64,000 nt of DNA from Cytophagia bacterium (GTDB lineage Bacteria > Bacteroidota > Bacteroidia > Cytophagales > Spirosomataceae). Below the pieces are notes generated by a model. It saw only the letters and a list, made by a program, of their open reading frames with translations, was not told the origin of the DNA and made no database searches. Location of the stretch: contig REAB01000058.1 in NCBI GenBank assembly GCA_004293645.1, forward strand, positions 1 to 64,000. The letters are read 5' to 3'. The stretch's first letter is position 1, and the number at the start of each line of letters is the position of its first letter. Position numbers and translations under genes: made by a program. Positions 1 through 64,000 of this stretch are shown piece by piece.

Positions 1-75
1 TGTATTTCAAATATTATCCCAAATGATTACAGAAGCGTTGCAAAAAATAATTACCAACAAATCAGTCAGCAATAA

Positions 76-474
76 AATCGTCACGTAGAGTGGAATAAAA
101 TATCTTTTTGTTTGTCGAATGGAAGTTTGGAGAAATACCCGCAAGAAACGCTGGTAGGTTATCAAGCACAGCGATTTTATATAGAGCAATCCTTTAGAAA
201 AGCCAAACAAAATATTGGAATGTGTGAATATCAAGTACGAGGTTGGCTGGCTTGGAATCATCATATCGCATTGAGTATGTTGGCTTTAGCTTTCTTGAGT
301 ATTCAGAAAATGGAGCATCAAGAACAGCTCCCATTATTGTCTTATCGGGACATTAGGGATGCTATAATTGAGAATTTTATGCAAGAAGAGGTCAGAAAAA
401 GTTTTGAAGAAAAACTATATCTAAGGCATCGACAAAGGCAAAAAGATATCAACCGTTTTTACAAGAAAACTTAA
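76..474 (+). pseudogene. IS701/IS4-type DDE transposase, C-terminal remnant
   Basis: The reading frame is open from about 76 with no credible start, and it encodes only the C-terminal part of a DDE transposase. The run YIEQSFRKAKQNIGMCEYQV followed by RGW and WNHHIALSMLA matches the conserved C-terminal region of IS701-like transposases (Y-I/V-E-x-F-x-x-K, then the YQVR-x-W-x-x-W-x-x-H block), which includes the third catalytic acidic residue (Glu). The frame is closed by a stop just upstream (73-75), and no other forward frame in the first 75 bases continues the protein. The element is therefore broken within this window. The C-terminus is lysine/arginine rich and ends naturally at 474. No terminal inverted repeat was recognised downstream. 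It is an inactive remnant unless the frame is restored outside the window. Confidence 0.7.
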
Positions 475-637
475 TCTGTTAAAGTAGAATTAATAAATGC
501 AACAGCTCACTGTTGAGAAAAGGGTATTTTGAAATAGAAAAACACCTGTACCAGCAATGTGAGGTTTTCAAAGAACTGCGAGCCACAATTTTTATTGTAA
601 CTTTGGCGTTATTCTTCAATCACAAAAATTGATTCTG

Positions 638-2617
638 ATGTACCAACGCCTCGCTTTTTTGCTGTTTTGTTTGGGAAATATGACCCCCGTTTTTGCCCAA
701 AATTCGGCCTCCAAATATGACCACCGCGACCTGTTTTACCCGCTTTTTAACTACCAACCCGCCAACGAAACCCGCACGGGTAGCGGCGCACCAGGGCCGC
801 GCTACTGGCAAAACCGCGCCGACTACAAAATCGCCGTGGCACTCAACGAAACCGCCAATACCCTGACCGGCGAAGCAGAAATAAATTATACCAACAACAG
901 CCCCGAACCCTTGCCGTTTGTGTGGTTACAACTCGACCAAAACGCTTTTACAACTACCTCACGCTCAGCCCGAACCACGCCCATCAGCGGCGGGCGATAC
1001 GGCAATATTACTTTTGAAGGCGGCTACACCATCACTTCTGTAACGGTGCAACAAGGCAAAAACAAGGCCACTGAGGCCGATTTTGTCATTACCGATAGCC
1101 GCCTGCAAATCAGATTAACCGACCCCGTAAAACCCAACGGCGACGGCTTAAAAATAAAGATTAACTACACCTTCAAAATACCCAGCTATGGCTCCGACCG
1201 CATGGGCAAACTCGATACCAAAAACGGCATTATTTACGAAATGGCGCAGTGGTATCCGCGCATGTGCGTGTTCGACGACATCGAAGGTTGGAACGTATTG
1301 CCTTACCTTGGCGCAGGAGAGTTTTACTTAGAATACGGCGACTTTGAGTACGTCGTGAGCGTGCCGCAAGATTTTGTGGTGGTGGGCTCGGGCGAATTGA
1401 CCAACGCCGCCGAAGTGCTAACGCCCACGCAAATGAAGCGCATGGAAGAAGCTCAAAAAAGCGACAAAACGGTCATTATCAGAAGCAAAGAGGAAGTAAA
1501 AAACAACAAAATAAATTTGGTAAATGTAGCCAACAAAACGTGGCGGTTTCGGTGTAACAATGCCCGTGATGTGGCCTTTGGAATGTCGCGGGCGTTTGTG
1601 TGGGACGCGGCCAAAATAAACCTGCCGAGCGGCAAAACCGCGCTGGCGCAGTCGGCTTATACCGCCGAAAACGCGGGCGAAGACGGCTGGGGACGCTCTA
1701 CCGAGTACGTAAAAGGCTGCATTGAATTTTATTCCAAGCATTTGATGGAATACCCCTACCCCGTGGCTACCAACGTGGCCGGAACGGTAGGCGGCATGGA
1801 ATACCCAGGCATTGTATTTTGCGCCCACAACGACCAAAAAGAAGCACTTTGGGGCGTAACCGACCACGAATTTGGCCACACGTGGTTTCCGATGATTGTG
1901 GGCAGCAACGAGCGCAAATTTGCGTGGATGGACGAGGGCTTCAATACCTTTATCAACATGCTTTCGGCAGAGGCTTTCAACAACGGCGAGTACAACCGCG
2001 AGCGCATTGACAACCTCCAAGACCTTGCGCCCGCGCTCTTCCGCGACGATGCCGACCCCATCATGACCATTCCCGACGTAATAAAAAGCAGCAATTTGGG
2101 CTGGGAGGCTTACTACAAACCCGCCATTGGCCTCAAAATACTGCGCGAGTCGGTGCTGGGCCGCGACCGCTTCGACTACGCTTTTAAGCAATACATAAAA
2201 CGATGGGCGTTTAAACACCCCATGCCCCAAGATTTTTTTAGAACCATCGAAGATGCCGCTGGCGAAGATTTGGGCTGGTTTTGGAAAGGCTGGTTTTATG
2301 AAAATTACAAATTAGACCAAGCCGTTAAACAGGTACAATACGTGGAACAAAACCCCGAAAAAGGGGCAATTATTACGCTCGAAAATCTCGAAAAGTGGGC
2401 GATGCCCGTAGTCATTGAACTCGAAGAAACGAGCGGCAAAAAGACCCGCGTCGAAATGCCCGTTGAAATTTGGCAGCGCGGCAGCACTTGGACTTTTAAA
2501 AGCAGCACCAAAACCGCGCTCAAATCGGTAACGATTGACCCCGAATTTAAAATGCCCGACGTAAATCCGCGCAACAACACGTGGCAACCGCTGAAAAGTA
2601 ATGTTGAAACTAATTAG
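638..2617 (+). CDS. Secreted M1-family zinc metallopeptidase
   Basis: This is a zinc aminopeptidase-like hydrolase of family M1. From the ATG at 638 the protein begins with a short hydrophobic signal peptide ending PVFAQ, so export is likely. The N-terminal beta-sandwich covers about residues 30-260. The catalytic domain carries GGMEYPG, the HEFGH zinc motif (H410, E411, H414) and the third zinc ligand E433 in WMDEGF, with the usual 18-residue spacing. The length of about 659 residues fits Bacteroidota M1 proteins that lack the long ERAP C-terminal domain. A TTG nine bases upstream also extends the frame, but the ATG gives the better signal peptide. The gene stands alone, with a transposase remnant upstream and an Rpn gene downstream. 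Substrate specificity cannot be read from the sequence. Confidence 0.92.
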
Positions 2618-2664
2618 GTGTACTACAAAGATAAATTCAGCTATTTTTGTAAAAAACTACTTAC

Positions 2665-3567
2665 ATGACTCCCGAAAAATATATCAACCCATTTACTGAT
2701 TTTGGATTTAAGAAAATCTTTGGTGAAGAAGCCAATAAAGATTTATTGATTGATTTTTTGAATAGCTTTTTTGAGGAAAACCAACAGATAGAATCATTAG
2801 AATATATCAAATCTGAAAAATTAGGAAACGCTGCAACTGACCGCAAAGCGATTTATGATTTGTATTGTAAAACCAAAAATGATGAACGATTTATAGTTGA
2901 AATTCAAAAGGCAAAGCAGGATTTTTTCAAGGACAGAAGCGTTTATTATGCCTCGTTTCCCATTCAAGAGCAAGCACTCAAGGGAGATTGGAACTACAGG
3001 CTGATGCCTGTTTACACGGTTGGTATCTTAAATTTTGTTTTTGCCGACCATAAAAATGAAGAGGACACGCTGTTTCATAAAGTACAATTGAAAGACCAAG
3101 TGGGCAAGGTATTTTATGACAAACTGACTTTTATTTATTTGGAATTACCAAAATTCAACAAAACCATTGACGAATTAGAAACACAATTTGACAAATGGCT
3201 GTACCTTTTCAAGTACCTTCCATTGTTAGACGAACTACCAGACAAATTCAAAGATAAGATATTTCAAAAACTATTTACAATAGCCGAAATAGCCAAATTC
3301 AGCAGAGATGAGCGCAGCGATTACGAAAACAGCCTAAAGTATTTGAGAGATTTAGGAAATGTCATAGACACTGCCAAGCGTGAAGGCGAGCAAATCGGAT
3401 TAGAAAAAGGCGAGCAAATTGGATTAGAAAAAGGCGAGCAAATTGCTAAAAAGAAAGCAATTGTACAGGCACTGAAAACAGGCTTATTGACAATAGAACA
3501 AATTGCTGAAATATTTGAGGTAACACTCAAAGAGGTACTGATGCTAAAATCAGGAGCGAATATATAG
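2665..3567 (+). CDS. Rpn family recombination-promoting nuclease / PD-(D/E)XK transposase-like protein
   Basis: The start NPFTDFGFKKIFG and the later IYDLYCKTKNDERFIVEIQ with KAKQDFFKDRSVYYAS are hallmarks of the Rpn/PDDEXK_2 family. These are DNA endonucleases once annotated as transposases and now tied to recA-independent recombination and phage defence. The candidate nuclease core is D at about residue 70 (IYDLY) followed by the VEIQ strand, where Q replaces the usual K of the motif. The C-terminal third is charged and carries a tandem repeat (GEQIGLEK). The gene is visibly lower in GC than the peptidase upstream, which suggests transfer. The last 100 codons contain no in-frame ATG before the M six codons from the end. 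An internally started antitoxin form, reported for E. coli Rpn, would therefore need TTG or GTG here. Confidence 0.85.
   Translation: MTPEKYINPFTDFGFKKIFGEEANKDLLIDFLNSFFEENQQIESLEYIKSEKLGNAATDRKAIYDLYCKTKNDERFIVEIQKAKQDFFKDRSVYYASFPIQEQALKGDWNYRLMPVYTVGILNFVFADHKNEEDTLFHKVQLKDQVGKVFYDKLTFIYLELPKFNKTIDELETQFDKWLYLFKYLPLLDELPDKFKDKIFQKLFTIAEIAKFSRDERSDYENSLKYLRDLGNVIDTAKREGEQIGLEKGEQIGLEKGEQIAKKKAIVQALKTGLLTIEQIAEIFEVTLKEVLMLKSGANI
3385..3444 (+). repeat. 24-bp tandem repeat inside the Rpn gene (2.5 copies)
   Basis: Two nearly identical 24-bp units (3385-3408 and 3409-3432, one base different) and a half unit encode GEQIGLEK-GEQIGLEK-GEQI. The unit is a multiple of three, so copy-number change would alter length without shifting frame. 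Confidence 0.85.
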
Positions 3568-4081
3568 AAACGACAACCTGCCCGCTTGGTCGAAACCGAA
3601 GGAAATTAGAGTTTGATAACCATATTTTTTGGGTAATCCACACTTGTGCACCTGCGTTCAAGTTTAGATTATAATGGGCATTTCTGAAAACCCATTTTCG
3701 TATAATTTGTTTATTATAAACATCTTATGCGTTTTTAATTTACAAAGTAATCGTTTTAAAACCTTTCGGAAACCTGCAACGTTTTCAAGCGTTTTCAGGA
3801 ATACACCGCCTGCAACACATATTTCTCAGAGTTGCAGAAACCCGTGCGTATTTCGCCGCCTGCCATACTCCAAGCGTGGCCTTCTGTACACCATTTATTT
3901 CAACTATTTTGCGTAACGTTTGGGGGTAAAGCCCCCGTCAATTGTCGTCCATGAGTCGCAACGTTAGTGCCGTTTATCGTTATTTTTTGGTAGCCCATAC
4001 CAAATTTGTACAATTAAAAGAAACCAAAACATAGCTTTACGACGTTTTAGTATTGAAAAAGTGAAAAACAACCAAAATGCC
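3568..4081. other. Intergenic region, no supported gene
   Basis: About 510 bases lie between the Rpn gene and the TonB receptor. An open frame for 80 residues (3674-3916) has no recognisable domain, and its composition looks non-coding. A short hairpin (GGGGG-TAAAG-CCCCC, 3922-3936) is the only structure seen. The promoter of the receptor must lie in the A/T-rich 3970-4060 part, but no clean consensus was found. Confidence 0.5.
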
Positions 4082-6448
4082 ATGATTAAAAAAATATCTA
4101 TTCTATTGCTGCTCCTCACAACGGGGTATTTTACTTTTGCCCAAACCGAAAAACACAGCATTAGCGGCTACTTGCGCGACGCTGCCAACGGCGAAAGCCT
4201 CATCGGGGTGTCGGTTTATGTGCGCGAACTCGGCACTGGCACAGTGAGCAACGACTATGGTTTTTATTCGCTTTCGCTCGTCAAGGGCAATTACACGCTG
4301 GTAATCAACTATCTGGGCTACGAAAAGACTGAAAAAAGCATCGTTATAAACAATGCTGACCAGACCGTCAACATCGAACTCAAAGACGAAACCCAGAAGC
4401 TCAAAGAAGTAGTAATAACCGCCCAAAAAGAAGACGAAAACGTGCGAAGCGTGGAAATGTCGGTTAATAAAGTAGAAATGAAAACCATCAGAAGAATGCC
4501 TGCGCTGCTGGGTGAGGTGGACGTGATTCGCAGTATTCAGCTTTTGCCGGGCGTAACCACCGTGGGCGAAGGCGCGTCGGGGTTTAACGTGCGAGGCGGC
4601 AACATTGACCAAAACCTCATCTTGCTCGACGAAGCGCCCGTTTACAATTCTTCGCATTTGTTTGGTTTTTTCTCGGTCTTCAATCCCGATGCCGTCAAAG
4701 ACGTAAAACTCATCAAAGGCGGTGTGCCAGCACAGTACGGCGGGCGGCTTTCTTCGATTTTGGACGTGCGCTTGAAAGAAGGCAACGCCAAAAAGCCCGA
4801 ATTAAACGGCGGAATTGGTACTATTTTTAGCCGTTTTAGCTACGAGCGGCCTTTCTTAAAAAACCGTGGGTCGTTTATTGTGGCGGCACGGCGGTCGTAC
4901 ATTGACGTGCTGGCCAAGCCTTTTTTGCGGGGCGATTTGGCGAGTTCCCGCTTCAATTTTTATGACCTCACCGCCAAAGCCAACTACCGCATCAACGACA
5001 AAAATACGGTGTTTGTGTCGGGCTACTTTGGGCGTGATGTTTTCGGGGCCGACTTTGGTTTTGAGTGGGGCAATGGCACCGCTACCGCCCGCTGGAACCA
5101 CGTTTTCAACAGTAAGTTGTTTATGAACCTCACCACCTATTATTCAAGTTACACCTACGCGCTCGAATCTGACCGCAACAATAAGAGCGTGAGTGGCGAT
5201 AAATTTAAGTGGAATTCGAGCATTAAGAATTGGAGCGTAAAACCCGATTTTTCTTATTACCTCACACCCAACAACTTGGTTACGTTTGGCGGGCAATACA
5301 TCAACTACGATTCACAACCTGGCGCGGCCACGGCTACCTCGCGGGGCGAGTCGCGCAATATAAGTTTAGAGCCACGCTTTGCCGACGAGTCGGCGTTGTA
5401 CGTGGCCAACGACCAAAAACTCTCCGAGCGGTTTTCGGTGCAATATGGCCTGCGCTACTCGTATTTTAGGAATTTAGCTCCTGGCAAATCGTTCGACTTT
5501 CAAGAAGTAGTACCAGGCGAGCGCCAAGTGCCGATTTTCCCAGCTCAACAATATGCGAGCGGCGTTATCAATACTTTTGGCAATTTTGAGCCACGTTTGT
5601 CGGCCAAATTTGAGTTTTCGCCGTCGGCCTCCTTGAAAGTAAGCTACAACCGCATGGCGCAATATTTGCACTTGCTTTCCAACACCGCCGCCAGTTCTCC
5701 GCTCGACGTTTGGACGCTCAGTTCGCGGCTTATCAAGCCCCAAATAGCCGACCAAATAGCCTTGGGCTACTTTCAAAACTTAAAAGACAACGCCTACGAA
5801 ACGTCGGTAGAGGTGTATTACAAAGACCTGCAAAATCAGATTGATTACGTGCGCAACTCAGATTTGTTGCTCAATCAGTTTTTGGAAGGCGACTTGCTTT
5901 TTGGCAAAGGCCGCGCCTACGGGGCGGAGTTTTATGTAAAGAAAAACAAAGGCAATTTAACGGGTTGGTTGAGCTATACGCTGGCCCGCACGGAGCGGCA
6001 AATAGATGGGTTAAACAGCAATAATTGGTTCCCGTCGCGGTTTGACAGAACGCACAGCTTGAGTGCCGTTGCGCTGTATCAGTTGAGCGAGCGTTGGAGT
6101 TTTTCGGCCAACTTTGCGTTTAGCAGCGGCACACCCGCCACTTTTCCTACCAATCGCTATGAGTGGAATGGCTGGGCCATCAAAAACAATTTTGAAGATG
6201 CCCGCAACAATTTCAGGATTGCGCCTTACCATCGTTTAGACTTTGGAGCCACTTACAAACCCAAGCGCAAACTCTTCAAGCGCGGCCAGGGCGAGTATGT
6301 TTTCTCGGTCTATAATGTGTACAATCGCCGCAATCCATTTTCAGTATTCATGCGCGAAAACCCCGATGTTCCACTTACCACCGAAGCGGTGCGCTTTTCG
6401 GTTATTGGCTCGGTAGTGCCCGCTGTAACGTATAATTTTAAGTTTTAA
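4082..6448 (+). CDS. TonB-dependent outer-membrane receptor with CarboxypepD_reg-like domain
   Basis: This is an outer-membrane active transporter of the TonB family. Starting at the ATG at 4082, the protein opens with a classical signal peptide (MIKKISILLLLLTTGYFTFA). A carboxypeptidase-regulatory-like Ig fold follows (about residues 25-110, with SGYLRDAANGESLIGVSVYV). The plug domain is next (GFNVRGGNIDQNLILLDEAP) and the beta-barrel runs to a C-terminal aromatic-rich strand ending YNFKF. A GTG 21 bases upstream would give a longer, less signal-like N-terminus. It resembles the receptor at 39114 in order of domains and in many motifs (VYNSSHLFGFFSVFN; QYLHLLSNT). The neighbouring DUF4249 lipoprotein suggests a transport pair. 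The ligand is unknown, and nothing nearby points to glycans or iron. Confidence 0.92.
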   Translation: MIKKISILLLLLTTGYFTFAQTEKHSISGYLRDAANGESLIGVSVYVRELGTGTVSNDYGFYSLSLVKGNYTLVINYLGYEKTEKSIVINNADQTVNIELKDETQKLKEVVITAQKEDENVRSVEMSVNKVEMKTIRRMPALLGEVDVIRSIQLLPGVTTVGEGASGFNVRGGNIDQNLILLDEAPVYNSSHLFGFFSVFNPDAVKDVKLIKGGVPAQYGGRLSSILDVRLKEGNAKKPELNGGIGTIFSRFSYERPFLKNRGSFIVAARRSYIDVLAKPFLRGDLASSRFNFYDLTAKANYRINDKNTVFVSGYFGRDVFGADFGFEWGNGTATARWNHVFNSKLFMNLTTYYSSYTYALESDRNNKSVSGDKFKWNSSIKNWSVKPDFSYYLTPNNLVTFGGQYINYDSQPGAATATSRGESRNISLEPRFADESALYVANDQKLSERFSVQYGLRYSYFRNLAPGKSFDFQEVVPGERQVPIFPAQQYASGVINTFGNFEPRLSAKFEFSPSASLKVSYNRMAQYLHLLSNTAASSPLDVWTLSSRLIKPQIADQIALGYFQNLKDNAYETSVEVYYKDLQNQIDYVRNSDLLLNQFLEGDLLFGKGRAYGAEFYVKKNKGNLTGWLSYTLARTERQIDGLNSNNWFPSRFDRTHSLSAVALYQLSERWSFSANFAFSSGTPATFPTNRYEWNGWAIKNNFEDARNNFRIAPYHRLDFGATYKPKRKLFKRGQGEYVFSVYNVYNRRNPFSVFMRENPDVPLTTEAVRFSVIGSVVPAVTYNFKF

Positions 6449-6481
6449 GAGAAAGAAGTAATTTTGTAAAAAACAAAAAAC

Positions 6482-6670
6482 ATGGAAACCAAAATTAATG
6501 CTGAACAAAGCTCATTAGAAGCCCAAGAGTTGGCTAAAAAGCTAATAGCAAGCAAAAAGAAAGCGCATGAAGAAGCCAAGTATGCCATGCAAAATCCGCA
6601 AGTGCAAGAAGTTGTTCAAAGACTAAAAAAACGCAATGCAGAACGAGGAACACCCATTATTAGGTTATGA
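6482..6670 (+). CDS. Small hypothetical protein, first gene of a two-gene module
   Basis: This 62-residue, highly charged protein (many K, E, Q) is probably mostly helical and has no signal peptide or membrane segment. It starts 34 bases after the TonB receptor and overlaps the next gene by 35 bases in another frame, so the two are almost certainly translationally coupled. The lower GC content of both genes against the receptor and DUF4249 genes on either side suggests that they entered as a unit. Size, charge and overlap recall antitoxin genes, but there is no recognisable DNA-binding or antitoxin motif. The function is unknown. Confidence 0.65.
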   Translation: METKINAEQSSLEAQELAKKLIASKKKAHEEAKYAMQNPQVQEVVQRLKKRNAERGTPIIRL

Positions 6671-7154
6671 TTTTGAGTTTTTGGGAGGACTTGACAATTC
6701 TTATTACTTCATTACAAAAAATGAGATAGTTTACGAGGTCAAGTTTAAAACCAGCGGGTATGTTTTTGATAAACTACCCGCCATTCAGTCCCATACTTTC
6801 GAGTTTATTATTGAAGTTATCGAAAACCCGAAAGGCACAGCAGTACCTTTTGATAATATGATGCGTAATACTGTTGCAGCTATCATATTGGATTTTTTCA
6901 ACCATGATAAAACGGTTGTAATTTATGTTTGTGATACTTCCGACGCTCGTGGTATGGCTCGTTTTAGAAAATTTAATTCTTGGTTTTCCACACACCCTGC
7001 CGCTGCTAAATTCAGCAAACACGATATTGGCTTGATGGAAGTCAATGAAACTCCTTTTTTTGCTTCTATAATCACTCGCATTGATAATCCGTTGGGACGA
7101 CAAGTAGTATGGCAATTTCTTGAACTGGCCACTCAGTACAACCAACCTAAATAA
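6636..7154 (+). CDS. DUF6169-like hypothetical protein, second gene of the module
   Basis: This 172-residue soluble protein begins with a beta-rich part (YDFEFLGGLDNSYYFITKN, then YEVKF) and has a central helix around MMRNTVAAIILDFF. A strand and motif follow (VVIYVCDTSDARGMARFRKF with NSWF). Its layout resembles the Bacteroidota family DUF6169, an assignment made from memory of the pattern and therefore tentative. The ATG at 6636 lies inside the preceding small gene, and the stop is 11 bases before the DUF4249 lipoprotein gene, so it sits within what should be a receptor/lipoprotein operon. Lower GC than its neighbours fits later insertion. A toxin or defence role is possible but unproven. 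Confidence 0.65.
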   Translation: MQNEEHPLLGYDFEFLGGLDNSYYFITKNEIVYEVKFKTSGYVFDKLPAIQSHTFEFIIEVIENPKGTAVPFDNMMRNTVAAIILDFFNHDKTVVIYVCDTSDARGMARFRKFNSWFSTHPAAAKFSKHDIGLMEVNETPFFASIITRIDNPLGRQVVWQFLELATQYNQPK

Positions 7155-7165
7155 AATTTTTAGCT

Positions 7166-8062
7166 ATGAAAAAAATAATTATTCTTGCCCTTGCTGTGGG
7201 ATTTTTAAGCAGCTGCGAAGACGTAGTACCGATTGACGTAACGCCTGGGCCTACGCAATTAGTGATAGACGGCTGGCTCACCGACCAGCCCGGGCCGCAG
7301 CAAATAAAACTCACCAATTCGGCGGCTTATTTCGAAAACTCACCTGCCAAACCCGTACTGGGTGCTACCGTAACCGTAGCCGACGAAAAAGGCCGTATTT
7401 TTGAATTCAAAGACCTCAAAAATAATGGTGTGTATGTGTGGAATCCCGCCTCAGTCCGCGACACCCTTGCCCGCCGTGGATTGCGCTATGGTTTACAAAT
7501 CAAAACAGGTACTGAAGAGTACGTAGCCCAAACCGCCTTCAACCGCGTACCAAAGATTGACTCCATTACTTATTTTTCCGAAAAACCCGCCGTTGCACCC
7601 CAAAAAGGGCCAAAAGAAGGCTTTAGAGCAGAATTTTGGAGCCGCGACCCCACAGGTAGGGGCGATTGCTATTGGATAAAAGCCTTCAAAAATAACAAAT
7701 ATTTCAATCGTACCGAAAACATTGCCGTGGCCTACGACGGGGCGTTTAGTCAGGGATCAGCCTCCGACGGATTGATTTTTATCTTGCCCATTCGGCGGTC
7801 TATCAATCCTGAACTGTGGGCTGAAAAAGACACCGTTCGGGTAGAGTTGCACGCTGTTCCGCTCGAAGCCTACTATTTTTTGCAACAAGTGCAGCAAGAA
7901 GGAGGCAATCAAGGCTTGTTTGCTACGCCGCCCGCCAATATTTTGACCAACGTGCTCAACCGCGATGCCAAAGGGCGCAAAGCCCTGGGTTTCTTCGGCG
8001 CGTCGTCGGTGAGTAGCTTTACCACCATAATTGACTCTAAAAAAGCCAAACCCAAAGAGTAA
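7166..8062 (+). CDS. DUF4249 family lipoprotein
   Basis: This is a predicted lipoprotein. The signal peptide ends in the lipobox FLSSC, so Cys16 or so would be acylated. The mature part matches DUF4249: an N-terminal segment with TQLVIDGWLTDQPGPQQIKL and an immunoglobulin-like GATVTVADEKGR region, then a middle region with FRAEFWSRDPTGRGDCYWIK. In Bacteroidota such proteins are usually encoded directly behind a TonB receptor and are thought to act with it at the outer membrane. Here the receptor at 4082 is upstream, but two small genes intervene. The paralogue at 41535 keeps the direct arrangement. The molecular role of the family is not known. Confidence 0.85.
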   Translation: MKKIIILALAVGFLSSCEDVVPIDVTPGPTQLVIDGWLTDQPGPQQIKLTNSAAYFENSPAKPVLGATVTVADEKGRIFEFKDLKNNGVYVWNPASVRDTLARRGLRYGLQIKTGTEEYVAQTAFNRVPKIDSITYFSEKPAVAPQKGPKEGFRAEFWSRDPTGRGDCYWIKAFKNNKYFNRTENIAVAYDGAFSQGSASDGLIFILPIRRSINPELWAEKDTVRVELHAVPLEAYYFLQQVQQEGGNQGLFATPPANILTNVLNRDAKGRKALGFFGASSVSSFTTIIDSKKAKPKE

Positions 8063-8149
8063 AAAGTGAGTAACAAAAAACGACGAGGCAGCCCCTGCGG
8101 TAGTGAACAAAAGTGTGAGAATAGTCTTGGTTAAATTCCAATCAATCAT

Positions 8150-9214
8150 ATGAAAATAGACAACCCCGTTTCAGTTCGGCAAGGTGAAGAACTGGATATC
8201 AACAAACTGAGTAGTTACGTAGCTTTGCAAGTGCCTGATTTTGGGCAGATTGTGGAAGTAAAGCAGTTTCCAGGGGGCTATTCTAACTTGACTTATTTTC
8301 TAAAAACCGATGCCGACCGCGCGTACGTACTGCGCCGCCCGCCGTTTGGAGCCAAGCACATCAAAGGTGGCCACGACATGGGGCGCGAGTTTCGGGTGCT
8401 GTCGGCACTCCAAACTGCTGGCTACTCCAAAGTGCCCAAAGTACTGCTCTTCTGCGAAGACGACAGCATTTTAGACTGTCCATTTTATATCATGGAGCGA
8501 GTGCAAGGCGTGGTGCTACGGGCGCAAACCGCCCCCAAAATGGCCATCGAACCCACCACGATGCGCCAAATGTCGGAGGCATTGGTAGATAACATGGTGG
8601 CTCTGCACAGCATTGATATTTACCAAACAGGCTTGATTGCATTGGGCAAGCCAGAGGGCTACATTCAGCGGCAAGTAGAAGGTTGGCAAAAACGGTACGT
8701 TAATTCTCAAACCGACGACATAGCGGCCATGACCGAACTCTATGCGTGGTTGGTAAAAAATATGCCCGCCGACGGCCCGCCCACGCTGCTCCACAATGAC
8801 TACAAATACGACAATGTCATATTAAACACCCAAGATTTGAGCGAAATTGTGGCCGTACTCGACTGGGAAATGTGTACCGTGGGCGACCCGCTCATGGATT
8901 TGGGTACTTCCTTGTCTTATTGGTCGGAAGATACGGACGATGCTTTTGCCAAGTCTTTCAATTTTACGTGGCTGCCTGGCAACTTAACCCGTGCTGAGTT
9001 TGCCCAACGCTACGCCCAAAAAAGTGGCCGCGATGTGTCCAATCTGCTCTATTTTTACGTGTTTGGCTTGTTCAAAAATGCCGTTGTTATCCAACAAATT
9101 TACGCCCGTTGGAAAAACGGTTTTAGCAAAGATGAGCGGTTTGCCAACTTACTTTTGGGCGTACAATCGTTGAGCCACACGGCCACCAAGGCCATTGAGC
9201 GCGGGAGTTTGTAA
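8150..9214 (+). CDS. APH-type phosphotransferase family protein (ACAD10/11-like)
   Basis: This soluble kinase-fold protein has a GGYSNLTYFLKTD nucleotide-binding loop and the lysine-lacking strand YVLRRPPFG. The catalytic loop LLHNDYKYDNVILN (Asp within HNDYKYDN) is followed by VLDWEMCTVGDPLMDLG, whose Asp is the metal ligand. This subfamily is the aminoglycoside-phosphotransferase-like domain related to the N-terminus of human ACAD10/ACAD11, and is often linked to hydroxyacyl-CoA or fatty-acid breakdown rather than antibiotic resistance. The 354-residue length is typical of the stand-alone bacterial form. No acyl-CoA dehydrogenase lies next to it in this window, so the substrate is open. Confidence 0.85.
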   Translation: MKIDNPVSVRQGEELDINKLSSYVALQVPDFGQIVEVKQFPGGYSNLTYFLKTDADRAYVLRRPPFGAKHIKGGHDMGREFRVLSALQTAGYSKVPKVLLFCEDDSILDCPFYIMERVQGVVLRAQTAPKMAIEPTTMRQMSEALVDNMVALHSIDIYQTGLIALGKPEGYIQRQVEGWQKRYVNSQTDDIAAMTELYAWLVKNMPADGPPTLLHNDYKYDNVILNTQDLSEIVAVLDWEMCTVGDPLMDLGTSLSYWSEDTDDAFAKSFNFTWLPGNLTRAEFAQRYAQKSGRDVSNLLYFYVFGLFKNAVVIQQIYARWKNGFSKDERFANLLLGVQSLSHTATKAIERGSL

Positions 9215-9512
9215 TTTGTGCGGTATTTCGTTCTAAAAATGGTTATTGAATTAGAAACAGATGCCCAAAAACAGCCCAATTGCTCAAACGAATTATACTT
9301 TTACAGCAACTCCTCGCTAAATTTTCACCAACCTATTTCAAAACCAAACGCACAACTGCCGTTGGGGTTTGAAAATGTGCTATTTGATAGCTGAATATTT
9401 GCCATTTGTTAAATAATTGCGCCGCCCAAACTTTTTTTGCGCTAAAATGCGTTTATTTACGGCATTGTACCGTTAATGTTTAACAAATAATCAATCACTT
9501 AGTTTACTTTAC
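9215..9512. other. Intergenic region upstream of the FKBP gene
   Basis: About 300 bases. A 51-codon open frame (9239-9394) shows no recognisable domain and is not called. The A/T-rich stretch 9425-9480 probably holds the promoter of the isomerase, but it does not match the TTTG/TAnnTTTG consensus cleanly. Confidence 0.4.
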
Positions 9513-10307
9513 ATGAAACAGTTTATTCTTAGCATTTGTGTTGTTGTTTTTTCAACTGCTGTTGTTTTTTCTCAAACCAAAAAATTGGCCGCTAAACCTG
9601 CCGTCGTAGCCAAAGCCAAAACTGCCGCTACTCCATCTATCAAACCCAAAACAGGTGTTCTTGCCATGACCAACGAAGCCGACTCGGTGGCTTACAGTAT
9701 TGGAATGAACGTAGGGCGTAATCTTAAAAACCAAAACTTGGACAAACTCAATACTGAACTGATTTACAAGGGTTTGCAAGATGTAATGAAGGCCGCGAAG
9801 TGTCAATTGGACGACCCACAAGCCAATGCCGTATTGGGCAAATATTTTGAAAAGCTGCAACGCGAAAAGCAAGCCGAAGAGGCCATAAAGCAAGCCGAAG
9901 AAGCCAAACAATACGAACCGATGAAGTTGGCAGGCGCAAAGTTTTTGGAAGAAAACAAAAAGAAAGACAGCGTAGTAGTTTTGCCCAGTGGTTTGCAATA
10001 CAAAATAATGAAAGCAGGTACTGGCCCAAAACCAACGCTCAATAATACCGTAAAAACGCATTACCACGGCACACTCATGGACGGTACGATTTTTGATAGT
10101 TCTGTACAACGCGGCACACCAGCCGAATTTCCAGTGGGCGGCGTTATTCAGGGTTGGGTAGAAGCCCTGCAACTGATGCCCGTTGGCTCAAAATGGAAAT
10201 TGTTTGTGCCTTATAACTTGGCCTACGGGGAGCGTTCGGCGGGTCCAGCCATCAAACCTTATTCTACGTTGATTTTTGAAGTAGAATTGCTCGAAATTAC
10301 CAAATAA
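9513..10307 (+). CDS. FKBP-type peptidyl-prolyl cis-trans isomerase, exported (FkpA-like)
   Basis: This catalyses cis-trans isomerisation of X-Pro bonds in proteins outside the cytoplasm. The signal peptide ends around VVFSQ. A lysine/alanine-rich linker (to about residue 50) leads to the FKBP N-terminal dimerisation domain (SVAYSIGMNVGRNLK), a charged helix and the C-terminal FKBP domain (residues about 150-263). That domain shows VKTHYHGTLMDGTIFDSS, FPVGGVIQGWVEALQLM, FVPYNLAYGERSAG and LIFEVELLEI, all standard active-site segments. Length and layout match FkpA/Mip proteins. It is followed after 46 bases by the processing protease, and both are envelope quality-control factors. Confidence 0.92.
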   Translation: MKQFILSICVVVFSTAVVFSQTKKLAAKPAVVAKAKTAATPSIKPKTGVLAMTNEADSVAYSIGMNVGRNLKNQNLDKLNTELIYKGLQDVMKAAKCQLDDPQANAVLGKYFEKLQREKQAEEAIKQAEEAKQYEPMKLAGAKFLEENKKKDSVVVLPSGLQYKIMKAGTGPKPTLNNTVKTHYHGTLMDGTIFDSSVQRGTPAEFPVGGVIQGWVEALQLMPVGSKWKLFVPYNLAYGERSAGPAIKPYSTLIFEVELLEITK

Positions 10308-10353
10308 AAGTACGATTACACCATTACTTACCACCAATTACTAATAAAAAACC

Positions 10354-12453
10354 ATGAAACGTTACTTAATTGCGCTGGCTTCTGTATTGCTTTTGAGCCT
10401 CCAACCCGACAGTTCACGCTCGGGCAATGCCGCTTTGCCGCCTTTTAAGGGCGCCGAAGACGATTTAAAACCCACGGTGTCGCAGCAAAAAGTGGAGGCT
10501 TACATTACCAAAATCTTTTCGGGCTACCACTATCGCAAGTTTACGCTCAACGATTCGCTTTCGTCCAAAATGTTTGACAACTACTTGGACGAAATGGATC
10601 GCTCTAAACTCTACTTTTTGGGAAGCGACGTGCAGTATTTTGAAAAATACCGCAATCAACTCGACGACAATCTGAACAACGGTAACTTAGATGCCGCCTT
10701 TGAAATGTACAACACGTTTCGGAAGCGTTACAAAGAGCGAAGTGCTTATATTGAGACGTTGCTCACCAATCCGAAGTTTGATTTTGCGAGCGATGAATCT
10801 TTCAACACCGACCGCGAAAAAGCCGAATGGGCTAAAAACCCCGAAGAACTCAACGAATTGTGGCGCAAAATTATCAAAAACGATGCGCTCGAAATTAAAC
10901 TGAGCGGCAAGTCTGATTCGCTGGTGGTAAGTACGCTCAAAGACCGCTACAAAAACCGCGACCGCAACTTGGGGCGTATCAAGAGCGAGCAGGTGTTTCA
11001 GATGTACATGAACGCTTTCTGTGAAGTACTTGACCCACACACGCGCTACTTTTCGCCCGCCGACTCCGACCGCTTTAAGCAAGAAATGTACAAAAGTCTC
11101 GACGGCATTGGGGCCATGCTCCGCGAAGACGGCAACTACATCAAGGTGGTTTCGATAGTACCTGGCGGAGCGGCTTTTAAAGACAAACGCCTCAAACAAG
11201 ACGATAAAATTGTGGGCGTAGCGCAGGGCGACACGGGCCGCATCGAAGACATTGTGGGCTGGTACGTGGACGATGCCGTCAAAAAAATAAAAGGTACGCG
11301 CGGTTCAGTGGTACGTTTGCAGGTGATTTCGGCCGATGCCCTGCCCAACACCCCGCCCAAAGAAATCAGATTGGTACGCGAAAAAATCAATTTGCAAGAA
11401 TCAAGAGCTACCAAAGAAATTGTAACCATCAACCAAAACAAACGTGATTACAAGATTGGCGTGATTAATCTGCCCTCGTTTTACCGCGACTTTGAGGCGG
11501 CGGGCAAACGTGAGAAAGATTTTGCCAGCACCACCCGCGACGTGCAACGCATGATTGACTCGCTGCGCTTAGAAAACATTGACGGCTTGGTACTCGACCT
11601 TCGTAACAACGGCGGTGGCTCGCTGACCGAGGCCATTTCGCTCACTGGTTTGTTTATTCCAAAAGGTCCTGTGGTGCAAGTAAAAGAATCAACAGGCGAA
11701 ACCGAAACTTACACCGACCCCGACCCGTCGGTGGTGTACGACGGGCCTTTGGCGGTGCTTATCAACCGTTTTAGTGCGTCGGCATCGGAGATTTTTGCGG
11801 CGGCCATTCAAGATTACAAGCGCGGCTTGGTAATTGGCGAGCAAACCTACGGTAAAGGCACGGTGCAAACCATGGTGGACTTGAACCAATGGATGCCCCG
11901 CGAAACCGACAAATTGGGCCAAGTAAATATCACAGTTCAGAAGTTTTACCGCATCAACGGCAGCAGCACGCAGCGCAAAGGCGTAACCCCCGACGTGGAG
12001 TTTCCGTCGGCGTTTAGTGCCGAGGAGTATGGCGAAAGCTCGCAACCTACTGCCTTGCCTTGGGACCAAATAGCGTCAAGCCGTTTTGATTTGAGCAAAT
12101 CCCTCAACGACAAGCAAGTGGGTAAACTCAAAGAAAAGCACCAGCAACGCATGAAGTCGGATGTGGAACTCAAAAAATTGGTAGAAGAATTGGACTTATT
12201 CCGCAAAGCCCGCGAAAACAAAGTGGTGTCGTTGCAAGAAACCAAACGCAAGAAAGAACGCGATGAAGCGGAAAGAAAACGCGAAGCCCTCAAAAAACTA
12301 AGCGGCGACGAACTCGACGACGACGAAGACGCGCCAAGCACCGCGCCCAAAGCCAAGAAAAAGAAAAAGGACATTTATTTGCTCGAAGCAAGCCGCGTCT
12401 TAACCGATTATATCATTGTCGGTAAATCGCCCAGTTTGGCCAATAGGTTGTAG
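10354..12453 (+). CDS. Carboxy-terminal processing protease (S41, Prc/Tsp type)
   Basis: This S41-family periplasmic serine protease trims or degrades proteins from the C-terminus. After a signal-like N-terminus the protein has the long helical region of Tsp/Prc. A PDZ domain follows at about 245-340 (LDGIGAMLREDGNYIKVVSI). The catalytic core (about 365-550) holds GLVLDLRNNGGGSLTEAI, then SASASEIFAAAIQDYKRG with the nucleophilic Ser near residue 475, and GEQTYGKGTVQ with the general-base Lys near residue 501. The C-terminal domain (about 555-699) is charged, with a poly-Asp stretch and a KAKKKKK run. The 699-residue length is that of the large Prc class rather than the short CtpA class. It ends just before a strong bidirectional terminator. 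Confidence 0.93.
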   Translation: MKRYLIALASVLLLSLQPDSSRSGNAALPPFKGAEDDLKPTVSQQKVEAYITKIFSGYHYRKFTLNDSLSSKMFDNYLDEMDRSKLYFLGSDVQYFEKYRNQLDDNLNNGNLDAAFEMYNTFRKRYKERSAYIETLLTNPKFDFASDESFNTDREKAEWAKNPEELNELWRKIIKNDALEIKLSGKSDSLVVSTLKDRYKNRDRNLGRIKSEQVFQMYMNAFCEVLDPHTRYFSPADSDRFKQEMYKSLDGIGAMLREDGNYIKVVSIVPGGAAFKDKRLKQDDKIVGVAQGDTGRIEDIVGWYVDDAVKKIKGTRGSVVRLQVISADALPNTPPKEIRLVREKINLQESRATKEIVTINQNKRDYKIGVINLPSFYRDFEAAGKREKDFASTTRDVQRMIDSLRLENIDGLVLDLRNNGGGSLTEAISLTGLFIPKGPVVQVKESTGETETYTDPDPSVVYDGPLAVLINRFSASASEIFAAAIQDYKRGLVIGEQTYGKGTVQTMVDLNQWMPRETDKLGQVNITVQKFYRINGSSTQRKGVTPDVEFPSAFSAEEYGESSQPTALPWDQIASSRFDLSKSLNDKQVGKLKEKHQQRMKSDVELKKLVEELDLFRKARENKVVSLQETKRKKERDEAERKREALKKLSGDELDDDEDAPSTAPKAKKKKKDIYLLEASRVLTDYIIVGKSPSLANRL

Positions 12454-12464
12454 TAAAAAGATAA

Positions 12465-12510
12465 CGCGAGCCTCTGGCTCGCACTGATTATTAAAAGGTC
12501 TCCGACCTTT
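12465..12510. repeat. Two small tandem hairpins after the protease gene
   Basis: GCGAGCC-TCT-GGCTCGC (12465-12481) and AAAGGTC-TCC-GACCTTT (12494-12510) are perfect 7-bp stems with 3-base loops immediately upstream of the larger terminator. They may be part of the transcription end or a small dispersed repeat. Confidence 0.6.
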
Positions 12511-12516
12511 GGGAAA

Positions 12517-12550
12517 ACAAAGAGAGCCACTGAAAAGTGGCTCTCTTTGT
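12517..12550. terminator. Bidirectional intrinsic terminator between protease and leuA genes
   Basis: A perfect 14-bp stem (ACAAAGAGAGCCAC / GTGGCTCTCTTTGT) encloses the loop TGAAAA. It lies between the convergent protease and leuA genes. A/T-rich flanks on both sides allow use in either direction. Confidence 0.85.
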
Positions 12551-12554
12551 TGGT

Positions 12555-13709
12555 TTATGCTTCAATCAGCACTTTGGCCAATTCTACCAAATCACCGTCG
12601 TTTACTTCTTTTTTTATGTCGGCCACTTCCAAAAACTGCTGGTAAACAACGTCGAGAGTGGGTTTGTCGAACGAGAAGCCGAGCAGTTCGAGGCGGTGTT
12701 TCAAGGCATGGCGACCGCTGCGGGCGGTCAGTATAATCATAGATTTGTCCACACCCACGTCGTGCGGATTCATAATTTCGTAATTGAGCGAATTTTTCAA
12801 AAAGCCATCTTGGTGAATACCCGATGAGTGCGCAAAAGCATTGCGCCCCACAATGGCTTTGTTGGCCTGCACGGGCATCCGCATCATTTTTGATACCAAT
12901 TGACTCGTTGGAAATAGCAAAGGCGTATTAACGTTGGTGTGATAACCCATTTCGGGGCGTACTTTCAACGCCATTACCACTTCTTCGAGCGATGTATTGC
13001 CCGCTCGCTCGCCAATGCCGTTCATGGTTACCTCTACTTGCCGCGCTCCGTTCATCACACCCGCCAGCGTGTTGGCCGTAGCCAGTCCCAAATCGTTGTG
13101 ACAATGAATCGAAATAATGGCTTGGTGAACGTTGTCGGTGTGTTCAAAAATATACTTTATTTTGTTGCCATACTCGTCTGGAAAACAATAGCCCGTCGTA
13201 TCGGGAATGTTCACAACCGTAGCCCCTGCCGCAATAACCGACTGCACCAAGTGGGCCAAAAAGGCCAAATCGGCGCGACCAGCGTCTTCGCAGTAAAATT
13301 CTACATCTTCTACGTAGCTCTTGGCTTGTTTGACGGCGGCCACTGCTTGCTCCACAATTTTTTCGCGGGTGCTGTTAAATTTATGCTGAATGTGAATATC
13401 CGACGACCCCAGTCCCGTGTGAATACGCCCGCGTTTGGCATATTTGAGTGCCTCCCCCGCCGCGTCAATGTCGCCCTTCACCGCCCGCGAAAGCGCGCAA
13501 ATGATGGGTTCGCGCACGGCCTTTGAAATCTCAACCACCGACCGAAAATCGCCTGGACTTGAAATTGGAAAACCTGCTTCGAGCACATCAACGCCCAGTT
13601 TTTCGAGTTCTTTGGCAATCGTAATTTTTTCGTCGGTTGTTAATTGGCTGCCAGGCACTTGCTCGCCGTCACGCAGGGTGGTGTCAAAAATATAAACTCG
13701 CTGGCTCAT
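12555..13709 (-). CDS. leuA: 2-isopropylmalate synthase, short form
   Basis: This enzyme condenses acetyl-CoA with 2-oxoisovalerate in the first committed step of leucine synthesis. The HMGL-like TIM barrel is complete: [13 protein letters not shown] at the start (catalytic Arg and metal-binding Asp), SDIHIQHKF, then [10 protein letters not shown] and the HCHNDLGLA metal-binding histidines. [18 protein letters not shown] and [12 protein letters not shown] complete the set. At 384 residues it ends where the regulatory C-terminal LeuA dimer domain would begin, so classical allosteric leucine inhibition may be absent. Short forms are usual in Bacteroidota, and related homocitrate or citramalate synthases cannot be fully excluded. 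The leader upstream, with a Leu-rich peptide and terminator, supports the leucine assignment. Confidence 0.9.
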
Positions 13710-13773
13710 ACAATGTGGGGTTGTGTTTTAGCTATTGTGGGTTTGTTATTAAAATTATTATTTTGTTTCACAA

Positions 13774-13808
13774 AAAACGCTCTTTCTCGAATTGAGAAAG
13801 AGCGTTTT
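13774..13808 (-). terminator. Attenuator terminator hairpin upstream of leuA
   Basis: A perfect 15-bp stem (AAAACGCTCTTTCTC / GAGAAAGAGCGTTTT) with a 5-base loop is followed on the minus strand by TTTTTT. It sits 65 bases before the leuA start and downstream of a consensus promoter, so it would stop leuA transcription unless an alternative structure forms. Confidence 0.85.
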
Positions 13809-13832
13809 AGTTTATGCAAACCATACCCTTTC

Positions 13833-13886
13833 TCACGGCGTGCGTGCGAGCAAAAGTGAGCGAAGGGTTTGGTAATGGAATATCAT
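13833..13886 (-). CDS. leu leader peptide, 17 residues
   Basis: The peptide is MIFHYQTLRSLLLARTP. Four of 17 codons are leucine (CTT, then CTT-TTG-CTC in a row), as expected for a sensor of charged leucyl-tRNA. The ATG is preceded by an A-rich stretch, the usual Bacteroidota start context. It lies within the presumed transcript between the promoter at 13938-13968 and the terminator at 13774-13808, and its stop codon falls inside the segment that switches between the two alternative stems. Enterobacterial leuL, with four consecutive leucines, works in the same way, though no sequence kinship is claimed. Confidence 0.7.
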   Translation of the reverse strand: MIFHYQTLRSLLLARTP

Positions 13887-13937
13887 TTTTGGCCTTGAAA
13901 ATCTTGGCGAAATTTCGCTCTGTGCGTATTTCCACCA

Positions 13938-13968
13938 CAAAAGTAGTCGAATATTTTATTGGTGCAAA
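13938..13968 (-). promoter_or_regulatory. Bacteroidota-type promoter of leuA
   Basis: On the minus strand TTTG, a 19-base spacer and TACTTTTG match the Bacteroidota sigma consensus TTTG-N19-TAnnTTTG exactly. Transcription would start near 13930, giving a leader of about 220 bases before leuA. Confidence 0.7.
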
Positions 13969-14012
13969 TAATTTTCAAAAAAATAACCAACTTCGGCCTC
14001 ACAACCCACCGC

Positions 14013-14513
14013 ATGATTATCGTCAAATTGCACGGTGGACTGGGAAAGCAGCTTTTTCAGGACGCTTTTGGGCGCGCTTTTGCCCATTTATTAGGCACCG
14101 AGTTGCAGCTTGATGTTTTTTTGTTGGCAAAGTTTACGTTATTTTGAAGCCATCAAGGCCGAACTTCGCCAAGATTTAGGCTTCCCATTTTTTATTGCCA
14201 AAAATGCCCTGAAATCCGTACAAAAACAAGAAAAAAAACAGCACTATTTTTGTGTTTTCGGGCGATGCAGCTTGGTGTAAAAAACCTTAACACACCAATT
14301 GCAACGGTTTTTGTGGAGAATGTTGTTAATTTACGGAACGAATTTGAGTTGATGTGCCGCTGCAAACACCACATCATGGCCAACAGCACGCTGAGTTGGT
14401 GGGCGGATTGGCTTAACACAAACCTGGCAAAAATGGTGATTGCACCCCAAAGATGGTTCAACGACCATGCCACACGCAGAGTTTATTGCCCAATGATTGG
14501 GAAAAATCAATAG
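14013..14513 (+). pseudogene. Decayed GT11 alpha-1,2-fucosyltransferase-like gene
   Basis: The N-terminus reads MIIVKLHGGLGKQLFQDAFG, the donor-binding start of family GT11, but stops at about 14147. A second block in another frame encodes FSGDAAWCKK, and after a shift in the AAAAAA run near 14280 it continues as NLNTPIATVFVEN. The GT11 C-terminal signature HHIMANSTLSWWADWLN and VIAPQRWF then follow. The whole spans about 500 bases, whereas intact genes need about 870, so a large internal deletion accompanies at least two frame breaks. The product would have used GDP-fucose on a surface glycan. Confidence 0.75.
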
Positions 14514-14526
14514 TTAAAAGTTTACC

Positions 14527-15414
14527 ATGAAGCCTTTTTTGATTCATCTATTCGTTCATTTAGTCCTCCTTGCACCAGTTATGTCGCAAACGCCTACTTT
14601 CGATTGGCAAGGCCATCGTGGTTGCCGTGGTTTGATGCCCGAAAACACCATTCCTGCTTTTTTGAAAGCCTTAGAATTGGGCGTAAACACGCTCGAACTC
14701 GACGTTGTTATTTCAAAAGACCGCCAAGTGGTGGTGTCGCACGAACCGTATTTTAACCCCGCTATTTCGACTGCGCCCAGCGGCCAACCCGTGCCGAAGG
14801 GGAGCAAAATAAACCTCTACGAAATGGCTTATGCCGACATCAAAAGTTATGACGTGGGGGCACGGGGCAACGCCGCCTTTGCCGACCAACAAAAATTGCC
14901 CACCTACAAGCCGCTGCTCACCGAAGTGATAAAGGCTGCCGAAGAGTACCGTAAGAAAAATAATTTGGCGAATTTTGGCTATAACATTGAGCTAAAAAGC
15001 GAAGCCAATGAGTATGACAAATGGCAACCGCAGCCCGCTGTTTTTTGTGATTTGGTGTATGATGTTATTGCCCAAATGCTGCCTTCGACGCGCGTAACGG
15101 TCCAAAGTTTTGATTTCAATATCTTGAAACATTGGAAAAAACAAACCGACGCGGGCGCGTACAAAAAACTAACCCTTGCGGCTTTGGTGAACAACTTGAA
15201 AGGCATTGAGCAAAACATCAAAGACCTTGGATTTCAACCTGATATTTACAGCCCTTTTTATAAATTATTGAACCCCAAAAAAGTAAAACAACTCCACGCA
15301 CTGGGCATTAAAGTAATACCCTGGACGGTAAACACCACCGCCGAAATGCAAGAACTGCGGGCAATGGGCGTGGACGGCATCATTACTGACTACCCAAATC
15401 GCATTCCAAAATGA
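14527..15414 (+). CDS. Glycerophosphodiester phosphodiesterase family protein, exported
   Basis: This hydrolyses glycerophosphodiesters to an alcohol and glycerol 3-phosphate, and probably acts in the periplasm. A signal peptide ends around APVMSQ. The TIM-barrel GDPD signature follows: GHRGCRGLMPENTIPAFLKA, containing the catalytic His-Arg pair and the Glu of PENT, then LELDVVISKDRQVVVSHEP with the metal-binding E-x-D and second His. The barrel closes with GIKVIPWTVNTTAEM and VDGIITDYPNRI. A length of 295 residues is normal. The stop overlaps the start of the GH3-type gene by four bases (ATGA), so the two are co-translated. Confidence 0.92.
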   Translation: MKPFLIHLFVHLVLLAPVMSQTPTFDWQGHRGCRGLMPENTIPAFLKALELGVNTLELDVVISKDRQVVVSHEPYFNPAISTAPSGQPVPKGSKINLYEMAYADIKSYDVGARGNAAFADQQKLPTYKPLLTEVIKAAEEYRKKNNLANFGYNIELKSEANEYDKWQPQPAVFCDLVYDVIAQMLPSTRVTVQSFDFNILKHWKKQTDAGAYKKLTLAALVNNLKGIEQNIKDLGFQPDIYSPFYKLLNPKKVKQLHALGIKVIPWTVNTTAEMQELRAMGVDGIITDYPNRIPK

Positions 15415-16940
15415 GTTTATTGAACGACGTAATGCTGTTTTTTATGAAACGCCGCGCCGAGCGAATCAAGCACTTCATGGCCAATCCAGTGGAGGTGCAG
15501 CACACGGTTTTTCATCAATTGATTGAGGCCGCCCGCCACACCGTTTGGGGAGAAAAATACAATTACAGCAGCATTCAGACCATTCAAGATTTTCAGAACC
15601 GCGTGCCTATTTCTACCTACGAAGACCTGTATCCATACATTGAACGGGTGCTGAAAGGTGAGCAAAACGTGCTGTGGCCGTCTGATGTGGAGTGGTTTGC
15701 CAAGTCGTCGGGCACTACCAACGCCCGCAGTAAGTTCGTACCCATCACGCCCGAGTCGCTCGAAGAAAGCCACTACCGAGGCGGCAAAGATGTGATGACG
15801 TTGTTTTCGCAAAACCGCCCCGAAACCGGTATTTTTGAAGGAAAAGGGCTTTCGATTGGCGGTAGTTTGCACCCCAATTTGTTTAACGAAGTAGGTGGCG
15901 CCATGGTAGGCGATGTTTCGGCCATTATCATGAAAAACCTCCCCACTTGGGCTGAGTACATTCGCACGCCGCCCCTTGAAGTGGCGCTTTTGGACAAATG
16001 GGAAGACAAACTCGACCAAATGGCCGCGCTGTGCGTCCAAGAAAACGTAACCAGTATTTTGGGCGTTCCTACGTGGGTAATTGTGCTATTGGAGCGCATC
16101 ATGGCTCAAACGGGGGCAAAATCTATGCTCGAAGTGTGGCCTAATTTTGAGGTTTTTGTGCACGGTGCGGTGGCTTTTCACCCTTACCGCGATTTGTTTG
16201 CAACCCAATTTTTCCCGTCGGAGCGCGTTTCGTACCTCGAAACTTATAACGCATCAGAAGGCTGCTTTGCCATTCAAGACGACCTTGCACGGCCCAACGA
16301 AATGCTGCTGATGCTCGATTATGGCATTTTTTATGAGTTTGTGGCCATGGAAGACCTCGCCCGTACCCAGCCGCGTGCGCGCACGCTCGACGAAGTAGAA
16401 CTGGACAAAAACTACGCAATGCTTATTTCGACCAACGGGGGGCTTTGGCGGTATCTCATTGGCGACACCGTTAAGTTTACGTCCAAATATCCGTTTAGAA
16501 TTAAGGTGAGCGGCCGCACCAAGCACTTTATCAATGCTTTTGGCGAAGAACTCATTGTTGAAAACGCCGATGCGGCCATCACACACGCTTGCGACCAAAC
16601 GGATGCCACCATCAATGAATACACGGCTGGGCCTGTTTACATTCAAAACAAACAAAAAGGTCGCCACGAGTGGATTGTGGAGTTTAGCCGCCCACCCGCC
16701 GACTTTGAGAAATTTACCCACCTGCTCGACACCCGTTTACGCGAACTAAACTCCGACTACGATGCCAAACGCTACCAAGATTTGGCGCTGCTGTTGCCCC
16801 TTTTGCGGCAAGTACCCGCTGGTACTTTTTACGAATGGATGGCCAAGCGCGGTAAGTTGGGTGGCCAAAACAAAGTGCCACGCCTCAGCAACTCGCGCGA
16901 GTACGTAGAGGGTATTTTGGAAATGGTGGGAATTGCTTAA
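15411..16940 (+). CDS. GH3 auxin-responsive promoter family protein (acyl-adenylate-forming)
   Basis: This 509-residue cytosolic protein belongs to the GH3 superfamily, whose plant members adenylate carboxylic acids and join them to amino acids. Visible are the ATP-binding WFAKSSGTTNARSKFVPIT segment, the YNASEGCFAIQDD motif, and WRYLIGDTVKF followed by KVSGRTKHFINAFGEELI, all conserved in the family. The bacterial substrate is unknown. It is coupled to the GDPD gene by a four-base overlap. The pairing recurs in Bacteroidota annotations as far as I recall, but no shared pathway is established. No signal peptide was found. Confidence 0.9.
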   Translation: MSLLNDVMLFFMKRRAERIKHFMANPVEVQHTVFHQLIEAARHTVWGEKYNYSSIQTIQDFQNRVPISTYEDLYPYIERVLKGEQNVLWPSDVEWFAKSSGTTNARSKFVPITPESLEESHYRGGKDVMTLFSQNRPETGIFEGKGLSIGGSLHPNLFNEVGGAMVGDVSAIIMKNLPTWAEYIRTPPLEVALLDKWEDKLDQMAALCVQENVTSILGVPTWVIVLLERIMAQTGAKSMLEVWPNFEVFVHGAVAFHPYRDLFATQFFPSERVSYLETYNASEGCFAIQDDLARPNEMLLMLDYGIFYEFVAMEDLARTQPRARTLDEVELDKNYAMLISTNGGLWRYLIGDTVKFTSKYPFRIKVSGRTKHFINAFGEELIVENADAAITHACDQTDATINEYTAGPVYIQNKQKGRHEWIVEFSRPPADFEKFTHLLDTRLRELNSDYDAKRYQDLALLLPLLRQVPAGTFYEWMAKRGKLGGQNKVPRLSNSREYVEGILEMVGIA

Positions 16941-16988
16941 TTTTGAGAAAAAGTTGAAATATAATTTTGCTAAAAAACAAAACCAAGA

Positions 16989-18215
16989 ATGGCAGTATCA
17001 ACATATAGCGACATCAAAGAAAAATTAAATATCAAAATTGATAAGCACTTAAATGATGGATTTGCCCACCTGACGCACTATTGGCAGAACCACACAAATG
17101 GGGTTTCTCATTACTTTAAATCACAGGCCTTAGAGTATCTTCAAGAAGATCTCTTGTCAGTTGTTGAAGACCTTGAGCAACTTTACATTCCGCTGAAGTT
17201 TGATGTTCCATTTCCCCCAGTTTCAAAGCCAAAGTTTAAGTTTATAGACCTATTCGCTGGAATTGGAGGCATTCGTTTAGCCTATCAGAACTTGGGGGGC
17301 AAATGTGTATTTACGAGCGAGTGGAACAATTTTGCAAAAAAAACATACGAAGCTAATTTTGGAGAAGTTCCGTTTGGGGATATTACAAAAATTGATGAGG
17401 CTGCTATTCCCGACCACGATGTTTTACTGGCAGGCTTTCCGTGTCAGCCATTTTCGATTGCAGGGGTTAGTAAAAAAAATGCCTTAGGGAGAAATCATGG
17501 ATTTTTAGATGAAACGCAAGGGACGCTGTTTTTTGATATTGCCCGTATTTTGGAGCATAAGAGACCCGCAGCTTTTATGTTAGAAAATGTAAAAAACCTT
17601 GTGTCTCACGACAAAGGCAACACCTTTAAAGTGATACGCAACACGCTAACTGAGTTAGGATATTCTGTTCACTATAAAGTTTTGGACGGGAAGCACTTTG
17701 TTCCACAACACAGAGAAAGAATCATAATAGTAGGCTTTAAGAATGAAATATTTGATGGAAACGAAAATTTTACTTTTCCTCAACTACCTGAGCAAACGGC
17801 AAAAATTAAAGATATTCTTGAAGAAGATGTCTATGCGAAATATACATTATCTGATAAGCTTTGGCTGTATCTTCAAAATTACGCCAATAAGCACAAGGAG
17901 AAAGGCAATGGATTTGGATTTGGTATGACCGATTTGAGTGGCATATCAAGAACGCTTTCAGCACGCTATTACAAAGATGGTTCAGAAATTTTACTGCCCC
18001 AAGACGGCCTTAACCCAAGAAGATTGACCCCAAGAGAATGTGCCAGATTACAAGGTTTTCCAGATAGTTTTATTATTCCTGTTTCTGACAATCAGTCGTA
18101 TAAACAATTTGGCAATTCAGTAACAGTACCGCTTATCCAGGCAGTTGGTGTGCAATTGGTCAAATCATTATTATCAATACATGAATCTCCAAAATTTACA
18201 AAAGCTGTTTATTGA
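16989..18215 (+). CDS. DNA cytosine-5 methyltransferase, Dcm/EcoRII-like
   Basis: This transfers a methyl group to C5 of cytosine in a short DNA site. The ten-motif C5 fold is complete: motif [21 protein letters not shown], then [19 protein letters not shown], motif [13 protein letters not shown] with nucleophile Cys152, motif [10 protein letters not shown], motif VIII (FVPQHRERI) and the C-terminal [12 protein letters not shown]. The FTSEWN segment and overall form are closest in memory to E. coli Dcm and M.EcoRII, which modify CCWGG. About 75 extra N-terminal residues precede motif I. It overlaps the restriction gene by 35 bases. Clearly lower GC than neighbouring genes indicates a transferred cassette. 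Confidence 0.93.
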
Positions 18216-19485
18216 TAATGGCTGTAGAAAAATATACGTAAAGAAACTTTCACCAAATGATAACTCCAAAAACCAAGTTTATTTAGGGGGAAGTTTTGAG
18301 GTGTTAAATATTTTCCCGGTTTTTGATATTAAAACTGAAGAAGCGGGTGATTGGAACAAAGAACGATTTAAGGCACTCATTCACTTTTCTTGGGTTGGAA
18401 ACGATGGAAATATTTATGCAGCTCCAAATTCTCAGTTGATTTTATACCCAAAATATCCCGAAGTTAGATTTTCGGGATTCCTCTCCAAATGCCAAAACCC
18501 TCCATCAGACTTAATGACGGAGCGAATTGCTGACAGACTGTTGTTTCTTAGCGTTACAAACAATGGCTTGGCCTTGGGGTATGTAGCGGCCCCAGAATCT
18601 ACCCTTGCACAAGAATTTGATAACTTAGAGATTAAGGAGCAACAAGGTGTGTTCAAAGTCATCGAACTGCCAGAAAATATAAATACTAAAGAAAGGTTAA
18701 TAGCTGAGTTACGCCGTATTCACTTGCTAAACTGGATTGACTCAAAAAGTCTTACTAAAAATGGTTTAGTGCCTTGCACAACGCCACAGTGTGGAGGATA
18801 CACACTCGAGGCAGAGTTAGGAATAGCCAGAAATGGGCTTGCTGCACCTGACTTCCTGGGTTGGGAGATAAAAAATTTGGGGGTCAAAAATCTAAAAAAA
18901 ACAGATTCTGCAGTCATTACGTTGTTCACACCCGAACCAACACATGGTATTTACAAAACGGAAGGTGCAGAAACTTTCTTGCGGACTTACGGATATGCTG
19001 ATAAATTAGGTAGAGAAGACAGAATAAACTTTGGCGGAATTCATAAAGCACAAGTAATACACCATCAAACAAAACTTCAGATACACCTTGTTGGTTTCGA
19101 CGCTGTGAGCGGTAAAATCAGAAATACCGACGGTCGTATTGCGTTATTAGATAGTGAAGGCCACGAAGCAGCAGCGTGGAGCTTTGCTTCACTGCTTTTG
19201 CATTGGAATACAAAGCATAATCAAGCCTGTTATGTTCCGTCTATTTCTGATAAAGTAAACGGGCTACGGTACAAATATGATGATGAAGTGATTTTAGGGT
19301 TGGGCACAGACTTTCAACTGTTTCTTCAACAAATGGCATTGGGTAATATTTACTATGACCCAGCCATCAAAATGGAAAGAGCTTCTACTCAGAAACCTGA
19401 AATAAAAAAAAGAAGTCAATTTAGAATTACTGCTCGGTACCTAAAAAACATCTACAAAGATTGCCAAGTTGTTTCCCTTTTGTAG
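18181..19485 (+). CDS. Type II restriction endonuclease, MvaI/BcnI family
   Basis: This cleaves unmethylated DNA at the site protected by the adjacent methylase. The recognisable core is [20 protein letters not shown] followed by [12 protein letters not shown]224, E229 and K231 there form the PD-(D/E)XK-type active site known from MvaI and BcnI. MvaI cuts CC/WGG and BcnI CC/SGG, and the Dcm-like partner makes CCWGG the better guess. The 434-residue protein is longer than MvaI (about 250), with an extra N-terminal part of about 170 residues of unknown role. The ATG at 18181 lies inside the methylase gene, so translation is probably coupled. The frame extends further upstream without a better start. 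Confidence 0.85.
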
Positions 19486-19504
19486 GTTTCAAAACACACA
19501 TTTC

Positions 19505-20506
19505 GTGAAAATATTAAAAAAAATAAGCATTGGATTATTGGTATCATTAATCTTAACAGAGTTAGTCCTTCGGCTTGTATTTGGGTTTTGCGACGCGCCC
19601 CTGTACGTGTCAGACCCCGATTTTGAGTACGTGTATGCGCCCAACCAAAACTGCTATCGTTTTCGTAATGTGGTCAAAACCAACGTGTTTTCGATGCGCA
19701 GCGAGGCCGTCAATGCCACCGACACCACCGTTGTTTTACTCGTGGGCGACTCGGTGGTGAACGGCGGAAATTTGGCCAACCACGACGACCTGGCCTCCAC
19801 TATTTTAGAAAAGCAACTCTCAGCCCACTACCGCCAACCCGTGCGGGTGCTCAATATTACGGCGGGTTCTTGGGGTCCCGACAACGTGTTTGCTTTCTTA
19901 AAAAAGAAGGGTTTTTTTGGGGCAGATTTAGTATGTTTAGTAACGAGCAGCCACGATGCCCACGACAACATCAACCACGGCGAAGTGGTGGGCATTGACC
20001 CCAATTATCCCAGAGAAAACCATAAAATTGCGCTGCAAGAACTCTGGGAACGCTACAATTGGATGTTTTTCCCAATCATAGAAGGCTTCAAAGAAAAGTG
20101 GTTTCCTTCGCCACCGTCGGCTGATGCGCCGCAGCGCAGTGGCGTTATTCAAAAAACGGGCGAAGTTTTCAACGTCGGGTTTCAGCAATTGGCCGACACC
20201 ACCCGCGCCATGCAGATTCCGTTTGTGATTTATCTGCACCCCGAAACGTCCGAAATTAAGCAAAATAAATACGACGAACAAGGCTTGAAAATCGTGGCTT
20301 TTGCCCAAAGCAACAACGTGCCGCTCATCAACGAACTCAACCTCAAACCTGGCCTCGAACTCTACCGCGACCTCGATACCATTCATTACAACGAGCAGGG
20401 TCAGCTATTTATGGTTCGGCAGTTATTTCCTATCTTTAAGCAACACCTCGACCGCTATTTTCATGCGCATACTCATCGTACACAACCAACTGTGGGCGCA
20501 CTATAA
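19505..20506 (+). CDS. SGNH/GDSL-like hydrolase family protein, membrane-anchored
   Basis: A single N-terminal membrane helix (IGLLVSLILTELVLRLVFGF) anchors a periplasmic SGNH-fold domain. Block I is VLLVGDSVVNGG with the probable catalytic Ser, a helix follows, and block V is DTIHYNEQGQ with the Asp-x-x-His pair. Such proteins often act as O-acetyl esterases or acyl-transfer partners in surface polysaccharide synthesis, and the GT4 gene that overlaps the 3' end fits that setting. The GTG at 19505 (VKILKKISIG) gives a normal anchor. The ATG at 19469 would overlap the restriction gene and adds 12 unlikely residues. The higher GC than the restriction genes marks the right edge of that cassette. 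Confidence 0.75.
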   Translation: MKILKKISIGLLVSLILTELVLRLVFGFCDAPLYVSDPDFEYVYAPNQNCYRFRNVVKTNVFSMRSEAVNATDTTVVLLVGDSVVNGGNLANHDDLASTILEKQLSAHYRQPVRVLNITAGSWGPDNVFAFLKKKGFFGADLVCLVTSSHDAHDNINHGEVVGIDPNYPRENHKIALQELWERYNWMFFPIIEGFKEKWFPSPPSADAPQRSGVIQKTGEVFNVGFQQLADTTRAMQIPFVIYLHPETSEIKQNKYDEQGLKIVAFAQSNNVPLINELNLKPGLELYRDLDTIHYNEQGQLFMVRQLFPIFKQHLDRYFHAHTHRTQPTVGAL

Positions 20507-21614
20507 ATCAAAGCTATTCAGCGACTTGTGCCAACTTGCGCCGCAGTTTGGGGCAGAAGTACACGTGGCGCAAATCGCGCTTTCGGAAAAAAGCCGTGCC
20601 AACATGGGCGAAGCCCAAGAAAACACCTACAAGTACAACTACGAAGTTTTGTTTAACGACAGCCTCGAAAACGTTTCGACTTGGCAACGCACCCGCGCAC
20701 TGTTCAAAAAAATGCGGCAATACAAGCCCGATGTGCTAAACCTCACGGGCTACTACGACCCCGCGCAGTTGTTGTTGCTGTTTTATGCCAAAATACTGGG
20801 TGTAAAAGTTATTATTTCAAACGAATCAAATGTACGCGACAGCAAAAGGCACTATTTAAAGGAAAAATTTAAGCAATTTGTGCTAAATTGGGCAGACGGT
20901 TTTTTCTGTTTTGGACAATCTTCGGCGACCTATTTAGAGCAATTGGGCGTACAACCACAGCAAATACTGACCCGCAAAGCTGCCGTGGTAGATAACGAAC
21001 GGCTACAATTGGAATACGAGTTGGCTTACGTAAAACGCAACGAACAAAAACAAAAGCTGGGACTAAAACCCCACAACTTTATTTTTGTTGGCAGGCTCAT
21101 TGCCCCAAAAAACTTACTTTTACTTCTTCAAGCATTCAACCAATTGCCCAAAAATCACGATTGGGGGCTTATTTTGCTGGGAGAAGGCGACCAGAAATCT
21201 GATTTGCAGCAATTTTGCCAACAAAATGAGCTACACCAAGTTCATTTTTTGGAAGGAGTAGCTTGGTACCAAGTGCCGCACTATTTGGCATTGGCCGATG
21301 TGTTTGTGCTGCCGAGTATCTCCGAGCCGTGGGGCTTGGTTGTAAACGAAGCCTTGGTATGTGGACTTCCTGTGGTGGTGTCTGAAAATTGCGGCTGCGT
21401 TGAAGATTTGGTAAAAAATGGCAAAAATGGCTTTGTTTTCGACCCAAATCAAGTGGATGAATTAACCAAAAAATTACGCTTTTTTGTAGAGAATACCCAC
21501 AGTATCACGCCAATGGGCGTTGCTTCGCGGCGACTTGTAAGTCCTTTTGCCACCCAAAAAGTAGCTACTGAGATGCTGATAGGCATCAGTAAATTGATGG
21601 GTAAATCTGCTTAA
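20463..21614 (+). CDS. Glycosyltransferase family 4 protein
   Basis: This GT-B retaining glycosyltransferase probably works at the inner membrane on a surface glycan. The N-terminus MRILIVHNQLWAHYKSKLFS starts a Rossmann fold. The C-terminal donor domain shows NFIFVGRLIAPKNLLLLLQAF, then LLGEGDQKSDL and VFVLPSISEPWGLVVNEALV, which contains the E-x7-E motif (EPWGLVVNE). VCGLPVVVSENCG follows, typical of GT4. The start at 20463 overlaps the SGNH gene by 44 bases, so the two are coupled. The specific sugar cannot be predicted. Confidence 0.88.
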   Translation: MRILIVHNQLWAHYKSKLFSDLCQLAPQFGAEVHVAQIALSEKSRANMGEAQENTYKYNYEVLFNDSLENVSTWQRTRALFKKMRQYKPDVLNLTGYYDPAQLLLLFYAKILGVKVIISNESNVRDSKRHYLKEKFKQFVLNWADGFFCFGQSSATYLEQLGVQPQQILTRKAAVVDNERLQLEYELAYVKRNEQKQKLGLKPHNFIFVGRLIAPKNLLLLLQAFNQLPKNHDWGLILLGEGDQKSDLQQFCQQNELHQVHFLEGVAWYQVPHYLALADVFVLPSISEPWGLVVNEALVCGLPVVVSENCGCVEDLVKNGKNGFVFDPNQVDELTKKLRFFVENTHSITPMGVASRRLVSPFATQKVATEMLIGISKLMGKSA

Positions 21615-21641
21615 TGTCTTGTATATTAATCAATACCATTC

Positions 21642-23102
21642 ATGCATAAAACATTCATTGCCTTGTTGGTGGGCATTGTCGCCGTGGCCACGTTTAGCAA
21701 TTGGCAAGTCCAAACCACTGCCCTCACCACGCCTCCCAACGTGGTACTTATTTTTATGGACGACATGGGCTACGGCGACTTGGGCTGTTACGGAGCCTCC
21801 AACTACCAAACGCCGCACATTGACCAAGTAGCCGCCGAAGGCATGCGATTTACCAATTTTTTGGCCGCTCAACCCGTTTGTTCGGCTTCGCGGGCGGGTT
21901 TGCTTACGGGTTGCTACCCAAACCGCATCGGTATTTACGGTGCGTTGTTTCCAAGAGTAAAAATGGGCATCAATGCCAGCGAAACAACAATGGCCGAACT
22001 CCTCAAAACCAAAGGCTATGCCACAGCTATTTTTGGCAAATGGCACCTCGGCGACCACCCCTCTTTTTTGCCTTTGCAGCACGGTTTTGACGAATATGTG
22101 GGTTTGCCCTACTCCAACGATATGTGGCCAGTAGTAACGCACATCAATTCGGAAGAACAAAAACGGCGACGGGCTGCTTTTCCGTTTTTACCACTTATAC
22201 AAGGCAACGACACCCTTCGGAGCATTCAAACCCTCGAAGACCAAGCCCAACTGACGGGCATTTATACGCAACGAGCGGTAGATTTTATTGCAAAAAACAA
22301 GAAAAAGCCATTTTTCTTGTACGTGCCCCATTCCATGCCGCACGTCCCTATTGCGGCCTCGGCGGCGTTTAGGGGCAAAAGCAAGCAAGGGCTCTACGGC
22401 GATGTCATGCAGGAGATTGATTGGTCGGTGGGAGAAATCATGAAAGCCCTGAAAAAGAATGGCTTAGACAAAAATACGCTCGTTATTTTTACGTCCGACA
22501 ACGGGCCGTGGTTCAATTATGGCAACCACGCGGGTTCGGCGGGAGGCCTACGGGAGGGCAAGGGCAGCACCTACGAAGGCGGCAACCGCGTGCCTTGCTT
22601 GGTGCGTTGGCCTGGGCAAATTCCTGCGGGTACGGTTTGCACGCAGCTGGCCTCTACCATTGATTTGTTTCCAACCATTGCCCAAATTTGCCAAGCTACG
22701 CTGCCCACCCAAAAGATTGATGGCGTGGACATTACGCCCATCTTGAAAGGAAATTTACAGGCCAGTCCGCGCAAATATTTTTATTATTACCACCGCCGCA
22801 ACAACCTCGAAGCCGTGCGCCGCGACAACTGGAAGCTGGTACTGCCGCACGAAGGCCGCAGCTACGAAGGTCAAACGCCAGGCCGTGATGGCATGGGCGG
22901 GTTAGCTCCCGAAAATCATCCCTATCCATTGGCGTTGTTTGATTTGAACCGCGACCCAGGCGAGCGTTACGACGTGCAGGCCATTTATCCCGACATCGTG
23001 GCCGAGTTGCAGCAAGTAGCCGAAACCGCGCGGCAGGATTTGGGCGACGACATTACCAACCGAACAGGAAAAAATGTGCGCTTGGCAGGAATTTTGAAAT
23101 GA
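21642..23102 (+). CDS. Exported sulfatase (S1 family, formylglycine type)
   Basis: This hydrolyses sulfate esters, usually on polysaccharides. After a signal peptide (FIALLVGIVAVATFS) the metal-binding NVVLIFMDDMGYGDLGCYG and the maturation motif CSASR at Cys80 appear. Cys80 would be converted to formylglycine by a separate maturase that is not in this window. FGKWHLGD carries the catalytic Lys-His, and FTSDNGPWF the further metal ligands. The length of 486 residues is standard. The next gene, 41 bases on, is a DUF1553 protein, and this pairing is common in sulfated-glycan degraders. Arylsulfatase A-like enzymes dominate this family, but the substrate is unknown. Confidence 0.93.
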   Translation: MHKTFIALLVGIVAVATFSNWQVQTTALTTPPNVVLIFMDDMGYGDLGCYGASNYQTPHIDQVAAEGMRFTNFLAAQPVCSASRAGLLTGCYPNRIGIYGALFPRVKMGINASETTMAELLKTKGYATAIFGKWHLGDHPSFLPLQHGFDEYVGLPYSNDMWPVVTHINSEEQKRRRAAFPFLPLIQGNDTLRSIQTLEDQAQLTGIYTQRAVDFIAKNKKKPFFLYVPHSMPHVPIAASAAFRGKSKQGLYGDVMQEIDWSVGEIMKALKKNGLDKNTLVIFTSDNGPWFNYGNHAGSAGGLREGKGSTYEGGNRVPCLVRWPGQIPAGTVCTQLASTIDLFPTIAQICQATLPTQKIDGVDITPILKGNLQASPRKYFYYYHRRNNLEAVRRDNWKLVLPHEGRSYEGQTPGRDGMGGLAPENHPYPLALFDLNRDPGERYDVQAIYPDIVAELQQVAETARQDLGDDITNRTGKNVRLAGILK

Positions 23103-23143
23103 TTTCGTAAATTGTAAAAATATTCAAAACACCATTTATTGAG

Positions 23144-25903
23144 ATGGCAACCAAAAGTCTTTTGTTAATTGGAATAACGGGTGGCACGCTGTTGAGCCTT
23201 TTCTCATTTTTGGGAATATTTGAGCAAAAAATAGACTTTAACACCCAAGTTAAACCTATTTTGAACAAACATTGCATGGCTTGCCACGGCGGCGTAAAGC
23301 AAGCGGGCGGCGTGAGTTTTTTGTTTGAACAAGAAATGTACCAACGCGCCAAGTCGGGAAAAGTACCCGTGGTGGCGGGCAACGCCGACGAAAGCGAGAT
23401 GATGAAGCGAATTTTACTGCCCGACGACCACGAAGATAAAATGCCCAAAAAAGGCGCACCGTTGGCCAAAGAAGACGTTGAAATACTAAAAAAATGGATT
23501 GACCAAGGGGCAAAATGGGGCAACCACTGGGCCTACAATGAAGTAAAACGCCCCGAAGTGCCCAGCATTGGCAGCTTTTGGGCGCGGTTGGGTTTGAGCC
23601 GCAACGACGACGAACTCAGCTGGGCTAAAAACGAAATTGACCATTTTACAATTCAAAAACTCCGTGAGCAAAGTTTAAAACCCGCCCCCGAAGCCGACCG
23701 CGCCACGCTCATTCGTAGGGTAAGTTTAGACTTAACGGGCTTGCCTCCTACCGAAGCCCAAGTGCAGCATTTTTTGAAAGATACCTCCCCCAAAGCGTAC
23801 GAAAATTTGGTAGATACGCTCCTAAAATCGTCGGCTTATGGCGAGCGATGGGCGGGAATGTGGCTCGATTTGGCCCGCTACGCCGACACCAAAGGCTACG
23901 AACGAGATGCAGGCCGCAACATCTGGCGCTACCGCGATTGGCTCATTCAAGCTTTTAACGAAGATAAATCGTATGACCAATTTTTGACCGAACAATTGGC
24001 GGGAGACTTGCTGCCCAATGTTACCGATAAAGGCCTGATTGCCACGGGGTTTCATCGAAATACGATGAACAACGACGAAGGCGGAACCCAAGACGAAGAG
24101 TACCGCGTGGCGGCTTTGATAGACCGCGTTAATACTACTTGGGACGTGTTTCAGGGAACAACTTTTAGTTGCGTGCAGTGCCACAGCCATCCTTACGACC
24201 CCATTCGGCACGAGGAATATTACAAATACTTGGCGTTTTTTAACAATACCCGCGACGAAGACGTAACCAGCGACACGCCCACGCTGCGGTTTTACAGTAA
24301 AACCGACTCGGCCAAAATACTTTTGGTAAAAAACTGGGTAAATACCCACGGAAATAAGAAGCAAAGTCTTGATTTTGAGCAATTTATCAAAACAATTGAG
24401 CCAAAAGTAAACTCCCACGATTTTGATGCGCACGTCAATGCGTCGCTGCTTGATGCCAAGTATTTGGGCTTGCAAGACAAAGGAACGGCGCGGCTCAAAG
24501 CCCAAACCTTGACGGGTAAAACGCGCCTATTGTTGGCCATTGGTACCAACGCCGAAAACGCCAAATTGGAAGTACGGCAAGATAGTTTGGGCGGCAAAAT
24601 ATTGACCACCGTATCTGTACCAAAAACAGGAAGTGGCTGGCGCGACACCATCGTTATCGTACCTATCAACCCCGACTCTGGCAAACACGATTTGTACGTG
24701 CGCTCACAATCGCCCAAAAAGCCCAAAGAGTGGGTCATGATAAAATGGGTGGCGTTTCAAGAAGCCTTGCCAGGGAGCAATCAGCCCGATTTTGCCAATA
24801 TCGAAAAAACTTACGCCGATGTTTTGACGGGCGACGTAGAAAGTACGCCCATTATGGTAGAAGGCAGCGGCGACTTGGCCCGTGCTACCCACGTTTTTGT
24901 GCGGGGCAATTGGAGCGTAAAAGGCCAAGTTGTACGTCCCGATGTGCCTCATTCGTTGGGTAAAATGTCTAAAAATAGCCCCCAAAACCGCCTCGGACTC
25001 GCCCAATGGATGACCGATCGCCGCAATCCACTTACGGCACGGGTGGCCGTTAATCGGTTTTGGGAGCAGCTTTTTGGCGTAGGTTTGGTAGAAACGGTCG
25101 AAGATTTTGGCTCGCAGGGCATGACACCTACGCACCCCGAACTGCTCGATTGGCTGGCCGTAGAGTTGGTGGAAAACCACCAATGGAGCGTCAAAAAATT
25201 ATTGAAGCAAATGGTGCTGTCGGCTACGTATCGCCAAAATAGTGCCGTAACGTCCGAAAAACTGGCCAAAGACCCCTACAACAAGTGGCTCTCGCGCGGG
25301 GCGCGGGTGCGGCTTTCGGCCGAGCAAGTGCGCGACCAAGCGCTGGCCGCCAGTGGGTTGCTCTCGCGCAAAATGGGTGGCCCAAGCGTGATGCCGCCCC
25401 AGCCCGATGGTATCTGGCTCTCTCCCTACGACGGCGCAACGTGGCAACAAAGCAACAACGAAGACCGCTACCGACGCGGGCTTTATACCTACTGGAAACG
25501 CACCGCCCCCTACCCTTCAATGGTAACCTTCGACGCGCCAAGTCGGGAGTTTTGCCAGTCGCGGCGCATTCGTACCAACACGCCGCTGCAAGCACTCGTG
25601 ATGCTCAACGACCCCGTTTATTTGGACGCAGCGCAGCAATTGGCCGAAAAAATGGCAAAAAAATCCACGCCCCAGCAACAATTAAACGAGGGCTACCGTT
25701 TGCTTATGTACCAAAATTTGCCGCCCAAACGCTTGCAAGTATTGGCCAAATTGTACCAAAAATCGTTGGTTACGTTTCAAAAAGACCCCAACTCGGCGCA
25801 ACAATTGCTGCATTGTGGGCCCAACGTTTCACCCCAAAAAGCAGCCTTAATGACCACCGCCAACGTGCTACTCAACTTAGACGAAGTAGTAACGAAAGAG
25901 TGA
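23144..25903 (+). CDS. PSCyt1/DUF1549/DUF1553 cytochrome-containing protein
   Basis: This large exported protein is of the type first noted in Planctomycetes. An N-terminal hydrophobic segment is followed by a c-type cytochrome domain with heme motif CMACH (C44, C47, H48) and [15 protein letters not shown]. The DUF1549 region (about 165-370) includes [20 protein letters not shown] beta-rich middle part is followed by DUF1553 (about 605-870) with [19 protein letters not shown] and [18 protein letters not shown]. The family partner DUF1501, usually the next gene, is absent here. The preceding sulfatase suggests a shared catabolic role. The enzymatic function of DUF1549/1553 is not established to my knowledge. 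Confidence 0.88.
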
Positions 25904-25915
25904 AAGCAAAAAAGG

Positions 25916-26069
25916 TTGGTTACGTTTCAAAGTATAGACCTCAGTACCATGAACAGGTAAAATGGCGTAAAATGGGCTTTAAAAAGACCAAATTTGGCGG
26001 AATAAGCCTATTCTCAAATGAGTTTTACGATTATTTTATGTTCAGGTCTATACTTTGAAACGTAACCAA
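25916..26069. repeat. 154-bp element with 26-bp perfect inverted repeats
   Basis: The arms 25916-25941 and 26044-26069 are exact reverse complements (beginning TTGGTTACGTTTCAAAG) around a 102-bp A/T-rich centre with no gene. The element fills the whole space between two convergent genes and has the form of a MITE, though no target duplication was identified. The 16-mer TTGGTTACGTTTCAAA also occurs once inside the upstream gene at 25766-25781. Confidence 0.75.
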
Positions 26070-26071
26070 AC

Positions 26072-28702
<2,631 letters not shown>

Positions 28703-28930
28703 GGCGTTTTGTTGCAGTTTTTTGTTGTCAAAACAAGCCTCAAAAATTGTGCGAAAGCAAAAAGTCGGCAATTTTGGCGTAATTTTGACCCGAATGCCCC
28801 CACTAATTATGTCATTATGTCTGAATTACGTCCAAAATCTAAAATGTTATTTTGACCTTAAAACAGGCAACACATACCAAATCAAGCGTTTTTTCGTTGA
28901 AAGTAATCTAAAACAATCGTTGCATTAAAC

Positions 28931-30043
28931 ATGAAATATTTCCTCACCTCGGCCTGTGTGCTGGCTTCTTTTTTCCTTTTTGCCCAAACGCCTCCAAGCA
29001 AAGAGTTTACCATTTCGGGAAACGTAAAAAATGGCAAAGCGGGCGACAAAATTTACCTTGAACTCGGTGGCGTTCAGCCCGTTAAAGTGGTGGATTCTAC
29101 CACTTTGAACGACAAAAAGGCTTTTACTTTGAAACGAACTGAATTGGATGAAGGGACGGTGTATCAGCTCAATATAGCCAAACGCCAGCGCGTAATTCTG
29201 CTCGTTGAAGGCGGCGAAAACCTGAGCGTAGAAGCCGACGGCGTAGAAAAAGGCAAAATAGTGGTAACAGGTTCTAAAAACAATGAATACTACCAACGTA
29301 TCACGGCCATGAATCAAGCAATGGCTGATAAATCCAAGAAATGGCAAGAAGAATATGCCGCTGCCGAACAAAAAAAAGATGCTAAAAAAATAGCCGCTAT
29401 TCAGCAACAATTTGAGGCCGAAAGCCAAAATGTGGTCAATACGGTGAAGAAATTATTGCCCGAAATGGGTACGTCTTTAGTTGCATTGTTTGCCACCAAT
29501 TTCTTGAATCCAGAAGCACACTTACCCACGCTCGACTCGCTGGCCAGGCGATTTGAAGCAGAGCGCCCCAACATGAAACAGGCGCAGGTTTTTGTGGGTA
29601 ACGTAAAGCGAATGCGCGGCGTACCAGTAGGCGACGTAGCCCCCGAAATTGCGCTCAAAAACCCCAACGATACGCTCGTGAGTTTGTCGTCGTTGCGCGG
29701 CAAATACGTGCTGATTGACTTCTGGGCTTCGTGGTGCGGGCCTTGCCGCCAAGAAAACCCCAATGTGGTGCGGGTTTATAACAAATTCAAAGACAAGGGC
29801 TTTACGATTTACAGCGTGTCGTTGGACAAAGACAAAGCACCCTGGCTCAAAGCCATTGAGAAAGATGGCCTCACTTGGACCAACCACGTGTCGGATTTGA
29901 AATACTGGCAGTCGGTGGCGGCACAAAGCTACGGGGTCAATGGCATTCCAGCCACGTTTTTGCTCGATAAAGAAGGCCGCGTAATCGCCAAAAACCTGCG
30001 CGGCGAAGAACTCGAGAAAAAATTGGAAGAAGTATTGAAATAA
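28931..30043 (+). CDS. TlpA-like thiol-disulfide oxidoreductase with DUF4369-type N-terminus
   Basis: This exported thioredoxin-fold protein begins with a signal peptide (FLTSACVLASFFLFAQ) that may also be read as part of a lipoprotein signal. The N-terminal beta domain (about 25-120, FTISGNVKNGKAGDKIYLEL) resembles DUF4369. A helical linker leads to an AhpC/TlpA domain (about 230-370) with LIDFWASWCGPCRQENPNV. Its redox pair is C269 and C272, and the cis-Pro is in GIPATFLLDKEG. It probably reduces or resolves disulfides in periplasmic proteins or serves cytochrome maturation. It is divergent from clpB and shares no operon. Confidence 0.9.
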   Translation: MKYFLTSACVLASFFLFAQTPPSKEFTISGNVKNGKAGDKIYLELGGVQPVKVVDSTTLNDKKAFTLKRTELDEGTVYQLNIAKRQRVILLVEGGENLSVEADGVEKGKIVVTGSKNNEYYQRITAMNQAMADKSKKWQEEYAAAEQKKDAKKIAAIQQQFEAESQNVVNTVKKLLPEMGTSLVALFATNFLNPEAHLPTLDSLARRFEAERPNMKQAQVFVGNVKRMRGVPVGDVAPEIALKNPNDTLVSLSSLRGKYVLIDFWASWCGPCRQENPNVVRVYNKFKDKGFTIYSVSLDKDKAPWLKAIEKDGLTWTNHVSDLKYWQSVAAQSYGVNGIPATFLLDKEGRVIAKNLRGEELEKKLEEVLK

Positions 30044-30117
30044 CTTAACATTGCGTGCTTTTTTTGAGTAGCTACGTAAATCAAAACGTTAGTCAGAATT
30101 TTAATAGACACTTCTCA

Positions 30118-31641
30118 ATGACAAAAAAGACGACAATTTTAATAGGTTTCATTGGGCTTAAATTCTTGCTGCAATATTTACTATTAAGTAGTGAATATGA
30201 CTTGCAACGAGACGAATATTTGCATCTTGACCAAGCAAATCATTTGGCTTGGGGTTATCTTTCTGTTCCACCTTTTACTTCTTGGACATCTTATATTATT
30301 CAATTACTCGGCAATTCAATTTTTTGGATTAAGTTCTTCCCTGCCTTGTATGGCGCATTGACAATTTATATAGTTTGGAAAGCCATAGAAGAATTAAATG
30401 GGAATCTGTTTTCATTGATTTTAGGTGCAACTTGTGTTTTATTTTCTGCACTATTGCGACTAAATACGTTGTACCAACCCAATTCTTTTGATGTATTAAG
30501 TTGGACGGTTTTATACTTTATGTTGCTAAAATATATCAAAACTGATGATTTAAAGTGGCTGTATGTAGGAGCGATAGCATTTGCAATTGGCTTTTTAAAT
30601 AAATACAACATTGTTTTTCTCTTAATTGGACTTTTACCTTCTTTATTGGTTACAGAACATAGAAAAATATTTTTAAAACCCACGCTGTATTTTGCCATTT
30701 TAGTAGGTTTGGTTTTAATTTTACCAAATCTTATTTGGCAATACAATAACAATTTTCCAGTCTTTCACCACTTAAAAGAATTGGCACAAACTCAATTAGT
30801 AAATGTAAATCGATTTGATTTTTTGAAAAATCAGTTGCTCTTTTTTATAGGCTCAATAATTGTAATCTTTTCATCTTTTTATGCATTGCTTTTTTATAAG
30901 CCTTTCCAAAAATATAGGATTTTCTTTTTCTCTATTCTCTTTACTTTAATAGCCTTTATTTACTTCAAGGCAAAAGATTATTATGCCATTGGTATTTACC
31001 CTATTTATATTGCTTTTGGTTCTGTTTATCTTGCAGACATTTTAAAAGACGGTTGGAGAAAATATTTACAACCAGTTGTCATTGCAGTTACCTTATTATT
31101 ATTTATTCCAATTTACAATGTTGCTTTTCCAAATAAAAGCCCAAAATACATTGTTCAGCATTCAGAAAACTACAAAAAGTTGGGTATGTTACGTTGGGAA
31201 GATGGTAAAGACCATTTATTACCACAGGATTTTGCAGATATGCTTGGTTGGAAAGAATTAGCCTTGAAAGTTGATAGCATTTATTTAAGTTTACCGAACA
31301 AAAATAATACTCTTATTCTTTGCGATAATTATGGACAGGCAGGGGCAATAAATTTTTATACAAGCCAAAAACTACGTGCAGTTTCATTCAATGCTGACTA
31401 CATAGATTGGTTTGATTTAACTAAAAAATATGAAAACTTAATTAGAGTAAAAGAAGCCGAAGAAGTAAATGTAGAATTACACGAAACATCACCATTTTTT
31501 CAGATTTCAATTCTTGCAGATTCAATAACTAACCAATATGCGAGAGAATATGGGACAGGAATATTTGTTTTTACAGGTGCAAAAATTGACATTAATAAGA
31601 GAATTAAAGATGAAATTGCCGAAAAGAAAAACTACCGCTAA
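30118..31641 (+). CDS. GT39/ArnT-like membrane glycosyltransferase
   Basis: This polytopic membrane protein has roughly 10-12 hydrophobic segments and a C-terminal soluble part. The first external loop has DLQRDEYLHLDQANHLAWGY, where the DE pair matches the catalytic Asp-Glu region of dolichyl- or polyprenyl-phosphate sugar transferases (GT39/PMT_2), followed by SVPPFTSW. It would move a sugar from a lipid carrier to a periplasmic acceptor. The gene is far lower in GC than its neighbours and is followed by an imperfect palindrome, so it looks transferred. The ATG at 30118 gives a normal first membrane helix, and upstream codons from 30055 have no support. Confidence 0.82.
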   Translation: MTKKTTILIGFIGLKFLLQYLLLSSEYDLQRDEYLHLDQANHLAWGYLSVPPFTSWTSYIIQLLGNSIFWIKFFPALYGALTIYIVWKAIEELNGNLFSLILGATCVLFSALLRLNTLYQPNSFDVLSWTVLYFMLLKYIKTDDLKWLYVGAIAFAIGFLNKYNIVFLLIGLLPSLLVTEHRKIFLKPTLYFAILVGLVLILPNLIWQYNNNFPVFHHLKELAQTQLVNVNRFDFLKNQLLFFIGSIIVIFSSFYALLFYKPFQKYRIFFFSILFTLIAFIYFKAKDYYAIGIYPIYIAFGSVYLADILKDGWRKYLQPVVIAVTLLLFIPIYNVAFPNKSPKYIVQHSENYKKLGMLRWEDGKDHLLPQDFADMLGWKELALKVDSIYLSLPNKNNTLILCDNYGQAGAINFYTSQKLRAVSFNADYIDWFDLTKKYENLIRVKEAEEVNVELHETSPFFQISILADSITNQYAREYGTGIFVFTGAKIDINKRIKDEIAEKKNYR

Positions 31642-31644
31642 CAT

Positions 31645-31756
31645 CGTATTGGCAATAGTGGGGCTGACAGTAGTAAACTCAACATTTGTAGTTCTATTGG
31701 GCATTTGTACAAATGTTGGGCTGACGTATTTCAAATGCCCCACCATCGCCAATACG
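31645..31756. repeat. 112-bp imperfect palindrome, attC-like in form
   Basis: Outer arms (31645-31664, beginning CGTATTGGCAATAG, against 31737-31756) match 18 of 20. An inner pair, CAACATTTGTA / TACAAATGTTG (31680-31690 and 31708-31718), is perfect. It begins 3 bases after the stop of the GT39 gene. Integron attC sites have this size and position, but the canonical GTTRRRY core was not found and no integrase is present. Confidence 0.6.
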
Positions 31757-31793
31757 TAGCCGTTTTCAACACCGTTAATTATCTAAAAATCAG

Positions 31794-32717
31794 ATGCTTA
31801 TTTTTAAATTAACATATCCGCAAATTTTCAAATTTACTTATACCATTTTGTTGGCGGGGCAAATGGCTTTTGCCCAGACCAAAGATTTTACGCCCCAACA
31901 CCAGTTTACTAAAAACTGCGAAGGCCCAGCGGTGGACGCTGATGGCAACGTTTATGCGGTAAACTACATCATGGACGGCACGGTGGCCCAAATGAATCGC
32001 CGTGGTAAAACCGATATATTTTTAACTTTGCCCAAAGGAAGCACGGGAAACGGGATTCGGTTTGGCAGTAAAAACACTTTTTTTATTGCCGATTTTACGG
32101 GGCATAACATCTTAAAAACCGATTTGGCCACCCAAAAAGTGAGCGTTCACGCGCACGAACCGCGCATGAACCAGCCCAACGATTTGTGCATGGCCAAAAA
32201 CGGCCACATTTTTTGCTCCGACCCCAATTGGCAAGCCAGTACGGGGCAAGTTTGGCACGTTTCGCCCACGGGCAAGGCCACGCTCGTGGCACCCGACATG
32301 GGCACAACCAACGGCGTAGAGCTGAGTCCCGACGAAAAAACGTTGTACGTAAACGAAAGTATGCAGCGCAACGTGTGGGCTTTCGACGTGCAGCCCGATT
32401 ATAGCCTTACCAACAAACGCCTCATCGTGCAGTTTGCCGACGGTGCCATGGACGGTATGCGCTGCGACGCCAACGGCAATTTGTACATCACGCGTTGGGG
32501 CAAAGGCGAAGTAAACGTGCTTTCGCCGCAGGGAAAAGTGTTGAAAATCATTACAACCAAAGGCAAAAATGTGTCGAATATTTGTTTTGGGGGCAAAAAA
32601 GGCCGCACTTGCTACGTTACGCTGCAAGACCGTGGTTGCTTAGAAACCTTCAAAGCAGATGCCCCCGGGCGCGAGTGGGCAATGATGCAAGATTGGCAAA
32701 AAAACGAATCGAAATGA
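31794..32717 (+). CDS. SMP-30/gluconolactonase/LRE family protein, exported
   Basis: This six-bladed beta-propeller of the SMP-30 family opens CEGPAVDADGNVYAVNY with a metal-binding Glu. NQPNDLCMAKNGHIFCSDP carries the metal-ligand Asn, followed by TNGVELSPDEKTLYVNES and DGMRCDANGNLYIT. These correspond to the E-N-N-D metal site of lactonases. An N-terminal hydrophobic segment ending MAFAQ predicts export. Likely activity is hydrolysis of a sugar lactone or related ester. The stop overlaps the ATG of the GT9 gene (ATGA), although the two functions have no obvious link. The length of 307 residues is normal. Confidence 0.88.
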   Translation: MLIFKLTYPQIFKFTYTILLAGQMAFAQTKDFTPQHQFTKNCEGPAVDADGNVYAVNYIMDGTVAQMNRRGKTDIFLTLPKGSTGNGIRFGSKNTFFIADFTGHNILKTDLATQKVSVHAHEPRMNQPNDLCMAKNGHIFCSDPNWQASTGQVWHVSPTGKATLVAPDMGTTNGVELSPDEKTLYVNESMQRNVWAFDVQPDYSLTNKRLIVQFADGAMDGMRCDANGNLYITRWGKGEVNVLSPQGKVLKIITTKGKNVSNICFGGKKGRTCYVTLQDRGCLETFKADAPGREWAMMQDWQKNESK

Positions 32718-33769
32718 GTTGGAAAGCAACCACCTTACTTTGGCGGCACCGCTGGCAAAAATCAACCTATATCTTGAAGCAATCGCTGGCAGCTTTGGGG
32801 ACGATTGCGCGTTTTTGGGGTTTAAAAATGTCGTTTTTAGGCAAAAAAAAGCTCATATTGGTGGTTCGGACGGAGCATTTTGGCGACATTGTGGCCGCCG
32901 AGCCATTGGCCCGCCAACTGCGCCAAAAACACCCCAACGACTACCTCGTTTGGCTCGTAAAACCCGTCTTCAAAGAACTGGTAACCACCCACCCCGACCT
33001 CAACGAAGTTTGGCCGCAACAGTCGGTGTTGCACCGCTTGCTGGTGTGCCAGTCGGGCGTGTTCAGCGAAGTATATAACTTAGAATTTTGGCAAAGCAAT
33101 TTAGACGTTGTAAGCGGTTGTGTTCACAAAAATGAGGCTGCTAAACGCCAAGATATTACGATTTTTAATTACTTTGAAAAAGGCAGCTTACTCACCACTT
33201 TTCAGCTTTTGGCCAATCTGCCGCTGCACGACGACGCGCCCCGCGTTTATATTTCCAACACCGACCGCGCCCGCGTTGATGCGTTGCAATTGCCCACCAA
33301 AACCATCGTAGTACATTGCAGTTCAAATTACGTGGTTAAAGATTGGTCGGTGGCCAAATGGGAAGCACTCATTGCGTGGCTCATCATCGAAAAAGGCTAC
33401 TCGGTGGTCGAAATTGGCCTAAAAAGCCAAAATAAAATAGATTTAGCGGGTTATTACAATTGCTGCGGGCAGCTTTCTATTTTACAAACCGCCGAAGTGA
33501 TTCGCCGCGCCGATTACTTTGTGGGCATTGACAGTGGCCCTGCTCATTTGGCCAACGCCGTGGGTACGTTTGGTTTTTTACTTTTTGGTAAACTCAACAA
33601 TTTTGAAAACTACATGCCTTACTCTGGGGCGTATCAAGATGGCAGCAACGCCCTGCTGATTTGCCAACCTACTAAAACTTGCGCGGATTTGGATTACGAT
33701 TTCGTAAAAAACAAAATGGCGCGTAAATTTTTGACCGCTTCGCAGTTGGCTTCGGTTTCGCAAGAGTAA
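32714..33769 (+). CDS. Glycosyltransferase family 9 (heptosyltransferase-like)
   Basis: This GT-B enzyme of the ADP-heptose:LPS transferase family lies on the cytoplasmic face of the inner membrane. After about 45 basic N-terminal residues the fold begins with KLILVVRTEHFGDIVAAEPL, continues through a Rossmann domain with HPNDYLVWLVKPVFKEL, and has the C-terminal donor site FVGIDSGPAHLANAVGTFGF, the usual D-S-G-P motif. The ATG at 32714 overlaps the preceding stop. Longer frames reaching 32495 are overlap artefacts. It probably adds a sugar to lipopolysaccharide core or another surface glycan. Confidence 0.87.
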   Translation: MSWKATTLLWRHRWQKSTYILKQSLAALGTIARFWGLKMSFLGKKKLILVVRTEHFGDIVAAEPLARQLRQKHPNDYLVWLVKPVFKELVTTHPDLNEVWPQQSVLHRLLVCQSGVFSEVYNLEFWQSNLDVVSGCVHKNEAAKRQDITIFNYFEKGSLLTTFQLLANLPLHDDAPRVYISNTDRARVDALQLPTKTIVVHCSSNYVVKDWSVAKWEALIAWLIIEKGYSVVEIGLKSQNKIDLAGYYNCCGQLSILQTAEVIRRADYFVGIDSGPAHLANAVGTFGFLLFGKLNNFENYMPYSGAYQDGSNALLICQPTKTCADLDYDFVKNKMARKFLTASQLASVSQE

Positions 33770-33864
33770 TGACAATCAGTACATTACGAAATTGTTATCA
33801 TTTTGTTGGGGTAAATTGTTCAAGATGTAGCGTTTTTGGCGTATTATTGTTCCACTAAATACCC

Positions 33865-36800
33865 ATGGATAACGACAAGCCCCCTAATTTTTTACGGAAA
33901 AACTTTCCTCAAAACAGTTCTCGTGCCAATCCCACCAACAAGTGGCTGGACGCTGGTGCTGGCATGGGAAAGCTACCTCCCCAAGCCATTGACTTGGAAG
34001 AGGCCGTGTTGGGTGCTTTGATGATTGAAAAAGACGCGCTCAACACGGTTATTGATGTACTAAAACCCGAAAGTTTTTACAAAGAAGCCAATCAGCGCAT
34101 TTACAATGCCATTGTGGTGCTTTTCAATAGCTCCAATCCCGTTGATTTACTGACCGTTACCAATCAATTGCGCGAGCTGGGCGAGATAGAAATAGTGGGC
34201 GGCGCGGGCTACATTACGCAGCTTACCACCAAAGTAAACTCGGCAGCTAATATTGAGTACCACGCCCGCATTATTACGCAGGCGGCCATGAAACGCGACA
34301 TGATTCGGATTGCTTCCGAGATTTTGCGCGAAGCCTACGACGATACCACCGACGTGTTTTCGCTCATGGACCGTACCGAAAGTGGGCTTTTTCAGATTTC
34401 GGAGTCGAATATCAAGAAAAACTACGCCGACATGGGCGCGCTCATGGGCGAAGCCCTCAAAGAACTCGAACGCCGCCGTGACCAAAAAGATGGCCTTACG
34501 GGCGTGCCGTCGGGTTTTAGCGGCCTCGACCGCATTACTTCTGGCTGGCAACCTACCGAACTTATCATCTTGGCAGCGCGGCCTGGTATGGGCAAGTGCC
34601 TCGGTAAAGGCACGAAAGTAGTAATGTTTGACGGAACGCTTCGCAATGTAGAAAAGGTACAAGTAGGCGATTTATTGATGGGCGACGATTCTACGCCGCG
34701 TCGGGTGTTGTCTTTGGCGCGGGGCATGGAAAATATGTACTGGGTGCATCAAAACAAGGGCATTAGCTACCGTGTCAATGAGAGCCACATTTTGTCCTTG
34801 AAGCGCAGCCGCAACGAAGGGCCGCACCAAAAAGGTGATGTGCTGAACGTGGAAGTGCGCGATTATTTACAAAAATCAGATAAATTTAGGAGTAATTACA
34901 AAGGATATAAGGTAGCCATTGAATTGGCCGAAAAATCGGTTGAAATTGACCCTTATTTTATGGGCATTTGGCTGGGCGACGGCCACAGTTACAGTTCACG
35001 CATCACCAATATTGACCCCGAAGTAGTAGCTTATTTGGATACTTATGCCAACGAATTGAACCTCAATTTGGTAAAGTACGAGCAGTTTGAAAAAACGCCC
35101 AACTACGCCATTACATCTGGACAGCGCGGCGTGAAAACTGATTTTTGTATTCAAGAAGAGCTACGCGAATTGAACGTACTCCAAAATAAGCATATTCCTG
35201 ACGATTATTTGTACAATTCTGCCGCTAACAGGCTTAAACTATTGGCAGGCTTAATTGACAGCGATGGCCACTACCAAGCTGAGTACGATTGCTATGAAAT
35301 TACGCAGAAAAATGAGCAGTTGGCATGCCAAATAAAATACCTTGCTGATTCATTAGGCTTTCGGGTTTCGATGCGTGAAAAACGAGCTTCCATCGCTCAA
35401 ACAAGCTTTGAATCAACCGTTTATCGCGTTCGTATCAGCGGTGATTTAACCAAAATACCCGTTAAAATTGAGCGAAAGAAAGCGCGTTTACGCCAAAGCC
35501 AAATAGACTGGCGGGTAACTGGCATTGAGTTGGAGTTCGATTGTTTTGACGAATATTACGGTTTTGAAATTGACGGAAACCACCTGTTTTTGTTGGAAGA
35601 CATGACCGTAACCCACAACACTGCATTTGTGGTGTCGTCGTTGCGGAACGCGGCCGTGGATTTTAATATGCCTGTCGCTATTTTTTCGTTGGAGATGTCT
35701 TCCATTCAGTTGGTAAACAGGATGATTTCGGCGGAGGCTGAGATTGATGGCGAAAAACTTAAAAAAGGAAACCTTGCTCCGCACGAGTGGACGCAGTTGC
35801 ACCAACGCATTGACCGCCTGATGCGCGCCCCGATTTACATTGACGATACGCCCGCGCTCTCTATTTTGGAACTCCGGGCCAAGTCGCGCCGCTTGAAACA
35901 GCAGCACGACATTCAGATGATTGTGATTGACTACTTGCAGTTGATGCAAGGCGATACAAAGGGTTTTGGAGGCGGCAACCGCGAACAAGAAATTGCCTCT
36001 ATTTCGCGGGCTTTGAAAAACTTAGCCAAAGAACTGAACGTCCCCGTTATTGCGCTCTCGCAGTTGAGCCGCGCCGTAGAAACGCGCGGCGGCGACAAAC
36101 GCCCGCAGCTTTCCGATTTACGTGAATCGGGTTGCCTCACGGGCGACACCTTAATTTTGGACGCAAAAACGGGTAAAAGATGTACCATCAAATCATTGGC
36201 CGAACGAAAAGAACAAAGCTCTTTCACGACTTTGGCCGTTGATGACTTCTGGAAAATTGAACCTCACCAAATGGTGAAAGTTTTTTATTCGGGAAAAAAG
36301 CAGGTTTTTGAACTTAAAACCAAGTCGGGGCGAACCATCAAAGCCTCGGCCAACCACCCGTTTTTAAAATTGGGCGGCTGGAATCGCTTAGATGAATTAA
36401 CTGTGGGCGATAAAATTGCCATTCCCCGCAAAATTACGGTGCAATCGACCAGTAACCCGCTCTCCAACGACGAGTTGATTTTGTTGGCGCACTTGCTGGG
36501 CGATGGCTGTATTTTGCCCAAACAACCTTATCATTACACCAGTGCCGACCCCGAAAATATACAAATTGTTGCCCAAACTGCCCACAATTTATTGGGGATT
36601 AAAGCCAAGACGGTTCGGCAAGAAAACTGGGAACACCTTTATTTAAAAGCACCTTATCACCTCACGCACGGAGTGAAGCACCCCATTACGAGTTGGTACG
36701 AAAAACTGGGGTTGCAACGGGTACGTTCTTACAATAAGCAAATACCTGAAAGCCTATTTGAGTGCGACGAAGCGCGTATTGCTTTGTTTTTGAAGCACTT

Positions 36801-37791
36801 ATGGGCAACAGACGGCAACATTAGCTGGAAAAAATCGGAAGGTCGCCAAGACGCAGGAGCTATTTATTACGGTTCTACCAGCTCGGTTTTGGTGGAGCAA
36901 ATCCAGCACTTATTGTTGCGGTTGGGCATTCAATCTACCGTTCGGACGGCCGCTCAGAAAGAAAACTATCGCCCCAGTTACCACGTTCAGGTGCAAGGCG
37001 CAGAAAACCAATTGCTCTTTTTGACGTTGGTAGGGTGTTACGGTGAACGCGGGCGCATTGTGCCAAAAATGATTGATGCACTGCGGGTTATTAACCCCAA
37101 TCCCAACAACGACATTATTCCAAAAGAGGCTTGGGCTGAGATTATTGAGCCACTCAAAGCGCAATTGGGAATGAGTTGGCGTGGTTTTGCCCAAGAAATG
37201 AACGTGGCTTACAGTGGCAGTAGTTTGTTCAAACGCGGTATTTCGAGAAACCGTATGAACAGCATTGCCGAAATACTGCCTTTTGCCATTTTGAAAAACT
37301 TGGCCGAATCAGACGTTTTGTGGGACGAAGTTATCAGCATAACCGCCCTCGGAATTGAAGATGTGTACGACGCAACGGTTGACAACGTACATAATTTTGT
37401 GGCCAACGATATGTTGGTTCACAACTCCATTGAGCAGGACGCCGACGTAGTTGCATTTTTGTATCGTCCTGATTATTACGGATTTACGCAAGACGAAGCG
37501 GGAAATTCGGTGCAGGGAATTGGCGAAGTAATTATTGCCAAAAACCGCTCTGGCTCGCTCGAAACAGTGCAATTGCGCTTCATTGGCAAATACACCAAAT
37601 TTGCCGATTTGGACAGTTACTACTCGCCAAGTGCCAACGCGCCAGGGTCGTTTAGTAGCCAGCCTTCGGCCACTCAGTCGTTCGATGCGTCGGTCAATCC
37701 GCCCACGGGTGGGGTGTTTCGGAGCAAAGCCAACGACTTGGGTTCCATGGATTTCCCCCAATCCAACCCTTCGGAAGAACCTCCATTTTAA
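33865..37791 (+). CDS. dnaB: Replicative DNA helicase DnaB with two inteins
   Basis: This hexameric 5'-3' helicase unwinds DNA at the replication fork. The precursor is 1308 residues; removing two inteins (245-585 and 757-1187) leaves about 536, the normal size. Exteins show the N-terminal domain (LPPQAIDLEEAVLGALMIEK), then the RecA-type domain. Its Walker A motif GMGK-T is split by the first intein. MIVIDYLQLMQGD (Walker B) and VPVIALSQLSRAVETRGG follow, and DLRESG-SIEQDADVV is split by the second intein. Splicing must therefore remove both inteins before the ATPase can work. The C-terminal tail is Ser/Pro rich. No partner operon is seen. Confidence 0.96.
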   Translation: MDNDKPPNFLRKNFPQNSSRANPTNKWLDAGAGMGKLPPQAIDLEEAVLGALMIEKDALNTVIDVLKPESFYKEANQRIYNAIVVLFNSSNPVDLLTVTNQLRELGEIEIVGGAGYITQLTTKVNSAANIEYHARIITQAAMKRDMIRIASEILREAYDDTTDVFSLMDRTESGLFQISESNIKKNYADMGALMGEALKELERRRDQKDGLTGVPSGFSGLDRITSGWQPTELIILAARPGMGKCLGKGTKVVMFDGTLRNVEKVQVGDLLMGDDSTPRRVLSLARGMENMYWVHQNKGISYRVNESHILSLKRSRNEGPHQKGDVLNVEVRDYLQKSDKFRSNYKGYKVAIELAEKSVEIDPYFMGIWLGDGHSYSSRITNIDPEVVAYLDTYANELNLNLVKYEQFEKTPNYAITSGQRGVKTDFCIQEELRELNVLQNKHIPDDYLYNSAANRLKLLAGLIDSDGHYQAEYDCYEITQKNEQLACQIKYLADSLGFRVSMREKRASIAQTSFESTVYRVRISGDLTKIPVKIERKKARLRQSQIDWRVTGIELEFDCFDEYYGFEIDGNHLFLLEDMTVTHNTAFVVSSLRNAAVDFNMPVAIFSLEMSSIQLVNRMISAEAEIDGEKLKKGNLAPHEWTQLHQRIDRLMRAPIYIDDTPALSILELRAKSRRLKQQHDIQMIVIDYLQLMQGDTKGFGGGNREQEIASISRALKNLAKELNVPVIALSQLSRAVETRGGDKRPQLSDLRESGCLTGDTLILDAKTGKRCTIKSLAERKEQSSFTTLAVDDFWKIEPHQMVKVFYSGKKQVFELKTKSGRTIKASANHPFLKLGGWNRLDELTVGDKIAIPRKITVQSTSNPLSNDELILLAHLLGDGCILPKQPYHYTSADPENIQIVAQTAHNLLGIKAKTVRQENWEHLYLKAPYHLTHGVKHPITSWYEKLGLQRVRSYNKQIPESLFECDEARIALFLKHLWATDGNISWKKSEGRQDAGAIYYGSTSSVLVEQIQHLLLRLGIQSTVRTAAQKENYRPSYHVQVQGAENQLLFLTLVGCYGERGRIVPKMIDALRVINPNPNNDIIPKEAWAEIIEPLKAQLGMSWRGFAQEMNVAYSGSSLFKRGISRNRMNSIAEILPFAILKNLAESDVLWDEVISITALGIEDVYDATVDNVHNFVANDMLVHNSIEQDADVVAFLYRPDYYGFTQDEAGNSVQGIGEVIIAKNRSGSLETVQLRFIGKYTKFADLDSYYSPSANAPGSFSSQPSATQSFDASVNPPTGGVFRSKANDLGSMDFPQSNPSEEPPF
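34597..35619 (+). other. Intein 1 in DnaB (Walker A site), 341 residues
   Basis: It begins at Cys245 (CLGKGTKVVMFDGTL, block A), has a block B equivalent at VNESHIL, and ends VTHN before Thr586, so all standard splicing residues are there. A homing endonuclease of LAGLIDADG type is inserted: first motif FMGIWLGDG, second LLAGLIDSDG. The insertion point, directly after the Lys of the P-loop GMGK, is a known intein site in DnaB and RecA-like ATPases. The endonuclease motifs look intact, so homing may still be active. Confidence 0.93.
36133..37425 (+). other. Intein 2 in DnaB (DLRESG site), 431 residues
   Basis: It begins at Cys757 (CLTGDTLILDAKTGK), has block B TIKASANHPFL, and ends DMLVHN before Ser1188. 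LAGLIDADG-type motifs are LLAHLLGDGCI and FLKHLWATDG. About 100 residues between the second motif and the C-terminal splicing blocks include AQEMNVAYSGSSLFKRG, which looks like a small helical DNA-binding insert. The site between DLRESG and SIEQDAD is the other classical DnaB intein position. All terminal splicing residues are present. Confidence 0.93.
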
Positions 37792-37871
37792 AAAAAAATT
37801 AGCACAAACAAGCGCAATGATAAGCTACATTGGTCGTTGTAACGTTAGTAACAGCGTAAAGTAAAACTACC

Positions 37872-39098
37872 ATGAAATTTCGTTTCCCACGCTTGTTTTT
37901 TACCCTATTTAGTCTGCTGTTGGGGCAGGGGGCGCAAGCGCAGCTATACGCCTCTGCCGATTTTGACAAAAAATACGAGATGCTGCTCTCCAACCCAGGC
38001 GTGCAGATTGAAGCCACCGAGGCCATCAATAAACTCTACAATTTTAAATTTGAAGAAGCCGACGCGGAGTTTCGTTGGCTGCGCTACCGCTACCCACGCC
38101 ACCCCATGCCTTATTTTTTGATGGGCTTGTCTGAATGGTGGAAAATGGTACCCAACACCGACGACACCCGCTATGACGACCGCTGCTTGGCGCTCATGGA
38201 CTCGTGCATTGACTTGGCCGACAAACTCTACGATGAAAAAGAAGACAAAATAGAAGCCTCCTTTTTTTTGTCGGCGGCTTATGCTTTCAAGAGTCGCATA
38301 CACTCGGAGCGCAAGCACTGGACCCGCGCCACTTTTGCGGGCAAAAACGCCCTCAAATACCTGGAACGCTGCAAAGGCAAGAGCGAAATTAGCCCAGAAT
38401 TACTCTTCGGCGACGGCCTCTTTAACTACTTTGCCGACTGGATTCCTGCCAATTACCCCATGCTCAAACCCATTTTGTGGCTTTTCCCGAAGGGCAATAA
38501 ACAGCTTGGCATGGAGCAATTAGAAAAAGTGGGCAACAACGGTTTTTATACGCGCACCGAAGCCCGCTATTTTTTATTGCAAATTTATGGCTACGAAAAC
38601 CAGTACGCCAAGTCGTACGATTTGGCCAAATACATGCACCAAACCTACCCCGACAATTCTTATTTTGAGCGGTATTATTTGCGGTCGGCGTTTGTGCGGG
38701 GCTACACCACCGAAGCCGAAGCTACGGCATTGGTATTGTTGGAAAAAATAAGCGCGGGCAAAACGGGTTACGAGGCCGTTACGGGCCGAAACGCCGCTTA
38801 TGTGTTGGGTTATTACAACCAACATTACCACAAAAACGCCGTCAAAGCCAAAGAATATTACGAAAAAACGGTTGATTTTTCCACCCAAGCCAAAGCATTT
38901 ACGGCGGGCTATTATCTGTCGGCCATGATTGGGCTGGCCAAAATAGCCGAAGCCGACAAAGACTACAACACCGCACTGGGGTACTATAAAACCGTGATAG
39001 ACAAAGGAGAACGAAAATCGAGCCAATACAAAGAAGCCAAAGACGCCGTAGCCAACTTAAACAAAACCCGCCGTGCCGAGCGGCGCAAACAAAATTAA
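37872..39098 (+). CDS. Exported TPR-repeat protein
   Basis: This 408-residue protein has a signal peptide (LFFTLFSLLLGQGAQAQ). Helical tetratricopeptide-like repeats fill the rest; the clearest are NKLYNFKFEEADAEFRWLRY, LLQIYGYENQYAKSYDLAKY and IAEADKDYNTALGYYKTVID. The C-terminus is basic (KTRRAERRKQN). It ends 15 bases before the second TonB receptor, so it belongs to that operon and may be a periplasmic scaffold for the receptor system. The exact role is unknown. Such proteins are widespread in Bacteroidota and are usually annotated only as TPR proteins. Confidence 0.8.
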   Translation: MKFRFPRLFFTLFSLLLGQGAQAQLYASADFDKKYEMLLSNPGVQIEATEAINKLYNFKFEEADAEFRWLRYRYPRHPMPYFLMGLSEWWKMVPNTDDTRYDDRCLALMDSCIDLADKLYDEKEDKIEASFFLSAAYAFKSRIHSERKHWTRATFAGKNALKYLERCKGKSEISPELLFGDGLFNYFADWIPANYPMLKPILWLFPKGNKQLGMEQLEKVGNNGFYTRTEARYFLLQIYGYENQYAKSYDLAKYMHQTYPDNSYFERYYLRSAFVRGYTTEAEATALVLLEKISAGKTGYEAVTGRNAAYVLGYYNQHYHKNAVKAKEYYEKTVDFSTQAKAFTAGYYLSAMIGLAKIAEADKDYNTALGYYKTVIDKGERKSSQYKEAKDAVANLNKTRRAERRKQN

Positions 39099-39113
39099 CT
39101 CAACCAGCCAGCC

Positions 39114-41528
39114 ATGAAACACTTTTTCTTCTGGGCAGTAGTACTACTGTGCGCCAGTCAGGGCATTGCCCAAAAACGCTACACCGTGAGCGGCTTCGTA
39201 CGCGAAACAGGCAGCCAAGAGCTGCTCATTGGCGTAAACGTTTATGTGCCAAACACCACCATCGGCACCAGCACCAACACCTACGGGTTTTATTCGATTA
39301 CGCTCCCCGCCACCGACTCCGTAACGTTGGCCTTTTCGTTTGTGGGTTACGGTACGGAATCTCAAAAACTGACGCTCAACAAAAACCAAGAATTCAACGT
39401 GAGCCTTGTGCCTGGGCGGGTGTTGGAAGAAGTGGTGGTGTCTGAACGCCGCACCAGCGACCGCGTGAGCGACAACGTGCAGATGAGCCAAATCGAAATT
39501 CCCATTTCACAAATTAAAAAAATACCCGCGTTTTTGGGCGAAAAAGACGTGATGCGCGTGCTGCAACTCATGCCTGGCGTGCAAAAAGGCTCCGAAGGCC
39601 AAACAGGAATTTACGTGCGCGGCGGCGGTCCCGACCAAAACCTCATTATCTTGGACGATGCCGTGGTTTATAACGCCAGCCACTTGTTCGGGTTTTTCTC
39701 GGTTTTCAACGGCGATGCCCTCAAAAGCGTCGAACTCACCAAGGGCGGTTTTCCAGCGCGGTTTGGCGGGCGGCTGTCGTCGGTGGTAGAACTCAACATG
39801 AAAGAAGGCAACAAAGAAAAACTGCACGGCGAAGGCGGCGGCGGCATCATTGCCTCACGGCTCACGCTCGAAGGCCCGCTCATCAAAAACAAGGCATCGT
39901 TTTTGGTGTCGGGGCGGCGCACTTACTTAGACCTCCTTGCGCGGCCAATCATTGCCGCCCAAAGCGACGGTGGCACGGGTGGCTACTATTTTTATGACCT
40001 CAACGCCAAAGTAAACTACGATTTTGGCCGCAAAGACAAGCTGTATTTGAGCGGCTATTTTGGCCAAGACCGATTCTTTTTTAGGGACAAAAGTGCCAAT
40101 TCGACCAACGAGGGCGGCCTCAATTGGGGAAATGCCACTGGCACGCTCCGCTGGAACCACCTTTTTAACGAAAAACTGTTTTCTAATGCGTCGTTGATTT
40201 TTAGTAATTACAAATTTCAGATTTACGCCAAAGATGCCTTCACGTCAAACAACCGCCAGAGCGAGTTTGAACTCCGCTACACTTCGGGCGTGCGCGACTT
40301 AGGTTTCAAATACGATTTCGACTTTTTTCCCAACCCCGAACATGCCCTGCGGTTTGGATTTTCGAGTACTTTTCACCGTTTTACGCCCAGTGCCATTGTG
40401 GTGCGCGACACCGACATCAACGAGTTTAAGCAAGAAATTGAGGCCATCAACAACGTAGAATCGGGACTGTACGTAGAAGACACCTGGAAACCCAACAAGT
40501 GGCTCAAAATGAACGCGGGCTTGCGCCTGAGCCACTTCACGGCCGAAAACACCACTTACCTCCGCCCCGAGCCGCGCTTGTCGGTGGCGGCTACGCTGCG
40601 CCCCGACCTGTCGGTCAAAGGCTCATATGCCATTATGAATCAGTACATTCACTTGCTTTCCAACACGGGCATTGGCCTGCCCACCGATTTGTGGGTGCCC
40701 AGTACGGCCAAAATCTCGCCGCAGCAGTCGAGCCAAGTGGCGTTGGGTATTGCCAAAGATTTTGACAAGCGTGGCTTGGCTTTGACGGTAGAAGGCTACT
40801 ACAAAACCATGAACAACATTGTGAATTACAAAGAAGGTGCCAGTTTTTTGCTGATTGAAGGTCCCGAAGGAGCCGACAAAATTCGTTGGGACGACAACGT
40901 AACCAGTGGCCGTGGTTGGAGCTACGGGGCTGAAGTATTGCTTCAAAAGAAAACGGGGCGGCTGTCGGGCTGGGTAGGCTACACGCTTTCTTGGACCCAG
41001 TGGCAGTTTCCAGAATTGAATTTTGGCCAAACGTTTTTTCCCCGCTACGACCGCCGCCACGATATTTCGGTGGTGGGTATTTATGAGTTGAGCAAGCGCA
41101 TTACGCTCTCTGGTACTTGGGTGTATGGCACAGGCAACGCCCTCACGCTGCCGCAGTCAAGCTACACGGGGTTGCAAAATGCTACTTTGCCCCAAATTAA
41201 TTTTAACCAACCCAACCCCGCGCTTTCTGCTTCCGCTTTTGGGTTTGGCCGCACCGTAAACGACTACGGCCCTAAAAATAGCTTTCGGGCGGAGCCGTAT
41301 CACCGTTTCGATTTGAGTTTGCAGTTTCACAAAAAGAAACGCCGCCACGAGCGCACTTGGGAGTTGAGCGTTTACAACCTCTACAACCGCCGCAACCCGT
41401 TTTTTTACAACTTCACCACGCGTGAAACCTTCGATGCCAATGGCAGACCCAACGGCAACGAAACCGTGCTGCGCCGCATTTCTATTTTCCCGATTGTGCC
41501 AACACTTAGCTACAATTTTAGTTTCTAA
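39114..41528 (+). CDS. TonB-dependent outer-membrane receptor, second locus
   Basis: This is a second CarboxypepD_reg/plug/barrel receptor. The signal peptide ends QGIAQ. The Ig-like domain has SGFVRETGSQELLIGVNVYV, the plug has IYVRGGGPDQNLIILDDAVV and VYNASHLFGFFSVFNGDALK, and the barrel ends in SYNFSF. Its similarity to the receptor at 4082 runs through the whole length, which marks them as paralogues. It lies in an apparent operon with the TPR protein (15 bases upstream) and DUF4249 (6 bases downstream). There is no sign of a SusD partner, so a non-glycan substrate is plausible. Confidence 0.92.
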   Translation: MKHFFFWAVVLLCASQGIAQKRYTVSGFVRETGSQELLIGVNVYVPNTTIGTSTNTYGFYSITLPATDSVTLAFSFVGYGTESQKLTLNKNQEFNVSLVPGRVLEEVVVSERRTSDRVSDNVQMSQIEIPISQIKKIPAFLGEKDVMRVLQLMPGVQKGSEGQTGIYVRGGGPDQNLIILDDAVVYNASHLFGFFSVFNGDALKSVELTKGGFPARFGGRLSSVVELNMKEGNKEKLHGEGGGGIIASRLTLEGPLIKNKASFLVSGRRTYLDLLARPIIAAQSDGGTGGYYFYDLNAKVNYDFGRKDKLYLSGYFGQDRFFFRDKSANSTNEGGLNWGNATGTLRWNHLFNEKLFSNASLIFSNYKFQIYAKDAFTSNNRQSEFELRYTSGVRDLGFKYDFDFFPNPEHALRFGFSSTFHRFTPSAIVVRDTDINEFKQEIEAINNVESGLYVEDTWKPNKWLKMNAGLRLSHFTAENTTYLRPEPRLSVAATLRPDLSVKGSYAIMNQYIHLLSNTGIGLPTDLWVPSTAKISPQQSSQVALGIAKDFDKRGLALTVEGYYKTMNNIVNYKEGASFLLIEGPEGADKIRWDDNVTSGRGWSYGAEVLLQKKTGRLSGWVGYTLSWTQWQFPELNFGQTFFPRYDRRHDISVVGIYELSKRITLSGTWVYGTGNALTLPQSSYTGLQNATLPQINFNQPNPALSASAFGFGRTVNDYGPKNSFRAEPYHRFDLSLQFHKKKRRHERTWELSVYNLYNRRNPFFYNFTTRETFDANGRPNGNETVLRRISIFPIVPTLSYNFSF

Positions 41529-41534
41529 AACGCC

Positions 41535-42464
41535 ATGAAAAAGCTACTTTTTATCTTCGCAATCACCGCTTCGGCCTTAGCTTCTTGCGAAACCCTGGTG
41601 AACGACGTGGACCAAAGCCGCCTGCCCCAAACCAGCCGTCAGTTGGTGATACACGGTTATTTTTCGCCCCAAGACACGCTGCTGCAAGTATCCGTTGGCA
41701 TCAGCAGTCCCGTTACGGGGGCAAATGTAGGCCGCAATTTTGGGGGAACTGTCTTCTCACTGCCAGGGGCGGAAGTTACGCTCTCCAATCAAGGGCGCAG
41801 CATTCAATTACTCTTCAATTCAAAAGTGAACCATTATGCCGTCAAAGCCAGCGAGATGCCCATTTTGGCTGGGCAAACTTACAATTTGAAAGTTACGCTC
41901 AATGGTCAAACGGTGGAGTCGTCTTGCATGATTCCGCGCGCCGTGGCCATCAGCGAAGTACGCCAAGACTCGGTGGTGGCGCAGGGCGACCCCAGAGCTG
42001 TGCTACCCAAAGACCGCACCTATCGGCTTTTTTGGCAAGATGCGGCGGGCGAGGCCAATTTTTACCGCGTGTCGGGCTATGCTTACCAAGTGCAGCGTTT
42101 TCAGACGGGCATGAATCAGTTTCAAGAACAACCCAATTTAACCAACATTCGTTTCAACGATGGGCGTAGCAACAGCAGTTTTATAACCGACGAGCGGCAA
42201 GATGGTACATTGATGGCCTCGGGTGTAGGCCGCTTGAACAGTTTTTGGTTTCAGAACAGCCCCAATGTTGTAGCAAACACCCGCCGTGCCGAACTAAGTT
42301 TGATAAGTTGCGAAAAAATCTATTATGACTACCACCGCCTCATAGAAAGTTTTGACGGCGACAATCCTTTTTCTGAGCCAACCCTCATACCGAGCAACAT
42401 CAAAGGCGGGTTGGGCTGCTTTGCGGGGTATAATCGCACCAATTTTATGGTTAAATTGCGCTAA
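41535..42464 (+). CDS. DUF4249 family lipoprotein, second locus
   Basis: The signal peptide ends in a lipobox (SALASC), giving a lipoprotein. The mature part carries the DUF4249 layout: QLVIHGYFSPQDTLLQVSVG, an Ig-like segment GAEVTLSNQGRSIQL, and LRLFWQDAAGEANFYRVSG-type strands near residue 170, with a C-terminal ICL- or ISCEKIYYDYHRLIES-like helix. It starts six bases after the receptor stop, so it is co-translated with it. Its distant paralogue is at 7166. Function as an outer-membrane partner of the receptor is inferred from context only. Confidence 0.83.
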   Translation: MKKLLFIFAITASALASCETLVNDVDQSRLPQTSRQLVIHGYFSPQDTLLQVSVGISSPVTGANVGRNFGGTVFSLPGAEVTLSNQGRSIQLLFNSKVNHYAVKASEMPILAGQTYNLKVTLNGQTVESSCMIPRAVAISEVRQDSVVAQGDPRAVLPKDRTYRLFWQDAAGEANFYRVSGYAYQVQRFQTGMNQFQEQPNLTNIRFNDGRSNSSFITDERQDGTLMASGVGRLNSFWFQNSPNVVANTRRAELSLISCEKIYYDYHRLIESFDGDNPFSEPTLIPSNIKGGLGCFAGYNRTNFMVKLR

Positions 42465-42605
42465 AACGCTATACGTATTTCTACGTGTTTTGATAGGTGA
42501 TATTACTGGATTTTTGAGGAAAATTTGTTTATAAAAATCTGATTATGAGTTAGTTGTAAGTATTTGCGTAAAACTACGTATTTTTTTAACGTGGCAAGGA
42601 GTATT

Positions 42606-43058
42606 ATGTTTGTTGTATCAATGCAAACGCAGAAACTTAATTCTTGTACCGTTATGAACTCACAACTTTTAGCCAATCCGTTTGCGCAAGCACCGCTACT
42701 TGCCCCACCTTCCGAAACGCTCCACCGCATTGTTATTTCGTACGGCGGTCGCCAAATTGTTATCCCAACCGACCAGCTTACGCACTTGGAAGCCGAGGGC
42801 AACTACACTTTTCTTTGCACCCGCGAGGGCAAGCGGTATTTGATGTCAAAAACCCTGAAAAGTTACGAGGCCTTGCTCGATGAACGTTGCTTTGTGCGGG
42901 TGCACAAATCAACCATTGTCAATATCAATTATTTGACAGAAATGGGTACAGACTCCGACCGCTTCATCAAGCTCCAATCGGGTAAGGTTATTGCTGTTTC
43001 GCGGCGTAAAGTCAAAGATTTGCAGCTGGTGCTTTCGCCGTTCATGCGTATAGTGTAA
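42606..43058 (+). CDS. LytTR-domain DNA-binding protein
   Basis: The C-terminal 95 residues form a LytTR DNA-binding domain: the conserved LTHLEAEGNYTFLCTREGKR, LMSKTLKSYEALL, FVRVHKSTIVNINYL and ISVSRRKVKDL-type end (here VIAVSRRKVKDLQ). No receiver or membrane domain precedes it, only about 45 variable residues, so it is a stand-alone regulator. The start is uncertain: ATGs at 42606, 42621 and 42654 all work. The first is chosen because AAGGAG lies four bases upstream, unusual in this phylum. It follows the receptor operon and may regulate it. Confidence 0.82.
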   Translation: MFVVSMQTQKLNSCTVMNSQLLANPFAQAPLLAPPSETLHRIVISYGGRQIVIPTDQLTHLEAEGNYTFLCTREGKRYLMSKTLKSYEALLDERCFVRVHKSTIVNINYLTEMGTDSDRFIKLQSGKVIAVSRRKVKDLQLVLSPFMRIV

Positions 43059-43132
43059 TTCAAAAATCAAGTCTTTGCTCCACGTTATGATAAAGTATCT
43101 CCCATTTTATTAGTGGGTTAATTGCACCATAC

Positions 43133-43160
43133 AGCCGCTACTTCGTTGAAAGTAGCGGCT
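43133..43160. terminator. Bidirectional intrinsic terminator
   Basis: AGCCGCTACTT / AAGTAGCGGCT (11 bp) is followed by TGTTTTTGTG on the plus strand. It separates the convergent LytTR and PorT-like genes. Confidence 0.8.
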
Positions 43161-43171
43161 TGTTTTTGTGC

Positions 43172-43852
43172 TTAGAATAAAATGTAACCCAGCGAAATCT
43201 GCCAAAGATTTACCCTGCTGTTGAACTGCGCGTTGTTTTGCAAATTTAACTGCGAAATATTGGACAAACCACCTTCGTAGCGGAGGTCAATGTTGAACGA
43301 ACCTAGGTCGAGCCCTACGCCCGCTTGGTAGCCAAAAGTGGCCTGTTCAATGGTTTTGTTGATATTTTGGGTAGTATAAACCTTCAATGCGTCGCCCAGC
43401 GCGTTGCCCTGCGCAATGTTGAGCGATGCCATCGGCCCCGCGTTGAGTCGCAACGGCCCCAGTTTAAGGCCAAGCAGCACCGGAATATCAATTTGGCTAA
43501 ACTGAACGTCCACATTGACGGGGGCCGTGGCACCTGCTTTCAAGATTTCGACGGTACCGCCTTTGGTCGAAAACAGCACTTCGGGTTGCACAAAAAACTT
43601 GCGCCCAATGCGGGCATACGCGCCCAACACGTAGCCCGTGCGTGCGGCAGAATTATTGTTAAAAAAATCTTTAACCGATGCCCCAGGCTTGGCTATTTGC
43701 AAGCCATCGGTACGCAGTTGCGAAAAATTAGCCCCGCCGCGTATGCCCACGTAAACGAGTTTTTTTTGTAATCGGCCAAATTGTGCGTGGGCTATTTGGA
43801 TGCCCAAAACTGCCACTAAAAAAGCCAGTGTTATTTTTTTGATTGTTGTCAT
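43172..43852 (-). CDS. PorT-family outer-membrane beta-barrel protein
   Basis: This 226-residue protein has a signal peptide (LAFLVAVLGIQIAHAQ) followed by short amphipathic strands. GIRGGANFSQLRTDG opens the barrel, FFVQPEVLFSTKGG lies in the middle, and the end DLRYEGGLSNISQLNLQN then LWQISLGYILF is typical of an eight-stranded outer-membrane barrel. This form is annotated as PorT-like (OMP_b-brl_2). Although named after PorT of type IX secretion, most such paralogues have unknown roles. The gene is monocistronic and convergent with the LytTR regulator. Confidence 0.85.
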   Translation of the reverse strand: MTTIKKITLAFLVAVLGIQIAHAQFGRLQKKLVYVGIRGGANFSQLRTDGLQIAKPGASVKDFFNNNSAARTGYVLGAYARIGRKFFVQPEVLFSTKGGTVEILKAGATAPVNVDVQFSQIDIPVLLGLKLGPLRLNAGPMASLNIAQGNALGDALKVYTTQNINKTIEQATFGYQAGVGLDLGSFNIDLRYEGGLSNISQLNLQNNAQFNSRVNLWQISLGYILF

Positions 43853-44039
43853 GTGTAGAGTGAGTGATAAAAAAAACGTAGAACTGACCCATTAACGCGG
43901 AAACAAACCCCCAGATTGCTTACTTCTTTGTTAATAAGGTGTTAATGCGGCGCGTTTGGCCAGTCTTACCCAAAAAATGCACCTCTTAAACCGCTGCCGC
44001 CATTCGTCAAAAAAACAACTTTGGGTATGGTTATGTTCA

Positions 44040-44047
44040 TACCTTTG
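44040..44047 (+). promoter_or_regulatory. Possible -7 element TACCTTTG
   Basis: It matches TAnnTTTG exactly and lies 25 bases before the ATG at 44073. A TTTG upstream (44020-44023) is only 16 bases away, shorter than the usual spacing, so the -33 box is uncertain. Confidence 0.35.
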
Positions 44048-44072
44048 GCAAAAACTAAAAAATTTGCAACCC

Positions 44073-44513
44073 ATGGAATCACAAAATCAACCCCGCGGCT
44101 TTTGGTCGCAGCTCACGCCTGTTTCTAAGTTTCTTATCTTTTTGCTGGTTTTGGGTGTTTTGGGCGCATCGGCCTACTACATTTTTAGGGGCAAAGATAC
44201 CCAGCCCACCGCCGAGTCGAGCGCAGTAGCCACTGATTCGGTGTCATCGTCGGCAACCGATGACGTAGCCGAACCCAGTACCAACGCAAGCACGCCCGTT
44301 GAAAACACGGCCAAAGATGAAAACATAGCCACCGACACCAAATCCACCGAGCCAGCGGTAGTTGCTCCTAAAAAAATGGAAGCCAAAAAAGCGGCAGCAT
44401 TACCCCAATCAAAAAAGCCAGCCGTCATTGTCAAAAAGCGCACCAGCGAACCCAAAGACAACAAACCTAAAAAGAAAAGCAAAAACAACGAAGACGTAGA
44501 AGTGGATATTTAG
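44073..44513 (+). CDS. Single-pass membrane protein of unknown function
   Basis: From the ATG at 44073 the product has 146 residues. A short cytoplasmic start (ESQNQPRGFWSQLTPVSK) is followed by one membrane helix (FLIFLLVLGVLGASAYYIF). A low-complexity Ser/Thr/Ala tail then ends in a lysine-rich, acidic-tipped terminus (KKKSKNNEDVEVDI). No domain is recognised, and the tail is probably disordered and periplasmic. The frame is open from 43956, but a -7-like element at 44040 makes the shorter start more likely. Downstream lies a simple GGTGAATGG-type repeat. Confidence 0.65.
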   Translation: MESQNQPRGFWSQLTPVSKFLIFLLVLGVLGASAYYIFRGKDTQPTAESSAVATDSVSSSATDDVAEPSTNASTPVENTAKDENIATDTKSTEPAVVAPKKMEAKKAAALPQSKKPAVIVKKRTSEPKDNKPKKKSKNNEDVEVDI

Positions 44514-44561
44514 AAAAAGGTGAATGGAGAAAGGTGAATGGTGATGGGTGATGGTACATTT

Positions 44562-45617
44562 TTAAACCAGCGGTTCTTGCTGGCTTAGGCAATGAAAACT
44601 GCCCAGCCCCCACACCACTTCGGTCGAGTCAATGCCCACCGTTTTGCGGTCGGGAAAGCACGCCGCGATGATGTCTAAGGCGCGTTGGTCGTTGGCACAG
44701 CGAAAAGTTGGCACAATAACGGCGGCGTTGCTGATGTAAAAATTGGCGTACGACGCGGGCAGCCGCAGCCCATCGCTCACCACGGGTGCGGGCATGGGTA
44801 GCTCCACAATGTTAAGTTGCTTGCCGTTAAGCAGCCGCATTTGTTTGATTTCCTGCAAGTTATGTTGCAAAATGGGGTAGTTCTCGTCGGCTTTATTTTC
44901 TTCTACAATGGCCAGCACGGTATCGGCGTTTACGAAGCGCACCGTGTCGTCAATGTGGCCATCGGTGTCGTCGCCCACTATGCCGTCTTCAATCCAGAGC
45001 ACCTGCTCCACGCCGTAATAATGGCACAAATATTGTTCAATTTGCGCTTGGCTCAGGTGCGGATTGCGGTTTTGGTTCAACAAACACGCCCTGCTCGTCA
45101 GCACTGTACCCGCCCCGTTAAACTCCACCGAGCCACCTTCCATGACAATGCCTGGCGTAACGTGCTCTAAGCCCAAATAGTTGGCAATGGCCACTGGAAT
45201 GAGGTCGTCGCGGTCGTAGGGCGGATATTTATTGCCCCAAGCATTGTAGCCCCAGTTCACGACGAGCCGCTCTTTGGTGGTAGTATTAATCAAAATTCCT
45301 GGCCCGTGGTCGCGGCACCAAGAGTCGTTGGTGGCGTGGAGGGGCAGTTCAATTTGGGCCATGTCCACCCCCGCCATCAGCAAGCGCATTTCGATGGTTT
45401 GGCGTACTATTTCATTGTGGGCGTTGATGCACACCTTTTCGCCCTCGCTGATGGTTTTGATAAATTCAAGGTAAGCGGGCAGCATCAATTCTTGGCGTTG
45501 GCGGCTCCAAGAGGCTTCGGTATGCGGAAAACTCAGCCAAGTGGCGCGGTGCGGGTGCCATTCGGGTGGGAAAACAAAGCCGCGTTGTTGGGGCGTTTGA
45601 GAAAAATCGGAAGTCAT
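44562..45617 (-). CDS. aguA: Agmatine deiminase / peptidylarginine deiminase family
   Basis: This guanidino-group hydrolase probably converts agmatine to N-carbamoylputrescine in polyamine synthesis. The N-terminal WHPHRATWLSFPHTEASW, NDSWCRDHGPGILIN and the central DDTDGHIDDTVRFVN are family hallmarks, including catalytic Asp and His. The C-terminal LGSFHCLSQQEP contains the nucleophilic Cys in the same place as in GGGNIHC of agmatine deiminase. Gly changes around it are mild. The length of 351 residues is standard. No N-carbamoylputrescine amidase is adjacent in the window, where many genomes keep the pair together. Confidence 0.9.
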   Translation of the reverse strand: MTSDFSQTPQQRGFVFPPEWHPHRATWLSFPHTEASWSRQRQELMLPAYLEFIKTISEGEKVCINAHNEIVRQTIEMRLLMAGVDMAQIELPLHATNDSWCRDHGPGILINTTTKERLVVNWGYNAWGNKYPPYDRDDLIPVAIANYLGLEHVTPGIVMEGGSVEFNGAGTVLTSRACLLNQNRNPHLSQAQIEQYLCHYYGVEQVLWIEDGIVGDDTDGHIDDTVRFVNADTVLAIVEENKADENYPILQHNLQEIKQMRLLNGKQLNIVELPMPAPVVSDGLRLPASYANFYISNAAVIVPTFRCANDQRALDIIAACFPDRKTVGIDSTEVVWGLGSFHCLSQQEPLV

Positions 45618-45649
45618 GTAAGTTGGCAGTAATTAGAGCGGCTAAATTA

Positions 45650-45657
45650 CAAAAGTA
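45650..45657 (-). promoter_or_regulatory. -7 element TACTTTTG upstream of the deiminase gene
   Basis: It matches TAnnTTTG on the minus strand, 33 bases before the start codon. A TTGG about 21 bases further upstream could serve as a weak -33 box. Confidence 0.4.
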
Positions 45658-45838
45658 ATTACACAAAGCCTGTTTTTACCAATAACCTCCATTAAAACCT
45701 TTCAAACTAACTAAGAACACCGCCAAAGTTGCTCGGCTTTCGACAGTTTCTTAGAGCTTAAAGCAAGATTTAACGATAAGTTGATTTGAGTATCGCGCTA
45801 TTTTTTGCACAAATCCACTACATTTGATGCGCAAAACA

Positions 45839-46155
45839 CCTCAACCTTGATGTGGTTTCGCTGTTGAGTTTTGACAGCGGTATGGTCATTCATACGGTTT
45901 CTGAAAATCAAAAAGGGGACCAAGCAAACGGTTTTGTAATCAACCACGGTCTGAATGACAAAGAGCGTGAATTATATGAGCGTAAAGTTCAATTGATGCA
46001 ACAAGAAATAGAGTTTTTGAGAAGTTTGGTAAAACACCATCAAACCAGAATAGCCCAACGCAAATGCTTGGCCTGGGCGTTGGGGGCTTCCCATTTACTT
46101 AGCAACAACTTTCTTGACGCGCTTTTCCAAGTGTTTTACTACGGGTTCGTAAATA
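45839..46155 (+). repeat. Direct repeat A (about 317 bp) flanking the peptide-export cluster
   Basis: This is near-identical to 51465-51793 in the same orientation, apart from about 40 divergent bases in its last third. It carries the 3' half of the XRE regulator gene and the 3' end of the DUF4296 gene. Similarity stops abruptly at CCTCAACC on the left and at GTAAATA on the right. Confidence 0.9.
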
Positions 46156-46193
46156 TGCTCAAAATACGCGTGGGCTATGCGTTTGAGTTATAA
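45852..46193 (+). pseudogene. Truncated duplicate of the XRE regulator
   Basis: The first 58 or so residues (VSLLSFDSGMVIHTVSENQK and onward) repeat the C-terminal half of the regulator at 51304 with few changes. The helix-turn-helix part is missing, and the frame runs on past the original stop into unrelated codons. There is no proper start codon (GTG only). It cannot bind DNA as the parent would, although a partial dimerisation segment could persist. Confidence 0.8.
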
Positions 46194-46213
46194 ACCCAAA
46201 CCATTTTCGCTCG

Positions 46214-48427
46214 TTAATGGTTCAGCACGCCATTTGGCTCAAATTGTTGTTGCCAAAAACGCTGATAGGTACCGTTGTGGCGTAGCAGTTCGTGGTGCGT
46301 ACCTTCCTCAACGAGTTTGCCTTCGTGCAGTACCAAAATGCGGTCGGCATTTTTGACCGTAGCCAAACGGTGGGCAATCAAAATAACAGTAACACCTTCA
46401 CTACGAAGCAATTGAATGGTTTTCTGCACGTATTGCTCCGAAATAGAATCAAGAGCGGAGGTGGCTTCGTCCAAAATCAATACTTGCGGCTGGCGGTACA
46501 ACGCCCGCGCAATGGCCAAACGCTGCCGCTGCCCGCCCGACAAATTGGCCCCGCGTTCGCCCAGCATGGTTTGAAATCCGTTGGGTAGTTTTTCGATAAA
46601 TTCCGTGATGCCCAACAAATTGCAATAGGCCACCACCTTTTTCATGTCGGGTTCAAACTCGCCTACCGCAATATTTTCGATGACTGTACCCGCGAACAAA
46701 TCAATTTGCTGCGGCACTACGCTCACCACTTGGCGCAGGCTGACTTTGTCCAAATGCTTGATGTCGTAGTCGCCAATGTAGATATTGCCCTCTTTGAGCG
46801 GGTACAAATTTTGCAACAACGACAACAGCGTGGACTTGCCGCTGCCACTCTCGCCCACTACGGCTGTTATTGTACCTTTGGCAATGGTCAAGCTCAGTTT
46901 GTCAAAAACTGTTACCCGCGAGCCATACCGAAACGACACCTCCTTGAACCGAATGTCCCCCACCATATCGTGGTTTAATGCTACTTTATTTTCGGTGGCC
47001 TCGCGTTCCAAATCCATAATTTCAAACAAGCGGTCGGCGGCAATGAGTGCATCTTGCAACGTCTTGTTCATGCCAATTAGCCCCGCCGCAGGCCCAGTAA
47101 AATAACCAATGAGCGAATAAAAAGAGAGTAACTCGCCTGGCGTAAGTTGGTTGTCAAGCACAAAACCCGAACCTACCCACAACAAAATGATGGTAAAAAC
47201 ACTCGTAATGAGCCAAGAAGCATTGCCAATATAGAGGCCGCGCGTACCCGTATAAAAAATGGTGCGGAGCAAGGCCACAAAGCGGTTTTCGGTTTTGAGG
47301 TTGGCATATTCTTCAATGCCAAAACGCTTGATGGTGGCCACATTGTTGAGCGATTCGACCAACTGCGCCTCCAAATCGGCGCTATTTTCCATGAGTTTGC
47401 GCTGATTTTTGCGATTGAACCGATTGGCCACAAAGTAAGTAATGGCATAGAGCGGAATAATAGCCAGCATAATCAACGCCAGCTTCCAATCGTAAGTGAA
47501 CATCAAGCCAAACGAAAACAAGACAATAAATACGTCCACCACCAAGTTGAGAGCCACGTCGTTGATAAACACCCGAATCTTGACGGCATCGTTTACGCGC
47601 GAGATTATTTCGCCTACGCGCATCGTATCGAAGAACGTTTGCGGCAGTTTGAGCAAATGTTTGTAGTAGCCCAAGATGAGTTGCGCGTCTATTTGCTGCC
47701 CCGTTTTGAGCGCAAAAAGCGTTTTGGTAGAACCAATAAACAGTTGCAAGAAAATAATTGCAATCATGCCCAAACTCATCAAATTGAGCAAGTTACGATT
47801 GCCTTCTACCAGTACATTATCAATTATTTTTTGGACATAAATAGACGTGGCCAACCCTAAAATGGTGTAAACAATAGCTCCAAAAAGCGCCTCCAACATC
47901 ACCGAGCGGTGCGGGCGCACCAACTGCCAAAACCGCGCTGTTACCGATATTTTTTCGTTGGCTTGTTGGAAATCTTCGTTGGGTAGCAACAGCACCAGCA
48001 CGCCCGTCCAGATTTTCAGAAACTCCTCGTAGGTTTTCTTACTAAATTTCCCGTCGGCGGGGTCCATAACGGTAATGTGCTTGTCGGTAACGTCATAGAT
48101 AACCACGTAATGTAGCAGCCCAACCCCCAGAGGGGGAGTGTCATTGCTCCCCCTCTGGGGGTTGGGGGGCTGTAAGCTCACATGCGCAATAGCGGGTTTC
48201 GGGATTTTGGCGAGACTTTCGGGCGTACCTTTTACGCCTTTGGCCTGAAAACCAAGTTTATTGGCGGCTTCAATCATTCCCAATACGTTGGTGCCGCGTT
48301 TGTCGGTACTGGCATACTGCCTGATGCGCGCAATGGGCATTCTGAGCTTATAATGCGCCGCCACCGATGCCAAACACGCCGCCCCGCAGTCGGTAATGTC
48401 GTGTTGTTTTACTTGGGTTGATTTCAT
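46214..48427 (-). CDS. C39-peptidase-containing ABC transporter (bacteriocin exporter type)
   Basis: This inner-membrane exporter cleaves double-glycine leaders and pumps the mature peptide out. The N-terminal C39 peptidase has VKQHDITDCGAACLASVAAH (catalytic Cys in DCGAAC) and LLHYVVIYDVTDKHITVMDP with the catalytic His and Asp. The transmembrane domain covers about 160-440, with six helices. The nucleotide-binding domain has VVGESGSGKSTLL, the signature LSGGQRQRLAIARAL, VLILDEATSALD and the switch His in IAHRLATV. The start at 48427 (MKSTQVKQHD) fits homologues. A palindrome-encoded 19-residue segment lies in the peptidase between its Cys and His. It is last in the peptide operon. Confidence 0.93.
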   Translation of the reverse strand: MKSTQVKQHDITDCGAACLASVAAHYKLRMPIARIRQYASTDKRGTNVLGMIEAANKLGFQAKGVKGTPESLAKIPKPAIAHVSLQPPNPQRGSNDTPPLGVGLLHYVVIYDVTDKHITVMDPADGKFSKKTYEEFLKIWTGVLVLLLPNEDFQQANEKISVTARFWQLVRPHRSVMLEALFGAIVYTILGLATSIYVQKIIDNVLVEGNRNLLNLMSLGMIAIIFLQLFIGSTKTLFALKTGQQIDAQLILGYYKHLLKLPQTFFDTMRVGEIISRVNDAVKIRVFINDVALNLVVDVFIVLFSFGLMFTYDWKLALIMLAIIPLYAITYFVANRFNRKNQRKLMENSADLEAQLVESLNNVATIKRFGIEEYANLKTENRFVALLRTIFYTGTRGLYIGNASWLITSVFTIILLWVGSGFVLDNQLTPGELLSFYSLIGYFTGPAAGLIGMNKTLQDALIAADRLFEIMDLEREATENKVALNHDMVGDIRFKEVSFRYGSRVTVFDKLSLTIAKGTITAVVGESGSGKSTLLSLLQNLYPLKEGNIYIGDYDIKHLDKVSLRQVVSVVPQQIDLFAGTVIENIAVGEFEPDMKKVVAYCNLLGITEFIEKLPNGFQTMLGERGANLSGGQRQRLAIARALYRQPQVLILDEATSALDSISEQYVQKTIQLLRSEGVTVILIAHRLATVKNADRILVLHEGKLVEEGTHHELLRHNGTYQRFWQQQFEPNGVLNH
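48116..48172. repeat. 57-bp palindrome inserted in frame in the exporter gene
   Basis: Arms 48116-48138 and 48147-48172 match except for a run of three extra C/G; the loop is TGTCATTG. It encodes QPPNPQRGSNDTPPLGVGL, placed just before the conserved LHYVV strand of the C39 peptidase. It shares length and sequence style (A/T triplets between C5/G5 runs) with the clpB element. Confidence 0.85.
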
Positions 48428-48496
48428 AAATTGCTGTGATAACACATTTCTCTTTTATCACGTTGACATTTTTTGTCACGTTTACATTTTTTGTCA

Positions 48497-48551
48497 CCCT
48501 GACGAAGGAAGGGTCTAAACCAATTTGGACAAGACCCTTCCTTCGTCAGGG
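48497..48551. repeat. 55-bp palindrome between exporter and HlyD genes
   Basis: Perfect 20-bp arms (CCCTGACGAAGGAAGGGTCT and its complement) surround a 15-base loop. It sits 10 bases after the HlyD stop and 70 before the exporter start, so it could attenuate the exporter within the operon. The sequence differs from the two 57-bp palindromes. Confidence 0.8.
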
Positions 48552-48561
48552 GGAAATGTTC

Positions 48562-49740
48562 TTATCGTCGAGGTGTGAGGCTATTCGGGTTGAGCCAATC
48601 ATCTACTTTATCAAACACCAACTGCGCCAGCGTGCGGCGCGTTACCACAAACCGCGCTTGGAGGCTCATGCCCTTTTGCAGGCGGGCTTCGTAGCCATTT
48701 TTGAGGCGCAACGACGGCGTTTCTAAACGGCACTTCACCTTAAAAACAGGTTGCTCGTTCATGACCGTAAAATCTTTGGCAATCTCCTGCACCACACCCC
48801 GCGCCAGCCCCCACTCGCGGTAGTTGAGGGCATCTACTTGCAACAGTACTTGCTGTTTGACTTTGAGCAAACCCATGTCGGCAGGGCGCACGTAGCACTC
48901 TACCAGCAATGCGGAGTCGGGCGAGAGTACGCCCAATGCCTCGCCCGCTTGCACAAAACTTCCCTCGTACTTGCCCGCCCACTGCTGCACCGTACCAGCC
49001 ACCGTAGCACGGAGCATGTAGAGGTCGCGTTCTTTGATGAGTTGGGCTTCTTCGGCACGGAGCTGCGTGAGCGAGAGGCGGTGCGAACTCAAATCGGCTT
49101 CCCATTGGCTTACTTGCCGCTCTATAAGTAGGCGGTATTCTTCGTGAAGTTGGTCGTATTCGGCTTGTTTGGCATCAAACTCGCGGGTGGCTATTGCCTT
49201 TTCTTGGTGCAGATACGTATCGGCTTTGAGTTCTTTTTCTACTTTGTTGCGCCGCACTTCGTTTTCTTGCAGTTGGGCTTGTAGTTGATTGTACTGCTGT
49301 GCGTAGAGCGAGGTACGGAAAGCTTTTTTGCCCAGTACCTCCGAAATATCTTGGTTGGGATTGACCAAAAAACCCAAATCGGTGGTAAACTGCCCGCGCT
49401 CGGCCTGCTGAAAGCGGTTGAGGCGGATTTTTTCTTGCAGCACATCGGGCGCAAGGGTGAGGAGCGTATCGCCCACGCGCACGGCTTGGTTCTCGCGCAC
49501 ACCTACGCGCAGCACGCGCCCGCTCACCAGTGGGCGTATCTCGGTGCGCTCGGCTACCGACCGCAGCACCCCACCCGCCCCAAAAGACACATCAATATAG
49601 ACAAAAAAGGCGGACACCGCCGCCGCTACCACCGCCCCCAGCACCAGCCCATACAGCACCAACGACCGCGCTTTTACCTCTGGTAAATACAGGTGCGTGG
49701 TGTTATTTAAGAAGGTATCGGGGAGGAGCTGTTGCGGCAT
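48562..49740 (-). CDS. HlyD-family membrane fusion (adaptor) protein
   Basis: This periplasmic adaptor bridges the ABC exporter to an outer-membrane channel. A single membrane helix (LVLYGLVLGAVVAAAVSAFF) is followed by the first half of a lipoyl-like barrel (RPLVSGRVLRVGVRENQAVR), a long coiled-coil hairpin (about 110-235), the second half (LRATVAGTVQQWAGKYEGSF) and a beta-barrel domain (LVECYVRPADMGLLKVKQQV). A length of 392 residues is typical. It is encoded directly before the exporter, as in other Gram-negative peptide secretion operons. A TolC-type outer-membrane partner is not in the cluster and must be supplied elsewhere. Confidence 0.9.
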   Translation of the reverse strand: MPQQLLPDTFLNNTTHLYLPEVKARSLVLYGLVLGAVVAAAVSAFFVYIDVSFGAGGVLRSVAERTEIRPLVSGRVLRVGVRENQAVRVGDTLLTLAPDVLQEKIRLNRFQQAERGQFTTDLGFLVNPNQDISEVLGKKAFRTSLYAQQYNQLQAQLQENEVRRNKVEKELKADTYLHQEKAIATREFDAKQAEYDQLHEEYRLLIERQVSQWEADLSSHRLSLTQLRAEEAQLIKERDLYMLRATVAGTVQQWAGKYEGSFVQAGEALGVLSPDSALLVECYVRPADMGLLKVKQQVLLQVDALNYREWGLARGVVQEIAKDFTVMNEQPVFKVKCRLETPSLRLKNGYEARLQKGMSLQARFVVTRRTLAQLVFDKVDDWLNPNSLTPRR

Positions 49741-49784
49741 GAGAGTTTTAGTTTTTTTAGCGGCTATGCGCCCCAGTTACAGAC

Positions 49785-49831
49785 GTTTGCGTCAAGTGTT
49801 CGCGTTGCAAACGTAAACACTTGACGCAAAC
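49785..49831. repeat. Palindrome between the HlyD and CPBP genes
   Basis: Perfect 16-bp arms (GTTTGCGTCAAGTGTT / AACACTTGACGCAAAC) enclose a 15-base loop that itself holds GCAAACGT. There is no T-run on either side, so it is not a plain terminator. Direct repeats of the form GGCTATRCGCCC flank it. A TACGTTTG on the minus strand at its centre resembles a -7 box. Confidence 0.75.
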
Positions 49832-49874
49832 TTTTAAGGGACGTTCGAGGCTATACGCCCTACGAGAAAGCGGA

Positions 49875-50561
49875 TTAAAAAAAATAAGCCGCCGTAAAAC
49901 TGGTCAGATTTCCCAGTGAATGAATGCACAAAGCATACGAAAACCCGCGAATTACTCTCAAATACCCAAAAAATACTCCTCCAAATAACTGTGTTATAAT
50001 ATATGGAACATACAAATACCAATTGTGTATTGCTAAGTCGTAATTGCTCAGGTGCAATAAGGAAAAAACAAAAGCACTCAGATATATTAGGGAATTGTTA
50101 CTCATGGTTGTGTTTAGGGGAATGACATATTTTACCCTATTAAATATTTTGTACAAAAGACAAAATATTACTAGGTTAGAAAAAATATAAAGCCAATAAC
50201 TGTGAAAATGGAATGCCCAGACAAAGACCAATGCTGTAAATGCACTCAAACTAATTACAACTTTTGTTCTACAATAACACAACCAATACCTAAATGAAAA
50301 CTCTTCGACAATAGGTGACCAGATAATCATGCCAAAAAAAGCCCAAAAAAAACCGCTGTTCTCTATGACTTTCTCTGATGTAGGAATCGGCTTAGGGGTA
50401 TCTATTTTGAACATACTTATCAATTCCAAGATAAACTCCCCCAAAAAAAACGCCATAGATGACCCAACTAAAAATAAGAAGTAAAGTTGCATCATAGAAG
50501 CAGACTTTAATAGTCTGATTGAAATGGGTAGTTTCATATATTTATTTTGTATTTCTTCCAT
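49875..50561 (-). CDS. CPBP family intramembrane protein, candidate immunity or leader protease
   Basis: This 228-residue polytopic membrane protein has the CPBP (Abi) signature. Motif 1 is WSPIVEEFSFRYW (E86, E87, R91), motif 2 an F-x-x-x-H at FVWAFHFHSYW, and motif 3 H-x-x-x-N at LLHLSNYD. Known members are glutamic-type CAAX proteases, and several in Gram-positive class II bacteriocin loci give self-immunity. It lies 46 bases after the second peptide gene. It may protect the producer or help process the peptides, and which of the two cannot be told from sequence. The gene has low GC like the peptides. Confidence 0.85.
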   Translation of the reverse strand: MEEIQNKYMKLPISIRLLKSASMMQLYFLFLVGSSMAFFLGEFILELISMFKIDTPKPIPTSEKVIENSGFFWAFFGMIIWSPIVEEFSFRYWLCYCRTKVVISLSAFTALVFVWAFHFHSYWLYIFSNLVIFCLLYKIFNRVKYVIPLNTTMSNNSLIYLSAFVFSLLHLSNYDLAIHNWYLYVPYIITQLFGGVFFGYLRVIRGFSYALCIHSLGNLTSFTAAYFF

Positions 50562-50607
50562 GTTTCCCTAAATTTTCAAGAAAACATGAAAGAAATACAA
50601 AAAGGGT

Positions 50608-50802
50608 TTAACGGCTTGTCTTAGGAGATGTACCATTAAGATGGTTAGATATGCATTTAAAGGCACAAAGTACTCCCCCTATTGCGGTACCAATGCAACC
50701 TCCTACAAATTCAATAACATCACTACCCCAGCCCCCACCTTCAACTGAGAGCAACTCTTCTGATGTCAACTCCTCTGTTCCAAAAGTCTGTTCCAATTTC
50801 AT
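50608..50802 (-). CDS. Double-glycine precursor peptide 1 (bacteriocin-like)
   Basis: The precursor has 64 residues. The leader (MKLEQTFGTEELTSEELLSV plus EGG) has the hydrophobic spacing and acidic face of leaders cut by C39 exporters, with cleavage after GG. The mature peptide of about 41 residues is GWGSDVIEFVGGCIGTAIGG followed by VLCAFKCISN and a polar C-terminus. It is hydrophobic, with G-x-x-x-G spacing and three cysteines. It has no similarity that I recognise to a named bacteriocin. It lies 30 bases after peptide 2 on the same transcript, upstream of the CPBP, HlyD and exporter genes. Confidence 0.8.
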   Translation of the reverse strand: MKLEQTFGTEELTSEELLSVEGGGWGSDVIEFVGGCIGTAIGGVLCAFKCISNHLNGTSPKTSR

Positions 50803-50832
50803 GTTCTTAAAAATTTTGGTTGATATAAATGT

Positions 50833-51036
50833 TTAACAAGCGCAATTTTTCCACATCACGTCAATTTGATTGTTGATACTCTTGAAAAATAGTCCACAAC
50901 CATATGCAAGGGCAGCTCCAACTTGCTTAGCTCCTGCACTATTAGAAGAATGGTAACCATACCCTCCATTAACCTCTTGTTTCACTTGACGGTGAAGTTC
51001 ACAAACGCCATAATTTTCCAATTCTAATGCTTTCAT
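50833..51036 (-). CDS. Double-glycine precursor peptide 2 (bacteriocin-like)
   Basis: The precursor has 67 residues. The leader MKALELENYGVCELHRQVKQ plus EVNGG fits the Bacteroidota GG-leader pattern (L-x-x-Y/F-x-V-x-E-L then I/V-x-GG). The mature 42-residue peptide is YGYHSSNSAGAKQVGAALAY followed by GCGLFFKSINNQ and a C-terminus with WKNCAC. Three cysteines could form one disulfide and leave one free, or pair with peptide 1. It is the first gene after the promoter at 51117-51148. With peptide 1 it may be a two-component bacteriocin. A signalling role is an alternative. Confidence 0.8.
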   Translation of the reverse strand: MKALELENYGVCELHRQVKQEVNGGYGYHSSNSAGAKQVGAALAYGCGLFFKSINNQIDVMWKNCAC

Positions 51037-51116
51037 TTTGATTTGAATTTAAAGGTTAGAAAAATAGTTTCCCAACGTAGCTACAGCCTCTGCAGTGGTG
51101 TGCCGTTTGGTTGATA

Positions 51117-51148
51117 CAAATGTAGAATAGCAACCATACTCACACAAA
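51117..51148 (-). promoter_or_regulatory. Consensus promoter of the peptide operon
   Basis: On the minus strand TTTG, a 20-base spacer and TACATTTG match the Bacteroidota consensus. The start would be near 51110, leaving a leader of about 75 bases before peptide 2. The XRE gene runs divergently on the other side. Confidence 0.7.
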
Positions 51149-51303
51149 TTTAGGTAGTTTTATTTTAGCACTTTCATGACTATCTTAAAGCGTATAGCCT
51201 GTCAAAGGCAACATTTATTGTACTTTTACAAAAAAATATGCGTCTTTTGGTAGAAAATTGACGTTGTATTTGTACTTTGGCGGGGTGTTAAAATATTTAA
51301 TCT

Positions 51304-51684
51304 ATGCAATCGGTAGGAACAAAAATTCGTAAACTGCGCGAACTTCAAGATTTGACGCAAGAAAGCGTGGCCGCGCAATTGGGAATGTCGCAGACCAATT
51401 ACGGCAAAATAGAACGTGGAGAAACCGACATTACTTACTCCAACCTCAAAAAAATAGCCCAGTGCCTCAACCTTGATGTGGTGTCGCTGTTGAGTTTTGA
51501 CAGCGGTATGGTCATTCATACAGTTTCTGAAAATCAAAAAGGTGGCCAAGCAAACGGTTTTGTAATCAACCACGGTCTGAATGACAAAGAGCGTGAATTA
51601 TATGAGCGTAAAGTTCAACTCATGCAACAAGAAATAGAATTTTTGAGAAGTTTGGTAAAACAACACACCAACAAACCAGAATAG
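51304..51684 (+). CDS. XRE-family transcriptional regulator
   Basis: This 126-residue regulator has an N-terminal helix-turn-helix (IRKLRELQDLTQESVAAQLG then MSQTNYGKIERGETDITYSN) and a C-terminal coiled-coil tail (DKERELYERKVQLMQQEIEF). It is divergent from the peptide operon with about 180 bases between the promoters, so it is a natural candidate regulator. It may equally be a resident gene into which the cluster recombined. Its 3' half is duplicated at 45839, marking one end of the possible mobile unit. The start at 51304 gives the whole HTH. Confidence 0.9.
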   Translation: MQSVGTKIRKLRELQDLTQESVAAQLGMSQTNYGKIERGETDITYSNLKKIAQCLNLDVVSLLSFDSGMVIHTVSENQKGGQANGFVINHGLNDKERELYERKVQLMQQEIEFLRSLVKQHTNKPE

Positions 51685-51793
51685 CCCAACGCAAATGCTT
51701 GGCCTGGGCGTTGGGTGTAACAAAAACTACAACCCTTTCACGTCGTCTTTCTTCACGCGCTTTTCCAAGTGTTTTACTACGGGTTCGTAAATA
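51465..51793 (+). repeat. Direct repeat B flanking the peptide-export cluster
   Basis: This is the parental copy of repeat A. It spans the C-terminal half of the XRE gene, the short spacer and the last 67 bases of the DUF4296 gene. The distance between copies is about 5.6 kb. Confidence 0.9.
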
Positions 51794-52098
51794 CGTTGCA
51801 GAAGTTCGGGGTTGGTGGCGTAAAATTTATAGCTTCGGTTGAAGGCGGCGGTATCAACTTGTAGCTTTTTAAACATCGCTCTTTTGAGCCGCTCCGTAAC
51901 GAGCGTCGTCGAGTCAATCGAAACCAGCGACAACCTGCTCACCCGTGCTTCGATGAGGTGAATTTCAACCATTATTTGGCTCATTTTTTGCTCCGAAAGC
52001 GTTCCTTCGGGTACTTTTTCTTCTTGCGTACAGGCCGTTAGAAATAAAAAATGGACAGCAAATAATGAATAATGAACGAATGATGGCTTTTTTTTCAT
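51727..52098 (-). CDS. DUF4296 domain lipoprotein
   Basis: This 123-residue protein has a lipoprotein signal (FLFLTAC). The DUF4296 domain follows: LSEQKMSQIMVEIHLIEARV, then FKKLQVDTAAFNRSYKFYAT and a C-terminal helix with Lys-rich end. Its function is unknown. The signal peptide stretch FVHYSLFAVHFLFL is encoded by TTCATTATTCATTATT-like simple repeats common in spacers of this phylum. It is divergent from the DUF58 gene. Part of its 3' end is duplicated at the far side of the peptide cluster. Confidence 0.82.
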   Translation of the reverse strand: MKKKPSFVHYSLFAVHFLFLTACTQEEKVPEGTLSEQKMSQIMVEIHLIEARVSRLSLVSIDSTTLVTERLKRAMFKKLQVDTAAFNRSYKFYATNPELLQRIYEPVVKHLEKRVKKDDVKGL

Positions 52099-52161
52099 GG
52101 TTTTGCCTAAATTTGGTCATGGTTGGTGGTAGTTTGTGGCCACCGTTTTACAAAAATACGC

Positions 52162-53031
52162 ATGATTGAGCAATTTGTTGCCAAACTTCGCAAGTACGAA
52201 ATCCAGATTCGCAGAGCTGTCAATACCAATATGCGTGGCAACTACCGCTCTATTTTCAAGGGTTCGGGCTTGGAGTTTACCGATTTACGCGAGTACCAAT
52301 ACGGCGACGACGTGCGCACCATTGACTGGAACGTGTCGGCCAAAGGACACGGTACGTTCGTCAAAATATTTCGGGAAGAAAAAGAACAAACCGTTTTTTT
52401 TGTGGTGGACGTGAGCGGCTCACAGCAAGTGGGCGATGCCACCCGCGCCAAAATCGACACCGCCAAAGAAATATGCGGCGTGTTGGCGTTGTCGGCCATT
52501 GGCGAGGCCAGCCACGTGGGGCTGCTGTGTTTTTCGGACCAAAAAGAAAAGTACATTCGCCCCGACAGCGGCATGAAACACGGCTACAAAGTACTGACCG
52601 AACTCTATCGCCTCAAAGTGCAGTCGCTCAAAACCAATTTGGCAGACGCTATTTTGCTGACTCTCAACATTTTGAAGCGGCGTAGCGTGGTTATTTTTAT
52701 TTCCGATTTTATAGACCAGGGCTACCAACACAACCTCAAAGCCCTGGCTCGCAAGCATGATTTGGTGCTGATTCACCTCTTAGACCAGCGCGAAACCCAG
52801 CTACCGCGCCTCGGCATTATTCCCATGCTTGACCCCGAAACCCGCCGTACCACTTGGGTCAATACGTCGTCGGCGTTGTTTCGCAAAAAACTGCGGGAGT
52901 CGTTTAAGGAGCGCAGCCAAGAGTTGGGGCAATTTGCCAATCAGTTTGATGCCAATTATTTGGCCATTGATGCCAAAGAAGACTACGTACCGATGCTTAT
53001 TAAGTTGTTCAAAATTAGAAAAAAACAGTAA
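52162..53031 (+). CDS. DUF58 domain-containing protein
   Basis: This cytosolic protein of about 289 residues has the DUF58 core YRSIFKGSGLEFTDLREYQY then GDDVRTIDWNVSAKG, with a von Willebrand factor A-like fold beyond it (FFVVDVSGSQQVG, a MIDAS-like D-x-S-x-S). Such genes usually sit with a MoxR ATPase and vWA membrane proteins that help assemble metalloenzymes or envelope systems. No MoxR is next to this copy. The ATG at 52162 matches homologues, and the upstream 13 codons look like spacer. Confidence 0.88.
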   Translation: MIEQFVAKLRKYEIQIRRAVNTNMRGNYRSIFKGSGLEFTDLREYQYGDDVRTIDWNVSAKGHGTFVKIFREEKEQTVFFVVDVSGSQQVGDATRAKIDTAKEICGVLALSAIGEASHVGLLCFSDQKEKYIRPDSGMKHGYKVLTELYRLKVQSLKTNLADAILLTLNILKRRSVVIFISDFIDQGYQHNLKALARKHDLVLIHLLDQRETQLPRLGIIPMLDPETRRTTWVNTSSALFRKKLRESFKERSQELGQFANQFDANYLAIDAKEDYVPMLIKLFKIRKKQ

Positions 53032-53093
53032 TAGTCCCCAGTCAATAGTCCACAGTTTATAGTCTGAAGTCAGTGGTCCGTCGTCTGTGGACT

Positions 53094-53513
53094 ATGGACA
53101 ATAATTTAACTTTCAAATCCTCAAATTTATTCACTTTGCAATTTATTGAAACCTCCGCCGCACCGCTTCCTGCGGGGCATTATTCGCAAGCCGTGGTGCA
53201 TCAGGGCCTCGTTTATGTGTCGGGAATTTTGCCCATTACGCCCGACGGCACCAAGCTCACCGATGCCAACATCGAACTCCAAACGTTGCAGGTTTTACAA
53301 AACTTAGAGGCGATTTTGGAGGCCGCAGGAGCCAGCAAAGAAACCGTTTTGAAAACCACCGTTTACGTGAGCGACATGGAAGATTGGCCCAAAATCAACC
53401 CCATTTACGCCGCCTTTTTTGAAAACCACCGCCCCGCCCGCGCCATTGTGCCAGTGGGTATATTGCACTACGGACTCAATATTGAACTGGAAGCCGTTGC
53501 GGCGGTGGTTTAA
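53094..53513 (+). CDS. RidA family deaminase (YjgF/YER057c/UK114)
   Basis: This trimeric enamine/imine deaminase protects PLP enzymes from reactive 2-aminoacrylate. Characteristic are APLPAGHYSQAVVHQGLVYV, LQNLEAILEAAGASKETVLK, TTVYVSDMEDW and the end FFENHRPARAIVPVGILHYG, where the Arg of RPARA binds the substrate carboxylate. The 140-residue form from 53094 carries about ten extra N-terminal residues. The spacer before it is a AGTCCACAGT-type simple repeat. Six bases separate it from the next gene. Confidence 0.9.
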   Translation: MDNNLTFKSSNLFTLQFIETSAAPLPAGHYSQAVVHQGLVYVSGILPITPDGTKLTDANIELQTLQVLQNLEAILEAAGASKETVLKTTVYVSDMEDWPKINPIYAAFFENHRPARAIVPVGILHYGLNIELEAVAAVV

Positions 53514-53519
53514 AAACCC

Positions 53520-54743
53520 ATGACTCCATCGCGGCGACAGGTTTTGGGGGGCGCGTTCATTTTAACGCTGTTCGCGTACGTACTGTATGCGTACTGGCAG
53601 CCCGTTTATACCTACGCCAAGCTCGACCCGCGCTTCGATGCCCACCAGTATGGTCGCGCTTACGCCTATTTTAAGGGGCAAGCCGCCCAGTATTCACTTT
53701 CTTTTCCTTTCAATGCCCGCATTTTAGGGCCGTGGTTGGCGGCACAGTTTTCGGCTGCTTCTATTTCAGGTATTTTTCGGAGTTTAAATGGCTTTTTTCT
53801 GCTGCTAACGGTGGGTTTTTTGGTGTTGATTTGGCAACAGTTTAATATCCGTAAGCCGCTTATTTTCATTGGCTTATGCTGGGTTTTGTTGCACTGGAAA
53901 GGCCCCGTCAGAATGTACCTCCCCGACCCTATTTCGGCTGATGTTCCACTTTATTTTTTTGAGGTCGCTTGGCTCTATTTGGCATTGAAAATCAGTCAAA
54001 ATGCCTTTAAATTCACCGCGATTCAAGCGGTATTTTTTGGCTTGATTGCCATTTTGGGAACGCTCCAAAAGGAAGTGTTTTTGGTTGTCATAGCTGCGAC
54101 TTGGGCTTTCTTTTTGTTCCAAAAGCAGCGCATTCATTGGCTATTTTTGGGGTGCTTGGGGCTGGGTGCGGCAGCACACGGACTGGCCGACTGGCATTTT
54201 GCGCCAATCCAAACCGACTGGCGGAATTTTGGCCTCATCACGGTCTTGCGGGGGCTGAAACGCTATGCGCTTGCCCCCGACTTGTGGATTCGTTTGCCCG
54301 TGAGTTGGTTGTTGGCTTATGGTTTTTTGTGGCTTGGGCGCGGGGTGGTCGTTGTGCCTTCTGCTCAACGCTTTGGGTTTCGGTATTTGCAACTGATGTC
54401 GCTTATTTGGCTGGTATTGAGCATAGTAGGCGGCGGCGACACCACGCGCATTTTTGTAAATGGTCTGCCTTTTGTACTCACTTTTTTGCTGATACGCCTC
54501 CACGCGCAGCCCCGCTGGGTGGGTTGTGGCGCAGCAATGGCCTCGTTGCCGCTCATGCGGCTGCACTTGTTAGAACCCGACTTGGGGCTGTTTCCACAAA
54601 AAAATTTGGAGTGGTGCGTAGAGTGCTGGACTTTGGCCCAAAGCTGGCCTTACTGGGTCTATGCGGCATTAATTTTAGGGGTTTATCAATACTTTGCGCG
54701 TCGCTTGGAGGCCGCCGATGCCCGTAAATCGCACAAAATATAA
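53520..54743 (+). CDS. Polytopic membrane protein of unknown function
   Basis: This 407-residue protein has about ten hydrophobic segments (for example FILTLFAYVLYAYW, FFLLLTVGFLVLIW, VFLVVIAATWAFFLF). A soluble stretch near residues 25-60 holds DPRFDAHQYGRAYAYF. The general layout, with an early external loop that has acidic residues, resembles C-type lipid-linked sugar transferases, but no diagnostic motif was found. It may be coupled to RidA, which ends just before. Its last 69 bases overlap the 3' end of the opposing FG-GAP gene. Confidence 0.7.
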   Translation: MTPSRRQVLGGAFILTLFAYVLYAYWQPVYTYAKLDPRFDAHQYGRAYAYFKGQAAQYSLSFPFNARILGPWLAAQFSAASISGIFRSLNGFFLLLTVGFLVLIWQQFNIRKPLIFIGLCWVLLHWKGPVRMYLPDPISADVPLYFFEVAWLYLALKISQNAFKFTAIQAVFFGLIAILGTLQKEVFLVVIAATWAFFLFQKQRIHWLFLGCLGLGAAAHGLADWHFAPIQTDWRNFGLITVLRGLKRYALAPDLWIRLPVSWLLAYGFLWLGRGVVVVPSAQRFGFRYLQLMSLIWLVLSIVGGGDTTRIFVNGLPFVLTFLLIRLHAQPRWVGCGAAMASLPLMRLHLLEPDLGLFPQKNLEWCVECWTLAQSWPYWVYAALILGVYQYFARRLEAADARKSHKI

Positions 54744-56933
54744 GCCCGCTGCCAAGTCGGTAGTGTAAAAAACACTTTCCAAACTCAACTCGCGCACCGC
54801 GCTATTTTTGACCAATTGCCCCGCCACGTTGAGCAATTCTAACGTACCTAAACTGGGGACACGCACGTAAACAAACGCCTGAGCAGGGTTGGGATAAACC
54901 ACCATTTCGAGTGCGTCGGAGGTAGTAGGCAGTAGCTTGGGTGAAGTGTTTTTGAGCCACAACAGCCCGCCGTTGCGCGTACCGAGCAACAGTTCGGGTT
55001 GTTGGTCGCCGTCTAAGTCGCCCAACGCGGCTACCAGCCCTACGGTTGTTTTAAACGGCTCTGTTTTATTTAATAACTCATTAAAAATCAGACTATTGTA
55101 TAGTTTTATTGGCTCTTTCAATTGGGCAAAATCTTGATAAACTCCCAACGAACCCGATTGCCCGCTCACTATCAACTCAGGTTTTCGGTCGCCGTTTAAG
55201 TCGGCTACGGCAAATGAATGTACGTCAAAATCTATTTCAAAGCCACCCCACAGCTCGTTGGTCAATTCATAAACTGGCGCGGCGTTGGTACCCACGTTGC
55301 GGTGCAGTTCTACGTTGCCCGAGCCTTTGCCAATGAGCAAATCGTTGCGTCCGTCGGTGTCTATGTCATATACAAAAGCGGTTTCGCCGTTCACAAAATT
55401 TTCTGGCACGGGCAGTTGGCTGAGGCGGTCGGTGGTGAGCTGCATGGCGCGACCGCGCGGGGCGGTATTGGGCAAATAGCTAATCTGCATGCCCCGAAAA
55501 GTATGCGCCACGTAGCCGAAGTCGAGCGTACCGTCGTTGTTTACATCGGCAAAAAACGGTTTTACGTTGGTAATCAGCGCGGGTTGCTTGGGGTCGGTGC
55601 TGAGTTTGACCGCGATACCCAGAAAATCGGTAGAAATGAGCTTAAAGTGCGGCTTTGTGCGCGAACCAATGTTCTCAAAAAACCACACGCTGGCCTTGTA
55701 AGCTCCCGTTGCGTTGGTGCGTGCGCCCGCGTAGCCTACAAAGAGGTCGAGGTCGCCATCGCCGTCGTAGTCGGCCAGGGCGGGGGCGACATTTTCGCCG
55801 AGGTCGAGCATTTCATTTTGCAAAAAATCGGCCTGTTGATAGGTGTATTTGGGTATTTTTTCGGTGCCTTCATTTTTGTAAAACCAGTTTGATTGGGCAA
55901 AATTAACCAGACCGCCTTCATTGAAAGAAACGCTGGGCGAAGCCACCAAATCTTTGCGTCCGTCAAAGTCTAAATCTTCGACATAAACCGACGGAAAGAC
56001 GGCAAAATTGATGGGTTTATTGGCAGGAAACTGGGTGTCAAAACTTTTAATGACGGCCTCGAAGGTGTTGTTGGTACCGTTGGTGAGTTGTGCAATATTG
56101 GTACAAGTAACGTGGCCGTGCAGCAAGTCCACGAGGCCGTCGCCGTTTAAGTCGCCCGCCCAGAGCGAGTTGCCCGCGTGCAGCGTGCGGGCGGTGCGCC
56201 CCCCCGCACCTACGCCAATGCCGCAGTCTTGATTGAGCTTGAAATCGTTGCAGTGTTCTTTAAAAAAACGGCCCCAGCAGGTATTTACTTTTCGATACAA
56301 AAAAGGTTGTTTTTTACCGCGCTCCACGCTAAAATTTTGGTGGTATTCGATGCTATTCCCCGTAAAGTCAAACACAAAAATATCTAAGTCGCCGTCGGCA
56401 TCTAAATCAATGAGGGCGGGCAAATCGGAAGATTGAACGTACAAATTAATATTGCCCGAAAAGCCCTCGCTCATCAGCGGGTCGGCGATGAGTTGCCACG
56501 CAAATCCGTTGGAATGTGCCACATTTTTAAAAACCCGAATGCCTGCTATAGTGCTGGTAAAGAGGTCTTTACGTCCGTCCAAATCGTAATCAACGAGCAG
56601 TACCCAATTTTGTAAATCAGTTGGAAAAAGTACTTCGTAGCGCGGGGCGTGCTGCCACACGTAGCCATTGCCCTGTGGCACGGCCAAGTACGTACTCAAG
56701 CGCCTGCCCGCGCGGTCAAACACCACAAGGTCTTCTTGGGCATCGTCGTTGAGGTGCATTTTTGAATACTGCCCGCTGTTGATTCCGCCCGCCCATGGGT
56801 TGCGCAGGGTTTTGCCGTTTAAGGTCATTTGAGCGGCATTGTCCCACTTAAAACTGTAGGTTTGGGCGTGACTTTTGTTGCCAAAAATCAGCAAAAACCA
56901 CACCGCCCACAATGGAAACAAACGTAATGACAT
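54675..56933 (-). CDS. FG-GAP repeat protein with type IX secretion sorting domain
   Basis: This secreted protein has a signal peptide (LFPLWAVWFLLIFGNKSHAQ) and many FG-GAP/VCBS calcium-binding repeats. Examples are DLDADGDLDIFVFDF, DLNGDGLVDLLHGH, DYDGDGDLDLFVGY and DLNGDRKPELIVSGQ. The C-terminal 80 residues form a T9SS type A sorting domain (VVYPNPAQAFVYVRV then GLYFVRFT and KVLI). It is thus exported by the PorSS and cleaved or anchored at the surface. Repeat proteins like this often bind ligands or surfaces. The ATG at 56933 gives the good signal sequence; the frame before it is spacer. Confidence 0.9.
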   Translation of the reverse strand: MSLRLFPLWAVWFLLIFGNKSHAQTYSFKWDNAAQMTLNGKTLRNPWAGGINSGQYSKMHLNDDAQEDLVVFDRAGRRLSTYLAVPQGNGYVWQHAPRYEVLFPTDLQNWVLLVDYDLDGRKDLFTSTIAGIRVFKNVAHSNGFAWQLIADPLMSEGFSGNINLYVQSSDLPALIDLDADGDLDIFVFDFTGNSIEYHQNFSVERGKKQPFLYRKVNTCWGRFFKEHCNDFKLNQDCGIGVGAGGRTARTLHAGNSLWAGDLNGDGLVDLLHGHVTCTNIAQLTNGTNNTFEAVIKSFDTQFPANKPINFAVFPSVYVEDLDFDGRKDLVASPSVSFNEGGLVNFAQSNWFYKNEGTEKIPKYTYQQADFLQNEMLDLGENVAPALADYDGDGDLDLFVGYAGARTNATGAYKASVWFFENIGSRTKPHFKLISTDFLGIAVKLSTDPKQPALITNVKPFFADVNNDGTLDFGYVAHTFRGMQISYLPNTAPRGRAMQLTTDRLSQLPVPENFVNGETAFVYDIDTDGRNDLLIGKGSGNVELHRNVGTNAAPVYELTNELWGGFEIDFDVHSFAVADLNGDRKPELIVSGQSGSLGVYQDFAQLKEPIKLYNSLIFNELLNKTEPFKTTVGLVAALGDLDGDQQPELLLGTRNGGLLWLKNTSPKLLPTTSDALEMVVYPNPAQAFVYVRVPSLGTLELLNVAGQLVKNSAVRELSLESVFYTTDLAAGLYFVRFTGIGGLQATRKVLINP

Positions 56934-57006
56934 AAAGGGGTTTGTTTTTGGGAATATTCTCCAAACCATTAACGACAAATGGCCTGCCAATAGTGTAGCC
57001 GCTTTT

Positions 57007-59472
57007 TTATCTTCGTTTTTTGGCTTTGGCGGCGGCCACTATCTGCCGCTGCTTGGCTTCGGTACTGCGCTGACCACCACGGTTTGGCTGGGTGTTCATG
57101 AGATTTTTGATGGACCGCCCCGTGCCAGCAAGCTCCAAATCTATGCTACGGCGGCTGAGGTTGATGTCTTTGACGCGCACTTTTAACGCTCCACCAAAAG
57201 CGTATATTTTTTTGCTTCGCTGCCCTACAATGCGGTAGTTTTCTTTGTCGAGTTCGTAATAGTCGTCGTTGAGGTCGTTCATGCGTATCATGCCTTCGCA
57301 GGAGGTTTCGGTTATTTCTACAAAAATTCCGAACTCCGTTACGCCCGTGATGATGCCGTCCCAGATGCGGTCGGGCTCCATTTTGGACATAAACTCCACT
57401 TGTTTGTATTTAATAGAAGCGCGTTCGGCATCGGTAGCGAGCTTTTCGCGCTCAGACGAGTGCTTGCAGGCGGCCTCCAAAGCCAAGCTATCTGACGACT
57501 TGCCTTTGTCTATGTAATGTTGCAATAAGCGGTGGGCCAGCACGTCGGGGTAGCGGCGAATGGGCGATGTAAAGTGCGAATAGCGCCGAAATGCCAAGCC
57601 AAAATGCCCCAAGTCTTGGGTGCTGTAACGGGCTTTGGCCATGGTTCTGACGGCGAGTTGTTCCAACACATTTTGCTCGGGTCGGCCTTCGATTTTACTG
57701 AGCAGGCCATTCAACGAACTGGACACGCTGTTTTGGTCGGTTACGGTCATTCCGTAGCCCAATTTGGTGGCAAAAGCCGCAAAAATGCGCAGTCTTTCCA
57801 TGTCGGGCGCTTCGTGCACGCGGTAAATCATGGTGTTGCCTGGGTTGGCTTTACCGTGGGCAAACTCGGCCACGCGCTTGTTGGCCAGCAACATAAACTC
57901 TTCAATGAGCTTGTGGGCATCTTTGCGCACTTTTTGGTAAAGGCCAATGGGTGAGCCGTTTTCGTCGAGTTTAAACTTCACTTCAACGCTCTCAAAATTG
58001 ATGGCTCCCTGCGCAAAACGCTTATCTCGCAGTTGGTGCGCCAAGCCATTGAGGAGGGTGAGGGTTTGAGGGTAGTTGGCGAGTTTTGAGTTTTGAGTTG
58101 TTGAGTTGTTGAGTTGTTGGGGGTTGAGTTTTGAGTTATTGGGGGTTGAGTGTTGATTTGTTGAGTGTTGAGTGTTGAATATTGAATATTGAGTGTTGAG
58201 TGTTATTTGTTCATTGTTATTTGTTAATTGCTCACTGTTATTTGTTATCTGTTCCCTGTTATTTGTTATCTGCTCAATGACTTCCTGCGCTTCTTCGTAG
58301 CTAAAACGGCGGTCGGAGTGAATGATGGTGCGGCCAAACCATTCTTTGACAATTTGGGCATTGGGAGTCATTTCAAAAACCGCCGAAAACGTGAGTTTGT
58401 CTTCGTTGGGCCGCAGCGAGCAGAGATTGTTCGATAGTTTTTCGGGGAGCATGGGCACGGTGCGGTCCACCAAATAAACCGACGTAGCGCGGGCGTACGC
58501 CTCACGTTCGAGGGCGGTGTTGGGCTTTACGTAGTGCGACACATCGGCAATGTGTACACCAATTTCGTAGTTGCCATTTTCTAAATATTGCACCGAAAGC
58601 GCGTCGTCAAAATCTTTGGCATCGGCGGGGTCGATGGTGAAAGTTAGTACGGAGCGCATATCGCGGCGGCGGGCTATTTCGGCTTCTTCAATAATGGTAG
58701 AGATGGCTTCCGACTCGCGCTCCACATCTTCGGGAAACTTGTAGGGCAACCTAAACTCGGCCAAAATAGCGTGCATTTCGGCGTTGTTATCGCCTACATT
58801 GCCCAATATTTCTATTATTTCGCCTTCCATAAACTGCCCTTGTTTGGGCCACTGCGCCACTTTTACAATTACTTTTTGGTTGGGTTTGGCATTGAGAATC
58901 TTCTCTTGGGGGACTAAAATATGCTCATAAATGCGGCGGCTGTCGAGTTCAACTACCCCGTAGTTGGGCCATTGGTCAAAAATACCCACAAACTCAGTGC
59001 GGCCTCTTTCCAAGATTTTCTCCACGCGCCCTTCGCGTTTTTTACTGTTTCGGTTGTTGCTAAAAACCTTCACTTGCACCAAATCGCCGTCAATGGCCGT
59101 GCGGAGGTTGTCGCTATCTACTTTGACATCGCCGCCACCGTCTTCCATGAGCACAAAGGCGTAGTTTTTGTGAACGTGCTCCACGCGCCCCACGAGCTGA
59201 TTGGCCGCAGGATTGACCACAAAGCGACCGTCGGCGGTTCGGTTAATGATTTTTTCGGTAGTGAGTTCTTCGAGTATGCCCGTCAATATTAGTTGCAGGC
59301 GTTCGTCGAAGGCATCAAAATGGTCAAGAATATCTTGGCGACTGAAAGATCGTTCGTCGTTTATTTCAAAAAAAGTAGCGAGTTCTGACTTTAATTCTTC
59401 CACAAAAGATACCACCGTGCGGGGGCGTTTAGCGGAGCGGCTGTTGGCTGGTTGGTTATTTTTTTTCTTCAT
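57007..59472 (-). CDS. rnr: Ribonuclease R with repeat-derived insertion
   Basis: This processive 3'-5' exoribonuclease degrades structured RNA. Order of domains: an N-terminal helical domain, two cold-shock/OB folds (RVEHVHKNYAFVLMEDGGG), the RNB catalytic domain with TIDPADAKDFDDALSV (metal-binding Asps), HFTSPIRRYPDVLAHRLL near the end, and an S1 domain (WDGIITGVTEFGIFVEITE) followed by a lysine-rich tail. Within the RNB domain, residues 400-463 or so are replaced by a Q/N/T-rich stretch made of simple repeats, absent from ordinary RNase R. The reading frame stays open, so the protein probably remains functional. Confidence 0.94.
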   Translation of the reverse strand: MKKKNNQPANSRSAKRPRTVVSFVEELKSELATFFEINDERSFSRQDILDHFDAFDERLQLILTGILEELTTEKIINRTADGRFVVNPAANQLVGRVEHVHKNYAFVLMEDGGGDVKVDSDNLRTAIDGDLVQVKVFSNNRNSKKREGRVEKILERGRTEFVGIFDQWPNYGVVELDSRRIYEHILVPQEKILNAKPNQKVIVKVAQWPKQGQFMEGEIIEILGNVGDNNAEMHAILAEFRLPYKFPEDVERESEAISTIIEEAEIARRRDMRSVLTFTIDPADAKDFDDALSVQYLENGNYEIGVHIADVSHYVKPNTALEREAYARATSVYLVDRTVPMLPEKLSNNLCSLRPNEDKLTFSAVFEMTPNAQIVKEWFGRTIIHSDRRFSYEEAQEVIEQITNNREQITNNSEQLTNNNEQITLNTQYSIFNTQHSTNQHSTPNNSKLNPQQLNNSTTQNSKLANYPQTLTLLNGLAHQLRDKRFAQGAINFESVEVKFKLDENGSPIGLYQKVRKDAHKLIEEFMLLANKRVAEFAHGKANPGNTMIYRVHEAPDMERLRIFAAFATKLGYGMTVTDQNSVSSSLNGLLSKIEGRPEQNVLEQLAVRTMAKARYSTQDLGHFGLAFRRYSHFTSPIRRYPDVLAHRLLQHYIDKGKSSDSLALEAACKHSSEREKLATDAERASIKYKQVEFMSKMEPDRIWDGIITGVTEFGIFVEITETSCEGMIRMNDLNDDYYELDKENYRIVGQRSKKIYAFGGALKVRVKDINLSRRSIDLELAGTGRSIKNLMNTQPNRGGQRSTEAKQRQIVAAAKAKKRR
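58085..58272. repeat. In-frame simple-sequence repeat tract inside rnr
   Basis: On the coding strand three 21-bp units encode QITNNRE, QITNNSE and QLTNNNE. Shorter AACACTCAAC-like and CAACAACT-like units follow. Comparable repeats are common as spacers in this phylum. The tract adds about 62 residues of low complexity. Confidence 0.85.
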
Positions 59473-59619
59473 TTCGATATTTCCTTGCGCTGTACTGCTG
59501 TTTTTAGGTGCGCTATATTGTTTAAACGCTTAAATGACGGGCGTAGTTTCGTGTACGTTCGCGTTGTTCTTTTGTCCACTTAGTAACGAGGCTGGATTCA
59601 AGTCATAAATGCAATAGAT

Positions 59620-59665
59620 AAATCAAAAAGTGATGAGTAGAAAACTACCCATCACTTTTTGATTT
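59620..59665 (-). terminator. Terminator after the BNR/VPS10-like gene
   Basis: AAATCAAAAAGTGATG / CATCACTTTTTGATTT (16 bp) with an inner GTAG/CTAC pair lies between the two minus-strand genes. The long A/T-rich stem ends transcription before rnr. Confidence 0.75.
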
Positions 59666-59736
59666 ACTCATTATAAAATACTGACAATCAGAGCTTTAAT
59701 ATATCATAAACTGTAATTTATTGACCGTAAACTACA

Positions 59737-62700
59737 CTAATTTACGTTAATAGCCTTGATGTCGGCTTGGCGTACGGCTTCGTTAAAAGCGGGCACTTCT
59801 TTGCTCAACACGCTGCGGAGTTTTTCGAGTTGCTGGTCTATCTTGTTGGCCAAATCTTGGTAAGCCTCTTGCGATGCCTTAGTAGGCCGCGCATCGGCCG
59901 CCGAAACAGCACTGCCTACGCCCGCCAGTTTGTCGTTGAGCTGAATGGCAAAATTGAGTGCGTCTTGACTTGCCTTCGACTTGGGCTGCATGAGCGTACT
60001 TTCAATTTTATCCATTTCTTCGAGCATCGGTTTTACTTGTTTTTTCAATCGGTTGGCCAAGGCGGTATCTTTCACGGCTTTCATGTAGCCCCCAATCTCC
60101 TCGCGCACCTTCCTGATTTGGTTCACGCCTTTGTGGTTTTCGGAGAGTTTTTTGTTAATTTTTAACAACAAATCAAACTGCTCTTTAAACTCCGCGTCGG
60201 TGATTTTGACGCGTGGGTCTTTCAAAATGTCAAATTCTTGCTCTTTTATCACCGTTTTGCCCATCAGCAAGCGCACTTTGTATTTGCCAGGCACTACTTT
60301 GGGGCCAATTGTTGAGCCACTCCACATGATATTCACGCCGTCCACGGCGGTGGCATCGGGGTAACGCATATCCCACAAAAACGTGTTCATGCCCGCCTTC
60401 GTGGCCAGCACATCGGCACGTTTTTGCTTGGGGTTTTCGTAAAATTCGCGGGCTACTTTTACTTCTTCGCCTTTCTTGTCTTTTTTGTTCGAATAAGAAA
60501 TAATGGTGTCGCCGCTCATGGTCAGAAACTGCAACCGCAGCTCATCTTTGGGTTGGTCTTTCAAATAATACCGCACCAGGGTGCCGTTGGGGGCATTTTC
60601 GCCTTCGGTTAGGTTTTCATCAATCACAAAACGACCACCGCCCACCATGCGATACGAGTGGCGTGGTTTGTAAAGGTGTGCATCGGCAGTTACTTGGTTG
60701 TCCATTATTTCGTGCAGTGGCGTAAGGTCGTCCAGCACCCAAAAACTACGCCCGTGAGTGGCCAATATGAGGTCTTTTTCGCGCTTCTGAATCACCAAAT
60801 CGTGAATGGGCGTGAGGGGCAAATTGAGTTGTAATTTTTGCCAATTATCGCCATCGTTGAACGACACATATACCCCACGCTCCGTACCCGCGTAGAGTAA
60901 GCCGCGCTTGTTGGGGTCTTCGCGCACCACCCGCGTCCATTCGTTATCAGGAATTCCTTGCGTGATGAGCGTCCAAGTCTTGCCGTAGTCGGTGGTTTTA
61001 AACAAATACGGTTTGTGGTCGTTGAGTTTGTAGCGGGTAGCGGCCAAATAGGCTTTGCCTTTGTCAAAACGCGACGTTTCGAGCAGGCTCATCATGGCAA
61101 ACTCACCGAGCATAGTTTGGGGTGGCGTTACGTTTGCCCAATTTTTGCCCGCGTCGCGGCTTATATGCACCATGCCATCGTCGGAGCCAGTCCAATAAAC
61201 GCCCTTTTCGTGTTCACATTCGGCAAAAGTAAAAATGGTGGCGTAGGTTTCGGCCCCCGTTTGGTCTTTGCTGATGGGGCCGCCCGTAGAGCCGAGCGTA
61301 GCAGGGTCGTGGCGCGTTAAATCGGGGCTTATTACCTCCCAACTGTGGCCGTAGTCGGTGGTTTTATGCACAAATTGCGACGTAGCAAAGAGGGTTTTGG
61401 GGTCGTGTGGACTAAACACAATGGGGTAAGTCCACTGAAAACGGTACTTACGCTCGCTCGAAGGCGCGCCCATAAAATACTCGGGATACACGTTGATAAC
61501 TTGCTCTTGGTTGGTGCGTTTGTCTTGGCGCGTGAGCAGGCCGTCATAACTGCCGCCAAACGTAACCATGGGGTCGAGTGGGTCGGCGGCAATGTAGCCC
61601 GACTCACCGCCCGCCACCGTGTACCAATCGCGGAGGCCAATGTTGTTGTCGTCCGAGCGGCTGGCAATGCGCTTGGCGGAGTTATCTTGCTGTGCGCCAT
61701 ATACATTGTACGGAAAATCGTTGTCCACCGACACGTGGTAAAACTGCGACGTGGGCAGGTCTAATTCGGTAAATGTGTTGCCGTCGTCGTAGGTTACTTC
61801 GCCGCCGCCGTCGTCGCCCACGATATAGTTGGCGGGGTTGGCGGGGTTTATCCACACGTCGTGGGTGTCGCCGTGGTGCACATTGATGCGCTGAAACGTT
61901 TTACCGCCATCTTTCGATTTAAAGGCATTGACGTTCAAAACGATGATATTATTGTCGTTTTTGGGGTCCACAGCTACGTTCATATAATACCACGGACGTT
62001 GTTTGAGCATGGCGGCATCGTTGATGAGCGCCCAAGTTTCTCCGCCGTCTTCGGAGCGATACAAGCCCCCTTTTTCTTTGTTTTCAATCATGGCATACAC
62101 GCGCTGCGGGTTGGAGGCCGACACCGCCAGTCCCATTTTGCCGAGCAAACCTTTGGGTAGGCCTGGATTTTTTGAAATGAGTTTCCAGGTGTCGCCGCCG
62201 TCGGTCGATTTATAAAGCCCACAGCCCAGGCCGCCGCTGCTCATCATGTGGTGATTTCTGAACGACTGCCACGTGGCTGCGTACAAAATATTGGCATTGG
62301 TAGGGTCAAAAACCACATCTACTGCGCCCGTGCTGTCGTTTTTGGCCAATACTTGCTGCCAAGATTTGCCGCCATCTTTCGACCGATACACGCCCCGCTC
62401 TTTGTTGGGTGCCCAATGGTTGCCCAGTGCGGCCACAAAAAGCACGTCGGCATTGCGTGGATGCACGCTGATTTTGGCAATGGCGTTGGTAGCTGCCAGC
62501 CCCAAATGCTGCCAAGATTTCCCGCCGTCGGTAGATTTGTACATGCCATCGCCGTACGAAATATTGCCCCGAATGTCGGTTTCGCCCATACCCGCATAGA
62601 CCACGTTGGGGTCAGACTCGGCCACCGCCAACGCGCCCACCGAACTCGATTTGAAAGTACTGTCCGAAACAGGAACCCAGTTGTTGCCGCCGTCGGTAGT

Positions 62701-62967
62701 TTTCCAGACGCCACCGCCCGTAGTCCCAAAATAATAGACCAGCGGCTGCCCCACCACACCCGACACCGCCAGCGACCGTCCGCCCACAAACGGGCCAATA
62801 TTGCGGTAGCGCAGGGCGTTAAAAAGTTGGGCGTTTCGCGCGGTGGTGGGCGCATTTAAGTTGGCCGAAACGGGTGCAGATGCGCTGTTTTTTTTCTTTT
62901 GGGCCAAAAGCGGCGGCGCAAAAAGCACCAGCAATGCAAAAATGAAGGTTAAGTAGGGTTTTAACAT
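59737..62967 (-). CDS. Large exported BNR/VPS10-like beta-propeller protein
   Basis: This 1076-residue protein has a signal peptide (FIFALLVLFAPPLLAQ). A large propeller of BNR/Asp-box repeats follows, at least nine clear copies of the S/T-x-D-G-G-x-x-W kind (KTTDGGNNW, KSTDGGKSW, RSKDGGKSW, KSTDGGDTW, RSEDGGETW and others). This matches the YVTN/WD40/BNR sialidase-like and sortilin (VPS10) N-terminal families. The C-terminal 300 residues hold an Ig-like part (GKYKVRLLMGKTVIKEQEF) and a helical end. Sialidase catalytic residues were not identified, so it is probably a binding or peptidase-like surface protein, not a glycosidase. Confidence 0.88.
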   Translation of the reverse strand: MLKPYLTFIFALLVLFAPPLLAQKKKNSASAPVSANLNAPTTARNAQLFNALRYRNIGPFVGGRSLAVSGVVGQPLVYYFGTTGGGVWKTTDGGNNWVPVSDSTFKSSSVGALAVAESDPNVVYAGMGETDIRGNISYGDGMYKSTDGGKSWQHLGLAATNAIAKISVHPRNADVLFVAALGNHWAPNKERGVYRSKDGGKSWQQVLAKNDSTGAVDVVFDPTNANILYAATWQSFRNHHMMSSGGLGCGLYKSTDGGDTWKLISKNPGLPKGLLGKMGLAVSASNPQRVYAMIENKEKGGLYRSEDGGETWALINDAAMLKQRPWYYMNVAVDPKNDNNIIVLNVNAFKSKDGGKTFQRINVHHGDTHDVWINPANPANYIVGDDGGGEVTYDDGNTFTELDLPTSQFYHVSVDNDFPYNVYGAQQDNSAKRIASRSDDNNIGLRDWYTVAGGESGYIAADPLDPMVTFGGSYDGLLTRQDKRTNQEQVINVYPEYFMGAPSSERKYRFQWTYPIVFSPHDPKTLFATSQFVHKTTDYGHSWEVISPDLTRHDPATLGSTGGPISKDQTGAETYATIFTFAECEHEKGVYWTGSDDGMVHISRDAGKNWANVTPPQTMLGEFAMMSLLETSRFDKGKAYLAATRYKLNDHKPYLFKTTDYGKTWTLITQGIPDNEWTRVVREDPNKRGLLYAGTERGVYVSFNDGDNWQKLQLNLPLTPIHDLVIQKREKDLILATHGRSFWVLDDLTPLHEIMDNQVTADAHLYKPRHSYRMVGGGRFVIDENLTEGENAPNGTLVRYYLKDQPKDELRLQFLTMSGDTIISYSNKKDKKGEEVKVAREFYENPKQKRADVLATKAGMNTFLWDMRYPDATAVDGVNIMWSGSTIGPKVVPGKYKVRLLMGKTVIKEQEFDILKDPRVKITDAEFKEQFDLLLKINKKLSENHKGVNQIRKVREEIGGYMKAVKDTALANRLKKQVKPMLEEMDKIESTLMQPKSKASQDALNFAIQLNDKLAGVGSAVSAADARPTKASQEAYQDLANKIDQQLEKLRSVLSKEVPAFNEAVRQADIKAINVN

Positions 62968-63371
62968 AATTTAGATGTATAAATTTTCGGTTGCAAAAAT
63001 TAAATTTCAAAAAGGCCATCAAAGATACCACTTAAATAAGTAGTTGCGCATATTTAATTGGTGGCACGACTATTACTCAAGACGCCTTTATTCAGCGTAT
63101 TAAATCAGTCGTGCCACCAATAATCATATAATTGCAGCGGCGAACCATAATTTTACTCAACTACTTACGCTCAAAAATGCGTATAATTTAGAACATAATT
63201 TTGTGTTTTGGCAAAAATACGACTTTTTGCTCCGCGTGAATTTTGGCAAAGTGGGACAAAAATAGTTTTGCAACGGAAAGTTTACGGTAAGATGCGTTTT
63301 ACGAGAAGCTCAAACGTTGATAAAAATTGCCGTGATTTTCAGCGTATTTCTACGTGTTTTTTGCCAGCGTT
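62968..63371. other. Intergenic region with nested inverted repeats
   Basis: About 400 bases without a gene. The left part holds a possible -7 box (TATCTTTG on the minus strand, 63020-63027) for the BNR gene. The middle holds the inverted-repeat element listed separately. In 63180-63371 nothing beyond A/T-rich sequence was seen. Confidence 0.6.
63038..63167. repeat. Nested inverted-repeat element (about 130 bp)
   Basis: Inner arms ATTGGTGGCACGACT / AGTCGTGCCACCAAT (63057-63071 and 63107-63121) are perfect. An outer pair TAAGTAGTTG / CAACTACTTA (63037-63046 and 63158-63167) is also perfect. No gene lies inside. The shape suggests a small non-autonomous element. Confidence 0.65.
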
Positions 63372-64000
63372 TTAAATATCAATTCCATTTTTTTTTCCCA
63401 CCGACCGAATATACCCTGCCGCTTGTTGGTAGGCTACTGCGGTGTCTAGGTGTTCCATCATGAGCGGCACGTCGTTGAGTTTGCTGAGTTCGGTCAAAAA
63501 AGCGGAGTAGTCCATTTGCCCCAGTCCAGGGCGACACTCCACCAATTGAGGCGTATATACGTCGTCTTTCAAGATAATGTCTTTGCCGTGGCAACTTTTA
63601 ATGTAAGGCCCCAGTTTTTTGAAACAGTCTTTGATTAAATCGCGGTTTTGAAAAAAACTACGGGGGCTCGAAATAATATTCATGGGGTCTAAATGCACCG
63701 CAAACCGATTGTGATTGACCGCTTTAAGTAAACGCAGGTAAGTATCAATCGAATCTGGAAAGCTCCACGGCATGAGTTCGAGCGTGAAATAAGTGCGCGT
63801 AGGATTAACAGCCTTGATAATGCGCCGAGTTACGTCCACTACCTGCTCAAAAGTAGCTTCCGTCAAGTTGTCAGGGTGTGGGCCAGCCCATTTGACGGGG
63901 TTTTTAGAACCGCTGATGTTTACACAACAGCGGGCTTCGATGGCATCGGCCAGTGCCAACGAATCTACGCACTTATTGAAAGCCAAACGGGCCGTTTCGG
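63372..64000 (-). CDS. Sugar phosphate isomerase/epimerase (TIM barrel), 5' end missing
   Basis: The frame is open to the window edge, so the first part of the protein is outside. The visible C-terminal 209 residues belong to the xylose-isomerase-like TIM-barrel family: GSKNPVKWAGPHPDNLT, FTLELMPWSFPDSIDTYLRL (metal-binding Glu), AVHLDPMNIISSPRSFF (Asp), IKSCHGKDIIL (His) and MEHLDTAVAYQQ near the end (Glu). These fit a four-ligand metal site. The family isomerises or epimerises sugars, often inositol or hexose derivatives. The substrate cannot be told from this part. Confidence 0.85.
   Translation of the reverse strand, partial: ETARLAFNKCVDSLALADAIEARCCVNISGSKNPVKWAGPHPDNLTEATFEQVVDVTRRIIKAVNPTRTYFTLELMPWSFPDSIDTYLRLLKAVNHNRFAVHLDPMNIISSPRSFFQNRDLIKDCFKKLGPYIKSCHGKDIILKDDVYTPQLVECRPGLGQMDYSAFLTELSKLNDVPLMMEHLDTAVAYQQAAGYIRSVGKKNGIDI

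Follow-up and report, generated by a model that had tools for sequence, protein, structure and literature searches.

The leuA locus of this Spirosomataceae genome raises the question of whether the stretch between the promoter and the gene is a full ribosome-mediated attenuator, as an earlier note had proposed, and whether such leader control takes the place of feedback inhibition in a LeuA that lacks its regulatory domain. We analyzed the window, the whole 64,000-nucleotide stretch of DNA in which the locus lies, together with related genomes. The features of the locus, in the direction of leuA transcription, are as follows.

13965-13968, minus strand: -33 promoter element TTTG, read from the sequence
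13938-13945, minus strand: -7 promoter element TACTTTTG (TAnnTTTG), which fits the Bacteroidota -7 consensus
13907-13918, no strand assigned: palindrome GCGAAATTTCGC, 12 bp, a candidate operator at about +16 to +27
13833-13886, minus strand: leader peptide ORF MIFHYQTLRSLLLARTP, 17 codons, with a UGA stop at 13835-13833
13856-13873, minus strand: segment 1, inside the leader ORF, partner of segment 2 (13836-13820) in the MFE structure obtained by folding
13825-13836, minus strand: segment 2 (GUGAGAAAGGGU), common to helices 1:2 and 2:3 and overlapping the leader UGA
13793-13803, minus strand: segment 3, which pairs with segment 2 in the antiterminator and forms the terminator 5' arm
13774-13808, minus strand: intrinsic terminator, segments 3:4, a perfect 15-bp stem with six U at 13777-13772
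12555-13709, minus strand: leuA, 2-isopropylmalate synthase, 384 amino acids, with HMGL-like catalytic and HCS_D2 domains only

The TTTG at 13968-13965, which we take to match the Bacteroidota consensus for a -33 element, is separated from TACTTTTG (13945-13938) by a spacer of 19 nt. The primary sigma factor of the phylum recognizes TAnnTTTG as its -7 box, which lies at -12 to -5 in Flavobacterium psychrophilum according to a transcriptome report (PMC9723704); because the box occupies these positions, the leuA start site is predicted near 13933. The leader MIFHYQTLRSLLLARTP carries Leu at codons 8, 11, 12 and 13 (CUU, CUU, UUG and CUC). Given a standard footprint, a ribosome stalled at Leu codons 11-13 would extend almost up to segment 2 and leave it exposed, whereas a ribosome that has come to the stop codon would cover it; these coordinates fit the order of events in classical attenuation. 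Three mutually exclusive helices can form in the leader: helix 1:2 (13873-13856 with 13836-13820, -21.4 kcal/mol), helix 2:3 (13835-13825 with 13803-13793, 11 bp, -15.9 kcal/mol) and the terminator helix 3:4 (-21.3 kcal/mol). The anatomy claimed in the earlier note was recovered throughout, with a consensus promoter (TTTG-N19-TAnnTTTG on the minus strand), a 17-codon Leu-rich leader peptide (13886-13833), a terminator with a 15-bp stem and U-run (13808-13774, six U) and two exclusive pairings, helices 1:2 and 2:3, sharing 13826-13836; the span it gave, 13774-13968, was correct.

Folding of the leader region, one of the checks that the earlier note had suggested, gave -64.5 kcal/mol compared to -38.5 +/- 3.7 kcal/mol for 200 dinucleotide-preserving shuffles (z = -6.96), with the native leader more stable than 200/200. 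We also scanned for terminators whose 5' arm can pair with a segment further upstream at which a Leu-rich ORF ends. This detector fired once on both strands of the 64-kb window, at the leuA leader only, and produced one match on 60 simulated single-strand windows.

The element recurs in relatives. The terminator finder made calls in 76 of the 101 distinct leuA upstreams, a few of these calls being spurious. For most of the 76, the terminator 5' arm pairs best with a GAGAAAGG-like segment at which a Leu-rich ORF ends. Leaders of the same layout also precede leuA in Parabacteroides; Larkinella, Fibrella and some others are without the element directly before leuA. In an alignment of 64 leaders (A1), GAGAAAGG in segment 2 is conserved and RNAalifold chose the antiterminator 2:3 as consensus unprompted. 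The antiterminator had 84% of cells paired and 46 double-change cells, compared to 26.0 when shuffled (0/500), and the terminator 3:4 had 88% paired and 41 double-change cells, compared to 14.8 (0/500); these counts are inflated by the relatedness of the sequences and are not to be read as probabilities. When either helix was shifted along A1, a smaller percentage was paired, there were fewer double changes and the covariation score dropped. The protector helix 1:2 is strong in the window, but in only about half of the relatives is the leader region more stable than shuffles by over 1 standard deviation (z below -1). The covariation that the earlier note had proposed to look for in related leuA leaders was found in both the antiterminator and terminator helices; it had named the lack of the Leu codons or of the alternative pairing in related genomes as evidence against an attenuator, and in this check related genomes kept both.

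Segments 2, 3 and 4 form the scaffold GAGAAAGG / CUUUCUC / GAGAAAG, a triple that is kept across orders, and a search with the pattern TGAGA..CTTTCTC..GAGAAAG over 59 genomes gave 12 matches, compared to 2 for the reversed-pattern control. The purine arm of the scaffold presumably resembles a sequence complementary to the 3' end of the 16S rRNA of Bacteroidota. Among 57 distinct Leu-rich leader peptides, Leu made up 24.6% in frame versus 8.8% and 5.9% in the other frames. We considered whether the Leu codons could be a by-product of pairing with segment 2 and rejected this, since about 47% of the leader Leu codons in relatives are CUA, CUG or UUR and the ilvD version of the element described below uses other codons. 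As a side observation, CUA accounts for about 21% of the Leu codons in the relatives' leuA leaders versus 4% in the long ORFs of this window, and UUG for 3.5% versus 35%.

A covariance model (R1) run over this genome and its relatives also found the heads of ilvD-ilvB operons. The same genome carries a sister attenuator (L173, G000:C69:10858-10944) with the leader MKLGLIFVGVILILV before ilvD; the identity of IlvD was confirmed, and an ORF for a 23S-rRNA-intervening-sequence protein (23S_rRNA_IVP) lies between the sister terminator and ilvD. The ilvD leaders, which in relatives include MNISKLVNIVLVVILLSCIV and MFRQIINIVLVVILLPKQV, contain 20% Leu, 21% Ile and 18% Val, compared to 26% Leu, 9% Ile and 2% Val in the leuA leaders (start Met left out in both), and the Ile+Val counts per leader differ between the two with p = 3e-6 (8 ilvD leaders). 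The same RNA scaffold carries Ile, Val and Leu codons at ilvD and Leu codons at leuA; codon content therefore tracks the pathway. As far as sequence comparison can establish them, the parts, their order, their conservation, the covariation of helices 2:3 and 3:4 and this pathway-tracking codon content are all in place.

Weak matches of R1 at contigs C189, C65 and C122 of this genome were chance-like and were set aside, and on distant taxa the model lacked the power to chart the distribution of the element across the phylum. An attenuator-like element with the leader MIAIQLNIWSLLLRSKS (L184, G005:C22:65030-65116) lies directly before an apparent EamA-type transporter gene. In family f40 (L218-L230), Ile/Val-rich leaders such as MITPIIITVIIQVIGVQYRPGK are located before a divergent ilvD, about 1.95 kb from leuA, and no attenuator was detected at leuA in this family.

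The recurrence before a second gene bears on the possibility that the hairpin simply terminates constitutively, or is a remnant of some other transcript, with a short ORF beside it by accident. The stem is strong and looks bidirectional, and short ORFs are common. However, the hairpin is flanked directly by a same-strand promoter upstream and by leuA downstream, it does not lie at the end of any other minus-strand gene, the Leu content of the leader ORF is conserved in frame only, and the full layout recurs in relatives as well as before ilvD, leaving this explanation with very little probability. We give about as little credence to direct binding of a ligand, protein or tRNA by the leader RNA, as in a riboswitch, a T-box or a PyrR-like element. 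Conservation of GAGAAAGG / CUUUCUC might be read in that way, and PyrR gave a weak sub-threshold match to the leader (29 bits, cut-off 54). Against this, no Rfam family, Leu_leader included, reached its curated threshold for the leuA leader, and searches at gathering and permissive thresholds returned nothing credible. Moreover, alignment A1 is without a conserved unpaired pocket, what is conserved is the very segment with three-way complementarity, and the codon bias tracks the downstream pathway.

From the evidence in sequence, we propose that the leuA leader is most probably a ribosome-mediated transcription attenuator sensing charged tRNA-Leu, with a probability of roughly 0.92. RNA polymerase would start near 13933 and a ribosome would translate the 17-codon leader. 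When Leu is scarce, the ribosome would stall at codons 8-13 and cover segment 1, leaving segment 2 free, and helix 2:3 would form and allow the polymerase to read into leuA. When Leu is plentiful, the ribosome would reach the UGA inside segment 2 and block helix 2:3, and the 3:4 terminator would form; in a leader that is left untranslated, helix 1:2 would form and lead to termination. The start site, the stalling, the response to leucine and termination in vivo are steps that we infer.

We further evaluated the proposal that leader control replaces feedback inhibition. The leuA gene is monocistronic, its downstream neighbor gene is convergent, and LeuA, whose nearest named relatives are those of Runella, Dyadobacter and Spirosoma, is the sole IPMS encoded in the genome. 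(The plus strand carries, at 14013-14516, a degraded, fucosyltransferase-like gene of glycosyltransferase family 11 that is interrupted by stops and frame changes and has a Glyco_transf_11 match in its C-terminal part, E 2.3e-9.) The statement in the earlier note that this LeuA has no regulatory domain is correct, as LeuA_dimer is absent from LeuA and from the whole 90.8%-complete genome. The idea that the attenuator exists because LeuA lost leucine feedback, with leader control standing in for allosteric control, has in its favor that LeuA is short in all Spirosomataceae tested and that leuA attenuators are widespread in the family; in the Spirosomataceae tested, the sole LeuA_dimer is on a second, citramalate-synthase-like paralogue. 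However, one genome (G051) encodes a full-length LeuA with LeuA_dimer and still has a Leu-rich attenuator 199 nt upstream, and two others (G132 and G167) combine a full-length LeuA with LeuA_dimer and an Ile/Leu-rich attenuator about 5 kb upstream. Short LeuA without a detected attenuator is found in many class-level genomes: 17 further ones (L276-L292) gave no attenuator within about 20 kb upstream, absences that are soft, since the detectors miss true cases and, at the threshold used on class-level genomes, the detector recovers 50 of 110 near-set leuA upstreams. E. coli has both attenuation and LeuA feedback, which also counts against substitution. Attenuation and feedback loss are not tightly tied, and we consider it unlikely that the one exists on account of the other; of the earlier proposal, the full ribosome-mediated leuA attenuator is supported and the replacement of feedback inhibition is not supported as a rule (G051, G132, G167; L276-L292).

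The palindrome at 13907-13918 points to another layer of control. Exact GCGAAWWTTCGC is present in 62 of 101 related leuA upstreams, and in shuffled leuA upstreams even a one-mismatch GCGAAWWTTCGC occurs in only 0.9%; a lone chance match was rejected on these counts. In 59 of the 62 leuA promoters, GCGAAWWTTCGC starts exactly 19 nt past the TTTG of the -7 box, while the next ATG follows at any distance between 1 and 75 nt, in most cases 1 to 15 nt. Since it is the promoter, rather than the leader, that fixes the spacing, the constraint points to a DNA site. Exact GCGAAATTTCGC occurs in this genome at leuA only; among the one-mismatch copies, one has the same promoter context, that of ilvD (G000:C69:10797-10808). 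In relatives, palindrome sites are located before leuA, before ilvD (also directly before it) and before the gene of a RamB-like regulator. We weighed the alternative that GCGAAWWTTCGC works in the RNA, as a hairpin at the 5' end of the leader, instead of as a DNA operator. As part of the predicted transcript, the motif could fold into a stem of 4 bp around a 4-nt loop, although the MFE structure contains only three of these pairs. Its fixed spacing to the -7 box and widely variable spacing to the next ATG argue against an RNA role, as do its retention directly upstream of ilvD or leuA where no attenuator exists and its presence ahead of other genes (regulator, pckA, malate synthase) for which no such leader was seen, making the hairpin an improbable explanation.

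The regulator encoded next to these sites is about 480 amino acids long and combines XRE HTH and M78/IrrE-like domains, the architecture of RamB, the regulator of acetate metabolism. Its best NCBIfam match beyond the HTH is RamB (E 2.5e-11 and 1.3e-8), at 43 and 34 bits, far under the equivalog cut-off of 700, so that it is not RamB itself and is RamB-like in architecture only. The regulator gene with its palindrome site is divergent from malate synthase in one relative (G044) and from a PEP-carboxykinase-like (pckA) gene, named by sight, in another (G017). The exact palindrome lies within 250 nt upstream of 10 of 30 regulator genes, compared to 0.02 expected from shuffles. This genome has two copies of the regulator gene, on contigs C174 and C157 (G000), one of them with a one-mismatch palindrome 83 nt upstream. 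Regulator and promoter palindrome occur together in 33 genomes, with 2 having the palindrome only, 8 the regulator only and 16 neither (p = 7e-7, a value that ignores kinship).

Given this pattern, a second, promoter-level control of leuA through the palindrome GCGAAATTTCGC is likely. We hypothesize that the RamB-like protein binds GCGAAWWTTCGC, the palindrome being its candidate operator. Whether leuA and ilvD of Spirosomataceae are under dual control, by a RamB-like XRE/M78 regulator at GCGAAWWTTCGC and a tRNA-gated leader attenuator, we suggest tentatively, as a possibility with less than an even chance. The leuA product consumes acetyl-CoA. In such a scheme, the regulator, perhaps as a reporter of the acyl-CoA or acetate status, would act a short way past the start site, at GCGAAWWTTCGC, and the attenuator would gate next, on charged tRNA-Leu at leuA or on Ile/Val/Leu tRNAs at ilvD. 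We did not find GCGAAWWTTCGC described as a regulatory motif in the open-access literature searched.

Ribosome-mediated attenuation is scarcely documented in Bacteroidota, and the present family has covarying helices and, within a single genome, a leuA version for Leu paired with an ilvD version for Ile/Val/Leu. Its covariance model can be run on other genomes, and the palindrome with the RamB-like regulator is a cheaply testable candidate for promoter-level branched-chain amino-acid control in Spirosomataceae. The coexistence of short and full-length LeuA in the class also makes it testable whether attenuation compensates for a feedback-free LeuA. A 2010 survey (PMC2965389) described leader-peptide systems as then known only from Proteobacteria and Actinobacteria, and added Firmicutes; a leuA attenuator in Bacteroidota may have been predicted earlier, in the 2010 comparative survey of Lopatovskaya and colleagues, which PMC4833913 cites. 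In Bacteroides thetaiotaomicron, short ORFs reminiscent of leader peptides have been reported (PMC7366714). In F. psychrophilum, a member of the same phylum but another order, transcriptome data are reported to hint strongly at attenuation by leader peptides upstream of operons for amino acids, and the available part of that report describes no leuA scaffold, covariation or operator (PMC9723704).

The leuA leader shares with the enterobacterial leuL and trp-type attenuators an amino-acid-rich leader, the 1:2, 2:3 and 3:4 helices, a terminator and a biosynthetic gene downstream. It differs from them in having no Rfam match and a scaffold of its own (GAGAAAGG / CUUUCUC / GAGAAAG), and in its setting, with a monocistronic leuA, a LeuA without the regulatory domain, a Bacteroidota promoter and an added palindromic site. 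The sister ilvD element resembles the ilv leaders (ilvGMEDA, ilvB and Corynebacterium ilvBNC) in its Ile/Val/Leu-rich leader, but is built on another scaffold in another lineage, with the ilvD-ilvB gene order in relatives. The actinobacterial LEU element likewise has a leader ORF with a run of Leu codons upstream of leuA, as here; in that element, however, the Leu codons and the Shine-Dalgarno box pair in a pseudoknot, and reported mutations argue against classical attenuation (PMC1262725). The attenuator described here belongs to a known class, and the proposed link between the palindrome, as operator, and the regulator is the newer part of the findings.
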